Part shown: positions 1 through 64,000 of the stretch, piece by piece
Numbering within the stretch: position 1 is the stretch's first letter
Layout of the letters: each line of letters opens with the position of its first letter
DNA from: an uncultured Pelagibacteraceae bacterium
Lineage (GTDB): Bacteria; Pseudomonadota; Alphaproteobacteria; Pelagibacterales; Pelagibacteraceae
Length of the DNA stretch: 64,000 nt
Reading direction: 5' to 3'
Assembly (NCBI GenBank): GCA_902619835.1
Contig: CACNFS010000005.1
Span: forward strand, 1 to 64,000
Made by a program: the position numbers and the translations under genes
Notes under the pieces: model-generated
The model's database searches: none
The model's input: the letters and a program-made list of their open reading frames with translations, nothing else
Told to the model about the DNA's origin: nothing

Positions 1-603
1 TCAACTTTGATTAGATGCATCAATAGATTAGAAGAACATCAAGAGGGAAATATTATAGTTGATGGAACCGAACTAGCAGAGAACACTAAAAACATTGAAA
101 AGATAAGAGCAGAAGTTGGAATGGTTTTTCAACAATTTAATTTATTTCCGCATCTTTCGATTTTAGATAATTGTACTTTGGCACCTATTTGGGTAAAGAA
201 ATTACCTAAAAAAGAAGCTGAAGAACTTGCAATGAAAAATTTAACAAGAGTTCAAATAGACGATCAAGCTTTGAAATTTCCTGGCCAACTTTCAGGAGGT
301 CAACAACAGAGAGCAGCTATAGCAAGAGCACTTTGTATGGAACCAAAGATTATGTTATTTGATGAACCTACTTCTGCATTAGATCCAGAAATGATTAAAG
401 AGGTTTTAGACGTAATGGTTGATTTAGCAAAAGGTGGAATGACCATGATAGTAGTTACCCATGAAATGGGTTTTGCCAAAGAAGTTGCAGACTACATGAT
501 TTTTATGGATGAAGGGAAAATAGTTGAAAGAGCAAAAACAAAAGAGTTTTTTGATAATCCTAAATCAGATCGAACAAAACTATTTTTAAGTCAAATTTTA
601 TAG
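1..603 (+). CDS. Polar amino-acid ABC transporter ATP-binding protein (GlnQ/AapP-like), 5' truncated by window edge
   Basis: Frame open from base 1; Q-loop [10 protein letters not shown], signature LSGGQQQR, Walker [15 protein letters not shown]. Confidence 0.93.
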
Positions 604-1593
604 CCATTTTGGAATTGGCAAATTTTTATTTTTTAAAAATTCTTTATTAAAAATTTTACTTGCATATCTTTTCCCATGATCGCAAAGTATAGTAATTATT
701 GTTTTTCCAGGACCCATTTTTCTTGCAAGTTTGATGGCCCCAGCAATATTAATACCTGAAGATCCCCCCAATACTATATTTTGTTTTTCTATAAGGTCAT
801 ATACAATTTTTAAAGCCTCAGTATCACTTGTCTGAAAAGCGTCATCTACTAAAGCCTTATCAAAATTTTTTGTTATTCTAGCTGTACCGATGCCTTCGGT
901 TATTGAATTTCCAGAACTTTCTAATTTATTACGTTTTATGTAAGAGTATAAGGAAGATCCCATTGGATCAGATAAAGCTATTTTAATATTCTTATTCTTA
1001 TTCTTCAATCCTATGGAGACACCTGCCAAAGTTCCTCCTGTCCCTACAGCACAAGTGAACCCGTCAACTTTACCAGCAGTTTGATTCCATATTTCTTCGG
1101 CAGTAGTTTTAACATGAGCTTCTGTATTAATAGTGTTATCAAATTGATTTGCCCAATATACTCCATATTTACTTTTTTTACCCAAATCCTCTGCAATTTG
1201 TTTAGATTGTTTAATATAATTCTTTGGATTTGAATATGGGACTGCATCAACCTCAATTAATTCAGCACCATATTTTTTTAAAGTTTCTTTTTTTTCTATA
1301 GATTGAGTATTTGGTATGACTATCTTTAACTTTAAGCCATACTCTTTACAGACAACCGCCAAACCTATTCCAGTATTTCCAGCTGTTCCTTCTACTATTG
1401 TACCGCCTCTAGAAATTAGTTTTCTTTTTAATGCATCTTGAACAATAAATAACGCCGCCCTATCTTTTACTGACTCTCCTGGATTAAAGTATTCCGCTTT
1501 TCCATAAATATTACAACCAGTCAATTCAGAGGCTTGTTTTAACCTTACTAATGGTGTATTTCCAATTTGAGATATTACAGTACTAGTTTCCAT
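598..1593 (-). CDS. PLP-dependent cysteine synthase family protein
   Basis: 331 aa; N-term [19 protein letters not shown] lysine motif, [17 protein letters not shown]. Confidence 0.88.
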
Positions 1594-1605
1594 ATCATTA
1601 AATAT

Positions 1606-2289
1606 ATGAAAAAATATTTACTTTCAATTGGTTTAATACTCTTTTTAACTTTGGAAATTAATGCTCATGTAGATCATTATTCTAAATATAGTTTTTTAGA
1701 ATATGAACTATTTAGAAACAATAAATCTATCGGTTATCACAAATATACTTTTAAAAGAAATGGAGAGAGTTTATTAATAGACAATGAAGTAAGCTTTAAA
1801 ATCACAAAATTAGGTGTAGATCTGTACAAATATAATGCAAAAGGGGTTGAAATGTATGAAAATGGAATTTTCTCAGGTTTTAACTCAGTAACAAATCAAA
1901 ACAAGAAAGAAAAATACGTTAATATTAAGGTCGATCCAATAGATAAAAACTTGATTATCGATGGTTCATCTTTTAAAGGAAAGGTTGATAAAGACATGAT
2001 CATTGGAACTTGGTGGAATCACGAAATTGTTCAAAAAAAAGCTCAAATAAGCGCTGTATCAGGAAGGATTATTGAACAAAAAGTTGAATTTAAAGGTAAA
2101 GAGGAAGTGAAAATTGATGGAAAAATTTATAAAACATTACGATTTAATTTTAGTTCATCTGATCCAAGTTTATCTAAAGATAAAAAGCTTAATACTGATA
2201 TTTGGTATGAGGAAAATACTTTTTTATGGGTCAAAGCAGCATTTGATAAAACAGGATATTGGGAATATAGGTTGAAAAAAGTAAAATAA
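1606..2289 (+). CDS. Secreted DUF6134/DUF3108-like hypothetical protein
   Basis: Signal peptide MKKYLLSIGLILFLTLEINA; internal ATG preferred over the ORF-track start at 1567, which overlaps the divergent gene. Confidence 0.65.
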   Translation: MKKYLLSIGLILFLTLEINAHVDHYSKYSFLEYELFRNNKSIGYHKYTFKRNGESLLIDNEVSFKITKLGVDLYKYNAKGVEMYENGIFSGFNSVTNQNKKEKYVNIKVDPIDKNLIIDGSSFKGKVDKDMIIGTWWNHEIVQKKAQISAVSGRIIEQKVEFKGKEEVKIDGKIYKTLRFNFSSSDPSLSKDKKLNTDIWYEENTFLWVKAAFDKTGYWEYRLKKVK

Positions 2290-2431
2290 TTAGATTTAAC
2301 ACTTTATTTTTTTGATTTAGTCAATACTAAATATACGTTTTTTTCTCGTTTATGACCCCCCAAAAAAAAAAATTATTAGTATTGCCAAAAAGTTCATTTT
2401 GAGGTTTTATAATCATAAATTTAGGGAGTTT

Positions 2432-2797
2432 ATGGAAGAAAATTTCAATATTCATTTAGGAAAAAAACTAAGAATGCGAAGATTATCTTTAGGACTTACC
2501 CAAACAAAAGTTGCTCAAGCCATAAATGTTACTTTTCAACAAATTCAGAAGTATGAAAAGGGTACGAATGGGGTTAGTTCAAATAGACTAATGCAACTAT
2601 CACAGTTTTTAAAAGTTCCAATCATTTATTTTTTTGAGGATTATAAAGAATTTAAAGATGTAAACTCCGGAGAAGAGACAAATGATGATTTAAATTATTC
2701 TTTTTTAAGTAGAACATTTTCTTCTTTGTCCAGAGCTCAAAAAGATAAAATTTTACAAATTTTAAACAACACTTCTAAATTTGAAAAGGTTGGCTAA
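2432..2797 (+). CDS. XRE-family HTH transcriptional regulator (PraR/SinR-like)
   Basis: LGKKLRMRRLSLGLTQTKVAQAINVTFQQIQKYEKGTNGVSSNRL HTH; ATG at 2432 preferred over TTG at 2399. Confidence 0.85.
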   Translation: MEENFNIHLGKKLRMRRLSLGLTQTKVAQAINVTFQQIQKYEKGTNGVSSNRLMQLSQFLKVPIIYFFEDYKEFKDVNSGEETNDDLNYSFLSRTFSSLSRAQKDKILQILNNTSKFEKVG

Positions 2798-2798
2798 T

Positions 2799-2874
2799 TG
2801 GCTCCTCGGGCAGGACTCGAACCTGCGACCAATTGATTAACAGTCAACTGCTCTACCAACTGAGCTACCGAGGA
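2799..2874 (-). tRNA. tRNA-Asn (GTT)
   Basis: Reverse complement tcctcggtagctcagttggtagagcagttgactgttaatc...gttcgagtcctgcccgaggagcca; cloverleaf with 7-bp acceptor, anticodon GTT, encoded CCA. Confidence 0.97.
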
Positions 2875-2922
2875 ATAAAAGCGAACATACTTTCTTTACT
2901 AAAATAACACAACTTTTTTTTT

Positions 2923-2996
2923 TGGAGGCCACGCCCAGAATCGAACTGGGATAAAAGGATTTGCAATCCTCTGCGTAACCATTCCGCCACGTGGCC
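2923..2996 (-). tRNA. tRNA-Cys (GCA)
   Basis: Reverse complement ggccacgtggcggaatggttacgcagaggattgcaaatcc...ttcgattctgggcgtggcctcca; anticodon GCA, encoded CCA. Confidence 0.96.
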
Positions 2997-3024
2997 ATTG
3001 ATTTAGTTAAAATCATGATAGTTG

Positions 3025-4080
3025 TCATGTTTTTAATCTAACTTTATTATTATCAAATAAATATAACTTATTTTTTGGTAAGTAAATTGTAATATCTTTA
3101 TCAATAATATTTTTAGTACTTTTTATTCTGATTTCTGTATTATTCAAATGTGAATATATGATCTTTTCTGATCCTAGATTTTCAATTAGATCAACACTGA
3201 TTCTAACGGCAAATTCACCTTTATTTTCTAAAGAAATATCTTCCGGCCTTATACCCACATAAAGCCCATCTTTAAAATTAAAATTTTCAAATTTAATTTC
3301 ATTATTTAGTAATTTGAATGTATTTTTGTTAACAATATTTTCGTTTTCGATCTTAAAAATATTCATTTTTGGGTTTCCTATAAATTCAGCAACAAAAATA
3401 TTATTTGGATTACTGTAGATATCATCAGGGGTTCCAGATTGTTCAATCTTTCCTTTGTTCATAATTACAATTTTATCAGCCAATGTCATAGCTTCAATTT
3501 GATCATGAGTTACATAAACAATATTACTCTTGAGTTTTTTATGTAGTTTTGAAATTTCAACTCTCATTTCTGACCTTAGGGCAGCATCTAAATTGGAAAG
3601 AGGTTCATCAAATAAAAATAATTTAGGATTTCTAGTTATAGCTCTACCGATTGCAACTCGCTGCCTTTGACCTCCTGAAAGTTCCTTTGGTCTTCTATCT
3701 AAAAGCTCTTCAATTTTTAAGATTTTTGCAGCTTCGATTACTTTACCTTTAATCTCATTTTTTGAAATTTTTTCTGATTTAAGACCAAAAGAAATATTTT
3801 CAAAAACACTCATGTGAGGATATAAAGCGTAAGATTGGAAAACCATTGCAATTTGTCTTTTTGAAGGTAATAAATCATTTAAGAGATTATTTTCTAAAAG
3901 TATTTTTCCATTATCTATTTTTTCTAATCCAGCTATCATTCTTAGAAGTGTAGATTTTCCGCATCCAGATGGACCTAACAATACTATAAATTTCCCTTTT
4001 TCAACCTCTAGGTTAAATTTACTAATTACATTGTTTTTACCAAACGATTTATCAATATCTTCAAATTTTAAAAAAGCCAT
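3025..4080 (-). CDS. Carbohydrate ABC transporter ATP-binding protein (UgpC/MalK family)
   Basis: 351 aa; Walker A GPSGCGKST, LSGGQRQRVAIGRA, C-terminal TOBE-like region; divergent from SBP/permease genes. Confidence 0.92.
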   Translation of the reverse strand: MAFLKFEDIDKSFGKNNVISKFNLEVEKGKFIVLLGPSGCGKSTLLRMIAGLEKIDNGKILLENNLLNDLLPSKRQIAMVFQSYALYPHMSVFENISFGLKSEKISKNEIKGKVIEAAKILKIEELLDRRPKELSGGQRQRVAIGRAITRNPKLFLFDEPLSNLDAALRSEMRVEISKLHKKLKSNIVYVTHDQIEAMTLADKIVIMNKGKIEQSGTPDDIYSNPNNIFVAEFIGNPKMNIFKIENENIVNKNTFKLLNNEIKFENFNFKDGLYVGIRPEDISLENKGEFAVRISVDLIENLGSEKIIYSHLNNTEIRIKSTKNIIDKDITIYLPKNKLYLFDNNKVRLKT

Positions 4081-4189
4081 AATTCATAAATTCTTAATTT
4101 TCAAACCTCGTATGCATATTAATCATAGAACATTTCATAGCCTAATTGTTAAACTTAAATCATTATTTTAAAAAATAATAGGAGGAAAA

Positions 4190-5512
4190 ATGAGAAAAAT
4201 AATAGCTTTCATTTTTGCTTTAACTTTTTTAACGTCTAATAGTTTTGCAGACATTACTTTTTGGACTACAGAAGTTCAACCAGCAAGAATGGAAAAACAA
4301 ATGGAAATGGCAAAATCATTTGAATCAAAAACCGGAATTAAAGTTGAAGTAATACCTGTAGAGGAAAAAGATTTAGGATCAAGAGCTACTGCCGCAGCTG
4401 CTGCAGGCAATCTTCCAGACGTAATATATCATACACTTCAATATGTTTTACCTTGGGCGGAGGCAGGTATACTTGATGTAAACGCTAATAATGATGTTGT
4501 TAAAAGTTTAGGAAAAAAAACTTTTGCTCCTGGAGCATTGAACATGGCAAAAAAAGGTGGAAAAATTGCTGCCGTTCCAGTTGATGGTTGGACACAAATG
4601 GTAGTTTATAGAAAGGATTTGTTTAAACAAGCCGGCCTTGAACCACCGACAAGTTACGAAAATATTACAAAAGCTGTGAAAGTTCTTTCAGGCGGAGACA
4701 TGTTTGGATTTGTTGCTGCGACTAAAACTGATGAAAATTTCATGAGCCAAGTTCTTGAACATGTTCTTTTAGCAAATGGAGTAAACTTTGTTAAAAAGGG
4801 TGGAACTAAAAAACAAGGGAAAGCTCTTAAGAATTCTTTAGAATTTTATAAAGTTATAGCTAAAGCAAGCCCCCCAGGAGAATTATTCTGGAAACAATCT
4901 AGAGAGTTATACTTTGCTGGCAAAACTCCAATGATAATTTGGTCTCCATTTATTATGGATGAATTAGCTGGATTAAGAGACTCAGCTCCACCAACAATAA
5001 ATAGCGATCCAACATCACCTGAACTTGCTTCTAAAACTGGTTTCATAACAAATTTTAGTGGACCGAATAACAAGAAAGGAGCTGCATGGGCAGATGTAAG
5101 ATATTTCGGAATTACAGCTGATGCAGATACTGATGAAGCTAAAAAGTTTGTTGAGTATTCTATGGACGAAGGTTACACAAGCACGTTAGCAATCGCTCCT
5201 GAGGGTAAATTTCCTGTAAGAAGAGGAAATTCTTCAGATCCTGCTGCGTTTACAAAAGCTTGGAGTAAATTACCAGTTGGTGTAGATAGAAAAAAACCAT
5301 TAACTGAACTTTATTCACCAGATGTAATCAATAACATTGTTGCTGGATTAGATACTGCAAACAGATGGGGTGTAAAAGAAGGGGAGCTTTCTAGAGCATC
5401 AAAAATAATCAATGCCCAATTCTTGAATAGAATTACAAGAGAATACATTGATGACCAGATAACTGTTGATGAGGCAGTTAAAAAAATTAACGCAGAATTA
5501 GCAAAATTCTAG
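4190..5512 (+). CDS. Extracellular sugar-binding protein of ABC transporter (family 1 SBP)
   Basis: 440 aa; signal peptide; SBP-like ITFWTTEVQPARMEKQMEMAKSFESKTGIKVEVIPV; AGGAGG Shine-Dalgarno just upstream. Confidence 0.92.
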   Translation: MRKIIAFIFALTFLTSNSFADITFWTTEVQPARMEKQMEMAKSFESKTGIKVEVIPVEEKDLGSRATAAAAAGNLPDVIYHTLQYVLPWAEAGILDVNANNDVVKSLGKKTFAPGALNMAKKGGKIAAVPVDGWTQMVVYRKDLFKQAGLEPPTSYENITKAVKVLSGGDMFGFVAATKTDENFMSQVLEHVLLANGVNFVKKGGTKKQGKALKNSLEFYKVIAKASPPGELFWKQSRELYFAGKTPMIIWSPFIMDELAGLRDSAPPTINSDPTSPELASKTGFITNFSGPNNKKGAAWADVRYFGITADADTDEAKKFVEYSMDEGYTSTLAIAPEGKFPVRRGNSSDPAAFTKAWSKLPVGVDRKKPLTELYSPDVINNIVAGLDTANRWGVKEGELSRASKIINAQFLNRITREYIDDQITVDEAVKKINAELAKF

Positions 5513-5524
5513 CAAATTTATTTC

Positions 5525-5559
5525 TTAAAAGCGGATAATAAGATATTATCCGCTTTTAA
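5525..5559 (+). promoter_or_regulatory. Perfect 16-bp intercistronic hairpin between SBP and permease genes
   Basis: TTAAAAGCGGATAATA-AGA-TATTATCCGCTTTTAA read directly; permease ATG begins at 5560. Confidence 0.85.
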
Positions 5560-6819
5560 ATGAGCACTACATTATCAAAATTAGAAAAAAAGACAGCTTA
5601 CACACTTATTTTACCAGCTGTATGTTTAGTTTTTGCAATTATTTTATTTCCAATTTTTGCAAACGTTTGGATTAGTTTTAAAGAAGTTGAACTCAAAGAT
5701 ATAAGAATTCCCGAGCCTAGGGCAAAAAAAATTGTTAAAAATATACAAGATAGCAATTCTGAATTAAAAATTATCTATAAATTAAGAAATAGTTCTCTAA
5801 TCCAAGATATTAGAGAAGTTAAATTTTCAGATAAATTACCTAAAAATATTGATCCAGTTAATTTGGATAAAAGATGTGAATTCAAGTCACAAAAAGTTAA
5901 ATGTTTTTTTGGAGATTGGGAAGCAGGATATCGTGAAAATTTTGAAATATTTGTAAAAAACGTTAATAATGATGCTATTAATAGTAAAGATGTAAAATCT
6001 AGTAAACCAGACTTGAGTGGAAAATCAAATAATATTTTATTGACTACTGATTTTACTTTCAAAAATTTTAAAAATGTTTTCATAAATAACAATTTTGTTG
6101 AGCTTTTAATGACAACTTTTTACTTTACTTTTTTTGGAACACTTGGAGCTATTTTACTTGGTATATTTGCTGCTCAACTTGTAAATCAAAAATTTTATGG
6201 AAGAACTTTTATGCGAAGTATACTGCTTTTTCCCTACGTAGGACCTGTGGTTGCTTTGGCTTATACTTGGACTTTACTCTTAGATCCTAATAGCGGTACG
6301 ATAAATTCTCTTCTTGTTAATTACGGAGTCATTGAAAAACCTATAAATTTACTTGGACAAAAGTATTTAATTATTAATATTTTAGGATTTGAGTTGAAAC
6401 TTAGATTAGCATTGACAACAGTTATATTTTTTGAGATTTGGCGATATTTTCCTTTAGCTTTTTTATTTATATTAGCTAGACTACAAGCTATTCCAAAGGA
6501 TCTTTATGAGGCCGCGGATGTAGATGGTGCTGGGCCATTTAGAAAATTCTTTTATATTACTCTTCCACAAATTACAGCGATTTTATCAATATTATTTATG
6601 ATTAGATTTATTTGGAACTTTAATAAATTTGAAGATATATTTTTATTAACAGGCGGTGCTTCGGGTACTTTAACGTTACCAATAAGCGTTTATCAACAAG
6701 GATTTGCAGTATCAAATATTGGCATGGGCTCAGCAGTTTCAATAGTAATCGTATTATTATTAATATCTTTTATGATTATTTATTTCAAATTAATTGGAAA
6801 AAAGGCAAATGAAATTTAA
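5560..6819 (+). CDS. Sugar ABC transporter permease (UgpA/MalF-like) with a large insert between TM1 and TM2
   Basis: 419 aa; EAA-loop YEAADVDGAGPFRKFFYITLPQI. Confidence 0.9.
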   Translation: MSTTLSKLEKKTAYTLILPAVCLVFAIILFPIFANVWISFKEVELKDIRIPEPRAKKIVKNIQDSNSELKIIYKLRNSSLIQDIREVKFSDKLPKNIDPVNLDKRCEFKSQKVKCFFGDWEAGYRENFEIFVKNVNNDAINSKDVKSSKPDLSGKSNNILLTTDFTFKNFKNVFINNNFVELLMTTFYFTFFGTLGAILLGIFAAQLVNQKFYGRTFMRSILLFPYVGPVVALAYTWTLLLDPNSGTINSLLVNYGVIEKPINLLGQKYLIINILGFELKLRLALTTVIFFEIWRYFPLAFLFILARLQAIPKDLYEAADVDGAGPFRKFFYITLPQITAILSILFMIRFIWNFNKFEDIFLLTGGASGTLTLPISVYQQGFAVSNIGMGSAVSIVIVLLLISFMIIYFKLIGKKANEI

Positions 6820-8002
6820 GTCTTTAATAATAACTTTACTTGCATCATCAATTTTTCTTACAATAATAATTTGTATATGGAAAATATTAGCAACTTTGCA
6901 AGGTTTAAGTTTTACAAATCTTAACTTTAATCTAAATCTATTATTATCACTCGGATTAGTTATAACTTGTGTATTTATTGGAAAAAAGTTTAATCATAAC
7001 TTAAAAATTTTTATATTATCCTTATTATTTACAATTTTATATACATTTTTAAATGAAAACTCCCCTATGTGGTTTTCAGTAGGCATTTTTTTACTATTTT
7101 TATTTTTTACAAATAAATTAAAAAAATATGATTTAAAATATTTAAATCAGGATTTCATATCTGAAAAAATTGTGTTTGAGTTTTTATCTTTATTTGCAAT
7201 AGTATTTTTTGCATTAGTTATATTGTTTCCATTTTACATAATGTTTGTTACAAGCTTTAAAACGCAAACAGCTTTATTAATCAATCCGATTGATCTAAGT
7301 ATTGATTTTTCAAAAAATATTTTTGAGATATTCAAGTCTTACTTTGTCATTTTCAAAACGTATGATTTTGGTAGATATATTCTTACAAGTTCATATGTAT
7401 CAATTGGAACTGTTTTAATAACCTTATTATTTGCTATTCCCGCAGCGTATGCTGTAGCAAGATTAAATTTCTTCGGTAAGACCTTTCTTTCAACATCAAT
7501 ATTAATAATTTATATGTTTCCAGCAATAGTATTAGTAATTCCTTTATACACTGTTTTTAGTCAACTAGGTTTGAGGAATTCTGTGGAAGGTTTACTAATA
7601 GTTTATACAGCAACCACTTTACCTGTAGCCATCTATATGCTTCAGGGATACTTTAAAAGCATACCTAAAGAAATTGAAGAGGCGGGACTTATAGATGGAC
7701 AAAATTGGTTTGGAATAATTATTAAAATAATAATTCCTCTTAGTTTACCTGCTATCGCTTCAGTATCGCTATATGTATTTATGATAGCTTGGAATGAATT
7801 TTTATTTTCTCTCATGTTTTTAGATAATCCAAAAACATTCACATTATCTAGAGCAATAAATCATTTAACTGGTGATGCCGAAACACCACGGCAATATCTA
7901 ATGGCTGGATCTGTGGTAGTTACTTTACCAATACTTTTAATTTTTATATATTTCGAAAAATATTTAGTTAGTGGTTTAACAGCTGGAAGTGTCAAGGGAT
8001 AA
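6809..8002 (+). CDS. Sugar ABC transporter permease (UgpE/MalG-like) with an extra N-terminal membrane region
   Basis: EAA-loop EIEEAGLIDGQNWFGIIIKIIIPLSLPAI; ATG at 6809 preferred over TTG at 6794. Confidence 0.9.
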   Translation: MKFKSLIITLLASSIFLTIIICIWKILATLQGLSFTNLNFNLNLLLSLGLVITCVFIGKKFNHNLKIFILSLLFTILYTFLNENSPMWFSVGIFLLFLFFTNKLKKYDLKYLNQDFISEKIVFEFLSLFAIVFFALVILFPFYIMFVTSFKTQTALLINPIDLSIDFSKNIFEIFKSYFVIFKTYDFGRYILTSSYVSIGTVLITLLFAIPAAYAVARLNFFGKTFLSTSILIIYMFPAIVLVIPLYTVFSQLGLRNSVEGLLIVYTATTLPVAIYMLQGYFKSIPKEIEEAGLIDGQNWFGIIIKIIIPLSLPAIASVSLYVFMIAWNEFLFSLMFLDNPKTFTLSRAINHLTGDAETPRQYLMAGSVVVTLPILLIFIYFEKYLVSGLTAGSVKG

Positions 8003-9264
8003 TGAATAAATCAATTAAAGAAGCAAAGAGAACCTTAATAAATAATAGAAGATTAAATTACACTTTGCCAACTAATACTAAACTTTATCCAGCCCAATGG
8101 AATTGGGACTCAGCTTTTATTGCATTAGGATATTCTAATTTCAATTTAGACTATTCATTTCAAGAACTTGAAACTCTGATTTCAGGTCAATGGGATGACG
8201 GAATGATACCACACATTCTTTTCCATATTAAAGATTTAAATTATACTCCTAACTATAAAGCATGGAATTGTGGTAAAAAAGTTTCCTCATCTGGAATAAC
8301 TCAACCACCGATCTTGGCAAGTATTTTAAGGATAATTATTGAGAGACAAAAGTTTTCAAAAAAAGAAATAAAAAAATATCAATCTTTAATTTTAAAAATT
8401 AAAAAATGTTTAGAATGGTTTATTAGATACAGAGATCCTAAACGTACTGGTTTAATTTCTATACTACACCCATGGGAAAGTGGTTATGATAATTCTCCTT
8501 TATGGGACAAACCGATGAGCAAGATCAAAACAGAATTAAACCTTAATTATAAGAGAAAGGATAATATAATTGTCAACCAAAGCCAAAGACCTTTGAAAAT
8601 TGATTATGATAGATATGTAACTATTAAAAATCATTTAAAGGAAATGAATTATGATCCAAAAAAACTTTACTTCAAATCAAAATTTAATGTTGTAGATGTT
8701 GGATTTAATTCGCTTTTTCTAAAAGCTTTAAAAGATATAGATTTTTTACTTAGATGTATAGGTAAAAGAAATTCTTCCATAAAAAAATATATTCTTTTAA
8801 ATGAGAGTAAACTTATAAAATTATTTAATTCAAAAAAAATGACATTCAAGAATAAAGATATAAGAAACAATAGTTTAGTAGATATACCTTCAATAACTAA
8901 TTTTTTTATGCTATTTGCTGATTTAAATAATAATTCAATAAACAGATCATTAATAAAAAGTTTAAAAAAATATAATAAAAATAACAAATATCTTTTTCCT
9001 TCAATAAATTCTAAACATAAATCATTCGAAGAAAAACGTTACTGGAGAGGGCCGGTATGGGTTAATTGTAATTGGATTTTATACCAAGGTTTAAAAAATA
9101 AAGATAAGAAGTTCGCAGAAACAATAAAGAAAAAGACCTTGAATTTAGTCGAAAAAAAAAAATTTCGAGAATATTACAGTTGTAAGTCAGGTTTAGGAAT
9201 GGGTGCTAAAAATTTTTCTTGGACTGCTGCCTTATACCTAGATTTTAAACTTAATAGTTATTAA
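8002..9264 (+). CDS. GH63-type glycoside hydrolase (glucosylglycerate/mannosylglycerate hydrolase-like)
   Basis: 420 aa; LYPAQWNWDSAFIALG, HPWESGYDNSPLWDKPM, YWRGPVWVNCNWILYQGL, FREYYSCKSGLGMGAKNFSWTAALYLD. Confidence 0.82.
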   Translation: MNKSIKEAKRTLINNRRLNYTLPTNTKLYPAQWNWDSAFIALGYSNFNLDYSFQELETLISGQWDDGMIPHILFHIKDLNYTPNYKAWNCGKKVSSSGITQPPILASILRIIIERQKFSKKEIKKYQSLILKIKKCLEWFIRYRDPKRTGLISILHPWESGYDNSPLWDKPMSKIKTELNLNYKRKDNIIVNQSQRPLKIDYDRYVTIKNHLKEMNYDPKKLYFKSKFNVVDVGFNSLFLKALKDIDFLLRCIGKRNSSIKKYILLNESKLIKLFNSKKMTFKNKDIRNNSLVDIPSITNFFMLFADLNNNSINRSLIKSLKKYNKNNKYLFPSINSKHKSFEEKRYWRGPVWVNCNWILYQGLKNKDKKFAETIKKKTLNLVEKKKFREYYSCKSGLGMGAKNFSWTAALYLDFKLNSY

Positions 9265-9295
9265 AATCTGATATATATCTCTAGATATCAAAAAA

Positions 9296-11944
9296 ATGGA
9301 ATTTAAAAAATATAACCATAGCAAAGAAGAAAAAAAAATCTCAGATTTTTGGATTAAAAAAGGATTATTCAAACCAAAAAAGAACAAATCAAATAAAAAA
9401 TTTTCTATAGTAATTCCTCCACCTAATGTAACTGGCAGATTACATATGGGACATGCTCTAAACAATAGTCTTCAAGATGTTTTAGTTAGATTTAATAGAA
9501 TGAAAGGCCTCGAAACTCTGTGGCAGCCAGGAACAGACCATGCTGGAATTGCAACACAAGCAGTTGTTGAAAACAATCTTTTAAAAGAAGGAATTAAAAA
9601 AAATGATTTAGGTAGAGAAAAATTTATTAAAAGAATATGGAATTGGAAAGAGGAGTCTGGTGGAATAATTTTAGATCAACTTAAGAAATTAGGTTGTTCG
9701 TGTGATTGGTCAAGAACCAGGTTTACCATGGATAAAGACCTGTCAAAAGCTGTAATTAAAGTTTTTGTTGATCTTTACAAAAATAAGCTTATTTACAAGG
9801 ACAAAAAATTAGTCAACTGGGATACTAAACTTCAAACTGCTATTTCCGATTTGGAAGTAAACCAAAAAGATGTTCAATCTCAATTATATTATATTGATTA
9901 TACGATAGAGAACTCAGATCAAAAAATCACTATCGCCACTACCAGACCAGAAACAATGATGGGAGATACCGCGGTTGCTGTAAATCCAAAAGATAAAAGA
10001 TATTTAAATTTAGTCGGAAAAAATGTTCTTATTCCAATTGTTAATAGGACTGTCAAAATAATTTCTGATAATTACGCTGATCCAGAACAAGGTTCAGGAG
10101 CCGTAAAAATTACACCAGCACATGATTTCAATGACTATGAGGTAGGCAAGAGAAATAAATTAGAAATAATAAACATTTTTGAGGAGAATGGGACAATAAA
10201 CAAAAATGGAATTAAAGAGTTTCATGGTTTAGACAGATTTGAAGCAAGAAAGCTTATAATTAAAAAATTAAAGGACACAGGTTCTCTTGTTAAAATTGAA
10301 AATATTAAAAATAAAGTTCCATATGGAGATAGATCAAACACTATAATTGAACCCTTATTAACAGAGCAATGGTTTGTCGATGCGAAAAAATTATCTAAAA
10401 AACCAATTAAGATAGTTAAAGAGGGCAAAACTACTTTTTTTCCAAGTAATTGGTCAAAAACATTTTTTCAATGGATGAATGATATTGAGCCTTGGTGTAT
10501 ATCTCGACAGATTTGGTGGGGTCATAGAATACCTGCTTGGTATGATGAAAAAGGAAATATTTTCGTTGCTGAAAATGAAAAAGATGCAACAAAGCTAGCA
10601 AAGAAAAAAAATAGAAATAAACAATTTAAGTTAAGACAAGAAACAGACGTTTTAGATACCTGGTTTTCATCAGCTCTATGGCCTTTTGCAACTCTTGGAT
10701 GGCCAAATAAAACTAAAGAACTTAATAAATTTTATCCAACTACAGTTCTAGTTACTGGTTTTGATATAATTTTCTTTTGGGTAGCTAGAATGTTGATGAT
10801 GGGAAATTATTTCAGAAAAAATACACCTTTTCACAAAGTATATGTTCATGCCTTAGTAAGGGATGAAAAGGGACAGAAAATGTCAAAGTCAAAAGGTAAC
10901 GTGATTGATCCATTAGATTTAATAAATGAATATGGAGCAGATAGTTTAAGGTTTACTTTAATTTCGATGGCCTCTCCAGGACGAGATGTAAAATTATCAA
11001 AAGATAGAGTTATTGGAAATAGAAACTTTATTACAAAAATTTGGAGTGCAAATAATTTTTTAAAACTTAATAATTGTAAATTAGATAAAAAGATTAATTT
11101 GACCTCAATCAAACTTCCAATAAACCATTGGATTTATAATGAATTTATAAAAACACAAAATTTAATAACAAAAAATATTGAAATATTTAGGTTTGATGAG
11201 GCTGCAAGGTATGCATATCAATTTGTTTGGCATTCTTATTGCGATTGGTATTTAGAGTTCTTGAAACCTATCTTAAATTCAAAAAATAAAATTGATATTA
11301 AAGAGGCAAAGACCTTCTCATCTTTTATGATGGCAAATATTCTTAGAATTCTTCATCCGTTTATCCCTTTTTTCACTGAGAATTTGTGGTCTTTAAATGC
11401 TTATAAAAAGATTTTTAATGATTTTTTAATATGTTCAAGTTGGCCCGATTTTAAAGAAATTAATAAATTTAGCAAAAATCAAAATAATATAAATGATTTA
11501 ATTGAGATAATTTCTAACATTAGATCTACTAAAGCGGAGTTAAAAATTACACCAAAATTATATTGTGACATATTTTTTGATGATAAATCGGGTAAATTGA
11601 AGAAATTGGTAAATAAAAATATAAATTTGTTAAAACAGGTTGGTAGAGTAAACAATGTCCTCACAACAAAGATAATAGATAAAAATTCAATAGACATCTT
11701 GGTTCTTAAGGAAAAAATTTCATTAAATTTTAATGAGGATGTAAATTTAGGGTCTCAAAAAGAGAGAATTTTACAAAAAATTGAGACAATCAATAAACAA
11801 ATTACTAATTTAAATAATAAGCTCAAAAATAAGGCTTATGTGACAAAAGCACCTAAAGAAATAGTACAAAATGATAAAAATTTAGTTAAAGAATTAACTA
11901 TTGAAGATGGAAAATTAAGAAGTATTGTGTCTAGTATTAATTAA
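9296..11944 (+). CDS. valS: Valyl-tRNA synthetase
   Basis: 882 aa; PPPNVTGRLHMGHALNN, KMSKSKGNVIDPLDLI, DVLDTWFSSALWPFATLGWP. Confidence 0.97.
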   Translation: MEFKKYNHSKEEKKISDFWIKKGLFKPKKNKSNKKFSIVIPPPNVTGRLHMGHALNNSLQDVLVRFNRMKGLETLWQPGTDHAGIATQAVVENNLLKEGIKKNDLGREKFIKRIWNWKEESGGIILDQLKKLGCSCDWSRTRFTMDKDLSKAVIKVFVDLYKNKLIYKDKKLVNWDTKLQTAISDLEVNQKDVQSQLYYIDYTIENSDQKITIATTRPETMMGDTAVAVNPKDKRYLNLVGKNVLIPIVNRTVKIISDNYADPEQGSGAVKITPAHDFNDYEVGKRNKLEIINIFEENGTINKNGIKEFHGLDRFEARKLIIKKLKDTGSLVKIENIKNKVPYGDRSNTIIEPLLTEQWFVDAKKLSKKPIKIVKEGKTTFFPSNWSKTFFQWMNDIEPWCISRQIWWGHRIPAWYDEKGNIFVAENEKDATKLAKKKNRNKQFKLRQETDVLDTWFSSALWPFATLGWPNKTKELNKFYPTTVLVTGFDIIFFWVARMLMMGNYFRKNTPFHKVYVHALVRDEKGQKMSKSKGNVIDPLDLINEYGADSLRFTLISMASPGRDVKLSKDRVIGNRNFITKIWSANNFLKLNNCKLDKKINLTSIKLPINHWIYNEFIKTQNLITKNIEIFRFDEAARYAYQFVWHSYCDWYLEFLKPILNSKNKIDIKEAKTFSSFMMANILRILHPFIPFFTENLWSLNAYKKIFNDFLICSSWPDFKEINKFSKNQNNINDLIEIISNIRSTKAELKITPKLYCDIFFDDKSGKLKKLVNKNINLLKQVGRVNNVLTTKIIDKNSIDILVLKEKISLNFNEDVNLGSQKERILQKIETINKQITNLNNKLKNKAYVTKAPKEIVQNDKNLVKELTIEDGKLRSIVSSIN

Positions 11945-13663
11945 ATGTCTAAAATTGATAAAAAAAAACTACCCAGTCGTCATACTTCTTTAGGCCCAGA
12001 TAGAGCTCCACATAGATCTTTTTACTATGCAATGGGAGAAACCGAACAGGATGTGGCGAAGCCGTTTGTAGGAGTAGTATCAACTTGGAATGAAGCTGCA
12101 CCTTGCAACACAGCTTTAATGCGACAGGCACAGTCAGTTAAAAAAGGAGTAAAACAATTTGGTGGAACGCCAAGAGAATTTTGCACTATAACTGTAACAG
12201 ATGGTATTGCCATGGGTCATGAAGGAATGAAATCATCGTTAATTTCTAGAGAAGTAATAGCTGACTCAGCAGAACTGACAGTGAGAGGACATTGTTATGA
12301 TGCATTAGTTGGTATCGCTGGATGTGATAAATCACTTCCTGGCTTGATGATGTCTATGCTGAGATTGAATGTACCTAGTGTGTTCATTTATGGTGGATCA
12401 ATTTTGCCAGGAAAATTTAAAGGAAAAGATGTCACTGTTGTAGATGTTTTTGAAGCAGTAGGTAAACATTCCTCTGGCATAATGTCTTCTGAAGAATTAA
12501 GAGAATTAGAATTAGTAGCTTGTCCAAGTGCTGGGGCTTGTGGAGGTCAATTTACAGCTAATACAATGGCATGTGTATCGGAGGCGATAGGGTTGGCTTT
12601 ACCTTATTCAGCTGGTACGCCAGCCCCTTATGAGGAAAGAGATAAATATGCTTATGAAAGTGGTCAGGCGGTTATGAATTTATTAGAAAAAAAAATTAAA
12701 CCAAGAGAAATAGTAACAAAAAAATCTTTAGAAAACGCAGCAACTATTGTAGCTGCTACTGGAGGCTCCACTAATGCAGCCCTTCATTTACCTGCACTAG
12801 CTAATGAGATAGGAGTAAAATTTGATTTAATGGATGTTGCAAAAATATTTAAAAAAACTCCTTATCTTGCTGATTTAAAACCTGGAGGAAAATACGTCGC
12901 TAAAGACATGTGGGAAGCTGGCGGTGTTCCTATGTTATTAAAAACTTTATTTGATGGAGGTTATATTCACGGCGAGTGCATGACAGTTACAGGTAAAACT
13001 ATGAAAGAAAATTTAGCTAACATTAAGTTTAATACTAATCAAAAAGTTTTAAGAGAATATAATAATCCACTTTCTCCAGATGGGGGAGTTGTCGGATTAA
13101 AAGGTAATTTAGCTCCAGACGGAGCAATTGTGAAAATTGCAGGATTAAAAAAATTACAATTTACAGGTAAAGCTAGATGTTTTGATAATGAAGAAGATGC
13201 AATGAAAGCAGTACAGACAAAAAAATATAATGATGGTGATGTGATAATAATTAGATACGAAGGTCCAAAAGGCGGACCAGGAATGAGGGAAATGCTTTCA
13301 ACAACTGGAGCTATTTATGGACAAGGCAAAGGTGAAAAAGTAGCACTTATAACTGATGGAAGGTTTTCAGGAGCTACTAGAGGTTTCTGTGTTGGTCACG
13401 TTGGCCCAGAAGCAGCAATGGGTGGCCCAATTGCACTTCTTAAAAATGGTGATGTAATAGATATAGATGCAAAAAAAGGATCAATTAATGTAAGGCTTAC
13501 TAGCGCTCAATTAAAAGCTAGAAGAAAAAAATGGAAAGAAAAAAAATCAAGTTTTGGATCGGGAACGATTTGGAAATATGCTCAAACAGTCGGACCTGCT
13601 TATCTCGGTGCTCCAACACATCCAGGTAAGAAAAAAGAAGTTAAAGAATATTCGAAAATTTAA
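11945..13663 (+). CDS. ilvD: Dihydroxy-acid dehydratase
   Basis: 572 aa; IlvD/Edd signatures, [24 protein letters not shown]. Confidence 0.93.
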
Positions 13664-14865
13664 TGAAAATACGTCCAGTAATTTTATGTGGCGGTTCCGG
13701 CACAAGACTTTGGTCTGATAAAAAACATCATCAACCAAAGCAGTTTATTGATTTTGGAAATTGGACGTTATTCGGAAAAACTCTAGAGAGAATAAAAAAT
13801 TCTATTTTTGATTATCCAATAATAAGTACGAATAAAAAATACTTAAGAGAAATTAAAAAACATTTAAGATTAAAAGGTTTTAAGAAATATAAAATTATTC
13901 TTGAGCCAGCGAAAAGAAATACCGCTCCGGCTATACTCAGTTCAGCACTAATAAAAGAAATACCTGAGAATCAACCCTTAATTTTTTTAACATCAGATCA
14001 TTTAATTGAGAAAATTAACCTGTTTAATAAATCTATGAAAAAACACCAAAAATACCTTACAGATAAAAATATTTTTATATTTGGAATTAAACCCTCTAAC
14101 CCTTCAACTGAGTTTGGTTATTTCTTATCAAAACGAGTTAACAATAAATACAAGGTTTCAAAATTTATTGAAAAACCAAATTTAGAAAAAGCAAAAAAAA
14201 TCATTAAAAAAAATGCTTATTGGAATTCAGGAATGTTTTTCCTTACAAAAAAATCAATTATTAATAACTTTAAAAAGTATCAAAACAGAAACTTTAGTTG
14301 TTGTTTAAACTCTGTAAATAAATCAAAATTAAAAAATAATGTTTATTATCTAAATAAAAATGACTTTTTAAAATGTAAGACAATTTCTTTTGATTATGCA
14401 ATATTAGAAAAATCAAAAGATATAAATGCTATAAATTTAAATATACCTTGGTCTGATCTAGGTAGCTGGAAAGAAATTTGCAAAATCTATGATAAATTAA
14501 AAAACAAATATCAAAAAAAGAAAAATATTTTTTACAGACCTTGGGGCAGGTATACAAATTTGTACAATGGTAAAAATTTTTTAATTAAAGAACTTTATGT
14601 AAAACCTAAAGGAGTTTTAAGTCTTCAAAAGCACTTTTATCGTTCTGAACATTGGCTTGTAACTCATGGAACTCCAAAAATAACTCTCAACAAAAAAAAA
14701 TTTTTTTTAAAAACTAATGAAACTATTTTTATACCGGTTAAATCTATTCATAGAATAGAAAACCCTTATAAGAAACCGGTAAAAATAATTGAAGCTCAAT
14801 TAGGATCAATTTTAAAAGAAACTGATATAGTCAGATATCAAGATATATACGGTAGAGTTAAATAA
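13663..14865 (+). CDS. manC: Mannose-1-phosphate guanylyltransferase (type II-like, C-terminal cupin)
   Basis: ILCGGSGTRLWSD nucleotide-binding motif, FIEKPN, C-terminal cupin KPKGVLSLQKHFYRSEHWLVTHGT. Confidence 0.88.
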   Translation: MKIRPVILCGGSGTRLWSDKKHHQPKQFIDFGNWTLFGKTLERIKNSIFDYPIISTNKKYLREIKKHLRLKGFKKYKIILEPAKRNTAPAILSSALIKEIPENQPLIFLTSDHLIEKINLFNKSMKKHQKYLTDKNIFIFGIKPSNPSTEFGYFLSKRVNNKYKVSKFIEKPNLEKAKKIIKKNAYWNSGMFFLTKKSIINNFKKYQNRNFSCCLNSVNKSKLKNNVYYLNKNDFLKCKTISFDYAILEKSKDINAINLNIPWSDLGSWKEICKIYDKLKNKYQKKKNIFYRPWGRYTNLYNGKNFLIKELYVKPKGVLSLQKHFYRSEHWLVTHGTPKITLNKKKFFLKTNETIFIPVKSIHRIENPYKKPVKIIEAQLGSILKETDIVRYQDIYGRVK

Positions 14866-15664
14866 TTTCAAGTTCGATGGGTGTGTGATCAGATGGTTTT
14901 TCTTTGGATCTTGGTTTTTTATTTATATTAATTGATTTGATATTTTCGATTAAACTGTTTGAAAGTAAAAAATGATCTATTCTCATACCATAATTTTTTT
15001 GCCAGGAACCTGCAAAGTAGTCCCAAAAGGTATACTCTTGTTTTGTTTTATTTATAAATCTATAAACATCTTTAAAACCTAAGTTAATTAATTCTCTATA
15101 TTTTTTTCTTATTTCTAATCTACCTAAAGCATCGTTTTCATACCTTTTAAAATCATGAACATCTATTTCTTCAGGAATAATATTAAAATCCCCAGCGATA
15201 AGAATATTTGAGTTTTTCTGAATTTTCTTTTTAACATTTGATGTAAATTTTTTTAACCACTCTTTTTTATATTCATATTTTTCTGTATCCACAGGATTCC
15301 CGTTTGGAACATAGATATTTATAAGTTCTATCTTTTTTTTTTTTAATTTTAACTCAGCAGTAATAATTCTAGATTGTTTAAAATCATCTTTAATAAAGCT
15401 ATTATTAATTTTTTCTAATTCTTGTTTAGAAATTATAGCAACACCATTGTAACTTTTTTGACCAAAAACATAAGAATTGTATCCAATTTTTTTAAAATCT
15501 TCATAAGGAAAATTAATATCTTGAGTTTTAATTTCTTGGAGTAATAAAATATCAGGATTTGATTGATTGATATAATCAACAATATTGGTAATTCTTGCTC
15601 TAACTGAATTTACGTTCCATGAAATTATTTTCATCAAACTGAAAAAGATAGACCGCAACCACAT
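14858..15664 (-). CDS. xth: Exodeoxyribonuclease III
   Basis: 268 aa; MKIISWNVNSVRARI, LLLQEIKTQD, AGDFNIIPEEIDV, PSDHTPIELEI. Confidence 0.92.
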   Translation of the reverse strand: MWLRSIFFSLMKIISWNVNSVRARITNIVDYINQSNPDILLLQEIKTQDINFPYEDFKKIGYNSYVFGQKSYNGVAIISKQELEKINNSFIKDDFKQSRIITAELKLKKKKIELINIYVPNGNPVDTEKYEYKKEWLKKFTSNVKKKIQKNSNILIAGDFNIIPEEIDVHDFKRYENDALGRLEIRKKYRELINLGFKDVYRFINKTKQEYTFWDYFAGSWQKNYGMRIDHFLLSNSLIENIKSININKKPRSKEKPSDHTPIELEII

Positions 15665-15948
15665 GAAGCCGAAGCTTTAGGGTTATTTATAGAAAAAGAC
15701 TCACCAATCATCTCTTTTTTAAAATCTACAGTGGAACCGGCAATTATTTCGAGAGAATGTTTATCGATAACAGCTTTATTAAATAGCACATCATCTTTTT
15801 CTATTTTATCATCAAAAGTAAAAATATATTTAAAACCAGAGCATCCACCGCCTTGAACGGCTATTCTGAAATATTTTTTTCTATCTCTTTTGGTGATTTT
15901 GTCTATCTGGTTATTTGCACTATCTGTAAATTCTAATTTTTTTTCCAT
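15634..15948 (-). CDS. HesB/IscA/ErpA-family iron-sulfur cluster insertion protein
   Basis: 104 aa; GGGCSGF and CGCG cysteine motifs. Confidence 0.92.
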   Translation of the reverse strand: MEKKLEFTDSANNQIDKITKRDRKKYFRIAVQGGGCSGFKYIFTFDDKIEKDDVLFNKAVIDKHSLEIIAGSTVDFKKEMIGESFSINNPKASASCGCGLSFSV

Positions 15949-15979
15949 AATTATTTAGTATATAATCTATATAATTAGC

Positions 15980-17119
15980 ATGCAAAAAAATTCAATCCAA
16001 ACTTTGTCTAAATTAGCTGTACCGTTAAGATCAAAGGGTAGGTTTTTTAAAGAAAAAAAAACTCATTTAAGGTCAGATTTTCAAAGAGATAGAGATAGAA
16101 TAATTCACTCAACTGCTTTTCGAAGGTTGAAACATAAAACACAAGTATTTGTTAATACATCTGGTGATCATTTTAGAACAAGAATTACTCACTCTTTAGA
16201 AGTAGCTCAAATAGCAAGAACTTTATCTAAGTTTTTTAATCTTAATGAGGATTTATGCGAAACACTAAGCCTAGCTCATGATTTGGGTCACACACCTTTT
16301 GGTCATGCTGGAGAGGAGGCACTAAATAACTGTATGAAAAAATTTGGAGGTTTTGATCACAATATTCAAACTCTAAGAATAATCCTATTATTAGAGAATA
16401 GATATTATGAGTTTCAAGGTTTAAATTTAACTATAGAGACATTAGATGGTTTAATTAAACACAACGGTCCAATAAAAAATTTGATTAAATTTAAAAAAAT
16501 TTTAGGACTCAATTATTTTAGGAATAAAATAAAATTCTCTTTGAGCCCATCACTAGAGGCACAAATAGCCTCAATATCAGATGATATTGCATACAATAGT
16601 CATGATCTAGAAGATGGATTAAAAGCAAATTTATTTAATCTCAGAGATTTAGAAAATATACCAGTTTTAAATAAAATTGTTTTAAAACACAGAAAAAAAA
16701 TAAAAAAAAATTCAATTGATCTAGTAATAAGGCAAATAGTTAGAGAAATAATCAATGAAATGGTTAAGGATTTAATTAAAACTACTCAAATAAATATTAA
16801 AAAAAAAAAAATTAATAATTTAGATGATGTATTAAGATCCAAATATCCAATTGTAACTTTTTCAAAAGAAATGAAAAAATTTGATAAAAAAATAAAAAGT
16901 TTTTTAAAAAGAAAAATGTACTATCATAAAAACGTAATATTCAATACAAAAGAGGGAAAAAAAATTATTAAGAAATTATTCTTATCAATAACAAAAGATC
17001 CTAAAAGATATATTAATGTTAGTAAGTACGATAAATCAAATATCGCAAGATCAATTTGTGATTTTATTGCTGGTATGACTGACAGATATGCAATAAATCT
17101 TTACAATAAAATTAAATGA
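15980..17119 (+). CDS. dgt: Deoxyguanosinetriphosphate triphosphohydrolase-like protein (HD domain)
   Basis: FRRLKHKTQVF, RTRITHSLEVAQIAR, LAHDLGHTPFGHAGE. Confidence 0.92.
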   Translation: MQKNSIQTLSKLAVPLRSKGRFFKEKKTHLRSDFQRDRDRIIHSTAFRRLKHKTQVFVNTSGDHFRTRITHSLEVAQIARTLSKFFNLNEDLCETLSLAHDLGHTPFGHAGEEALNNCMKKFGGFDHNIQTLRIILLLENRYYEFQGLNLTIETLDGLIKHNGPIKNLIKFKKILGLNYFRNKIKFSLSPSLEAQIASISDDIAYNSHDLEDGLKANLFNLRDLENIPVLNKIVLKHRKKIKKNSIDLVIRQIVREIINEMVKDLIKTTQINIKKKKINNLDDVLRSKYPIVTFSKEMKKFDKKIKSFLKRKMYYHKNVIFNTKEGKKIIKKLFLSITKDPKRYINVSKYDKSNIARSICDFIAGMTDRYAINLYNKIK

Positions 17120-18840
17120 ATATATTTGAAAATTATTTAAAAAAAATAAATAAAATTATTTTAGAAAATAAAGTTTTTTTAAATTTAGAAAATATTGAAA
17201 GTTTAACAAATGTTAATTTAGAATCTCCCCCTGAACCTTTCAATTATGATTTATCAACTAATGTCTGTTTGGTTTTAGCAAAAGCAAATAAAATTATTCC
17301 TCATAAATTAGCATTAGAGGTAAAAAATCTTCTTTTGAATAAAATTAATCATTTTGAAAAAGTTGATATAGCTGGACCAGGTTTCCTTAATATTAAACTT
17401 TCAAAACAAGGAATGGTCGTAAATATAAATGAAATAATTAAGAATAAAGATAATTTTGGATCAAAACAAACTAATAAAACTTATAATGTAGAGTTTGTTT
17501 CAGCTAATCCGACAGGTCCAATGCACGTAGGGCATTGTAGAGGAGCTATCTTTGGGGATGTTTTATCAAATTTACTTCTATTCAATGGCAATAAAGTCGT
17601 AAAAGAATATTATATTAATGATTATGGAAACCAGATCAAAAACTTTGTTGAATCTATTTATCTTAGAATTAGAGAAATAAAATTTAAAGAAAAATTTATT
17701 GTGAAAGAAAATTTATATCCAGGAGAATATATTAAAGAAATAGCAAAAAATATAATCTCAAATAATAAAAACTTAAATGTTGAAAATATTGACAATTGTT
17801 TTGATAAATTAAAAACACTTTCTTTAAATGAGTCAATGAAACTTATAAAAGATGATTTAAAAAAACTTGGTATAAAACATGATAATTTTTTTTCAGAAAC
17901 CTATTTAGTGAAAAAAGATTTAGTTAAAAAAACAGTAGAAAAATTGAAAGATAAAAAATTTGTTGAGGAAGGTTTTCTTGATCCACCAAAAGGTGAACAA
18001 TCTAAAAACTGGAAAAAAATTAAAAGATTAATTTTCAAATCTTCAAAATTCGGCGATGATATGGATAGAGCATTGCAAAAAAATGACGGATCATGGACAT
18101 ATTTTGCCAATGACGTTGCATATCACTCAGACAAGATAAATAGGAAATTTGATAATTTGATTAATATTCTAGGTGCAGATCATACAGGGTACATAAAACG
18201 GATAACAGCTGCAGTAAAAGCTCTGTCCAATCAGAAGGTAAAACTTAATTGTAAGGTCTGTCAGTTAGTAAAATTTTACAAAAATGGCAAACCTTTCAAA
18301 ATGTCTAAAAGAGGAGGGGATTTTATTTCTGCTCAAGATTTATTAAATGAAGTAAATAAAGACTCAATAAGATTTATGATGTTAAACAGAAGCAATGATA
18401 TGGAACTAGATTTTGATTTTGAAAAAGTTAAAGAAAAAACAAAGGATAACCCTGTCTATTACGTGCAATATGCTTATGCTAGAATAAATTCAATAATAAG
18501 ATTACTAAACAAAACCCTTAATGAAAAAATTGTAATTAATTCAGACTCTTTTTCTCCTAATGAGTATGAAGAAAAAATTATCAGAAAAATATTTGAATGG
18601 CCAAAAATTATTGAGTCCGCAGTAAGTAAATTAGAACCACACAAAATTCCATTTTATCTATATGATTTGTCTACAATTTTTCATTCTTACTGGTCTAAAG
18701 GAAATGAGGACAATAAATATAGATTTATTGAAAATGGCAAAATTAAAAGAAAAGAGACTTTAGTTTTCATTTACTTGACCGCGATAGTTATTAAGAATGG
18801 AATGAGTATTCTTGGTGTATCACTACCTGAAAAAATGTAA
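17116..18840 (+). CDS. argS: Arginyl-tRNA synthetase
   Basis: 574 aa; VEFVSANPTGPMHVGHCRGA, MSKRGGDF, DALR-type C-terminus. Confidence 0.96.
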   Translation: MNIFENYLKKINKIILENKVFLNLENIESLTNVNLESPPEPFNYDLSTNVCLVLAKANKIIPHKLALEVKNLLLNKINHFEKVDIAGPGFLNIKLSKQGMVVNINEIIKNKDNFGSKQTNKTYNVEFVSANPTGPMHVGHCRGAIFGDVLSNLLLFNGNKVVKEYYINDYGNQIKNFVESIYLRIREIKFKEKFIVKENLYPGEYIKEIAKNIISNNKNLNVENIDNCFDKLKTLSLNESMKLIKDDLKKLGIKHDNFFSETYLVKKDLVKKTVEKLKDKKFVEEGFLDPPKGEQSKNWKKIKRLIFKSSKFGDDMDRALQKNDGSWTYFANDVAYHSDKINRKFDNLINILGADHTGYIKRITAAVKALSNQKVKLNCKVCQLVKFYKNGKPFKMSKRGGDFISAQDLLNEVNKDSIRFMMLNRSNDMELDFDFEKVKEKTKDNPVYYVQYAYARINSIIRLLNKTLNEKIVINSDSFSPNEYEEKIIRKIFEWPKIIESAVSKLEPHKIPFYLYDLSTIFHSYWSKGNEDNKYRFIENGKIKRKETLVFIYLTAIVIKNGMSILGVSLPEKM

Positions 18841-19100
18841 TGCACAAAATATTTAATATTTCACTACTTTTATTAATTATTTCTTTTGTTATTTTTATTT
18901 ATCAATATTATTCTTCTAGTAAAAATATTAAAGCAAAGTATTATAATCGTGAGAACATCGATATAATCTTAAAAGATAAAATTAAGGATCTTCCAGTTTT
19001 GAAAAATGATACTGATAATGTAATAGAATTTAATAATTCTTTCCAAACTGAGATAAAAAATGAAAAAAAAAGAAGTTTCTGGGATTTGTTAAATAAATGA
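18840..19100 (+). CDS. Short single-TM protein at the position usually held by a SPOR-domain protein
   Basis: 86 aa; N-terminal TM ISLLLLIISFVIFIYQYY; lies in argS-x-nagZ-scpA-scpB context with adjacent boundaries. Confidence 0.7.
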   Translation: MHKIFNISLLLLIISFVIFIYQYYSSSKNIKAKYYNRENIDIILKDKIKDLPVLKNDTDNVIEFNNSFQTEIKNEKKRSFWDLLNK

Positions 19101-20041
19101 AATGTAAGGCTTTGATAATTAGTCTAAAGGGTTCAAAACTAACAAAAAAAGAGAAAATTTTACTTTCAAAAGAAAAACCGTGGGGTGTCATTTTGTTCAA
19201 AAGAAACTTAAAGACCTATAAGCAGGTTAAAAATTTAACAAGTCAAATAAAAGAATTAACTAAAAATAATAAGTTCCCTATATTAATCGATGAAGAGGGC
19301 GCAAGCGTCTCTAGATTAAGCGGGATAATAAAGCATGACATATCAGCATATTATTTCGGAAGTTTATTTAAAGAAAACAAATATTTTTGTATTAAGGTTT
19401 ATAAACATTATATAAATTCTTTAAGTAAAATTCTTAAAGACCTTGGTTTTAATATCAATACTATACCTGTACTTGATATATTGAGAAAAAATACCAATAA
19501 AATTATTGGAAACCGAAGTTTTTCAAGAGATAAAAAAATTGTAAAAGATCTAGGCAAACTTACCATTAAATTTTTACATTCAAACAAAATTGCAGGGGTT
19601 ATTAAGCATATACCAGGACACGGTGCTTCATCTGTAGATAGTCATAAACGGATGCCAAAAATTTTACATAGTTTAAAGAGACTTGATAAAACTGACTTTT
19701 ATCCTTTTAAAGACTCAAAAGCTAAATTTGCTATGACTGCTCATATTTTGTTTTCAAAAATTGACAATAAAAATGTTGCTACTTTTTCAAAAGAAATTAT
19801 CAGTAATATTATCAGAAAAAAAATGAAATTTCGGGGTGTTATAATTTCAGACGATATTTCAATGAAAGCACTAAAATATGATTTAATTAATAATGCAAAA
19901 AAATCATTAGAGGCAGGTTGCAATCTTGTCCTATATTGTTCAGGTAAGACAAATGACAACTTAAGATTGATTAAATCTGTGCCTTATATCGATAAATTTA
20001 CCAAAAAAAAAACATCAGAATTTTTCAAATTTTTGAGGTAA
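19097..20041 (+). CDS. nagZ: Beta-N-acetylhexosaminidase (GH3)
   Basis: IKHIPGHGASSVDSHKRMP, RGVIISDDISMKAL. Confidence 0.92.
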   Translation: MKCKALIISLKGSKLTKKEKILLSKEKPWGVILFKRNLKTYKQVKNLTSQIKELTKNNKFPILIDEEGASVSRLSGIIKHDISAYYFGSLFKENKYFCIKVYKHYINSLSKILKDLGFNINTIPVLDILRKNTNKIIGNRSFSRDKKIVKDLGKLTIKFLHSNKIAGVIKHIPGHGASSVDSHKRMPKILHSLKRLDKTDFYPFKDSKAKFAMTAHILFSKIDNKNVATFSKEIISNIIRKKMKFRGVIISDDISMKALKYDLINNAKKSLEAGCNLVLYCSGKTNDNLRLIKSVPYIDKFTKKKTSEFFKFLR

Positions 20042-20049
20042 AATTAAAT

Positions 20050-20784
20050 ATGGAGTCGAAAAAAATAAGTCAAATATCTGTAAATATACCAAATTTTAGC
20101 GGACCTTTAGAAATCTTACTTGATCTAGCTAAAACACAAAAGGTAGATTTAGCTGAAATATCTATTACTGAGTTAGCAGATCAATTCCTAGAATTTATTA
20201 AAAACCACAAGGATTTGAATTTAGAGACAGCATCAGAGTTCTTGTTAATGGCCACTTGGCTTGCATATTTAAAATCAAAATTATTACTACCCGAAGATGA
20301 AGAAGATGACTTCAAAGCTTTAGAAGTAGCCGAAAAACTTAAATTACAACTAAAAAAATTAGAATTAATTCGAATACTTTCTGATCAAATGCTTCAGAAA
20401 AAGAGATTAGGTGTTCATATTTTTACAAGAGGAATGAAAGGCGGTATAAGGTCTATAAATACCCCGATTTATGATGTTTCACTTTATGAGCTTCTAAAAA
20501 CTTATTCAAGTATACAAATGCAAAAAACTTTTCAAAATATTAGTATACCAAAATTACCTGTATTTACTACAGAGGAGGGAATTAAGCTGATTAGAAAAAA
20601 TTTAGATAATATAGCTGATTGGAAAGAATTAATAAAATTAGTGCCAGAATTTTATCTTAATAATAAAATGAAAAGAACCGGTGTATCTGGGATTTTTGCT
20701 GCGAGTCTTGAACTAGCAAAAGAGGGAGTAATATCAATATCTCAGTCAAAATTATTTGACAAGTTAATGATTAAAAAATCGTAA
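20050..20784 (+). CDS. scpA: Segregation and condensation protein A
   Basis: FSGPLEILLDLAKTQKVDLAEISITELADQFLEFI, YLKSKLLLP. Confidence 0.94.
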   Translation: MESKKISQISVNIPNFSGPLEILLDLAKTQKVDLAEISITELADQFLEFIKNHKDLNLETASEFLLMATWLAYLKSKLLLPEDEEDDFKALEVAEKLKLQLKKLELIRILSDQMLQKKRLGVHIFTRGMKGGIRSINTPIYDVSLYELLKTYSSIQMQKTFQNISIPKLPVFTTEEGIKLIRKNLDNIADWKELIKLVPEFYLNNKMKRTGVSGIFAASLELAKEGVISISQSKLFDKLMIKKS

Positions 20785-21471
20785 ATGAAAAGCAAGAAAA
20801 AAAATAATATAATAGACTTCCCTAGTTCTCCGACTAAATTAGAGAGACAAGTCGAGGCAATACTTTTTGCAGCTTCAGAACCATTAGACATCGAAACAAT
20901 TGAAAAAAGAGTTCAAACAACAACAAATATTAAAAAAATTTTGGAAAATTTAAAAGAAATTTATAAAAAAAGAGGAATAAATTTAATTTGTATCAAAGGG
21001 AAATGGTCATTCAGGACCGCTGAAGACTTGTCAAAACTAATGGCCTTACAAAAATCTACTCATAAAAAATTATCTAAAGCCACCATTGAGACTCTTGCAA
21101 TAATTGTTTATCATCAACCAGTTACGCGATCTGAAATTGAAGAAATACGGGGGGTTTCATTTGCAACAAACACTTTGGAAATTTTATTAGAATTAAACTG
21201 GGTAAGACCAGCAGGAAGAAAAGAGGTTGTAGGGAAACCTATACAATATGCGACAACTGAAAATTTTTTAAATCATTTTAATATACAAAAATTGTCGGAT
21301 CTTCCTACAATTGATGAGTTGGGCTCAGCGGGTTTAATTGATACAGCTACTATTGATAAGTCAATTTTTGGTACCGGTAAATTCTTCAAAGAACAGTCTA
21401 TAGCTGAAAAACAGAATATTTATGAAGATATAGACGAGGCTATTAAAAAAACTACTGAAGAGGAGAAATAA
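20785..21471 (+). CDS. scpB: Segregation and condensation protein B
   Basis: VEAILFAASEPL, LSKATIETLAIIVYHQPVTRSEIEEIRGV. Confidence 0.94.
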   Translation: MKSKKKNNIIDFPSSPTKLERQVEAILFAASEPLDIETIEKRVQTTTNIKKILENLKEIYKKRGINLICIKGKWSFRTAEDLSKLMALQKSTHKKLSKATIETLAIIVYHQPVTRSEIEEIRGVSFATNTLEILLELNWVRPAGRKEVVGKPIQYATTENFLNHFNIQKLSDLPTIDELGSAGLIDTATIDKSIFGTGKFFKEQSIAEKQNIYEDIDEAIKKTTEEEK

Positions 21472-21513
21472 ATATATTTATTTAAGTCTTTTTTATGTAT
21501 ATATTTAATAATT

Positions 21514-21711
21514 ATGGGAATTAGTTTTTGGCAGATAGCCATTGTTGTTGTTTTGGTTGTTCTACTTTTTGGTAGAGGCAAGATATCAAGTTTAATGGGA
21601 GATGTAGCAAAAGGCATTAAGAGTTTTAAAAGAGGGATGTCTGACGACACGTCAACTAATAATCAAGATGACAATTCCAAGTCAGACAATTCCGATACTG
21701 AAAATAAATAA
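21514..21711 (+). CDS. tatA: Twin-arginine translocase subunit TatA
   Basis: 65 aa; [25 protein letters not shown]. Confidence 0.93.
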
Positions 21712-21716
21712 TCAAA

Positions 21717-21953
21717 ATGCCTCAAATTGGATGGTTAGAGATTCTATCATTAGTAATTATTGCAATATTAGTGCTCGGTCCTAAAGAATTCCCAATAGCT
21801 TTAAAAAAAATTGGTTCTTATATTGGTAAGCTAAAAAATACTTTGAGGAATTTTCAAAATGAAGTTTCATCAGCAACAAAAGAAATTGATATTGATAAAG
21901 ATATAATTTCCAAAAAAGAAAAAACTCAAAAAGATTTAGATAAAAATGGGTGA
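21717..21953 (+). CDS. tatB: Twin-arginine translocase subunit TatB
   Basis: 78 aa; GWLEILSLVIIAILVLGPKEFP; between tatA and tatC. Confidence 0.9.
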   Translation: MPQIGWLEILSLVIIAILVLGPKEFPIALKKIGSYIGKLKNTLRNFQNEVSSATKEIDIDKDIISKKEKTQKDLDKNG

Positions 21954-22713
21954 AAATAATTCATTTACCAGCCATTTTGTAGAGTTACGTTCAAGGCTGC
22001 TTAACTCTATAATATTCATTTTTATAATTTTTATAATTTCCTATTTTTTTGCTGAAGATATTTATAATTTTTTAGTTGAGCCTTACTCTAATGCTGTAAA
22101 GGATGACCAGACTTCTAGGCGTCTAATTTTCACAGCATTACATGAAACATTTATAACTTATATTAAAGTTGCTTTTTTTTCTGCAATTTTTCTTGGAAGT
22201 CCAGTATTATTAATTCAAATTTACAAATTTATTGCACCAGGTCTATATAAAAACGAAAAAAATGCAATTCTTCCTTATTTGATTTGCACTCCTATACTTT
22301 TTTTACTAGGGGGTTTTATTGTTTATTTTTTAGTGATGCCTTTAGCAATAAAATTTTTTTTATCTTTTGAGACTTTAGGATCTGATACAAATTTACCGAT
22401 ACAACTTGAGGCAAAAGTAAATGAATATCTTTCATTAATAATGAGACTTATATTTGCTTTTGGTATAAGTTTTCAATTGCCAATTTTATTAAATTTATTA
22501 GCAAGAATCGGTGTGGTAAATTCAAAATATCTTAAAACAAGAAGAAGATATGTAATAGTAATAATTTTTGCTTTAGCTGCAATTTTAACACCACCTGACC
22601 CAATTACACAGGTCGGTCTAGCAATACCTTTGTTATTACTTTATGAATTATCTATATTTACAGTCAGATTTACAGAAAAGAAACAAGAAAAAGAAAATTT
22701 AAAAGATGCATAA
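21946..22713 (+). CDS. tatC: Twin-arginine translocase subunit TatC
   Basis: FTSHFVELRSRLLNS; multi-TM; RYVIVIIFALAAILTPPDPITQ. Confidence 0.95.
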   Translation: MGENNSFTSHFVELRSRLLNSIIFIFIIFIISYFFAEDIYNFLVEPYSNAVKDDQTSRRLIFTALHETFITYIKVAFFSAIFLGSPVLLIQIYKFIAPGLYKNEKNAILPYLICTPILFLLGGFIVYFLVMPLAIKFFLSFETLGSDTNLPIQLEAKVNEYLSLIMRLIFAFGISFQLPILLNLLARIGVVNSKYLKTRRRYVIVIIFALAAILTPPDPITQVGLAIPLLLLYELSIFTVRFTEKKQEKENLKDA

Positions 22714-23956
22714 TATTAAAGATTTGAGAAAAAATTTAAACCATTTTAAAAAAAAATTAAAAGATAGAAATTTTGATTTTAATATAAATTTATTTGAAAA
22801 ATTAGATGAAACAAATAGAAAATTAATTAGCGAAAAAGAAAAACTGGAGCAAGAAAAAAAAATATTATCTAAATCAAAAGATAAATCAAATTTTGAAAAA
22901 TCTAAAAAAATTTCAGAAAAAATTTTTCAAATTTCAATTGATCAAAATCTTTCCCAAAAAAAATTAGATGAATTAATGTATTTTATTCCTAATATAGCTT
23001 TAGATGATGTGCCAGTTGGAAATGATAAAAAATCGAATAAATTAATAGAAAAATTTGGCAATATTAAAAAATTTTCTTTCAAACCAAAATCTCATATAGA
23101 AATTGGTATAAAAAATAATCAAATTGACTTCGATACATCAATCAAATTATCAGGTTCTAGATTCGTAGTTCTAAAAAGCCAAATGGCTCTTCTTGAAAGA
23201 GCTCTGATAAATTTTATGTTAGATATACATACAACAGAATTCAATTATAACGAAATATCACCGCCATTAATTGTAAATGAAGATATCATGTTTGGAACTG
23301 GTCAGCTTCCTAAATTTGAAGCAGATCAATTTGAAATTAAATTTGAGAACTCTGATCAAAGAAAATTTCTTATCCCAACTGCTGAAGTTGTTTTAACAAA
23401 TTTAGTTAGGGATACAATTTTGCATAAAGATGAACTACCTTTAAGATTTGTAGCATCTACACCTTGCTTTCGTAAAGAAGCTGGAAGTTATGGAAAAGAC
23501 ACTAAAGGCATGATTAGACAACATCAATTTTATAAAGTTGAATTAGTAAGTATAATTGAACCTCAAAATTGTAATTTAGAACTAGATAGAATGTTAAGTT
23601 GTGCAAAAGAGATACTGAAAAGATTAGAAATCCCTTTTCAAACTGTATTACTATCTACTGGAGATATGGGTTTTAGTGCAGAAAAAACATATGATATTGA
23701 AGCATGGATTCCATCTGAAAACAAATATAGAGAAATCTCAAGTTGTTCATCATGCGGCACTTTTCAAGCTAGAAGAATGGACACAAAATATAAATTTAAA
23801 AATGAAAAAAATTTTGTAGGAACTTTAAATGGATCTGGTTTAGCGGTGGGCAGACTAATGATAGCATTGTTAGAAAATAATCAAAACGAAGATGGCTCAA
23901 TTAATATTCCAAATATCTTAAAAAAATATATGAATAATTTGGATAAAATTTCTTAA
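22706..23956 (+). CDS. serS: Seryl-tRNA synthetase
   Basis: 416 aa; ASTPCFRKEAGSYGKDTKGMIRQHQFYKVE, coiled-coil N-terminus. Confidence 0.96.
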   Translation: MHNIKDLRKNLNHFKKKLKDRNFDFNINLFEKLDETNRKLISEKEKLEQEKKILSKSKDKSNFEKSKKISEKIFQISIDQNLSQKKLDELMYFIPNIALDDVPVGNDKKSNKLIEKFGNIKKFSFKPKSHIEIGIKNNQIDFDTSIKLSGSRFVVLKSQMALLERALINFMLDIHTTEFNYNEISPPLIVNEDIMFGTGQLPKFEADQFEIKFENSDQRKFLIPTAEVVLTNLVRDTILHKDELPLRFVASTPCFRKEAGSYGKDTKGMIRQHQFYKVELVSIIEPQNCNLELDRMLSCAKEILKRLEIPFQTVLLSTGDMGFSAEKTYDIEAWIPSENKYREISSCSSCGTFQARRMDTKYKFKNEKNFVGTLNGSGLAVGRLMIALLENNQNEDGSINIPNILKKYMNNLDKIS

Positions 23957-24000
23957 AATTTAACTTGTTAATTTAATACATTTACTATAATTGTCTTTTC

Positions 24001-24285
24001 ATGAGTGGACAAGGAATAGCACAATTTATACCTCTAATATTAATATTTGTAATTTTTTACTTTTTCTTAATTAGACCTCAGCAAAAAAGAGTTAAGGATC
24101 ACAAAGCTATGGTTGAAGCACTTAAAAGGGGAGATGAAGTAATCACTTCTGGTGGCATAATAGGAGTGGTAGATCGCGTAATGGAAGATGATAGAATTGA
24201 AGTTATAATTGGTGAGGGAACAAAAGTTCAAATTATAAGATCTACGATTACAAGTTTGCTTAAAAAAGAAGTCGATAAGAAATAA
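24001..24285 (+). CDS. yajC: Preprotein translocase subunit YajC
   Basis: FYFFLIRPQQKRVKDHKAMVEALKRGDEVITSGGIIG; upstream of secD. Confidence 0.95.
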   Translation: MSGQGIAQFIPLILIFVIFYFFLIRPQQKRVKDHKAMVEALKRGDEVITSGGIIGVVDRVMEDDRIEVIIGEGTKVQIIRSTITSLLKKEVDKK

Positions 24286-24294
24286 TTCTTTTTT

Positions 24295-25839
24295 GTGTTA
24301 AATTTTTCAAAAATAAATATAATTTTAATTTATTTAATATTTATTCTTATTTCAATTTTTTCTATCTTAAATCTTCAAAATAAAGATAATGTTTTTATAG
24401 ATAAAAAGATCAACCTTGGATTAGATTTACAAGGCGGTTCCTATCTTTTACTAGAAATAAATTCTGACTCTCTTATAAAGGAAAAAATTCAATCTAAGGT
24501 TATTCCAATAAAAAAACTTCTTAAAGACAACAATTTAAGATATCAAGATTTTAAGATTAAAGATAAGACTTTATCTTTTAAAACTGATGATATTGAAAGA
24601 TTTAAATTATTTTTTTTTTCAAAAAAAGATAATCTAATAAATCCTTATATCGATAATTTCAGGTCATATGAATTAGATATTAACGAACTAGAAAATAATT
24701 ATATTGAAATTTTTTTTTCAAAATTTGGAATATTGACTATTAATAATTCAGCATTAAAACAATCTATTGAGATAGTAAGACGAAGGATAGATGATGTTGG
24801 AACAAAAGAACCTACAATACTTCAAAGAGGCGAAAAAAGAATATTGGTTGAATTGCCAGGTTTAAAAGATCCGGAGAGAATCAAAAAACTTTTAGGAAAA
24901 ACTGCACAACTTAATTTTAGATTAGTTAGCGAAAATTCAGAATTTGGTGTGGACGAACTTATTTCTGAAACAGGTGAAATGCTAAAAATTAGTAAAAGAA
25001 TAGTAATGAGCGGTGAAAATTTAATCGATGCTCAGCCCAGTATTCAGAATCAACAAAACGAACCTACTGTATCTTTTAGTTTAGATAGACTTGGAGCACA
25101 AAAATTTGGAAGAGCAACAACTGACAATGTTGGTAAAAGATTAGCAATTGTTCTTGACGGAAAAATAATCAGTGCGCCCAATATTAATGAACCAATTACA
25201 TCTGGGAATGGAATGATATCTGGGAATTTTAGCTTCCAAGAGGCTACAGACTTAGCTTTATTGCTACGATCAGGAGCTTTACCAACGCCACTAGATATTG
25301 TTGAAGAAAGAACAGTGGGTCCCGATCTAGGCGAGGACTCCATAAGATCAGGTATAATATCTCTTATAGTAGGATTTATTTTAGTAATTTTATTTATGTT
25401 TTATAAATATAGAATATTTGGCTTAATCGCTAATATAGCTTTAATTTCAAACTTATTAATGTTGGCTGGTGTTTTAACTATATTAGAAGCAACATTAACT
25501 TTACCAGGTATTGCAGGTATAATCTTAACAGTAGGTATGGCAGTTGATGCTAACGTTCTTGTATTTGAAAGAATTAAAGAGGAACTAAAAACAGAAAAAT
25601 CAATAATACATGCTTTTGACACTGGTTATTCCAAAGCAAAAATTACTGTATTAGATGCTAATATTACAACACTCATAGCAGCAGCTATTCTCTTTGCTTT
25701 TGGCTCTGGTCCAGTAAAAGGCTTTGCAATAACACTAGGTATTGGAATAATTACCACGCTCTTCTCGGCATATTTCCTAGCGAGACATTTAACATCGCTG
25801 ATAGTCTTAAGAAATAATAATAAAGAAATTAAGATATGA
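24295..25839 (+). CDS. secD: Protein translocase subunit SecD (GTG start)
   Basis: LGLDLQGGSYLLLE, GMAVDANVLVFERIKEEL. Confidence 0.95.
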   Translation: MLNFSKINIILIYLIFILISIFSILNLQNKDNVFIDKKINLGLDLQGGSYLLLEINSDSLIKEKIQSKVIPIKKLLKDNNLRYQDFKIKDKTLSFKTDDIERFKLFFFSKKDNLINPYIDNFRSYELDINELENNYIEIFFSKFGILTINNSALKQSIEIVRRRIDDVGTKEPTILQRGEKRILVELPGLKDPERIKKLLGKTAQLNFRLVSENSEFGVDELISETGEMLKISKRIVMSGENLIDAQPSIQNQQNEPTVSFSLDRLGAQKFGRATTDNVGKRLAIVLDGKIISAPNINEPITSGNGMISGNFSFQEATDLALLLRSGALPTPLDIVEERTVGPDLGEDSIRSGIISLIVGFILVILFMFYKYRIFGLIANIALISNLLMLAGVLTILEATLTLPGIAGIILTVGMAVDANVLVFERIKEELKTEKSIIHAFDTGYSKAKITVLDANITTLIAAAILFAFGSGPVKGFAITLGIGIITTLFSAYFLARHLTSLIVLRNNNKEIKI

Positions 25840-26744
25840 TAAATACAAACTTAAATTTTGTCTCAAAGTTCAAAAAAGCTAATATAGCTTCAATCACAAT
25901 CTTTTTATTAAGTGTTATTTTTATCACATTTAAAGGTCTAAATTTTGGAATTGATTTTAAGGGTGGAACTTTGATTGAGCTAAGAACAGATACAAATATT
26001 AAAGCATCTTCTATAAGAGAGACTTTAAATTTTATGGAACTAGGCGATGTCAATGTTAAAAGATTTGGTAAAGAAGGTGATTACTTAATTAAAGTCGAAC
26101 AAAAAGAAGTCAACAACAATAAACTTATCCCGGAAATTAAAAATAAATTAACAAATAAATTAAATGCAGAAATTGATTTTAGAAGAGTTGAAAATGTTGG
26201 CCCTAAAGTAAGTTCAGAATTATTGAAGTCATCAATAATAGCTATTTCTTTAGCATTAGCTGCTATGCTTTTTTATATATGGATAAGATTTGAATGGCAG
26301 TTTAGTGTTGGTTCTATAGTAGCTTTATTTCATGATGTGATAATTACTTTAGGTATATTTTCTGTTTTATCTTTAGAAATTAATCTTTCGATAATAGCAG
26401 CAGTTCTTACAATAGTTGGATATTCAATGAATGATACTGTTGTAATTTACGATAGAATTAGAGAAAATTTATCTAAATATACCAAAATTAGCATAAGTGA
26501 TATTGCAAATTTATCTATTAACGAAACACTTGCAAGGACGATAATAACTTCCATTACAACTTTGCTTGCCTTATTCTCAATTTATATTTTAGGAGGCGAG
26601 ATTTTGAGAGGTTTTTCTTTTGCGATGATTTTAGGTGTAATTATTGGTACTTACTCATCAATATTCGTAGCATCACCAATTTTAAAACTATTAAAAGTAA
26701 GTTCTAAAACTCTAGAAAAAGTTGACGAAAAAATTATACCCTGA
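25836..26744 (+). CDS. secF: Protein translocase subunit SecF
   Basis: GIDFKGGTLIELR, GYSMNDTVVIYDRIRENL. Confidence 0.95.
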   Translation: MINTNLNFVSKFKKANIASITIFLLSVIFITFKGLNFGIDFKGGTLIELRTDTNIKASSIRETLNFMELGDVNVKRFGKEGDYLIKVEQKEVNNNKLIPEIKNKLTNKLNAEIDFRRVENVGPKVSSELLKSSIIAISLALAAMLFYIWIRFEWQFSVGSIVALFHDVIITLGIFSVLSLEINLSIIAAVLTIVGYSMNDTVVIYDRIRENLSKYTKISISDIANLSINETLARTIITSITTLLALFSIYILGGEILRGFSFAMILGVIIGTYSSIFVASPILKLLKVSSKTLEKVDEKIIP

Positions 26745-26752
26745 ATAAGAAA

Positions 26753-27355
26753 TTAATATAAATTTTGTGCTGCAACCATAGATAATAACATCGGAAAAGA
26801 TAAGAGGGTATTTGCTCTTGAAAACATCATAGCAGTTTTTGCAGATTTAGCTTTCTCCTCAGGATCACAATCAATTATTCCCAATGCTTTCTTTTGATTT
26901 GGCCAAATTACAAACCAGACATTATAGGCCATAATAATTCCTAACCACATTCCAATTCCAATAGCGGTTGATTTAGGATCACCAGCACCTATCCCTAAAG
27001 TCATTGCCTGGTGAACATAACCCTGAAGATATGATACTATCAAACCAGTTATAATAGTTCCTAATGCTGCCCATCTGAACCAAAATAAAGCTTTTGGGGC
27101 AATTACCTTACCTATTGCAGGTTTTTGCTCATCCGGAATGTTTGGCATCGAGGGTATTTGAACAAAATTAAAGTACCACAATAAACCTATCCACATAATT
27201 CCAGTTAAAACGTGTAAATATCGAAAAAACCAGCTCAGAAAATATCTATCGAATGCAAACCCGTCTCCGAAAAAATGTAAACCTAATAAAAGCAATATAG
27301 CTATTCCTAAAGACAAATGAACAGTTGCAGAGAGAGATTTTAAAATGTTTGTCAT
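26753..27355 (-). CDS. PuuD-like urate hydroxylase membrane-domain protein (no cytochrome c domain)
   Basis: 200 aa; RYLHVLTGIMWIGLLWYFNFVQIP; multi-TM. Confidence 0.72.
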   Translation of the reverse strand: MTNILKSLSATVHLSLGIAILLLLGLHFFGDGFAFDRYFLSWFFRYLHVLTGIMWIGLLWYFNFVQIPSMPNIPDEQKPAIGKVIAPKALFWFRWAALGTIITGLIVSYLQGYVHQAMTLGIGAGDPKSTAIGIGMWLGIIMAYNVWFVIWPNQKKALGIIDCDPEEKAKSAKTAMMFSRANTLLSFPMLLSMVAAQNLY

Positions 27356-27382
27356 GATTCTATTATAACATAAATTTTACTT

Positions 27383-30262
27383 TTAAGCAGTTTTTTTCAT
27401 TGAACCATTTCCAATTATTTCTTTAATAAATCTGCCAGTATAGCTATCTTTATTGGTTGAAACTTTTTCAGGAGTTCCTTCTGCAATAATTTTTCCACCA
27501 TTAATTCCACCTTCTGGGCCCATATCTATTATATGGTCAGCAGTCTTTATCACATCTAAATTGTGTTCAATCACAACTACAGTATTCCCAGTACTTGCAA
27601 AAGCTTGCAATATTTCTAATAATTTTTTTATATCATGGGAATGTAATCCGGTTGTAGGTTCATCTAAAATATATAGAGTTCTTCCAGTTGGTCTTTTAGA
27701 AAGTTCTTTAGCCAATTTAATTCTTTGAGCTTCTCCACCAGATAATGTTGTAGCTTGCTGGCCAATTTTCATATAGCCTAGTCCTACGTGTTTTAAAGTT
27801 ATTAGTTTAGATTTTATATTCTGAATATTTTCAAAAAATTCACAACCTTCCTCGACTGTCATATCAAGAATATCAGCAATATTTTTACCTTTAAATCTTA
27901 TTTCAAGAGTTTCACGATTATACCTTGCTCCTTTGCATGTATCGCAAGGTATAAATACATCAGGCAAAAAATGCATTTCATAAGTTAAAACACCATCTCC
28001 CTCACAAGTTTCGCACCTTCCTCCCTTAACATTAAATGAATATCTTCCAACTTTATATCCTCTGGCTTTTGACTCTGGTAATCCAGCAAACCATTCTCTA
28101 ATTGGTCCAAATGCACCGGTGTACGTTGCTGGATTTGATCTTGGAGTTCTTCCAATCGGAGACTGATCAATATCAATTATTTTATCGATAAGTTCTGTGC
28201 CCTTGAAACCAGTAAAGGCTTTTGGAACTTTACGACTTTTATTCTTATTCAACATTAAATTAAACGCGTTATACAAAGTATGAAGAATTAAAGTCGATTT
28301 TCCACTACCTGAAACCCCTGTAACACAAGTAAATGTACCTACAGGTATCTTTAAATTCACTTTTTTCAAATTATTTCCAGTTGCACCATTAATTTCTATG
28401 AATCTTCCATTTTTAGCTGATCTTCTTTTTTTTGGCACTGGAATAAATTTTTTTCCAGATAAATAATCTCCTGTAATACTATTTTCATTATCTATGATTT
28501 GTTTTACCTCACCCTCAGCAACTATTTTACCACCTCTAAGGCCTGCCTCTGGCCCGATATCTATTATGTGATCAGAGCTTTCCATAGTTTCAATATCATG
28601 TTCAACAACTATTACAGTATTTCCTAAGTCTCTTAATTTTTTAAGTGCTGTAATTAATTTTTTGTTATCTCTTTGATGTAAACCAATAGATGGTTCATCT
28701 AAAACATATAGAACTCCAGTTAATCCTGAGCCGATTTGAGAAGCTAACCTAATTCTTTGGGCCTCTCCACCTGACAATGTTCCTGACTCTCTTGATAAAG
28801 TTAAATAGTTTAAACCGACATTAAGCAGAAAATTGAGTCTTTCATTAATTTCTTTAAGTATATGTTGAGCTATTTTATTCTCTTTTTCATTTAACACATT
28901 TTCTAAACTTGAAAACCATTTTTGAGCTAAATCAATAGATTTTTCAGTAACTTGACTTATATTTAAATTGTTAATTTTAACACATAACGCTTCATCTTTT
29001 AATCTCATTCCATTACATTTTTCACAATCTGTTTCACTTTGATATTGTGAAATTTCTTCTCTTTTCCATTCACTATCTGTCTCAAGATATCTTCTTTCAA
29101 GATTGTTAATAACACCTTCAAATGTTTTTTTTGTGGTATAAGACTCATATCCATCATCATAAGTAAACTTAATTTCTTCATCATCTGAACCATATAAAAT
29201 TATATCTTGTATTTTTTTTGGAATTTTTTTCCAAGAATCAGACATAGATATTTTATAATGTTTAGCTATCGAGGAAAGAGTTTGTGCGTAATACAAAGAA
29301 GTAGATTTAGACCAAGGTTCAATTACCCCATCTTGAAGACTTTTTTTGGGATCAGAAATTACTAAATTTGGATCTACATTAAGGTTGTGTCCAATACCTT
29401 CACATTCCTCACAGGCTCCATAAGGTGAATTGAATGAAAATAACCTTGGTTCAATTTCTTCAATAGTAAAACCACTTTCTGGGCAAGAAAATTTAGAGGA
29501 GAAAGTAATTGATTCCTTTTTTCTAAATTTTTTTGGTAAAGTTTCATTTTCATATTCTACTACAAGCAATCCATCAGAAAGGTTAATTGCTGTTTCAACA
29601 CTATCCGCTAATCTATTGCCTAAATTTGAATTTAAAATAATTCTATCGACTATTATTGAAATATCATGTTTTATCTTCTTATTAAGATCTGGAAATTCAT
29701 CAATATTAAGATATTTGCCATCTACCTTGATTTTAGAAAAACCTCTTTTTTTATAATTTAAAATTTCTTTTTTATACTCACCTTTTCTTCCCCTTACAAT
29801 TGGTGCTAAAATGAAAATAGTATTATTTTTTGGAAGTTTTTTTATCTTATCAACCATTTCAGAAATAGACTGTGATTTAATAGGTTTTCCTGTAAATGGA
29901 GAATAGGGAACACCTACTCTTGCAAATAAAACTCTCATATAATCGTATATTTCAGTTACTGTTGCTACAGTTGACCTTGGATTTTTTGATGTATTTTTTT
30001 GTTCAATTGAAATTGCTGGACTTAATCCTTCTATAAAATCCACATTGGGTTTTTTCATCTTATCTAGAAACTGCCTTGCATACGATGATAAACTTTCAAC
30101 ATATCTTCTTTGCCCCTCAGCATATATTGTATCAAATGCTAAAGACGATTTTCCTGATCCCGACAGCCCTGTAATCACTACTAATTTCTCTTTTGGAATT
30201 TCTAGAGAAACATTTTTTAAATTGTGTTCTTTGGCGCCTTTTACAACGATTTTTTTCAACAT
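27383..30262 (-). CDS. uvrA: Excinuclease ABC subunit A
   Basis: 959 aa; tandem ABC domains, [43 protein letters not shown] zinc motif. Confidence 0.98.
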
Positions 30263-30362
30263 TTTTTTTCCATCAAATAATAATCAACTTATCTTTACTT
30301 ATCAAATATGATATAAAATTAAGACTTTTAATATTATAAAATCAAAATTTATTCAAAATATT

Positions 30363-30821
30363 ATGGCAGGAAGTTTAAATAAAGTACAATTAATAGGTCG
30401 TTTAGGCGCAGACCCTGAAATTAAGCAAATGGTAAATGGCAAGAGTGTAGCTAGATTAAGTATAGCCACAAGCCAGTCTTGGAAAGATAAGTCCAGCGGT
30501 GAAAGAAAGGAAAAAACTGAATGGCATAGAGTAGTAATATTTAATGAAGGACTTATTAATGTTGTTCAGCAGTATGTAAAGAAAGGTGCGAATGTGTACA
30601 TAGAGGGGCAATTAAGTACTAGAAAATGGAAAGATGAGTCTTCAGGACAAGATAAATATTCAACTGAAATAGTTCTACAAGGTTATAATTCAAGTTTAAC
30701 AATGCTAGATAGCAAAAATAGTGGAAACAATTCTAATTTGGTATCAGAAAATAAAAGCTCACTTCCAAATGATAATTTAAATCAGGACAATTCCGACCTG
30801 GATGATGAAATTCCTTTTTAA
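30363..30821 (+). CDS. ssb: Single-stranded DNA-binding protein
   Basis: 152 aa; [16 protein letters not shown]; acidic tail DLDDEIPF. Confidence 0.97.
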
Positions 30822-30827
30822 ATTCTT

Positions 30828-33401
30828 ATGGAAAAAAATACCATAGAAAATAATAAATCGTTTAAACCTATTTTCGTTCAGGATGAGATGAGTTCATCTT
30901 ATTTATCCTATGCTATGAGCGTTATAGTAAGTAGAGCGCTTCCTGATGTAAGAGATGGTTTAAAACCAGTGCATAGAAGAATTATCTATGCAATGTATAA
31001 AGGAGGCTATGATTGGACAAAACCGTTTAGAAAATCAGCTAGAATTGTTGGAGATGTAATAGGTAAATACCATCCTCACGGCGATCAATCCGTTTATGAT
31101 GCTTTGGTTAGGCTAGTCCAAGAATTTTCGATGAGCGTTCCACTCATTTCAGGTCAAGGAAACTTTGGATCTATAGACGGCGATCCACCAGCAGCGATGA
31201 GATATACCGAGACAAAACTTGGAAGAATTTCTCAATTTTTAACAGAGGATCTTGAAAAAAATACAGTAAATTTCAGAAGCAATTATGATGAAACTGAAAA
31301 AGAACCAGAGGTCCTACCATCTCAATATCCAAACATTTTAGTTAATGGAGCAGGTGGAATAGCTGTTGGAATGGCAACTAGCATACCGCCTCACAACTTA
31401 GGAGAAATTATTGATGCAACAATTGCTTACATTAACAATAAAGAGATAACTATTGCTCAATTAATGAAACATGTACCCGGTCCCGACTTTCCTACAGGAG
31501 GGATAATTATTGGCAAAGATATAATCAAACAAGGGTATAACAAAGGTCGGGGTTCATTTAAAATCAGAGGTGAAATAGATTTTGAGGAAAAAAAAGGTGG
31601 CAGAGATCTATTAATAATAAAATCAATTCCCTATCAAGTTAACAAATCAATTTTAATTGAAAAAATCGCTCAACTAGTAAGAGATAAAAAGATCGAAGGC
31701 ATTAGAGATTTAAGAGATGAATCTAATCGCGAAGGTATTAGAGTTGTAATAGAACTCAGGAAAGGAGTAGAACCTGAAACTATCAGGCGGCAATTATATA
31801 AATTAACAAATATAGAGAGTTCTTTTGGTTTTAATACTTTAGCAATAGTTGACAACAAGCCAAAAATTTTAAATTTAAAAGAATTTATTTCTGAATTTTT
31901 AAAGTTTAGAGAAGTCACTGTAATAAAAAGAGTTAAGTTTGATTTAAAAAAAGCCGAAGAGAGGGCTCATATTTTAATTGGTTTAGCAGCGTCAGTAGAA
32001 AATATCGACGAGGTTATTAAAATAATTAAAAACTCAAAAGATACTCAAGATGCTAAAAAAAATCTTTTATCAAAAAAATGGAAAATAAAAAAAAGTATCA
32101 AAATTATAAATTTGATAGAAAAGAAAAAAAATATTTCAAGCTATAATTTATCCAGCAATCAAGTCGAAGCGATTTTAGAGCTTAGATTACAAAAACTTAC
32201 AGCTTACGGAATAGGAGAGATAGAATCAGAAATTTCTAATCTTTCAAAGTCTATAATTGAGTTTAATAAAATTATTAATTCTAAAAAAATCTTATACAAT
32301 CTAATTATTGAAGAATTAGGCAAAATAAAAGATAAATTTTCTTCTCCTAGAAAAACCAAAATTATAGATGCTATATTAAATTATAATATAGAAGAAACAA
32401 TTCAGAAGGAATCTGTAGTTATAAATATAACTAACCAGGGTTATATAAAAAGGGGACCATTAAGCTCTTTAAAAGCCCAAAAAAGAGGCGGTAAAGGTAA
32501 AACTGGAATTTCAACGAGAGAAGATGATTTTGTTGTTCAAATTTTTACAGCTAATACTCATACGCCAGTATTATTCTTCTCCACACAAGGATTAGTTTAC
32601 AAGATAAAAGCTCATAAAATTCCAGAGGGTACAGCTGCTTCAAAAGGTAAATCTATTTTTAATTTATTACCACTTAAAAGTCATCATTCTATAAGTTCTA
32701 TCATGCCACTTCCTGAAGACGAGGCAGAGTGGAAAAATTTTATGGTAGTTTTTGCTACAGCTAAAGGAAATGTAAGAAAGAACTCATTAGAAGACTTCAT
32801 AAATATTAATAATAGTGGAAAAATTGCAATGAAATTAGATCAAGACGATAAAATTATTGGTGTTAAAATTTGTAAAGAGGACCAGGATATATTGTTAGGC
32901 ACTTTATTTGGAAAATGCATTAGATTTAAGTCAAAAAAATTGAGATTATTCAAAGGAAGATCCTCTAAGGGCATTAAAGGAATTAAGCTAAATGATAGTG
33001 ATAAAGTAATTTCTTTATCAATATTGGATAATACTCAAATAAATTCCAAAGAAATTTCTAAGGATAAAAAAATTAAAAATGCTCTAGAGAAATTTGTATT
33101 GTCTGTTTCAGAAAATGGATATGGTAAAAGAACTTCTTACAATGATTACAGAGTTACGAATAGAGGCGGAAAAGGTATAATTGGTATAGTAAATTCTCCA
33201 CGTAATGGAAGCATCTCAGCTACACTGGTTGTAAGTGAAAATGATGAAATTCTTTTGTCTACAGATAAAGGGAGTATGATGAGATGTGCTGTAAAGGAAA
33301 TAAGAATTGCTGGCAGAAATACTCAGGGTGTCAGAATAAAAAAATTATCTGGTTCAGAAAAAGTTGTTTCGGTAATTAAAATAGAGGATAATATCCAATA
33401 A
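30828..33401 (+). CDS. gyrA: DNA gyrase subunit A
   Basis: 857 aa; SYAMSVIVSRALPDVRDGLKPVHRR, YHPHGDQSVYDALVR, AAMRYTE. Confidence 0.98.
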   Translation: MEKNTIENNKSFKPIFVQDEMSSSYLSYAMSVIVSRALPDVRDGLKPVHRRIIYAMYKGGYDWTKPFRKSARIVGDVIGKYHPHGDQSVYDALVRLVQEFSMSVPLISGQGNFGSIDGDPPAAMRYTETKLGRISQFLTEDLEKNTVNFRSNYDETEKEPEVLPSQYPNILVNGAGGIAVGMATSIPPHNLGEIIDATIAYINNKEITIAQLMKHVPGPDFPTGGIIIGKDIIKQGYNKGRGSFKIRGEIDFEEKKGGRDLLIIKSIPYQVNKSILIEKIAQLVRDKKIEGIRDLRDESNREGIRVVIELRKGVEPETIRRQLYKLTNIESSFGFNTLAIVDNKPKILNLKEFISEFLKFREVTVIKRVKFDLKKAEERAHILIGLAASVENIDEVIKIIKNSKDTQDAKKNLLSKKWKIKKSIKIINLIEKKKNISSYNLSSNQVEAILELRLQKLTAYGIGEIESEISNLSKSIIEFNKIINSKKILYNLIIEELGKIKDKFSSPRKTKIIDAILNYNIEETIQKESVVINITNQGYIKRGPLSSLKAQKRGGKGKTGISTREDDFVVQIFTANTHTPVLFFSTQGLVYKIKAHKIPEGTAASKGKSIFNLLPLKSHHSISSIMPLPEDEAEWKNFMVVFATAKGNVRKNSLEDFININNSGKIAMKLDQDDKIIGVKICKEDQDILLGTLFGKCIRFKSKKLRLFKGRSSKGIKGIKLNDSDKVISLSILDNTQINSKEISKDKKIKNALEKFVLSVSENGYGKRTSYNDYRVTNRGGKGIIGIVNSPRNGSISATLVVSENDEILLSTDKGSMMRCAVKEIRIAGRNTQGVRIKKLSGSEKVVSVIKIEDNIQ

Positions 33402-33890
33402 ATGAAAATTGCAGTTTACCCAGGCACTTTTGACCCAATAACCTATGGTCATATTGATGTAATTAAAAAATCTCTAAAAATTTTTGATAAATTAATTGTT
33501 GCTACTACCGATAATAACGACAAAGATTATTTTTTTTCAGTTGATGAAAGATTAGACATTATAAATAATTCACTATTTAAAGATTTAAAACTTGATAAAA
33601 AGAAGATACAAGTTATTTCATTTACAAATTTAACTGTTGATCTTTGTAAAAAATTAAATGCTTCAGCTATTATAAGAGGACTAAGAGCAGTTTCAGATTT
33701 TGAATATGAGTTTCAATTAGCAGGAATGAATAAAAAACTTAACTCAAAAATTGAGACAATGTTTTTAATGTCTAATGTTGAAAATCAAATTATTTCGTCA
33801 AAATTTGTCAAAGAAATCGCAAATTTAGGAGGAGATATTGATAGATTTGTAACTAAATATGTTGTTAGAATGCTTAAAAATAAGTATTAA
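33402..33890 (+). CDS. coaD: Pantetheine-phosphate adenylyltransferase
   Basis: 162 aa; AVYPGTFDPITYGHIDVI, IIRGLRAVSDFEYE. Confidence 0.97.
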   Translation: MKIAVYPGTFDPITYGHIDVIKKSLKIFDKLIVATTDNNDKDYFFSVDERLDIINNSLFKDLKLDKKKIQVISFTNLTVDLCKKLNASAIIRGLRAVSDFEYEFQLAGMNKKLNSKIETMFLMSNVENQIISSKFVKEIANLGGDIDRFVTKYVVRMLKNKY

Positions 33891-34444
33891 TGAAAAAATT
33901 TTTTTATTTATTTATAATTTTTTTTAGTTTATTTAGTACGCAAATATTTGCAAAAAATATTATGATTTTAAAGTTATCACATGGAGAAGTTGAAATTGAG
34001 CTTTATCCTGAAAAAGCTCCTAACCACGTCAAAAGATTTAAAGAATTGTCAGATAGCGGAAAGTATGATGGTGTCGTATTCCACAGAGTAATTGATGGTT
34101 TTATGGCACAAACAGGTGATGTTAAATTTGGGAATTCTAATAGTGCTGAATTTAATTTATCATTGGCAGGAACCGGTGGGTCAGATCTTCCAAATTTAAA
34201 AGCTGAGTTTACGGATATAGCTCACACAAGAGGCGTTTTATCTGCGGCAAGATCCTCTGACCCAGATAGTGCAAATAGTCAATTCTTTATCTGTTTTGAC
34301 TCGGCTCCTCATCTTGATCGCCAATACTCAGCTTTTGGTAAAGTTATAAGAGGAATGGAATTTGTTGATAAAATTAAGAAAGGTGATCCAAACTCTGGAG
34401 CTGTTTCAAATCCAGATAAAATTATATCTATTAGATCAAAATAA
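33890..34444 (+). CDS. Exported cyclophilin-type peptidyl-prolyl isomerase
   Basis: 184 aa; signal peptide; GVVFHRVIDGFMAQTGD, SARSSDPDSANSQFFI. Confidence 0.95.
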   Translation: MKKFFYLFIIFFSLFSTQIFAKNIMILKLSHGEVEIELYPEKAPNHVKRFKELSDSGKYDGVVFHRVIDGFMAQTGDVKFGNSNSAEFNLSLAGTGGSDLPNLKAEFTDIAHTRGVLSAARSSDPDSANSQFFICFDSAPHLDRQYSAFGKVIRGMEFVDKIKKGDPNSGAVSNPDKIISIRSK

Positions 34445-34449
34445 ATTTA

Positions 34450-35565
34450 ATGCCTAAAACTGAATTTTCATTTCAGTTAATTTCACAAAATAATAAAGCA
34501 CGATTAGGTAAAATTATAACATCTAGAGGTCTAATTGATACACCAGCTTTCATGCCGGTTGGAACTCAAGGAACAATAAAGGGAGTCTTTACAGATGATA
34601 TTTTAAAAACTGGATCTCAAATTATTTTAGGAAATACATACCATTTATTGTTAAGACCTGGAATTCAAATATTAAATAATTTTAAAGGTTTGCATAATTT
34701 TATGAATTGGCAAAAACCAATATTAACTGACTCTGGAGGCTATCAAATAATGTCTTTGTCTAAATTTAATAAAATAGATTCAAAAATAGGTGCAATTTTT
34801 AAATCTCATTTAGATGGAAAAAAAATAATTTTAAGCCCTGAAAAAAGTATACAAGTTCAAAAATTTATTAATTCAGATATAATAATGGTTTTAGATGAGT
34901 GTCCAAAACTTACAAGAGATAAAAAAGTTTTATCTAAAGCGATACAAGTCTCAACATCTTGGGCAAAAAGATGTAAAATAGAATTTGGAAACAATCATTC
35001 AAAAGGTTTATTTGGAATAGTTCAAGGTGGATTATTTAAAGATCTTAGAACTGAAAGTATTGAAAAGCTTATTGATATTGGTTTTAATGGATATGCAATG
35101 GGTGGATTAGCAGTTGGAGAAAAACAGGAAGATATGTTTGAAATATTAAGCGAAACAGTTCATCTTTTACCAAAAAATAAACCTAGATATCTTATGGGTG
35201 TTGGAACACCCTCAGATATTCTTGGAGCTGTGAGTCAAGGAATTGATATGTTTGATTGCGTAATGCCGACTAGATCTGGAAGAACTGGTTTAGCTTTTAC
35301 ATGGGGTGGAAAAATAAATGTAAAGAATTCACAATTTAAAAATGATCATTCTCCTCTGGATGAGGACTGCGACATAAGGGATTTAAATAAATATTCAAAA
35401 AGCTATCTTCATCACTTGATAAAGTCTGATGAAATGTTGGCATCTATGTTAATTTCTTTACATAATATATATTTTTATCAACAATTTATGCGGGAAATTA
35501 GAGAAACTATTAAAAAAGGGACTTTTAATAAATTTTATAAAAAATATATAAATTTATTTGATTAA
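34450..35565 (+). CDS. tgt: tRNA-guanine transglycosylase
   Basis: 371 aa; FMPVGTQGTIKG, LTDSGGYQIMSL, GGLAVGE, FDCVMPTRSGRTG. Confidence 0.96.
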   Translation: MPKTEFSFQLISQNNKARLGKIITSRGLIDTPAFMPVGTQGTIKGVFTDDILKTGSQIILGNTYHLLLRPGIQILNNFKGLHNFMNWQKPILTDSGGYQIMSLSKFNKIDSKIGAIFKSHLDGKKIILSPEKSIQVQKFINSDIIMVLDECPKLTRDKKVLSKAIQVSTSWAKRCKIEFGNNHSKGLFGIVQGGLFKDLRTESIEKLIDIGFNGYAMGGLAVGEKQEDMFEILSETVHLLPKNKPRYLMGVGTPSDILGAVSQGIDMFDCVMPTRSGRTGLAFTWGGKINVKNSQFKNDHSPLDEDCDIRDLNKYSKSYLHHLIKSDEMLASMLISLHNIYFYQQFMREIRETIKKGTFNKFYKKYINLFD

Positions 35566-35590
35566 TTATTTGAATTTTTCTTAATAAGAA

Positions 35591-35596
35591 TATAAA
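35591..35596 (+). promoter_or_regulatory. Putative -10 element upstream of tRNA-Lys
   Basis: TATAAA 14 nt before tRNA start; TTTGAA at 35569-35574 as a possible -35 with 16-nt spacing. Confidence 0.5.
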
Positions 35597-35609
35597 AGAT
35601 CGTGCTTAA

Positions 35610-35685
35610 GGGCCCTTAGCTCAGTTGGTAGAGCACCTCCCTTTTAAGGAGGGTGTCGATGGTTCGAGTCCATCAGGGCTCACCA
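35610..35685 (+). tRNA. tRNA-Lys (TTT)
   Basis: gggcccttagctcagttggtagagcacctcccttttaaggagg...ggttcgagtccatcagggctcacca; anticodon TTT. Confidence 0.97.
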
Positions 35686-35690
35686 GTAAA

Positions 35691-36524
35691 TCAAATTTTT
35701 ATTGGTGGATAATCAATTATAACCTCGTTAATCCAATTACTTAAATTCTCTATTCTTTTTTTACTACTTGGATGTGTACTTAAAAAAACAGGAGGTTCTT
35801 TACCTTTATTTTTTTCAGCCATTCGTTTCCAAAGCTTTACAGACTCTCTTATATCATAACCAGATAAAGATGAAAAAATTAATCCTAAATAATCTGCTTC
35901 AGTTTCTTGCTTTCTTCCAAAAGGATTCATTATTCCTAGTTGAAATATATCAAGACCTGTATTTTGACCAACAGTATTTCTCGTTCTATTTATTGCACCC
36001 CCTAAAAAAATATCCGCTACGGTGGTACCAAGATTAATTGTCATTGCATGACTCATTCTTTCTACTGAATGTCTAGCTACTGCATGCGCAATTTCATGCC
36101 CCATAACAATTGAAAGTGCATCTGTATTTTTTGTAATTTTTAATAGTCCTGTGTACACAGCAATTTTTCCCCCTGGCATGCACCAAGCATTAACAACTTT
36201 ATCATTGTCTACTAACACATAATCCCAACCAAAATTTTTAGTAGGATCTTGTTTTTTTTGTCTAAGAAAAAATGTACTTACCGACTCCTCCATTCTTTTA
36301 CCTATCTCTCTAATTTCATTTAATTGAGAGCCAGACGTAATAAGCTTAGTTTTTTTTCTAAAATTCTCATAGGCTGCAGCCGCTTGTTGGTTTATTCGAC
36401 TTTCTGGAATAATACTTAATTGTTTTCTTTCAGTAATTGGAACAGTTGAACAAGACGGTAAAACCAATGAACAACAACTACAACTAATTAAACCAAGAAA
36501 TTTTCTTCTGTTTATGTTATACAT
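35691..36524 (-). CDS. M48-family metalloprotease lipoprotein
   Basis: VMGHEIAHAVARH zinc motif; signal region ISCSCCSLVLPSCS; EADYLGL. Confidence 0.9.
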   Translation of the reverse strand: MYNINRRKFLGLISCSCCSLVLPSCSTVPITERKQLSIIPESRINQQAAAAYENFRKKTKLITSGSQLNEIREIGKRMEESVSTFFLRQKKQDPTKNFGWDYVLVDNDKVVNAWCMPGGKIAVYTGLLKITKNTDALSIVMGHEIAHAVARHSVERMSHAMTINLGTTVADIFLGGAINRTRNTVGQNTGLDIFQLGIMNPFGRKQETEADYLGLIFSSLSGYDIRESVKLWKRMAEKNKGKEPPVFLSTHPSSKKRIENLSNWINEVIIDYPPIKI

Positions 36525-36535
36525 TTTATATAATT

Positions 36536-36613
36536 ATGATTTTAAATAATAAATTATTAATTGCAATTTTTATATTAATCTTGTTATTTATTATCTATTC
36601 GAGTTATTCATAA
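36536..36613 (+). CDS. Candidate 25-aa single-TM micro-ORF
   Basis: ATG at 36536: MILNNKLLIAIFILILLFIIYSSYS*; hydrophobic core; stop 4 nt before the ATG of the next gene; absent from ORF track. Confidence 0.4.
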   Translation: MILNNKLLIAIFILILLFIIYSSYS

Positions 36614-36617
36614 AATA

Positions 36618-37229
36618 ATGCAGAAAAATTTTAAAAAATCGATATTTGCTAAAATTAGAAATAATTTTATAGCAGGAGTTGTTGTTTTGATTCCTATAGG
36701 TATAACTTTATATTTAACTCTTTTTTTTATAAGAATTTCTGGAAAAATTATTCCGAAAGAAATTAATCCTAACAATTATCTTCCTTTTAATATTCCTGGC
36801 CTTGAAATTATTGTGGCCTTAATATTTATAACTATAGTTGGTTGGATATCGCTCTCTTTTTTGGGAAAAAAATTTTTTGAATTATTTAATAGTATCTTAA
36901 AAAAAATTCCTATTTTGAGAACTATTTATTCAGCGATCGGCCAAATGACGGAAAGTTTTACCAAAACTGACAATAAGCAAAAAAGTGTAGTACTATTGGA
37001 ATATCCAAGAAGAGGAATATGGGCTGTTGGTTTTGCAACTAAAGAAAATGAGGGAATTATAAAAGAAAACATAAAAGAGGAATTAATTAATGTATTCGTT
37101 CCAACTACACCTAATCCTACAAGCGGTTTTTTATTAATGGTACCAAAAAAAGATTTAATATTTTTGGATATTACATTTGAACAAGCATCTAAATTTATTG
37201 TTTCTGCAGGTACGACTAATATAAATTAA
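36618..37229 (+). CDS. DUF502 family membrane protein
   Basis: 203 aa; GVVVLIPIGITLYLTL, IPILRTIYSAIGQMTESF, FVPTTPNPTSGFLLMVPKKD. Confidence 0.9.
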   Translation: MQKNFKKSIFAKIRNNFIAGVVVLIPIGITLYLTLFFIRISGKIIPKEINPNNYLPFNIPGLEIIVALIFITIVGWISLSFLGKKFFELFNSILKKIPILRTIYSAIGQMTESFTKTDNKQKSVVLLEYPRRGIWAVGFATKENEGIIKENIKEELINVFVPTTPNPTSGFLLMVPKKDLIFLDITFEQASKFIVSAGTTNIN

Positions 37230-39280
37230 ATCTCACTAACATTAATTATTTCAGCTTTATCAAATAATTTTAATAGAAAATTATATTTTTTATGATTTAT
37301 ATTTGATAAATTATTAGTTATGTAATTTTCAGCTAACTTAAACAAATCTTGATGAATTATAGGGTCGGCAAATCTAAAATTTTTAAGTCCGCTCTGTTGG
37401 AATCCAATTAAATCACCAAAGCCCCTAAGTTTTAAGTCTTCTTCAGCAATATAAAATCCATCATCAGATTGTTTTAAAATTTTTAATCTTTTAATAGCGT
37501 TTTCACTAAGACCTTCTTTAAATAATAAAATACAAGTTCCTTGCTTTTCACCTCTTCCAACTCTACCTCTTAATTGATGAAGTTGAGCTAAACCAAATTT
37601 ATTTGCGTTTTCAATAATGATTAAATTAGCATTTGGAAAATCAATACCAACTTCAATTACAGTAGTTGACACTAGGATAAAAATTTTTTTATTTAAAAAT
37701 TTTTGTAAAATTTCATCTTTTTCATTTTTTTCTAATGCGCCATGTATTAAACCGACTTTATTTGGAAATTTTTTTATTATGAAATTAAATTTATTTTTAG
37801 CAGATGAATAGTCTAAAAATTTTGATTCTTCTATTAGAGGACACACCCAGAAAATTTGATTATCCTGAGAAATTTGTTTTGCTATGAAGGGCCATAATTC
37901 ATCAATTTTCTTTTCAGGCTTACTTAATGTAATAATTTTTTTTCTAACAGAGGGTTTGTCTTTAATTTTAGATATATCCATATCGCCATAAATGGACATC
38001 ATGACTGTTCTAGGAATTGGTGTTGCCGACATTAATAATACATCGCAATCTTTACCCCCTTTCAAAGCAAGATCGGATCTTTGTTTGACACCAAATTTAT
38101 GTTGTTCGTCAATCACTACATATCCCAGTTTCTTAAATTTAATTTTTTTTTGAAATAAAGAATGAGTACCTATTAATAAATTTATCTCACCATTCTCTAG
38201 TTGCTTTAATATTCTTTTTTTTTTACTTTGCATAGTTTTGCCTGACAAAAATTCAATTTTATACTGAGTGTTTTTAAAAATTTTTTTTGCCAATTTATAA
38301 TGTTGTATAGATAAAATTTCTGTTGGCCCCATAAAAGCGCATTGATAATTTGATTCAATTATATTTGATATAGATAATAAAGAAACTATAGTTTTACCAG
38401 AACCGACATCTCCTTGTAAAATTCGAAACATTCTTTTATTACTTTTTAAATCTTGATTGATATCATTTAATGCTTCATGTTGACCTTGTGTGAGTTTAAA
38501 AGGTAAGTTCCTCAAAATTTTATTTGAAATCTTCTCAGAAATTTTCTTATTTTTTTTTAATTTTTTTATTCTTTTTCTATTTTTAGAAAGAGTTAAAAAA
38601 TTTGCACAAATTTCGTCAAAAACTAATCTCCTATAGCTTTTAGACTGAAGGTCTTTGCTTTCTCCTGTTTCATGTAATCTTTTTATTGACTCATTCCAAT
38701 CTATCAATTTATTTTTCTTAATAAAGTCCTCACTAAGCCAATCGTCTATAATTGGTAAATTTTGGATTATTTTCTCGTTTATTGATCTATATTTTTTCTC
38801 ATTTATTCCTTTTGTTAAGCTATATTTTTTTACATTTTTGACCACGTATTCTTTGTTTTTTAATGCAGTCACATAGTCAGGATTTGTTATCTGATACTTG
38901 TTCCTAAAAAAATTTATTTTACCACTAATTACAACCCAGCTATCTAATGGAAAGATTTTTCTTAAATAACCTTCACGACTATTAAAATAAACTATATCAA
39001 TTTCACCAGTTTCATCTTCACAATTAATTTTATTTGGTAGATTCCTTATTCTCGGAAAATTTAATTTTTTTACTCTTACTCTTATTGTTTGAATTTTTCC
39101 TATTTCTAATTCATTGAGTTTAGAAATAGTGGACCTATCAGTCTCAGAATATGGCAGATTAAATAGAACATCTTTAATCTTTTCTATTTTCTTTTTTTTT
39201 AGATATTTTGATAATTGTACGCCAATACCCTTTAATTTCTTGATATCTTGAAAAATATAATCTTTTTTTGTTAATTCCAT
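37226..39280 (-). CDS. recG: ATP-dependent DNA helicase RecG
   Basis: 684 aa; LQGDVGSGKTIVSLLS, VIDEQHKFGVKQR, LMSATPIPRT, QLRGRVGRG. Confidence 0.96.
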   Translation of the reverse strand: MELTKKDYIFQDIKKLKGIGVQLSKYLKKKKIEKIKDVLFNLPYSETDRSTISKLNELEIGKIQTIRVRVKKLNFPRIRNLPNKINCEDETGEIDIVYFNSREGYLRKIFPLDSWVVISGKINFFRNKYQITNPDYVTALKNKEYVVKNVKKYSLTKGINEKKYRSINEKIIQNLPIIDDWLSEDFIKKNKLIDWNESIKRLHETGESKDLQSKSYRRLVFDEICANFLTLSKNRKRIKKLKKNKKISEKISNKILRNLPFKLTQGQHEALNDINQDLKSNKRMFRILQGDVGSGKTIVSLLSISNIIESNYQCAFMGPTEILSIQHYKLAKKIFKNTQYKIEFLSGKTMQSKKKRILKQLENGEINLLIGTHSLFQKKIKFKKLGYVVIDEQHKFGVKQRSDLALKGGKDCDVLLMSATPIPRTVMMSIYGDMDISKIKDKPSVRKKIITLSKPEKKIDELWPFIAKQISQDNQIFWVCPLIEESKFLDYSSAKNKFNFIIKKFPNKVGLIHGALEKNEKDEILQKFLNKKIFILVSTTVIEVGIDFPNANLIIIENANKFGLAQLHQLRGRVGRGEKQGTCILLFKEGLSENAIKRLKILKQSDDGFYIAEEDLKLRGFGDLIGFQQSGLKNFRFADPIIHQDLFKLAENYITNNLSNINHKKYNFLLKLFDKAEIINVSEI

Positions 39281-39303
39281 TAATTTATATATATTATATT
39301 TTG

Positions 39304-39561
39304 ATGTCTAAAAAATTAGAAATTTTAAAAAAAAAGATTTTATACAGATCTTTATATAGAGGAACTAAAGAAATGGATATTCTTTTAAGTAGTTTTGTAA
39401 AAGAACATATAAACAGCTTTAATGAAAGACAACTTAAGGAATTAGAAAAATTTTTAGAGTATGAAGATGAGATTATATCAAATTATTATAATTTAAATTT
39501 TGTTGAAAAGAATATTGATAAAAATGAAGTTTCTAAATTTTTTAAAGTTTTTAAAATTTAA
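39304..39561 (+). CDS. sdhE: SdhE/CptB-like FAD assembly factor (DUF339)
   Basis: LYRGTKEMDILLSSFV signature; ATG at 39304 preferred over 39268. Confidence 0.88.
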   Translation: MSKKLEILKKKILYRSLYRGTKEMDILLSSFVKEHINSFNERQLKELEKFLEYEDEIISNYYNLNFVEKNIDKNEVSKFFKVFKI

Positions 39562-39651
39562 TGGCGGAGAGGGTGGGATTCGAACCCACGAACGAGTTGC
39601 CCCGTTGCTGGTTTTCAAGACCAGTGCTTTCAACCGCTCAGCCACCTCTCC
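39562..39651 (-). tRNA. tRNA-Ser (TGA)
   Basis: 90 nt class II tRNA with long variable arm; reverse complement ggagaggtggctgagcggttgaaagcactggtcttgaaaaccag...gttcgaatcccaccctctccgcca. Confidence 0.96.
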
Positions 39652-39756
39652 AGAGAATAAACTCTTGTATTTATTACTATCAAAGAAGATAAATAACAAT
39701 AATTAAGTAAAGTTTCTAATACTAGTTAATAAATTATAAATATGATAATTAGATAA

Positions 39757-40755
39757 ATGTCTAAAATATTCAAATTTATTGTAATATTAAATATCTTTTT
39801 TTGTTTTAATGTTTATGGTTCAGAGCAAAATTTTAAAATTTGGCTCAACGATTTTAAAGCAAAAGCAATTAACTCGGGAATTTCGCAAAATGTTGTTGAA
39901 GACGTATTATCTAGTGCTAGATTTTTACCTAAAGTAATAGAATATGACCGTTTTCAACCTGAGTTTTATGAAGATACTTATACATACATTAAAAAAAGAT
40001 CTTCTAAAAAAAAGATTAAAGATGGTTTAAAATTATATAAAAAAGAAAAAAAAATTATCGACCAAGTAGAGAGCGAATTTCAAATTGAGAAAGAGTTATT
40101 ACTTGCATTAATGGGGGTAGAAACTAATTTTGGTAAATACTTAGGAAAAATGGATATTATTTCATCTTTAGCAACTTTAAGTTTTGATAAAAGGCGTAGT
40201 GAGTTTTTTTCCGAGGAATTACTAATTTTATTAAATTTGATTGATAAAAAAATTATTGAAAAAGAAATTTTATTTGGATCATGGGCTGGTGCTTTTGGTA
40301 ATTTTCAATTTATGCCAAGAACTATTCGTAATTATGCAATTGATTTTAATAATAATAAAAAGATAGAACTCAAAAATACAGAAGACTCATTTGCTTCAGC
40401 AGCAAATTACTTAAATAAAATTGGTTGGAAAAAAAACCAGCCATGTTTTTACAAAATTAATCTTGATAAAAAAATTCCCAAAAAATACTTAAATTCATCT
40501 GCAAGGAATATTAAAAACAAGAAAAAAATATTTTTTTTCAAAAAATACATAAATAATTTTGCTGATTTAAAAATTAAAGGCAATATAAACGCAGCAATAA
40601 TTATACCTGATAAAGATATTATACCAGGATCAGAAACTTTTTCACCTGCTTATGTAATATTTGAAAATTATGAAAAAATTTTAAATTGGAATAGATCTCT
40701 AAGATTTGCTTTAGCCGTATGTACTTTGAAGGACAATTTTAAAAATGAGATTTAA
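39757..40755 (+). CDS. mltB: Lytic murein transglycosylase (MltB-like)
   Basis: LALMGVETNFGKYLGKMDIISSLATLSFD, GSWAGAFGNFQFMPRTIRNYA. Confidence 0.92.
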   Translation: MSKIFKFIVILNIFFCFNVYGSEQNFKIWLNDFKAKAINSGISQNVVEDVLSSARFLPKVIEYDRFQPEFYEDTYTYIKKRSSKKKIKDGLKLYKKEKKIIDQVESEFQIEKELLLALMGVETNFGKYLGKMDIISSLATLSFDKRRSEFFSEELLILLNLIDKKIIEKEILFGSWAGAFGNFQFMPRTIRNYAIDFNNNKKIELKNTEDSFASAANYLNKIGWKKNQPCFYKINLDKKIPKKYLNSSARNIKNKKKIFFFKKYINNFADLKIKGNINAAIIIPDKDIIPGSETFSPAYVIFENYEKILNWNRSLRFALAVCTLKDNFKNEI

Positions 40756-41482
40756 TATAATTTTTATAATAATTTTATTATCGTCTTGCTCAGCAAATAT
40801 TACGAAGTTGGAAAATAGGTCTCCTTATAGCTCAAAGGGTTTTGCTTATATTTATAAGGAGTCCGACAATAAAAAAAATTTTATTAAGGGTAGATTAGAT
40901 AATTCTAAATTAGAAATTTCAATAAGTGAACTTCGTTATAATTCTCTAATTAAATTGATTAATCCAAAAACTCAAGATTCTCTAATTATTAATAATACAA
41001 AAAAATTAAAATACCCCGATTTTTATAAGATAGTTATTTCTGAAAAAGTGGCTGAGAAATTAAATATTAACTCAGAACTCCCTTTAATTGAGATTTTTGA
41101 AATCAAAAAGAACAAATCATTTGTTGCTGAAAAAGCAAAAATTTTTAATGAAGAGAAAAAGATATCATCTAATGCGCCAGTTACACAGGTTAAAATTTCA
41201 AATATTTCAAAAAATAAAGATTTTAAAAAAAAAAAAGAAAAAATTGATTTGTATATTTTAATTGCATCATTTTATTCTGAGGAAACTGCTAGATTTTTGA
41301 AACAAAGAATCAGCAAAGAAATACCAAAATATGACATAAAAAAATTGAAAATAATAAAAAAAAGTAATAAACAAATAGATTTAATATCAGGGCCTTATAA
41401 TGCTATCAATTTGATAAAAAATGATTACATTATCTTAAGAGATTTTGGTTTTGAACAACTGGATATAGGTATTAATGAATAA
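40745..41482 (+). CDS. RlpA-like septal ring lipoprotein with C-terminal SPOR-like domain
   Basis: 245 aa; lipobox-like IILLSSCSAN; C-term DLYILIASFYSEETARFLKQRI; precedes dacC. Confidence 0.72.
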   Translation: MRFNIIFIIILLSSCSANITKLENRSPYSSKGFAYIYKESDNKKNFIKGRLDNSKLEISISELRYNSLIKLINPKTQDSLIINNTKKLKYPDFYKIVISEKVAEKLNINSELPLIEIFEIKKNKSFVAEKAKIFNEEKKISSNAPVTQVKISNISKNKDFKKKKEKIDLYILIASFYSEETARFLKQRISKEIPKYDIKKLKIIKKSNKQIDLISGPYNAINLIKNDYIILRDFGFEQLDIGINE

Positions 41483-42623
41483 AATATTAACTTTAATTTT
41501 AGTTTTTTTTCTAACGATTTCAGCTGTATTTTCAAATCCGAATATAAACGCCCGTACTGGTATTTTAGTTGACTTTCATTCGGATGAGGTTCTGTATGAA
41601 TTTGATGCAGATGCTCAAATATATCCTGCATCAATGACCAAAATAATGACTTCAATTATTGCATTTGATTTATTAGAAAAAGAAAAGCTTTCATTAGACG
41701 ATATGTTTGTTGTATCTGAAAATGCATGGAGATTATCCCAAAGTGGTTATTCATCAATGTTTATTATGATCAATGATCAAGTTTCTGTAGAAGATTTGTT
41801 AAAGGGAATAATTATTGCCTCTGGCAACGATGCCTGTGTGGCATTAGCCGAAGGTATAGCAGGATCTGAAGAAAACTTTGCAGAAATGATGAACGAAAAA
41901 GCAATAGAAATTGGAATGACTTCAACCAATTTTACTAATTCATCAGGAATAAATGATCCAGATAATGTCTCATCAGTAAGAGATATAGCAATAATGTCTA
42001 AATATTTAATATCAAATTACCCAGATTTTTATGAAATTTTTAAAGAGAAAACTTTTACTTGGGATAGAACAGGTGGTGATCCAATTAAACAAGGAAATAG
42101 AAATCCTCTTTTGTATAAAAATGTAGGTGCAGACGGTGTCAAAACCGGTTATCTAGCTGTTGAGAAATATTCTTTAGCTAGCACAATTAAAAAAAAAGAG
42201 AGAAGGTTGATAGCTGTAGTTTCTGGTTTCCCTACAAAAAATATTAGAAGTTCTGACTCTTTAAAACTTTTAAACTGGGGTTTTAGAAACACAAGTACAT
42301 TTGAAATTTCTAAGAACAAAGAAACATATTTCGAATTAGAAACTTGGCTCGGTAGGAAAGAAACAATAAAAGCTGTAAGTAATGAGGATTTTTATTTAAC
42401 TATAAATAAAAAAAATATACGTAATTTTAAAGTTTCACTTGAATACCAAGGTCCAATTGTTGCACCAGTACAAGAGGGAGAAAAGATTGCAAACCTGGTT
42501 GTTTCTAATAAAGATAAAATAATTAAAACTTTACCCTTATATGCTGGTGAGGATTTAAAAAAAGTAAATTTTTTTAGGAGTCTTGCTACCTCTCTAAATT
42601 ACTTGATTTGGGGAGATGTATAA
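41475..42623 (+). CDS. dacC: D-alanyl-D-alanine carboxypeptidase (penicillin-binding protein 5/6 family)
   Basis: PASMTKIMTS (SxxK), SGND, KTGY motifs. Confidence 0.94.
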   Translation: MNKILTLILVFFLTISAVFSNPNINARTGILVDFHSDEVLYEFDADAQIYPASMTKIMTSIIAFDLLEKEKLSLDDMFVVSENAWRLSQSGYSSMFIMINDQVSVEDLLKGIIIASGNDACVALAEGIAGSEENFAEMMNEKAIEIGMTSTNFTNSSGINDPDNVSSVRDIAIMSKYLISNYPDFYEIFKEKTFTWDRTGGDPIKQGNRNPLLYKNVGADGVKTGYLAVEKYSLASTIKKKERRLIAVVSGFPTKNIRSSDSLKLLNWGFRNTSTFEISKNKETYFELETWLGRKETIKAVSNEDFYLTINKKNIRNFKVSLEYQGPIVAPVQEGEKIANLVVSNKDKIIKTLPLYAGEDLKKVNFFRSLATSLNYLIWGDV

Positions 42624-43260
42624 AAAAAAACCTTTTTTTATTATTTTTGAAGGTGTTGAAGGTTGTGGTAAATCTTTCCAGAGTAAAAAGTTATATAGAA
42701 AATTAAAAAAAAAGAATATTGACACAATACTTACTAGAGAACCAGGAGGCACTAAAAGCGCTGAACTTATAAGAAATTTGATACTTAAAGATTATTTTAA
42801 TAAGTCAAAAAAAGATAAATTTGATAAATATACTGATACTCTCCTTTATCTTGCCGCACGTAATGAACATATTAAGACAAAAATTCAGCCTGCTTTAAAA
42901 AAAAATAAAGTTGTAATCTGCGATAGGTTTATTGACTCTACGATTGCCTATCAAGTTTATGGCAAAAAAGTTAAAATAAATTTTATTAATAATATTCACA
43001 AAGTTATTTTAAATGGTTTAAAACCTAATCTAACATTCATTTTAAAGGTTTCTTCTAAATCCTCAAAACAAAGATTAATTAAAAGAAAAAACAAAAATAG
43101 ATATGATAATTTTCCAAAATCTTTTTACGAAAGAGCTCAAAAATCTTTTCTTAGATTAGCAAAAAATAAAAAAAACTACTATGTTTTAAATTCTTCCAAT
43201 AATGACAATTTATGTGAAAAACAAATTTTTAAAATAACACAAAAATATTTGAAATTTTGA
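42616..43260 (+). CDS. tmk: Thymidylate kinase
   Basis: FEGVEGCGKSFQSKKL, TREPGGT, DRFIDSTIAYQ. Confidence 0.94.
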   Translation: MYKKKPFFIIFEGVEGCGKSFQSKKLYRKLKKKNIDTILTREPGGTKSAELIRNLILKDYFNKSKKDKFDKYTDTLLYLAARNEHIKTKIQPALKKNKVVICDRFIDSTIAYQVYGKKVKINFINNIHKVILNGLKPNLTFILKVSSKSSKQRLIKRKNKNRYDNFPKSFYERAQKSFLRLAKNKKNYYVLNSSNNDNLCEKQIFKITQKYLKF

Positions 43261-44180
43261 TGCGCCCATCTGAAAACTTTGATCCACAAAAAACAAAAAA
43301 ACTATTTGGTTTAGATAAAAAATTTTATTTTTTTAAAAACCTTATTATTACTGAAAAATTACCAAAAGTAATTTTGCTTTCAGGAAAAAAAGGCTCAGGT
43401 AAATCAACCCTTATTTTTCATTTAATGCACTCAATATTTAATAAAGAAAATTATTGTGAAGAAAAAAAAATGATTAATAGCGAAAATGCTTTATATTATC
43501 AACTTAATTCAAATATTCACCCAAATGTAATTTATCTTAATGGAAACAACTTTATAAATATTAAAATTGAAGACATAAGAAATTTAAAAAATAAATTATT
43601 CAAAGCTCCTTTAAATAGGAATAAAAGATTTATTATATTAGATGATGTTGAAGCCTTTAACACTAACAGTTTGAACGCCCTATTAAAGATTATTGAAGAG
43701 CCGGGTGATTATAATTATTTTATTCTAATAAATAATCAATCAAAACCTATATTAGAGACTATAAAATCCAGGTGTATTGATATTAAGTTTATTTTAAAAA
43801 AAGCAGATAGTGATAATATAATTGCATCTTTATTAAATTTTTTTAAGCAGAAATTAGTTTTAAATGATGAGACTATACAAATATCTCCTGGAAATTTTCT
43901 TAAATACAATTGGTTTGTTAACGAAAAAAATCTAGATATAGGCCAAAACTTTTTATCAAATCTTAATGTGTTGTTGAATATGTATAAAAAAGATAAAGAT
44001 AATTTTTATAAAGAATTTCTACTTTTTTATAGTGAATTTTATTTAACAAACATGAAAAGTAAAAAAAATTATTTAGAAAACAAATCTTTCTTAACAAAGA
44101 ATATTAATGATTTTTTTTTGTATAATTTAAATCAAAATTCCTTGTTAAGATCTTTAGAAAGAAAATTCAAATATGAGTAA
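43260..44180 (+). CDS. holB: DNA polymerase III delta' subunit
   Basis: [30 protein letters not shown], between tmk and metG; ATG at 43260 overlaps the tmk stop. Confidence 0.85.
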   Translation: MRPSENFDPQKTKKLFGLDKKFYFFKNLIITEKLPKVILLSGKKGSGKSTLIFHLMHSIFNKENYCEEKKMINSENALYYQLNSNIHPNVIYLNGNNFINIKIEDIRNLKNKLFKAPLNRNKRFIILDDVEAFNTNSLNALLKIIEEPGDYNYFILINNQSKPILETIKSRCIDIKFILKKADSDNIIASLLNFFKQKLVLNDETIQISPGNFLKYNWFVNEKNLDIGQNFLSNLNVLLNMYKKDKDNFYKEFLLFYSEFYLTNMKSKKNYLENKSFLTKNINDFFLYNLNQNSLLRSLERKFKYE

Positions 44181-45714
44181 AAGATTTTACATTACAACAC
44201 CAATTTATTATCCTTCAGGAAAGCCTCATATGGGGCATGCTTATTCAAGTATTGTTGCTGACGTCTTTGCTCGTTTTAAAAGAGTAGAAGGTTATGATGT
44301 TTTATTTCTAACCGGAACTGATGAACACGGGCAAAAAATACAGAAAGAAGCAAAAAAAAATAATAAAGAACCAAAAAAATTTTGTGATGAGCTATCTGAA
44401 AAATTTAGATCATTAACTGCCATACTAAATTTGTCCAATGACGATTTTATTAGAACAACTGAAACAAGGCATCACAAATCTGTAAATGAGATATGGAACA
44501 GATTAGTGAAATCCGGTGATATTTATTTAGATAAATATAGTGGATGGTACTCTGTATCAGACGAAGCTTATTATGATAAAGATGAAATCGAGGAAAAAGA
44601 TGGTAGGAAATTATCAAAAACCTCAGGCTCAGAAGTAGAATGGGTTGAGGAGGAGTCTTATTTTTTTAAATTATCTGCATTTCAAAAAAACCTACTAGAT
44701 CACTATAAAAAAAATGAGAATTTTATATTGCCGCAATCAAGAAAAAATGAAGTAATTAGTTTTGTAGAAAAAGGTCTTAAAGATTTGTCCATCAGCAGGA
44801 CATCGTTTTCTTGGGGAATTCCAGTTCCACAAAATAACAAGCATGTTATTTATGTTTGGTTAGACGCATTAACAAATTACTTAAGCGCACTAAATTTTCC
44901 TAACACCGAAGATAAAAAATATAAAGATTTTTGGCCAGCAGACGTTCATATTATTGGAAAAGATATTTTGAGATTTCATGCGATATACTGGCCAGCTTTT
45001 TTGATTGCAGCAAATTTACCATTACCTAAAAGAGTATTCGGACATGGTTGGATTCTTTCAGACGATAAGAAAATGTCTAAATCACTTGGTAATATTTTAG
45101 ATCCAATTGAGGTAATCAAAGATTATGGAATTGATCAATTAAGATATTATTTAATAAAAGAAGTTTCTTTAGGAAATGATGGAAGTATTTCGATGGAAAA
45201 TCTTAAAAATTGTATAAACAATGATTTAGCTAATAATTATGGTAATCTCTGCCAAAGAGTTTTTTCATTCATAAAAAAAAATTGTGGAAATAAAATACCT
45301 AAAAAAAATAAATTAAGAGAAAATGATATAAAATTAATAGAAAATATAAAAAACAACATTCCAAAATTAATTAGTTTTATAGATAAACAAAATTTGAATG
45401 AATATATTAAAATGGTAGTTAATTTTTCATTCGAGGCAAATAAATATTTTAATGACTCAGAACCATGGTCTTTAAAAGCAAAAGATCCTGAAAGAATGAA
45501 TGCAATTCTTCATACAATTTTAGAACAAATAAAAAATATTTCTATCCTTTTAAATCCAATTATACCGATTTCTACGAAAAAAGTTTTAGATACTATTAAT
45601 TTATCTGATAAAGATATTTCAATTGATAATATTAAAAAAGATGACATTTTTAACTATAATTTGGAATTAAAAAATTTAGATATTTTATTTAAAAAGATTG
45701 AAAATGATAATTGA
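44173..45714 (+). CDS. metG: Methionyl-tRNA synthetase
   Basis: TTPIYYPSGKPHMGHAYSS, KMSKSLGNILDP. Confidence 0.96.
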   Translation: MSKRFYITTPIYYPSGKPHMGHAYSSIVADVFARFKRVEGYDVLFLTGTDEHGQKIQKEAKKNNKEPKKFCDELSEKFRSLTAILNLSNDDFIRTTETRHHKSVNEIWNRLVKSGDIYLDKYSGWYSVSDEAYYDKDEIEEKDGRKLSKTSGSEVEWVEEESYFFKLSAFQKNLLDHYKKNENFILPQSRKNEVISFVEKGLKDLSISRTSFSWGIPVPQNNKHVIYVWLDALTNYLSALNFPNTEDKKYKDFWPADVHIIGKDILRFHAIYWPAFLIAANLPLPKRVFGHGWILSDDKKMSKSLGNILDPIEVIKDYGIDQLRYYLIKEVSLGNDGSISMENLKNCINNDLANNYGNLCQRVFSFIKKNCGNKIPKKNKLRENDIKLIENIKNNIPKLISFIDKQNLNEYIKMVVNFSFEANKYFNDSEPWSLKAKDPERMNAILHTILEQIKNISILLNPIIPISTKKVLDTINLSDKDISIDNIKKDDIFNYNLELKNLDILFKKIENDN

Positions 45715-46480
45715 TTCACATTGCCATCTGACCTACGAACCGATGTCAAATGCTTTAAACGAAACAATAAATAGAGCAAATAAAGATGGCATTAAATACA
45801 TGCTTACCATTTCGACAGAAGATAAAAGTTTTGAACAAATACTTAAGATAGTAAATGGTTATGAAAGTGTCTATGGTACCTATGGAATTCATCCTCATGA
45901 AGCTAAATCACATCAACATATTAAAAGTGATGATATAATTAATAAAGTCAATAAAAATAAAAAAATTATTGGTATTGGTGAAACAGGATTAGACTTTTAT
46001 TACAATCATTCTAAAAAGAAAGATCAAATCTATTCCTTTGAGGAACACATCTCAGCTGCACAAAAAAAAAATCTGCCATTAATAGTTCACACAAGATCTG
46101 CAGAAAAAGAAACTTTACAAATATTAGAAAAACACTCGAAAAAAAAAGAAACTAAAATCCTTATTCATTGTTTTACTGGATCACGAGAATTTGCTTTTAA
46201 ATTATTAGATCTAGGTGCTTATATTTCTGCTAGTGGAGTAGTAACATTCAAAAAATCTCAGGATTTAGCCAATACTTTCAGAGATATACCAAACGAAAAA
46301 ATATTAGTTGAAACTGATGCGCCATATCTTGCTCCAGTACCGTTTAGAGGTAAACCAAATGAACCCAGTTATATAATACATACAGTAAAGTTTTTATCTA
46401 AAATCAAAAACTTATCATTTGATGAATTTTCAAAAGTTACAACTAGCAACTTTTTTAACTTGTTTGGTAAATTAAATTGA
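45698..46480 (+). CDS. tatD: TatD-family metal-dependent hydrolase
   Basis: IDSHCHL, GIGETGLDFYY, IHCFTGS, VETDAPYLAPVPFRGKPNEP. Confidence 0.94.
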   Translation: MKMIIDSHCHLTYEPMSNALNETINRANKDGIKYMLTISTEDKSFEQILKIVNGYESVYGTYGIHPHEAKSHQHIKSDDIINKVNKNKKIIGIGETGLDFYYNHSKKKDQIYSFEEHISAAQKKNLPLIVHTRSAEKETLQILEKHSKKKETKILIHCFTGSREFAFKLLDLGAYISASGVVTFKKSQDLANTFRDIPNEKILVETDAPYLAPVPFRGKPNEPSYIIHTVKFLSKIKNLSFDEFSKVTTSNFFNLFGKLN

Positions 46481-47244
46481 AAAGTAAATTTACAATTCTA
46501 GGCTGTGGAAGTTCTCTTGGATCTCCATGGATAACTAATTACAGAGGTAATCTTAAACAAAGTCCAAAAAATTTAAGGACTAGGTGTTGCGCTCACATTC
46601 AAAAAGGAAATTTGTCTGTTTGTATAGATACTTCACCAGATATAAAGTATCAATTTTTAAAAAATAAGATTAAAAATCTTGACTCAATTATTTATACTCA
46701 CGAACATGCAGATCAGACAGCTGGTATATTTGAAATGAGACCGTTTTATTGGAAAAATAAATCAAAGATCCCAATTTATGGTAGCCGAAGAACGATCACA
46801 GCTTTAAAAAAATCTTACAGATTTTGTTTCTTTGAGGAGCAAGGGTATAAGCCGATTATGAGAGCGAATATAATTGATAAAAGTTTTTCTATAAGAAAAA
46901 ATAATACAAAATTGATCATCAAACCCTTTCAAGTTACTCATGGATTAATAAAATCAACCGGGTACGTGATAGATAAAATTGCGTATATAAGTGATTGTAA
47001 TAACATATCGTTGAAGAATATAGATCACCTCAAAAATCTGAATTACCTGGTATTAGATTGTCTCAAAATTGATAAGCACCCATCACACTTTAATTTAGAA
47101 GAAGCTTTAAACTTAATAAATTTAACCAAACCTAAAAAAGCTATACTTACTAATTTGCATACGGATTTAGATTACTTTGAATTAAAAAAGATTTTACCAA
47201 AAAATATAATCCCTGCTTTTGATGGATTAAGTTTTACTAGCTAA
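46477..47244 (+). CDS. MBL-fold metallohydrolase (PhnP-like), TTG start
   Basis: 255 aa; ILGCGSSLGSPW, YTHEHADQTAGI; TTG overlaps the upstream TGA. Confidence 0.88.
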   Translation: MKSKFTILGCGSSLGSPWITNYRGNLKQSPKNLRTRCCAHIQKGNLSVCIDTSPDIKYQFLKNKIKNLDSIIYTHEHADQTAGIFEMRPFYWKNKSKIPIYGSRRTITALKKSYRFCFFEEQGYKPIMRANIIDKSFSIRKNNTKLIIKPFQVTHGLIKSTGYVIDKIAYISDCNNISLKNIDHLKNLNYLVLDCLKIDKHPSHFNLEEALNLINLTKPKKAILTNLHTDLDYFELKKILPKNIIPAFDGLSFTS

Positions 47245-47777
47245 ATCAAGTTTTCAATTACTTTAATGAATTTTTTAGATGAAGGTTTTGTTATTGAGGA
47301 AAATGTTTCTGCAACTTTTCCATCTTTTCCAATTATAATTTTATGAAAGTTCCACTTTGGTATTGCACCAATACCATAATCTTTTCTTGCCCATTTATAA
47401 AATGGATGTGAATTATTTCCTATTACACTAATCTTTTCCGTCATCGGAAATGTAATTCCAAAATTTGTTTCACAAAAGTTTTTTATTTCTTTATTGCTAC
47501 CAGGTTCTTGTCTGAAGTTATTAGTGGGGATCCCTAAAACAACTAAATTTTTACTTTTATATTCAGACCACAATATTTGAAGATCTTCGTATTGAGGCGT
47601 ATAACCACATCTACTCGCAACATTTACTACTACAATCACCTTTCCTTTGTACTGACTTAGTTTGATTAAGTCTCCATCTATGCTATTAAATTCGTAATCA
47701 TAAGCGGTACCATTATTCCCAGCTATAACTTTTGAAAAAAAACTGAACATAAATAAAATAATGAATATTTTTTTCAT
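47241..47777 (-). CDS. Exported glutathione peroxidase family protein
   Basis: VNVASRCGYTPQYEDLQ, signal peptide, KWNFHKIIIGKDG. Confidence 0.92.
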   Translation of the reverse strand: MKKIFIILFMFSFFSKVIAGNNGTAYDYEFNSIDGDLIKLSQYKGKVIVVVNVASRCGYTPQYEDLQILWSEYKSKNLVVLGIPTNNFRQEPGSNKEIKNFCETNFGITFPMTEKISVIGNNSHPFYKWARKDYGIGAIPKWNFHKIIIGKDGKVAETFSSITKPSSKKFIKVIENLI

Positions 47778-48175
47778 AATTTTAATGCTTTTAATACTGC
47801 ATCAATTGGTAAAAATATACATTTAAATCTATTAAAATTGTCGCTATTTAGTAATTTTTTGAAATCAGATAATCTTTTAGGAATTTTTATATTTTTTTTT
47901 AATGATATTTGCTTTAAGATTGTTAAATCATTTTTAATATCTTTTAATTTAACGTTTTTAATTTTTCTCGATAGAAGACTTGCTGAAGCCTCACAATATA
48001 CACATGATATAGTTTCGTATTTCATTGAGCTTATTTTTTTTTTATCTACTATTAACTCTAAGGTAATTTTGTCTCCACATGTTGAATTTTTTAGAGATAT
48101 CTTGTGTGAGTATTTTTTTTTTAGACCTACATTTGAAGTATTAGAAGCTAATCTAATGATATCTTTATTGATCAT
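47774..48175 (-). CDS. IscU/SufU-like iron-sulfur scaffold family protein
   Basis: 133 aa; CGDK and C-x-x-C-EASAS motifs. Confidence 0.8.
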   Translation of the reverse strand: MINKDIIRLASNTSNVGLKKKYSHKISLKNSTCGDKITLELIVDKKKISSMKYETISCVYCEASASLLSRKIKNVKLKDIKNDLTILKQISLKKNIKIPKRLSDFKKLLNSDNFNRFKCIFLPIDAVLKALKL

Positions 48176-49344
48176 TTCTTAGATGACAATAACAGTAAGA
48201 AATATCCAAAGAGCGTAGAAAGAAGCGAGCCAGTTAACACTCCAATTTTAACTCCATCCATATATTCCAAATTGTTTACAAAAGCTAAATTTCCAACAAA
48301 TAAACTCATTGTAAATCCAATACCTGTTAATATTGAAACTCCATAAAGGGCTAACCAGTTAGAACCGGATGGTTTATCTGCAAATTTAAGTTTAACAGAT
48401 ATATAAGAGAGGGCAAAAACACCAATTTGTTTTCCAAAAAATAGACCTAAAACAATTCCAAGAGGCACAGGATTTAACAAAGTAGCAAAAGTAAGTCCTT
48501 CGAGTGAAACTCCTGCATTTGCAAAAGCAAAAAGGGGCATTATTCCAAAAGCTACATAAGGTGACAATCCATGTTCTAATTTAAGTAACATTGATTCTTT
48601 ACTCTTATTTTTGTTATGTGGAATTGTTAGTGCTAAAAGAACACCTGCTATTGTTGCATGTATTCCTGATTGATGAGTAAAATCCCACAGAAAAATTCCT
48701 ACAATAAAGAAAGGTATAAAACTTTTTATTTTATATTTATTAAGAGCTATTAAAACAATTAAAGATAATAACATCAGAACTAAATACTTTGCTTCAATAT
48801 TTCCAGAATAAAAAAAGGCAATAATAACAATTGCCCCTAAATCATCAATAATTGCTAGAGCAGTCAAAAAAACTTTAAGCGATATTGGAACCCTTTTACC
48901 TAATAAGGATAAAACTCCTAAAGAGAAAGCAATATCTGTAGCTGAAGGTATAGCCCAACCATTTAGTGTTGTGCTGTCAGAATAATTTACAGCGATATAG
49001 AATAATGCCGGCACCGCCATCCCTCCGATTGCACCAATTATAGGTAGCATAGCTTGTTTTGGATTAGATAATTCTCCCTGAATAAATTCTCTTTTTATTT
49101 CTAATGAAACAAAAAAGAAAAATATAGCCATCAGAACGTCATTTATCCAATGAAGAACACTTAGTTTTAGACCAAACTCTTTAGTACCAAGCGTTATATA
49201 TTTTTCTAGGGTAGAAAAATAAATTTCACTTAAACCACCATTGCTAATTATAAGTGCTAGTATTGCAGCAAATAACAAAACTAACCCAGAAGCAGCTTCA
49301 AGTTTAAAAAAATATTTAAATGGTTTTGTAATATGCTGTATCAT
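48172..49344 (-). CDS. nhaA: Na+/H+ antiporter NhaA
   Basis: 390 aa; WAIPSATDIAFSLGVLSLLG, LAIIDDLGAIVIIAFFY, GIGFTMSLF. Confidence 0.96.
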   Translation of the reverse strand: MIQHITKPFKYFFKLEAASGLVLLFAAILALIISNGGLSEIYFSTLEKYITLGTKEFGLKLSVLHWINDVLMAIFFFFVSLEIKREFIQGELSNPKQAMLPIIGAIGGMAVPALFYIAVNYSDSTTLNGWAIPSATDIAFSLGVLSLLGKRVPISLKVFLTALAIIDDLGAIVIIAFFYSGNIEAKYLVLMLLSLIVLIALNKYKIKSFIPFFIVGIFLWDFTHQSGIHATIAGVLLALTIPHNKNKSKESMLLKLEHGLSPYVAFGIMPLFAFANAGVSLEGLTFATLLNPVPLGIVLGLFFGKQIGVFALSYISVKLKFADKPSGSNWLALYGVSILTGIGFTMSLFVGNLAFVNNLEYMDGVKIGVLTGSLLSTLFGYFLLLLSSKK

Positions 49345-49379
49345 TGGTATTATTTACTTCTATAGAGACTATCTTTCAA

Positions 49380-49408
49380 TTGCCAAAATCACTTAATTAA
49401 CCTATAAA
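49380..49408 (+). promoter_or_regulatory. Sigma70-like promoter for tRNA-Pro
   Basis: TTGCCA, 17-nt spacer, TATAAA; tRNA begins 10 nt downstream. Confidence 0.75.
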
Positions 49409-49417
49409 ACAGACGTT

Positions 49418-49494
<77 letters not shown>

Positions 49495-49502
49495 TTATAA
49501 AT

Positions 49503-49787
49503 ATGAAAAAAGCTAAAATTTATATTCCTGCTAAAACTGCGATGCAATCGGGCAGGGGAAAACTTAAAAATTGGGTATTAGAATTTATAACCAAAGATCC
49601 CTCAATTAATCCTTTAATGGGGTGGGAGACATCGACGGATACGCTTGAAGAAGTAACTATTAAGTTTCCATCAAAAGAAAAAGCTATAGAATATGCTGAA
49701 AAAAACAATATATCTTACAATGTTATTGAACCCAAAAAGAGAGAATTTGTTATAAAATCTTACGCAGATAATTTTCTTAAAGATTAA
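49503..49787 (+). CDS. NDUFS4-like NADH dehydrogenase accessory subunit (ETC_C1)
   Basis: 94 aa; AMQSGRGKLKNWVLEF, NPLMGWETSTDT, FPSKEKAIEYAEKN. Confidence 0.9.
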   Translation: MKKAKIYIPAKTAMQSGRGKLKNWVLEFITKDPSINPLMGWETSTDTLEEVTIKFPSKEKAIEYAEKNNISYNVIEPKKREFVIKSYADNFLKD

Positions 49788-49789
49788 AT

Positions 49790-50797
49790 ATGTGGAGAAG
49801 TTTTTTCAGAGATAAAAAATGGTTTTATTGGTCCTACGGCGGAGGTTTTTTTATTATTTCTTTGCTTGTGCTGCAAACCTATTTAGATGTTCTATTCAAC
49901 AGTTGGTACAAGGATTTTTATGATATTCTACAAACAGCCGAAAAACGTGAGATATCAGAGTTTTGGGAATCAATTAAAAGGTTTTTATATATAGCACTTC
50001 CATATGTTACACTTTTTGCTTTTACTAATTGGTTTACAAGGTTATGGGCATTTAGATGGAGAGAGGCTATGACGTTTTCGTATATGCCTTATTGGAGAGC
50101 CACTGAGGCAAAAGTAGAGGGCTCATCTCAAAGAATTCAGGAAGACTGCATGAACTTTGCAAAAATTGTTGAGTCAATTGGATTGCAAGTTGTTAAAGCT
50201 ATTATGACATTAATAGCATTCATACCAATTTTATGGGTTCTTTCTTCAAATGTTACTATACCTTTTTTAAACAATGTATCCGGATCTTTAGTATGGGTAG
50301 CGCTTACCCTCAGCTTAGGTGGAATACTTATTAGTTGGCTAGTTGGAATAAAATTACCTGGTCTCGAATATAACAATCAAAAGGTCGAAGCTGCATTTAG
50401 AAAAGAATTAGTTTACGGTGAGGATGACAGAAAAAATTATGTTCAAGCTCCTACGATTTTACAATTATTTACTGGAATAAAATTCAATTACCATAAATTA
50501 TTTTTACACTACGGATATTTTGATTTATGGGCTATTTGGTACAGACAATTATTTGTAATTGTACCATTTTTAATAATGGCACCAGGATTGTTTACTGCAG
50601 CGTTCACTTTGGGTATTATGATGCAAGTAGTAAATGCATTTGGAGAGGTAAAAGACGCTTTTTCTGTATTTCTATATAATTGGACAAGAATTACTGAACT
50701 AAGATCAATACATAAGCGATTAATGGAGTTCGAAACGGCTATTAATTATAACACTAATAAGTTGAGAAAGCCTAGAAAATCTGATGTAAGAGTTTAA
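49790..50797 (+). CDS. SbmA/BacA-like family transporter
   Basis: 335 aa; NSWYKDFYDILQTA, WFTRLWAFRWREAMTFSYMPYWR, GSSQRIQEDCMNFAKIVE. Confidence 0.85.
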   Translation: MWRSFFRDKKWFYWSYGGGFFIISLLVLQTYLDVLFNSWYKDFYDILQTAEKREISEFWESIKRFLYIALPYVTLFAFTNWFTRLWAFRWREAMTFSYMPYWRATEAKVEGSSQRIQEDCMNFAKIVESIGLQVVKAIMTLIAFIPILWVLSSNVTIPFLNNVSGSLVWVALTLSLGGILISWLVGIKLPGLEYNNQKVEAAFRKELVYGEDDRKNYVQAPTILQLFTGIKFNYHKLFLHYGYFDLWAIWYRQLFVIVPFLIMAPGLFTAAFTLGIMMQVVNAFGEVKDAFSVFLYNWTRITELRSIHKRLMEFETAINYNTNKLRKPRKSDVRV

Positions 50798-51696
50798 TGG
50801 AACTCTATATCAAACTGATAGACGTCATACTTCCGGTATTTTTTGTAATTGGAATAGGCTATTACCTTGGAAAAAAAGATCCAAATTTTAATACCGATTT
50901 TATAACTACATTGGCTGGTAACGTTGGTACCCCTGCAATGATTTTTTACACTATTACTTCAACAGGCGTAACTTTAGAAACATTTATGGAATATTTTTCA
51001 TATGCATTAATTATAATAGGCGGTTTTGCTGTAATAGGTTTAATTGTTCTTGCTTTAATGAAAAAGGACTTTGTAAGTGAACTTCCTCCTTTAATATTAC
51101 CAAATACTGGTAATATGGGTATACCAATTTGCTTATTTGCTTATGGTACAGAGGGTTTAGGTATAGCCTCAGCTATAGCATCAGTAATTATCTTGCTTCA
51201 CTTCACACTAGGGGTTCTTTTAGCAAAAAAGAGTTTTTCACTGAAAATATTAATTACTAATATGCCTATTTACGGGATAATAGCGGCTGTGATTGTTTTA
51301 TATTATGATTTGCAGGTCCCTGGTTATGTAGTTAATACCACGTTTTTATTAACCTACGCTACAATATTTCTAGTACTCATGTCCTTAGGAATAGCATTGA
51401 CAAAATTAAAAGTAGTATCATGGTTAAATGCATCTATTTTAAGTGGCGTAAGAATTATTATTGGTCCCTTAATTGGATTTAGTTTAATTAAATATCTAAA
51501 TCTTAGTGGATTAGCAGCTGGAGTGCTTTTAATTCAATCTGCAATGCCAAGTGCAATTTTAACTTATTTAGTGGGCTCTATGTATTCAGAGAAAAGGGTA
51601 GTCGATAGTATTGCTAGCGTTATAGTTACTTCCACACTAATGTCATTTATTACTATCCCGTTTGTTGTTTATCTAAGTCTTAAATATTTTCAATAA
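50797..51696 (+). CDS. AEC (auxin efflux carrier) family transporter
   Basis: 299 aa; multi-TM; PLILPNTGNMGIPICLFAYG, QSAMPSAILTYLVGSMY. Confidence 0.87.
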   Translation: MELYIKLIDVILPVFFVIGIGYYLGKKDPNFNTDFITTLAGNVGTPAMIFYTITSTGVTLETFMEYFSYALIIIGGFAVIGLIVLALMKKDFVSELPPLILPNTGNMGIPICLFAYGTEGLGIASAIASVIILLHFTLGVLLAKKSFSLKILITNMPIYGIIAAVIVLYYDLQVPGYVVNTTFLLTYATIFLVLMSLGIALTKLKVVSWLNASILSGVRIIIGPLIGFSLIKYLNLSGLAAGVLLIQSAMPSAILTYLVGSMYSEKRVVDSIASVIVTSTLMSFITIPFVVYLSLKYFQ

Positions 51697-52106
51697 ATAC
51701 AATAACTTACGTTAAATAATTAAAGCAATATATCAGGTAATAAGTAAGTATTACTTACATATAAAGAGGATAATCCACGTATACATTGAAAAATTACACT
51801 CTAGTAAAAAAAAATCAAAGATTAATAAAAAAAAAGCATTTAAAATTAGTGTTTTAATAAGAAAAAAGACAAAATTTGAATAATGACAGGTCAAAAAACA
51901 TTGAAAATATGGTGTTATAAAGCAATTTACTAGTGTTAGTAATCAACAATTCTACAAGCTTTGCGTTTATTGAATATGCCATTTAAACGGCCATAGAGGG
52001 TGTTTTTTTTGCAATCATTGGTTTCTGAGTACAACTCACTGTTGTGTGGATAAAAAAAACAATGAAATAGGGGCCAATAGACCCGATCGCCCGTCAAATA
52101 ACAATT
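51697..52106. other. 410-bp non-coding island between convergent genes
   Basis: No ORF in track; contains GTAAGTA-T-TACTTAC (51744-51758) and TTACTA-GTGT-TAGTAA (51927-51942). Confidence 0.7.
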
Positions 52107-52382
52107 CTAGAGCTTAATACCCTCTTTTTTAAGCAGAAATCTCTTAGTTTTTATACCTCCTCTTCCTGAATAGCCGCCGAGCGTTCCGTCAGATCTTATT
52201 ACTCTATGACAAGGTATTTTGGGCGCAAAGGGGTTTTTTCCTATAGCATTAGCTACAGCACGTGCAGCAAGAGGTTTTCCAATGGCTTTTGCCACTTGAG
52301 AGTAGGTTTTAACGCTTCCACGAGGTATTTTCCTTAAATAAGCCCATACTTTAAGCTGAAATTTAGTACCTGTTAGCCTCAT
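52107..52382 (-). CDS. Minimal methylated-DNA--protein cysteine methyltransferase (MGMT/ATL C-terminal domain)
   Basis: 91 aa; active site PCHRVI, GGYSGRGGIKTKRFLLKKEG. Confidence 0.9.
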   Translation of the reverse strand: MRLTGTKFQLKVWAYLRKIPRGSVKTYSQVAKAIGKPLAARAVANAIGKNPFAPKIPCHRVIRSDGTLGGYSGRGGIKTKRFLLKKEGIKL

Positions 52383-52582
52383 TAGTCAAATAATAAGTAA
52401 ATTGTTAAAGATATTCCTAATAATACGCCAACTATTAAGCCTATAGCTATCATTTTTTTGCCCTTTGAACTCGAGTTGGTCCAGAAGTACGAGATTCCGT
52501 AAACCGCAACTATAAATACTACTATAGGAAGAATAAATTTAATCATGACTAAGAAATTATATCTATTGACATCTAAAATCAC
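52382..52582 (-). CDS. Small two-TM hypothetical protein
   Basis: 66 aa; two hydrophobic segments; abuts the MGMT gene on the same strand; likely start is an internal ATG. Confidence 0.5.
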   Translation of the reverse strand: MILDVNRYNFLVMIKFILPIVVFIVAVYGISYFWTNSSSKGKKMIAIGLIVGVLLGISLTIYLLFD

Positions 52583-52597
52583 TTAATATATTACTAA

Positions 52598-52616
52598 TGA
52601 TAATTAATTGTTATCA
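52598..52616 (+). promoter_or_regulatory. Inverted repeat TGATAA-N7-TTATCA between promoter-like TTGACA and recombinase ATG
   Basis: TGATAATTAATTGTTATCA; TTGACA at 52566-52571; ATG at 52625. Confidence 0.5.
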
Positions 52617-52624
52617 ATAATAAT

Positions 52625-53578
52625 ATGAATGAATTAGTTACAAATCTAAAAAAGCTTCATGAGGATACTTTAAACAACCTCAAGTTATCTAAGTCCAATA
52701 ACACGTTAAGAGCTTATAAATCGGACTTTAAAGACTTCGGTGAATTTTGCGCTAAACATGGACTTAGTTCAATGCCAACAGAACCTAAGATTGTATCGTT
52801 ATATCTTACCCATCTCTCTACAAGCTCAAAAATGAGCACTTTGAGACGTAGGCTTGTATCTATCGGAGTAGTTCATAAACTTAAAGGTCATTATTTAGAT
52901 ACAAAACACCCGGTTATTATTGAAAATTTGATGGGAATTAAAAGAAAAAAAGGAAGCATTCAAACAGGAAAAAAACCATTATTAATCAATCACTTAAAAA
53001 AAATAATTAATGTAATTGACGAACAAAAAATTGAAAAAATTAAAAAACTTAGAAATAGAACATTAATACTTATAGGTTTTGGTGGAGGCTTTAGACGTAC
53101 GGAATTAATTTCTATTGACTACGAGGACTTAGATTTTGTTGAAGAAGGTGTAAAAATAACATTAAGAAGATCTAAAACAGATCAGTTTGGAGAAGGTCTT
53201 GTAAAAGGTTTGCCCTACTTCACTAATGAAAAATATTGTCCAGTTACTAGTCTAAAAAATTGGATAAACTTATCACAAATAAAAACCGGACCAATATTCA
53301 GAAGATTTGCTAAAGGGGCGATACTAACAGGACACAGATTAACCGATCAATCTGTAGTATTAATCATAAAAAATTATTTAAAACTTGTAGGAATAGAGAG
53401 TCAAAATTATTCGGGTCATAGTTTAAGATCAGGTTTTGCGACAGTTGCAGCAGAGTCCGGTGCAGATGAAAGAAGTATAATGGCTATGACAGGACATAAA
53501 ACTACTCAAATGGTAAGAAGATATATTAAAGAAGCAAATATATTCAAAAATAACGCACTTAATAAAATAAAGTTATAA
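52625..53578 (+). CDS. Tyrosine recombinase/site-specific integrase
   Basis: 317 aa; GGGFRRTELISI, HSLRSGFAT, GHKTTQMVRRYI catalytic R-HxxR-H-Y set; SAM-like N-terminal domain. Confidence 0.93.
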   Translation: MNELVTNLKKLHEDTLNNLKLSKSNNTLRAYKSDFKDFGEFCAKHGLSSMPTEPKIVSLYLTHLSTSSKMSTLRRRLVSIGVVHKLKGHYLDTKHPVIIENLMGIKRKKGSIQTGKKPLLINHLKKIINVIDEQKIEKIKKLRNRTLILIGFGGGFRRTELISIDYEDLDFVEEGVKITLRRSKTDQFGEGLVKGLPYFTNEKYCPVTSLKNWINLSQIKTGPIFRRFAKGAILTGHRLTDQSVVLIIKNYLKLVGIESQNYSGHSLRSGFATVAAESGADERSIMAMTGHKTTQMVRRYIKEANIFKNNALNKIKL

Positions 53579-54472
53579 TTTAATCCATTCTTTTGGGAAA
53601 ATATCGATATTTGATGAAAATTTTAAATCATCAGCAGGACAAATACAAATTTTATTCTGGTTATTACTAAGATAAGCTGACCACCAATGAAAAGTTGAAG
53701 GGCCAACAATGTAATGTTTGCATAATGTACTTAAATAAAAGTCATTTAAAGTTTTATTTGTTAAATGATTAATAATTACAAAATTTTTTTGACTAGGAAA
53801 AAAATTTTGAAGATTAGTTGTATCATTAGAAAAAATATAAAATATTGGATTATCTATTTTTGATTTTATAACTTCAATGGCTTTATGAACATATCTTATA
53901 GTATTTTTTACAAAAAGATTTGATTTTTCCATTGATAATTTGTCTTTTTGTTTCTCACTAAATCGATGTTGTCTAATTGCTATAGAAACAGAATTTTCAC
54001 TTTTAATTTGATTTGGACTCAAAAAAAGATCATCTATATTTATAAATTTTATCTGAAATTGTTTTTTAATATCGTTTTTATATTCTTTAAAATATTTTTC
54101 AGATTCATAATACCCTTCAATAAAAACTGTATTATCAAATTTTAAATTACTATAATCCTCATATTTGGTTATTTTTTCTGAATATTTTCTTTCAATAATA
54201 AATTTTTTTTTACTTCTAAATATATCTGTTCTTTTTTTTATTTTGTGAATAAGATAGTCAAATAAATTGTTAGGTAATTCAGATTTATTTATAAATTTAG
54301 ATTCGATTTTGAATTGGTCTAATAAAAAAGATCTTATTTTAACTTTTTTGTAAGCACTGAGATTATCAATAAATAAATCATATCCTAATTTTTTTGATAG
54401 CGCGTATGCATTTGCATACATGAATAATTGATTTCCCAAACCTTCAGAAATTCTAACAACAAGTTTTTTCAT
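53573..54472 (-). CDS. GT11-like alpha-1,2-fucosyltransferase family protein
   Basis: SEGLGNQLFMYANAYALSKKLGYDL; YIVGPSTFHWWSAYLS. Confidence 0.85.
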   Translation of the reverse strand: MKKLVVRISEGLGNQLFMYANAYALSKKLGYDLFIDNLSAYKKVKIRSFLLDQFKIESKFINKSELPNNLFDYLIHKIKKRTDIFRSKKKFIIERKYSEKITKYEDYSNLKFDNTVFIEGYYESEKYFKEYKNDIKKQFQIKFINIDDLFLSPNQIKSENSVSIAIRQHRFSEKQKDKLSMEKSNLFVKNTIRYVHKAIEVIKSKIDNPIFYIFSNDTTNLQNFFPSQKNFVIINHLTNKTLNDFYLSTLCKHYIVGPSTFHWWSAYLSNNQNKICICPADDLKFSSNIDIFPKEWIKL

Positions 54473-54486
54473 GTAGAATATAAATA

Positions 54487-56619
54487 TTAATTATGCCAGA
54501 AATATTTCTTTTTAGACTCCAAACCTATTGTTTTTTCAATAATAAAATCGGCTACAACTGTAGAATTAAAATACTTCATGTATTTAACTTTTCCTTTTCG
54601 TGCAATAGATTTTCTAAGTTTCTCGTCTCTTGATATTTTTATTATTTTTTCTGAAAGATCATTTTCATTTTTATAAAAAACCATTTCTTTATCATCGAAA
54701 TAGTCTCTATATTTTGTTTTTTCATCTATTAAACAAACCAATCCATTCCCTACAATTTGTGTAATTCTATCACTGCTGTAATATTTTATAGCCTCTCCCC
54801 TGCTTAAATTTAATCCCATTTTTGCATTAGAGATTGTTTTAAAGTAATGATCTGCCCATATTGGTTGAATCTTATTTATTCCATAAATATCAAATTTTAT
54901 ATCTGGTGTTTTATTCTGAAGTTTATTTAAGAAATTAATTCTATCATCTATTTTCCCCGTTTTGAGAACACCTCTGTGCACCCCATGACTTAAGGCAAAA
55001 AAAACATCAACACTACAAGATTTTTTGAAATTATTAAGTGTTTCAAAAGACTCGTCACACGGATTAGGTATAAAAAAATTATTATTTGTTTTTGGAAGAA
55101 AATTTAGTGCAGAAGGACTTGTTGTTACGAATGTTGAGTCCATCAATTCAATTTTATCCAATATTCTTGTTTTATTTCTCTCATAGTCAGGTCCTTTTTT
55201 ATTTAAGGGATCTAAAAACCATTGCGCAAATTTTACGTTTGGATAATCATCTTTTAACTCTTGAATTTGCTCTTTTGTAATTAAATCGGCGTGTCCAGTT
55301 ATAATAATATCTGGCTTGTAGTTATAACAAGTTTTCTTTAATTTATCGTTTAAAATTTTAGACCCTTTCACATCTTTAAATGATTTATAGTATTTTTGTA
55401 TATCCCTATCACTAAAACCTAAGACACTGTGCCCAAGTCTTATAAATCCATTGTTAATTCTTCTTCCTGTATTAAAAAAAAGTCGGCCATCTAAACGTTC
55501 GTTAAAATTTGTGACGTGTAAAATTCTTAAATTTTTTTGTTTTGTTCTAATAAATATATTTTTATTCAAATTAAGCTTTTCTGATCTATAAGCGTCAATC
55601 ATTCTTGATACAAATTTATGAGTTAAATAGAAATTTCTGATTGATAAGGATTGTAATTTTTTTCTAAGATTTGAATTTTTGATTAAAAGCTCAAGAGTTT
55701 TTACTAAATTTTTTACGCTTAAACTTTTTAAAATTTTTGCATTAGTAACTGTTTCAGGTAATCCACCTTTATTTGTGATAATTACTGCACACCCATTTGC
55801 TGATGCTTCTAGACTAGTTCTTCCAAAAGGCTCCTCCCATCTAGAGCAAGCTACTGTTATACTTGTCTTTTTAAATATATTAAGTACTTCATTATGTTTT
55901 TTAAATCCCAAAATCCTTGCATTTATATGATTAAGAGTGATATTTTCTCTTTTTTCGTCTCCTATAATTATTGCAGACCAATCTCTATATTTATTTAAAA
56001 TGATTTTTATTGCCGCAGCAAAAACATCATAACCTTTTGCTTTATTTAATTTTCCTACAAAAGTAATCCATTTTTTTTTATTATTAATTATTGAAGGTGT
56101 ATTTTTCTTTGCAGATTGATAAAAAATGACCAATTTATTGCTATTTACAAATTTATTTTCTAAACCTTCTAAAAACCTTTTTTTAGACCAAGCACTATTA
56201 AAAATTATCTTATAACAAGTTTTAAGAAGTTTTTTTCTTTGATCAATTGTCTTTGATCCATCCATCGACAAGGGATCATTATGAAAAAATAATGTAAAAA
56301 TTTTATCTTTTACCTGTTTATTAAGGATGTGAATATAACTTGGACGATTATGTACCTCTATTAAAGAGGATCTATATTTCCTTTCTAGTTTAATAAATTT
56401 TTTTACGTAATTTTTTGTTTGACTTGAAAATAAATTCTTTTGTAAATTTATATTTACATATCTTATATTGAATTTTTTTTTAAAATTTGTATTTCCAAAA
56501 ACAGTTATTTCTTTCTTATATAAACTTATTTTAGAAGTTTCGTTAACGAACAAAGATACTGCACCAGGGTATTCAGGAGAGAAATTTTCCTTATAAGGTA
56601 GTAAAATTGAAATTTTCAT
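54487..56619 (-). CDS. Two-domain glycosyltransferase: N-terminal GT4-like, C-terminal CgeB-like
   Basis: 710 aa; GT4 FVGKLNKAKGYDVFAAA, EEPFGRTSLEASANGCAVI; second unit LHVTNFNERLDGRLFFNTGRRINNGFIRLGH, NLSRGEAIKYYSSDRITQIVGNG. Confidence 0.82.
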   Translation of the reverse strand: MKISILLPYKENFSPEYPGAVSLFVNETSKISLYKKEITVFGNTNFKKKFNIRYVNINLQKNLFSSQTKNYVKKFIKLERKYRSSLIEVHNRPSYIHILNKQVKDKIFTLFFHNDPLSMDGSKTIDQRKKLLKTCYKIIFNSAWSKKRFLEGLENKFVNSNKLVIFYQSAKKNTPSIINNKKKWITFVGKLNKAKGYDVFAAAIKIILNKYRDWSAIIIGDEKRENITLNHINARILGFKKHNEVLNIFKKTSITVACSRWEEPFGRTSLEASANGCAVIITNKGGLPETVTNAKILKSLSVKNLVKTLELLIKNSNLRKKLQSLSIRNFYLTHKFVSRMIDAYRSEKLNLNKNIFIRTKQKNLRILHVTNFNERLDGRLFFNTGRRINNGFIRLGHSVLGFSDRDIQKYYKSFKDVKGSKILNDKLKKTCYNYKPDIIITGHADLITKEQIQELKDDYPNVKFAQWFLDPLNKKGPDYERNKTRILDKIELMDSTFVTTSPSALNFLPKTNNNFFIPNPCDESFETLNNFKKSCSVDVFFALSHGVHRGVLKTGKIDDRINFLNKLQNKTPDIKFDIYGINKIQPIWADHYFKTISNAKMGLNLSRGEAIKYYSSDRITQIVGNGLVCLIDEKTKYRDYFDDKEMVFYKNENDLSEKIIKISRDEKLRKSIARKGKVKYMKYFNSTVVADFIIEKTIGLESKKKYFWHN

Positions 56620-56854
56620 TTTTTATTTTATTTCTTATTGCTCTATTTTTCTTTATATAATATTCTCTAGAAATTGCCTCTCTTTTCGATTTATAATGTT
56701 CTTTATAAATTAACCTCCAAGATCTTCCCCTAGTGAATTTAGCACCCTTACCATGATTATGTAGTTTAATCCTTTTGCTTAAATTATTGGTATAACCTAC
56801 ATATGTTATAGGTCTTGAACCCTTAGATTTGAGCATATAAACATAATAGCTCAT
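56591..56854 (-). CDS. GIY-YIG nuclease family protein (UPF0213-like)
   Basis: 87 aa; YYVYMLKSKGSRPITYVGYTNNLSKRIKLHNHGKGAKFTRGRSW. Confidence 0.92.
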   Translation of the reverse strand: MSYYVYMLKSKGSRPITYVGYTNNLSKRIKLHNHGKGAKFTRGRSWRLIYKEHYKSKREAISREYYIKKNRAIRNKIKNENFNFTTL

Positions 56855-56861
56855 TTAAAAA

Positions 56862-57653
56862 TTAATAACCTTTACTTGTGTCCTTTTCTTGATCTTTTTT
56901 CAGTTTACTTAATGCTGATTTAGATGCAGCTGTCATATATCGTTGATCAGATCCTATAGTTACTAATTGGAAACCTTTTTTTATCATTTTTTCCGCATAT
57001 TCTGGTTGACCGTTTTGAATACCTGCAATTATATTATTTTTCTTAGCATGGTCTAAAATCTTCATTATAACTTCGTATACCGGATCGCCTTCTGGTTTAT
57101 CAAAACTTGGGTTTTTCCCTAGAGCTAAACTTAAATCTGCTGGTCCGATGTATATTCCGTCAAGCCCAGGTGTACTCATTATTTCATCTAAGTTTTCCAA
57201 TGATTCTTTGGTTTCTATCATAGCAAATTTTAATATTTCATTATTAGCCTCGTCAGCATAGTCTGGTCCTCCGTAAACTAAACCTCTAATTGGACCATAG
57301 CTTCTATAACCATTAGGAGGATACATGCAAGCTTGGACAAAATTTTCAGCCTCTTTTTTATTGCTTACCATTGGACAAATGACTCCATAAGCTCCTGCAT
57401 CAAGAATTTTCATTATTTGGCCTGGCTCATTCCAATTTACTCTAGCCATAGGAACTACTTTAGTTGTAGATATCGCCTGCAACATCCCTACTGCATTTGG
57501 ATAATCTATAACTCCATGCTGCATATCTAAAGTTAAAGAGTCCCAATTTTGATTTGCCATCAACTCTGCAGTAAATGAATTTGGTATTTGAAGCCAACCG
57601 TTAACAGCAGATTTCCCTGATTTAAAAATCTCTTTTAGTTTATTTTTCCTCAT
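56862..57653 (-). CDS. HpcH/HpaI aldolase family protein
   Basis: 263 aa; SLTLDMQHGVIDY, GAYGVICPMVSN, MIETKESLENLDEI, GIYIGPADLSLALG. Confidence 0.92.
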   Translation of the reverse strand: MRKNKLKEIFKSGKSAVNGWLQIPNSFTAELMANQNWDSLTLDMQHGVIDYPNAVGMLQAISTTKVVPMARVNWNEPGQIMKILDAGAYGVICPMVSNKKEAENFVQACMYPPNGYRSYGPIRGLVYGGPDYADEANNEILKFAMIETKESLENLDEIMSTPGLDGIYIGPADLSLALGKNPSFDKPEGDPVYEVIMKILDHAKKNNIIAGIQNGQPEYAEKMIKKGFQLVTIGSDQRYMTAASKSALSKLKKDQEKDTSKGY

Positions 57654-59095
57654 TCGTATGAAATACCAAAGTGGGTATATTTTATATTTAAATAATCTTT
57701 TATTGCCATAGACCCACCTTCTCTACCATAACCAGTTTGCTTAATGCCTCCAAAGGGTGCCTCTGCTACTGCAACAACAGGAGTATTCACAGCTACACAA
57801 CCTGTTTCTAGTTTTTCAGATGCTTTATTAGCCTTTTTTAAATCGGTTGTGTAAACATAACTACATAAACCTAGATCATTATTGTTTGCTCTTTCCATCA
57901 CTTCATCAAAATCTTTAAAAGTTAAAATAGGAACTATTGGACCGAACGGTTCTTCTTTCATAACAGTAAAATTATCTTTTATATTATCAAATATTGTCGG
58001 TTCATAAAAATATCCTTTATTGAAATTTGCAGCTCTCTTTCCACCAAGTAAAACTTTGCCACCTTCTTTTTTCGTAGTCTCTACTAATTTTTCAACACCT
58101 TCTAATCGTTGTTTAGTACATAACGGACCAAGCAATGTATCCTTGTCCATACCGTTTCCAATTTTTAGTTTTTTTGTTTTTTCAACCATTAAATTTGCAA
58201 ATTCATCTTTCTTCTTTTCGTGTATATAAAATCTATTAGGTGATATACACACTTGCCCGTTATTTCTAAATTTTGAAGTTATTGCCATATCAGTAACTTT
58301 ATTTAAATCAACATCATCAAAAACTATAAAAGGTGAGTGACCACTTAACTCCATAGTTACTCTTTGAACTTTGTCTGCAGCTTGCTTTAAAATTAATTTA
58401 CCAACTCTTGTTGATCCAGTTATTGAAATTTTTTTTATTATATCTGACTTTATTAATTCTTCAGAAATGCCAGCTGGATCGCCTGATAATAAATTAACTA
58501 CTCCTGGAGGAACACCTGCCTCTCTACAAATATCAACTATCTCCATCACACTACCTGGTGTTATTACATCTGGCTTCACTATTACTGAACATCCTGCCGC
58601 TAAAGCGGTTGAAATTTTCCTTGAAGCAAGAATAACTGGAAAATTCCATGGAACCAAGGCTGCTACAACACCAACTGGTTGATACATAACGTGGATTTGA
58701 GTATTTGGAAATCTACTTTGATTTATTTCTCCAAAAATTCTTTTAGTTTCCTCTGAATTCCACTCAAATATATCAGCCGCACCACTTATTTCTCCTGGAC
58801 CCTCTGTTAATGGTTTTCCTACTTCAAGGGTCAACCATTTTGAAAGAACATTAACTCTTTTTCTTATTAAATCAGATATCTTTCTTATAATTTTAGATCT
58901 TTCCCAAGGAGACGTATTTTTCCAAATTTGTAAACCTATTTCAGCTGATTTAAGAGCTTTTTGAACATCTGAACTATTTGCTTTTGATGCCTTCCCTATT
59001 ACTTCTTCAGTCGCAGGATTAATGACATCATAAGTTTCACCACTTGCAGACTTTTGCCACTTTCCATCAATGAACTGTCCGTATTTATCGTACAT
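57650..59095 (-). CDS. NAD(P)-dependent aldehyde dehydrogenase
   Basis: 481 aa; VPWNFPVILASRKISTALAAGCSVIVKP, VTMELSGHSPFIV, NNGQVCISPNRFYIH. Confidence 0.93.
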   Translation of the reverse strand: MYDKYGQFIDGKWQKSASGETYDVINPATEEVIGKASKANSSDVQKALKSAEIGLQIWKNTSPWERSKIIRKISDLIRKRVNVLSKWLTLEVGKPLTEGPGEISGAADIFEWNSEETKRIFGEINQSRFPNTQIHVMYQPVGVVAALVPWNFPVILASRKISTALAAGCSVIVKPDVITPGSVMEIVDICREAGVPPGVVNLLSGDPAGISEELIKSDIIKKISITGSTRVGKLILKQAADKVQRVTMELSGHSPFIVFDDVDLNKVTDMAITSKFRNNGQVCISPNRFYIHEKKKDEFANLMVEKTKKLKIGNGMDKDTLLGPLCTKQRLEGVEKLVETTKKEGGKVLLGGKRAANFNKGYFYEPTIFDNIKDNFTVMKEEPFGPIVPILTFKDFDEVMERANNNDLGLCSYVYTTDLKKANKASEKLETGCVAVNTPVVAVAEAPFGGIKQTGYGREGGSMAIKDYLNIKYTHFGISYE

Positions 59096-59144
59096 ATATT
59101 ATTGTTGAATAAAGAATATTAATTAAATAGTTTATATTGAATTT

Positions 59145-60989
59145 ATGAAAAACATTCAACTTACTTGTGCTCACGCTTTAGTTAAATTCTTGATTGCTCA
59201 GAAAACTCTTATAGATGGAAAAAAAGAGCCTTTATTTCCTGGTGTGTTTGGAATTTTTGGTCATGGTAATGTTGCTTGCTTGGGTCAGGCACTTCAAGAA
59301 AACCAAAAAGAGCTTCCTACATGGAGAGGTCATCATGAGCAAAATATGGCTCTAACAGGAATTGCCTACTCGAGAGCTAAAAGAAGAAAACAGATTTTTA
59401 TTGCAACTTCTTCAGTTGGACCTGGATCAACAAATATGATTACAGCAGCTGCTGTAGCAATGAGTAATAGACTTCCAATACTTTTTTTACCCGGTGATAC
59501 TTTTGCAAATAGAATGCCCGATCCAGTATTGCAACAAGTTGAGCATTTCAATAACCCAGGGATAACTCAGAATGATGGGTTTAAATCTGTTGTGAGATAT
59601 TTTGATAGAATTACTAGACCAGAGCAAATCATTTCAAGTTTACAACAAGCTATTCAGATAATGCTAGATCCAGCTGATTGTGGCCCAGCATGTATTTCAT
59701 TAAGTCAAGATGTTCAAGGTGAAGTTTATGATTATCCAGATGAATTCTTTAAAGAAAGAATTCATACGATTAGAAGACCTAGACCAGACGATTTTCAAAT
59801 CAAAGAAGCGGCTGAACTTATTAAAGAATCTAAGAAACCAATTATCATTGCTGGTGGAGGAGTATTTTATTCAGATGCCACAAATGAATTAAGCGATTTT
59901 GCAAAAAAACATAATATTCCTGTAACACAAACCGTGATGGGCTATTCATCTATAAAAAAAGATCATACTCATTATTTAGGAACTATTGGTGGTTTAGGCG
60001 GGAGAGCTGCAAACAATTTAAGTAAAGAAACTGATACAGCGATCGCTATCGGAACTAAGCTTGCAGATTTTACAACTGGATCTTGGGCTAATTTTGAAAA
60101 TCCAGATTTTAAATTAGTTTCTATTAACGCAGCAAGATTTGATGCAAATAAACATATGGCTCAAGCTGTAGTCGGAGATGCTAAAGTATCTTTGATAGAA
60201 CTATCACAAGCATTAGGAAACTGGAAAGCAGATGACAATTGGTATAAAAAATCAAGAGTGGAGTTAAAAAATTGGGAAGCATACGTTGAAAAAGAAAGTG
60301 GTCCAACCAATCAAAAATTACCAAGCTACGCCCAAGTTATAGGGGCTTGTTATAGAAACTCAGACCCTTCTGACATAGCTGTTACAGCAGCTGGAGGATT
60401 AGTTGGTGAAGTGATACAGGTTTGGAAGCCTAGAGAATTAAATACACATGAAACAGAATGGGGTTTTAGTTGCATGAGTTATGAGATTTCTGGAGCGCTA
60501 GGAATTAAAATGGCTAACCCTGATAAAGAAGTAGTCTCATTTGTAGGAGACGGATCTTACCTACTATACAATTCTGATATATATAGTTCAATCATTACAA
60601 ACAACAAATTAATACTTATAGTATGTGATAATGGCGGTCACGCTGTAATAAATAGATTACAGTTATACAAAGGTGGTAAAGAATTTAATTGTTTACTCAA
60701 AAGCTCTAAAACTCCAAACCTTGTACCTGTTGACTTTGCAAGTCATGCTAAAAGTATGGGGGCAGATGGTGAACACGTTAAGTCGATTGCTGAATTAGAA
60801 GAGGCTTTCAAACGAGCAAAAAAATCAAAAAAAACTTATGTAATTTCAATTCATACAGATGGATATCAATGGCTAGAGGGCTCAGCCTATTGGGAAAGTC
60901 CAACTCTAGGCATAGCATCATCTGAAGAAAATAAAAAAGCCCTAAAAGAACACTTAGAAGGAAAGAAAAAGCAAAGAAAAGGTGTATAA
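59145..60989 (+). CDS. iolD: ThDP-dependent IolD-like trihydroxycyclohexane-1,2-dione hydrolase
   Basis: 614 aa; FGIFGHGNVACLGQAL, TSSVGPGSTNMITAAAVA, GDGSYLLYNSDIYSSIITNNKLILIVCDNGGHAVINRLQ. Confidence 0.9.
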   Translation: MKNIQLTCAHALVKFLIAQKTLIDGKKEPLFPGVFGIFGHGNVACLGQALQENQKELPTWRGHHEQNMALTGIAYSRAKRRKQIFIATSSVGPGSTNMITAAAVAMSNRLPILFLPGDTFANRMPDPVLQQVEHFNNPGITQNDGFKSVVRYFDRITRPEQIISSLQQAIQIMLDPADCGPACISLSQDVQGEVYDYPDEFFKERIHTIRRPRPDDFQIKEAAELIKESKKPIIIAGGGVFYSDATNELSDFAKKHNIPVTQTVMGYSSIKKDHTHYLGTIGGLGGRAANNLSKETDTAIAIGTKLADFTTGSWANFENPDFKLVSINAARFDANKHMAQAVVGDAKVSLIELSQALGNWKADDNWYKKSRVELKNWEAYVEKESGPTNQKLPSYAQVIGACYRNSDPSDIAVTAAGGLVGEVIQVWKPRELNTHETEWGFSCMSYEISGALGIKMANPDKEVVSFVGDGSYLLYNSDIYSSIITNNKLILIVCDNGGHAVINRLQLYKGGKEFNCLLKSSKTPNLVPVDFASHAKSMGADGEHVKSIAELEEAFKRAKKSKKTYVISIHTDGYQWLEGSAYWESPTLGIASSEENKKALKEHLEGKKKQRKGV

Positions 60990-60997
60990 CCTTTAAA

Positions 60998-62155
60998 ATG
61001 CAAAAAATTACTAATGTTGGATTGATAGGTTGCGGTCATATAGCCGAAACATATTTTAGAGCTCACAAATATTTTAACAATTTTAAAATAATTAAGTGTG
61101 CAGATATAAATAAAAAAGCAGCTGAAAATTGTGCTAAGATTTATAAAATTGAAGCTGTTTCTGTTAATGATATACTTAAAGATAAAGAAATTGAAGTAAT
61201 TTTAAATCTTACAATTCCTACAGCACACTATTTAATTGCAAAAAAATCGTTATTGAATGGCAAACATGTATATTCAGAAAAACCTTTGGCGGTTGACTTT
61301 AAAGATGGTTTAGAACTCATAAAAATTTCACGAAGACGAAAACTTTTCATAGGTAATGCTCCTGATACATTTTTAGGAGGCGGTAATCAAAAAGCGAGAC
61401 AACTTTTAGATAAAAAAATTATAGGTAAAATAAAATTTGGAACCGCAATATTTGCTTTTCCTGGAATTCAATCATATCACCCCAATCCAGAGCCCTGGTT
61501 TAAAAAAAAGGGAGGTGGACCAGTTATTGATATGGGTCCTTATTATTTGACAGCATTAGTAAATCTATTAGGACCTGCAAGCTATGTAACTAGCACTTGT
61601 AATTATAATACAAAAAAAAGAATTATTGGCATTGGACCAAAAAAAGGAAAAAAAATTAAAGTAGAATGTCCTACCACTTACTTTTCAACCATTAGATTTC
61701 AAAACGGAACAATTATCAGATTAACATTATCATTTGATGTAATTTCTCACTTAAGAAATCATATAGAATTATATGGAGAGAAAGGATCTATGATAGTCCC
61801 AGATCCAAATATGTTTGGAGGATCTGTTTTATTGAGTACAAAATTAGGAAGTAAATGGAAAAATTATAAAACAAATAAAATGGTTTTAGGAAAAATTAAT
61901 ATTCGAACTCAAAGCTCTAGAGCTAATGAGTCACCTACTAATGCTAATTATAGAGGTGTAGGACTTGCAGAAATGATTTATTCTATTCAAAATAAGAAAA
62001 AACATAGATGTAATGGGAATTTATCTTTACACGTTCTAAATATAATCGAAGGAATTCATAAATCAGCTAGAACTAGAAAAAAATTTCATTTCAAAACGAA
62101 ATGTGAAAAACCTAAATTTTTTACTAATAAAGAAATAAATTCAATTATTAAATAG
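60998..62155 (+). CDS. Gfo/Idh/MocA family oxidoreductase
   Basis: VGLIGCGHIAETYFRAH, HVYSEKPLAVDF, GGGPVIDMGPYYLTALVNLLG. Confidence 0.92.
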   Translation: MQKITNVGLIGCGHIAETYFRAHKYFNNFKIIKCADINKKAAENCAKIYKIEAVSVNDILKDKEIEVILNLTIPTAHYLIAKKSLLNGKHVYSEKPLAVDFKDGLELIKISRRRKLFIGNAPDTFLGGGNQKARQLLDKKIIGKIKFGTAIFAFPGIQSYHPNPEPWFKKKGGGPVIDMGPYYLTALVNLLGPASYVTSTCNYNTKKRIIGIGPKKGKKIKVECPTTYFSTIRFQNGTIIRLTLSFDVISHLRNHIELYGEKGSMIVPDPNMFGGSVLLSTKLGSKWKNYKTNKMVLGKINIRTQSSRANESPTNANYRGVGLAEMIYSIQNKKKHRCNGNLSLHVLNIIEGIHKSARTRKKFHFKTKCEKPKFFTNKEINSIIK

Positions 62156-63047
62156 AATTTTGCCTACTCAAAATAGCAGCACCCCTCACCCCACTTGCAT
62201 CACCATACTTTGGTTTTAAAAATACTGTTTTTAGATTAGATTCATTTATAAATGATGATGTTTTTTTTTTAATTTGATCTAAAAAATCTATTTCATTAGA
62301 AATTCCACCACCAAAAACGATAGCATCTGGATCAAGAGTTGTTACTATTATTACCAAACATCTTGCTAAAATATCCTTGTATTCATTTATAAATAAAGTG
62401 GAGTTAGAATCCTTATTTCTATATCTACTAAAAATTTCTTTTGCTGAAATATTTTCATTAAACTGTTTATAAAATCTTTTTTCTATTGATTTACCAGACA
62501 GATAACCTTCTATTCTATTTGAAAAATCTAAAATTTTATCCGATTTTAAGTTTGGTGTATTTGAAAATGGCATTTGATTTAAGCTCCATTCTCCTCCTAA
62601 ACCATTTGCTCCAGATATTATTTTTTTATTTATTACTAGTCCACCACCACAACCTGATCCCAATATAATACCAAACACCGTTTCATAGTGACTAGCTGAT
62701 CCATCAAAAGCCTCGGATAGACAAAAACAATTAGCATCATTCTCTGTGAGAAAATTATTATCTATTTTTAATTTTAAATCTTTTATTAAATTTTTATTAT
62801 TAAGCCATTGAGAGTTATGTGCATTTTTAATTAATCCTGTAGTTTTATCTACTGCTCCGGGATGACATATACCTACATTAAATTTTCCAGATTCATTTTC
62901 TAATTTTTTAATAATTTCAGTTATTGAAATTATTGTGTTTTCATAATCTTTAGGTGTTTGAACTCTGTCTCTTTTTAATTCTACATTATTATTATCTAGA
63001 AGAACGTATTCTATTTTGGTTGCCCCTAAATCTATTCCTATTTGCAT
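62148..63047 (-). CDS. ROK family sugar kinase
   Basis: GIDLGATKIEYVLLD, GICHPGAVD, LTENDANCFCLSEA, GIILGSGCGGGLV. Confidence 0.9.
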   Translation of the reverse strand: MQIGIDLGATKIEYVLLDNNNVELKRDRVQTPKDYENTIISITEIIKKLENESGKFNVGICHPGAVDKTTGLIKNAHNSQWLNNKNLIKDLKLKIDNNFLTENDANCFCLSEAFDGSASHYETVFGIILGSGCGGGLVINKKIISGANGLGGEWSLNQMPFSNTPNLKSDKILDFSNRIEGYLSGKSIEKRFYKQFNENISAKEIFSRYRNKDSNSTLFINEYKDILARCLVIIVTTLDPDAIVFGGGISNEIDFLDQIKKKTSSFINESNLKTVFLKPKYGDASGVRGAAILSRQNSI

Positions 63048-63841
63048 TAATCAGCTGAAGACCTGTTCATTTCCAGAAGCTCTACCTCTAATTTATTCAA
63101 CTCTTCACCACCTGCCATCATACTTAATAGTTTTTCTCTAGAAATATCTTTTTTTTCATATGTGCCTAAACTTTTTCCTCTATTTAATACTGTAAAACTA
63201 TTTCCAACTGGATAAGCATGATGAACGTTATGTGTTATTAAAATTACTGCTAATCCCTGAGAAGCAGCTTTTACTATATATTTTAAAACAACTGAAGCTT
63301 GATGTACTCCAAGAGCAGAAGTAGGTTCATCTAAAACAAGAACTTTTGCTCCAAAGTATATAGCCCTACTTATTGCTAAACATTGTCTTTCACCACCGGA
63401 CATTGTTCCGACTGCTTGAGATGGATCTCTAACATCAATACCTATCTGCCCCATTCTCTCAGCAGCTATTTTATTTGCTTTTTCAATATCAAATGTTTTG
63501 AAAAATGGTGGACCTTTCATTGGTTCTCTTCCCATAAAAAAGTTCCTTGTTACACTCATTAAAGAGACTAAAGCTAGATCTTGATACACGGTAGCTATGC
63601 CCATATCCAATGCATCTTTTGGACTGTCAAATATCGTTTTTTTTCCCTCAACAATAATTTCACCTTCGTCAGGTCTATGTACTCCAGCTAATGTTTTAAT
63701 TAAAGTTGATTTACCAGCACCGTTGTCACCAAGTAGGCACATAATTTCACCTTTTTTTAATTTCATAGTTACATCTTTAAGGGCTATTACTTTTCCAAAA
63801 AATTTACTTATGTTGTTAAATTGAACTAAATAATCTGACAT
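63047..63841 (-). CDS. Sugar ABC transporter ATP-binding protein (FrcA/single-domain RbsA-like)
   Basis: [51 protein letters not shown]. Confidence 0.94.
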
Positions 63842-64000
63842 TATTTACTTTCCGTTACCTTTCTTCTTATATAATTATTAAAGATCACTGCAATTAACAT
63901 CATTGCACCTAAAAAGACTTTAAACCAGTCTGTATCAACATCAGTGTAAAATATACCCATTGATACTGTTCCGAAAATTAAAGCCCCAAATGCTGCACCT
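63841..64000 (-). CDS. Sugar ABC transporter permease (RbsC/FrcC-like), C-terminal fragment cut by window edge
   Basis: Minus-strand translation [51 protein letters not shown]; stop overlaps the ATPase start codon by 1 nt. Confidence 0.85.

Follow-up and report, generated by a model that had tools for sequence, protein, structure and literature searches.

The 410-bp non-coding island between two convergent genes of this SAR11 genome is probably the left flank of the replication terminus, combining a cis-acting DNA element with an adjoining dif/Xer module that has a single recombinase. The strength given to this joint best explanation is a compromise over its parts: the terminus is close to certain, the dif/Xer module very likely, and the element reading of the island's core somewhat favoured. 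Unless another genome or record is named, positions refer to the window, the whole stretch of 64,000 nucleotides that was analysed. SAR11 are the most abundant bacteria of the ocean and rank with the most numerous cells on the planet. If true, the module would explain how they resolve chromosome dimers despite the reported absence of dif/Xer, and an intergenic island that had no explanation becomes, within a strongly streamlined genome, a terminus element that can be tested.

The island and the replication terminus

A recheck of the window confirmed the gap of 410 bp between two 3' ends, together with its flanking genes:

50797-51696, plus strand: Mem_trans transporter gene, left of the island
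51697-52106, no strand assigned: the island, 410 bp, intergenic, syntenic in the genus
52086-52111, plus strand: genus-specific conserved block ATCGCCCGTCAAATAACAATTCTAGA, which overlaps the MGMT stop codon and is absent from other genera
52107-52382, minus strand: gene for an MGMT DNA-binding domain, 91 aa, with a PCHR motif, right of the core (PF01035, E 4e-34)

The original prediction had set this gap against the tight convergent junctions elsewhere in the window, and all seven that it cited were found again at -8 to +8 nt. A length of 410 nt is exceptional because the published median intergenic spacer in Ca. P. ubique is 3 nt (PMC5069961). Within the genus, the length of the island is mostly constant. 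Its right end had been described as relatively GC-rich; indeed, GC content was 18-24% in the left half and reached 38-39% in the right half. The AT-rich left half (about 51790-51930) could hardly be aligned even among members of the genus. The imperfect palindrome GCC-N-TTTAAA-N-GGC was located at 51978-51991, and no conservation was found for the island's short inverted repeats other than this TTTAAA dyad. A possible small hairpin (GGGUC..GACCC in locus L002) lies downstream of MGMT, in the region of the genus-specific block (52070-52111).

The locus is almost certainly the SAR11 replication terminus, since the cumulative GC-skew maximum lay near it in every assembly tested. The distance between maximum and locus was about 1-4 kb in the window, in two further genomes with long contigs (G021 and G034) and in the complete genome of HTCC1062. 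In the latter, the global skew maximum was at 995,998, the repeat described below at 998,842 and the core of the island at 999,917-1,000,006. Furthermore, sampled blocks of genome G063 showed a change of skew sign at the locus. The single-contig genomes of the family (f1) presumably include those of Ca. P. ubique HTCC1062, HIMB5, HTCC7211, HIMB114 and IMCC9063. A DnaA box (TTATCCACA) is present on the minus strand at 52045-52053 inside the island, and only part of the genus has it. This box and the AT-rich stretch had suggested an origin of replication, which was rejected on the loss of the box in part of the genus and on a GC skew that is at its maximum, not its minimum.

A lone recombinase, its candidate dif site and phage copies

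To the right of the MGMT gene, the locus continues as follows:

52382-52582, minus strand: ORF of 66 aa, the variable gene between MGMT and the recombinase
52566-52571, plus strand: TTGACA, a -35-like box that closely precedes the repeat, common to nearly all loci
52593-52621, plus strand: dif candidate of type A, ACTAATGATAA-TTAATTG-TTATCAATAAT, with arms of 11 bp (52593-52603 and 52611-52621) and a centre of 7 bp (52604-52610), directly upstream of the recombinase start
52625-53578, plus strand: lone Xer-like tyrosine recombinase, 317 aa, type A (PF00589, E 3e-20)

The tyrosine recombinase that the original prediction had placed about 0.5 kb from the island is at that position, and the inverted repeat begins 487 bp to the right of the island. 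The variable slot between MGMT and the recombinase holds an acetyltransferase-like gene in HTCC1062. We consider it highly likely that the repeat and the lone recombinase constitute the SAR11 dif/Xer, a candidate single-recombinase module. As in such systems, most Pelagibacteraceae genomes carry one Xer-like recombinase, at this locus, and no XerC/XerD pair; the tyrosine recombinase catalytic residues are intact (R157, K184, H265, R268, H291 and Y300, all invariant in the lone recombinase); and an intergenic inverted repeat of about 30 bp lies near the GC-skew maximum.

Eight genomes of the genus each had one PF00589 protein at this locus, and two of them carried one extra elsewhere. Among the 40 family genomes that were at least 96% complete, PF00589 matched once in 30, two or three times in seven and not at all in three, none of which is a single-contig assembly. 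Draft family genomes without a match were G003, G004, G011, G016, G018, G019, G022 and G024, and further G026, G029-G031, G035, G062, G066 and G067; most of them are incomplete. Second tyrosine recombinases of 355-464 aa were seen away from the terminus locus (G034:C1:250569, G010:C4:79199 and G076:C1:676679), and these are possibly derived from mobile elements. Among named genomes, the best 80 loci with a recombinase homologue all belonged to Pelagibacteraceae single-cell genomes, which places the window in SAR11. The lone recombinase scored only 69.6 bits on the XerC model (TIGR02224, cut-off 335), 73.8 bits on the XerD model (TIGR02225, cut-off 330) and 47.6 bits on the XerS family (NF003462, cut-off 267), and was far below the cut-off of the XerA model. 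Genomes of the sister family (f2) encode the ordinary XerC and XerD, most of them with two matches, and f2 proteins scored 314.7 and 316.3 bits on the XerC and XerD models (cut-offs 335 and 330).

In each of the 131 loci whose upstream region could be read, in a listing that shows identical sequences once, the repeat directly precedes the recombinase start codon; it occurs in two types. The recombinases at type A sites (ACTAAYGATAA-TTAATKG-TTATCAATAGT) measure about 317 aa and have an insert around FRRFxKG, whereas those at type B sites (ATTTCCGATAA-TTAATGG-TTATCGGAAAT) measure about 305 aa and have no such insert; both arms change in concert between the types. An automatic pattern count gave 103 type A sites with the insert and 14 type B sites without; five rows outside this count, which the patterns had missed or whose start was miscalled, were judged by eye to be type A sites with insert-bearing proteins. 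Both types are found at the same locus inside the window's genus, where the protein tree splits them. The 17-bp heart of the repeat is present in about one copy per family genome and in zero copies in the f2 genomes tested. Recombination at the repeat would fit this match between site type and protein type, which supports it indirectly.

Copies of the repeat were also found in phages. Searched against 50,697 phage records, the repeat ranked the Pelagibacter phages HTVC100P (E 2e-4) and HTVC035P (E 9e-3) at the top, and with type B as the query HTVC106P came first (E 0.04). In the intergenic DNA of all three isolates, a repeat resembling type A stands next to one resembling type B; the same arrangement occurs in several IMG/VR contigs picked out by exact match (L297-L299, L302-L304, L306 and L308). 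The positions of the tandem A-like/B-like repeats in pelagiphages are:

L309, 8004-8060
L310, 8004-8060
L313, 35378-35438

No integrase is annotated in HTVC100P, HTVC035P or HTVC106P, and no PF00589 protein was found in 15 phage or viral records searched whole, a search that a very divergent integrase could escape. The three isolates thereby show the pattern of IMEX-type phages, a dif mimic in non-coding DNA with no integrase of their own found. From these sequences, the integrase-less pelagiphages probably use the host recombinase to integrate and carry both of its specificities.

The repeat could instead be an operator, because it overlaps what is likely the promoter of that recombinase, just downstream of the -35-like TTGACA. 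If it were an operator only, the recombinase would be a domesticated integrase with another role, one of those genes that accumulate at the terminus. We find this improbable, as the protein is the sole Xer-like one in nearly all genera of the family, where XerC and XerD are gone. Moreover, operator function leaves unexplained why phages without a recombinase have both repeat types in tandem, which counts against it.

Under the dif/Xer reading, the terminus would be ordered as core element, MGMT gene, variable gene, dif site and lone recombinase gene, with the island as its conserved left flank. When sister chromosomes are fused as a dimer, the single recombinase would bind as a homotypic pair on each of the two repeats, probably activated there by FtsK, whose gamma domain is retained in HTCC1062. 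Strand exchange between the two repeats would then yield two monomers, so that one SAR11 protein would replace XerC and XerD. Some integrase-less pelagiphages probably exploit the same host enzyme for integration through their site mimics.

The conserved core of the island

The 410-bp island is under selection. Its core consists of three blocks at fixed spacing:

51954-52045, plus strand: core element, about 92 bp, single copy (model match G000:C5:51956-52044)
51957-51964, plus strand: core block A (AGC..TGC), in which AGC and TGC carry close to 2 bits per base
51972-51998, plus strand: core block B, GAATAT-N4-TTTAAA-..CCATAGA, an imperfect dyad around TTTAAA
52029-52036, plus strand: core block C (GTACAACT)

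A sequence-only model of the core was searched against 116 genomes of the order and matched 93 of them at E <= 0.01 (90 at E <= 1e-10), with one strong match per genome. The core occurred in four SAR11 genera (g1, g8, g9 and g10), always at the same position. The alignment was nearly gap-free, 98 of 110 distinct sequences across genera having no gap, and GAATAT and TTAA of block B were invariant across 44 diverse sequences. With the same model, no sister family genome gave a match and the clade III genera (g5-g7) gave only a single marginal one. In complete P. ubique the core is unique (E 5e-26, next best E > 1). The original prediction had named absence or full degeneration in close relatives as the outcome that would speak against it; the core proved to be conserved across genera. 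In clade III, the loci L198 and L199 have a hairpin, GCTCAAGAG..ATGGC-TAAATC-GCTATA..CTCTTGAGC, between a DUF502-like gene and the next convergent ORF; this hairpin may correspond to core block B in a short, inverted form. The viral contig L196, which is unrelated, shares an exact 18-mer with the core, a match put down to chance.

In all 127 loci compared, MGMT lay directly to the right of the core and the recombinase farther right. The left neighbour varied (in HTCC1062 it is another transporter-like gene). The orientation of the core relative to the recombinase was constant in all loci; its distance from the repeat was 0.44-1.5 kb, with genes in between. The core was found beside both type A and type B recombinases. 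As it does not change when one type of recombinase and site is replaced by the other, it is not the site on which the recombinase itself acts. The core had itself been considered as the dif site, an idea abandoned for the repeat upstream of the recombinase, which is more widespread and type-matched. Furthermore, the core cannot be essential for recombination, because clade III genera without it keep the recombinase and the repeat. The original proposal of a recombination or att site was thus right about the neighbourhood and wrong about the coordinates, the likely site being the inverted repeat at 52593-52621.

We lean towards reading the core as a cis-acting DNA element of the terminus region with a predicted host-protein partner, on the grounds of its fixed block spacing, TTTAAA dyad, single copy, constant orientation and position at the terminus. 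The three blocks, one of them dyadic, would be bound by that protein, and the element most likely acts as DNA rather than RNA. Against a terminus element stands the variable distance between core and repeat, with genes in between, unlike known accessory sequences, which adjoin recombination sites. The tie of the core could also be to MGMT, because MGMT is its constant neighbour.

The main rival to a DNA element is a small RNA, independently transcribed or derived from a 3' UTR, on the MGMT strand or the opposite one. The core's patchy conservation with variable spacers would suit such an RNA, as would the constant position downstream of MGMT, at a convergent junction of the sort that can harbour 3'-end RNAs, and the terminator-like hairpin (GGGUC..GACCC) recognised by eye at genus level between MGMT and the core. 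Action through short base-pairing seeds would also account for the lack of a conserved fold. We nevertheless regard a small RNA as rather unlikely. Rfam gave no match in the island or core; RNAalifold, judged against column shuffles, scored the real alignment no better on either strand (whole-alignment z of -0.3 and +0.1); no conserved promoter was recognised; and the table of a P. ubique structured-RNA survey does not include this intergenic region (PMC2704228). The independent ncRNA first suggested for the island is therefore unsupported in structured form. A decayed gene, also among the first suggestions, or a neutral spacer may fit the left half (about 51790-51930), which barely aligns within the genus, and is contradicted for the core: about 90 bases are gap-free over four genera, most of the 110 distinct sequences are interrupted by stops in every frame, and the three codon positions of the core alignment have about the same entropy. 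As an account of the island we consider it very remote. The same stops and entropy led us to reject a hidden small protein in the core. Two named RNAs were likewise rejected as the identity of the island: tmRNA, which is located elsewhere in the genome, and 6S RNA, as the island lacks any conserved fold. 6S RNA had no Rfam match in 61 genomes of the order, where it is either lost or too divergent.

Comparison with known systems

A survey of proteobacteria reported Ca. P. ubique to be without a dif/Xer system (PMC2731167), and nothing in the literature searched linked SAR11 or pelagiphages with dif. If true, the module adds a single-recombinase Xer alongside XerS, XerH and XerL. A fuller version is conceivable and put forward tentatively: a dif/Xer class of SAR11's own with two types exchanged between lineages, phages that counter with both, and a core that would be a novel sort of cis element, an accessory or anchoring site for a SAR11 protein, and that stays in place while the module is swapped.

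The module shares with XerC/XerD-dif the tyrosine recombinase fold family, the inner arm ends ATAA...TTAT and the FtsK gamma domain. It differs in having one protein instead of two, which scores 70-74 bits against cut-offs of 330-335, and in a centre that spans 7 bp where that of dif spans 6. IMEX elements and phages (CTXphi, GGI, LME-1) are likewise integrase-less mobile DNA with a dif mimic, whereas pelagiphages, whose integration is putative, carry mimics of two host dif types side by side. These tandem mimics would suggest a route by which integrase-less pelagiphages integrate.

XerL/dif of Legionellales is, by its published description, similar in its single recombinase in a group thought to be Xer-less and in its perfect inverted arms (PMC9765430); its discovery was led by a mobile element carrying a dif mimic (PMC9765430). 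The SAR11 dif adjoins the recombinase gene, whereas the two are more than 400 kb apart in Legionella (PMC9765430). XerS/difSL of streptococci and lactococci and XerH/difH of Helicobacter and Campylobacter also rely on one recombinase, whose gene adjoins dif close to the GC-skew maximum (PMC2731167). In contrast to these, the SAR11 repeat is unrelated in sequence and arms, and its arms are perfect or near-perfect; its recombinase, at about 305-318 aa, falls short of their length of about 355 aa and scores far under the XerS cut-off; and SAR11 has two specificity types within one genus.
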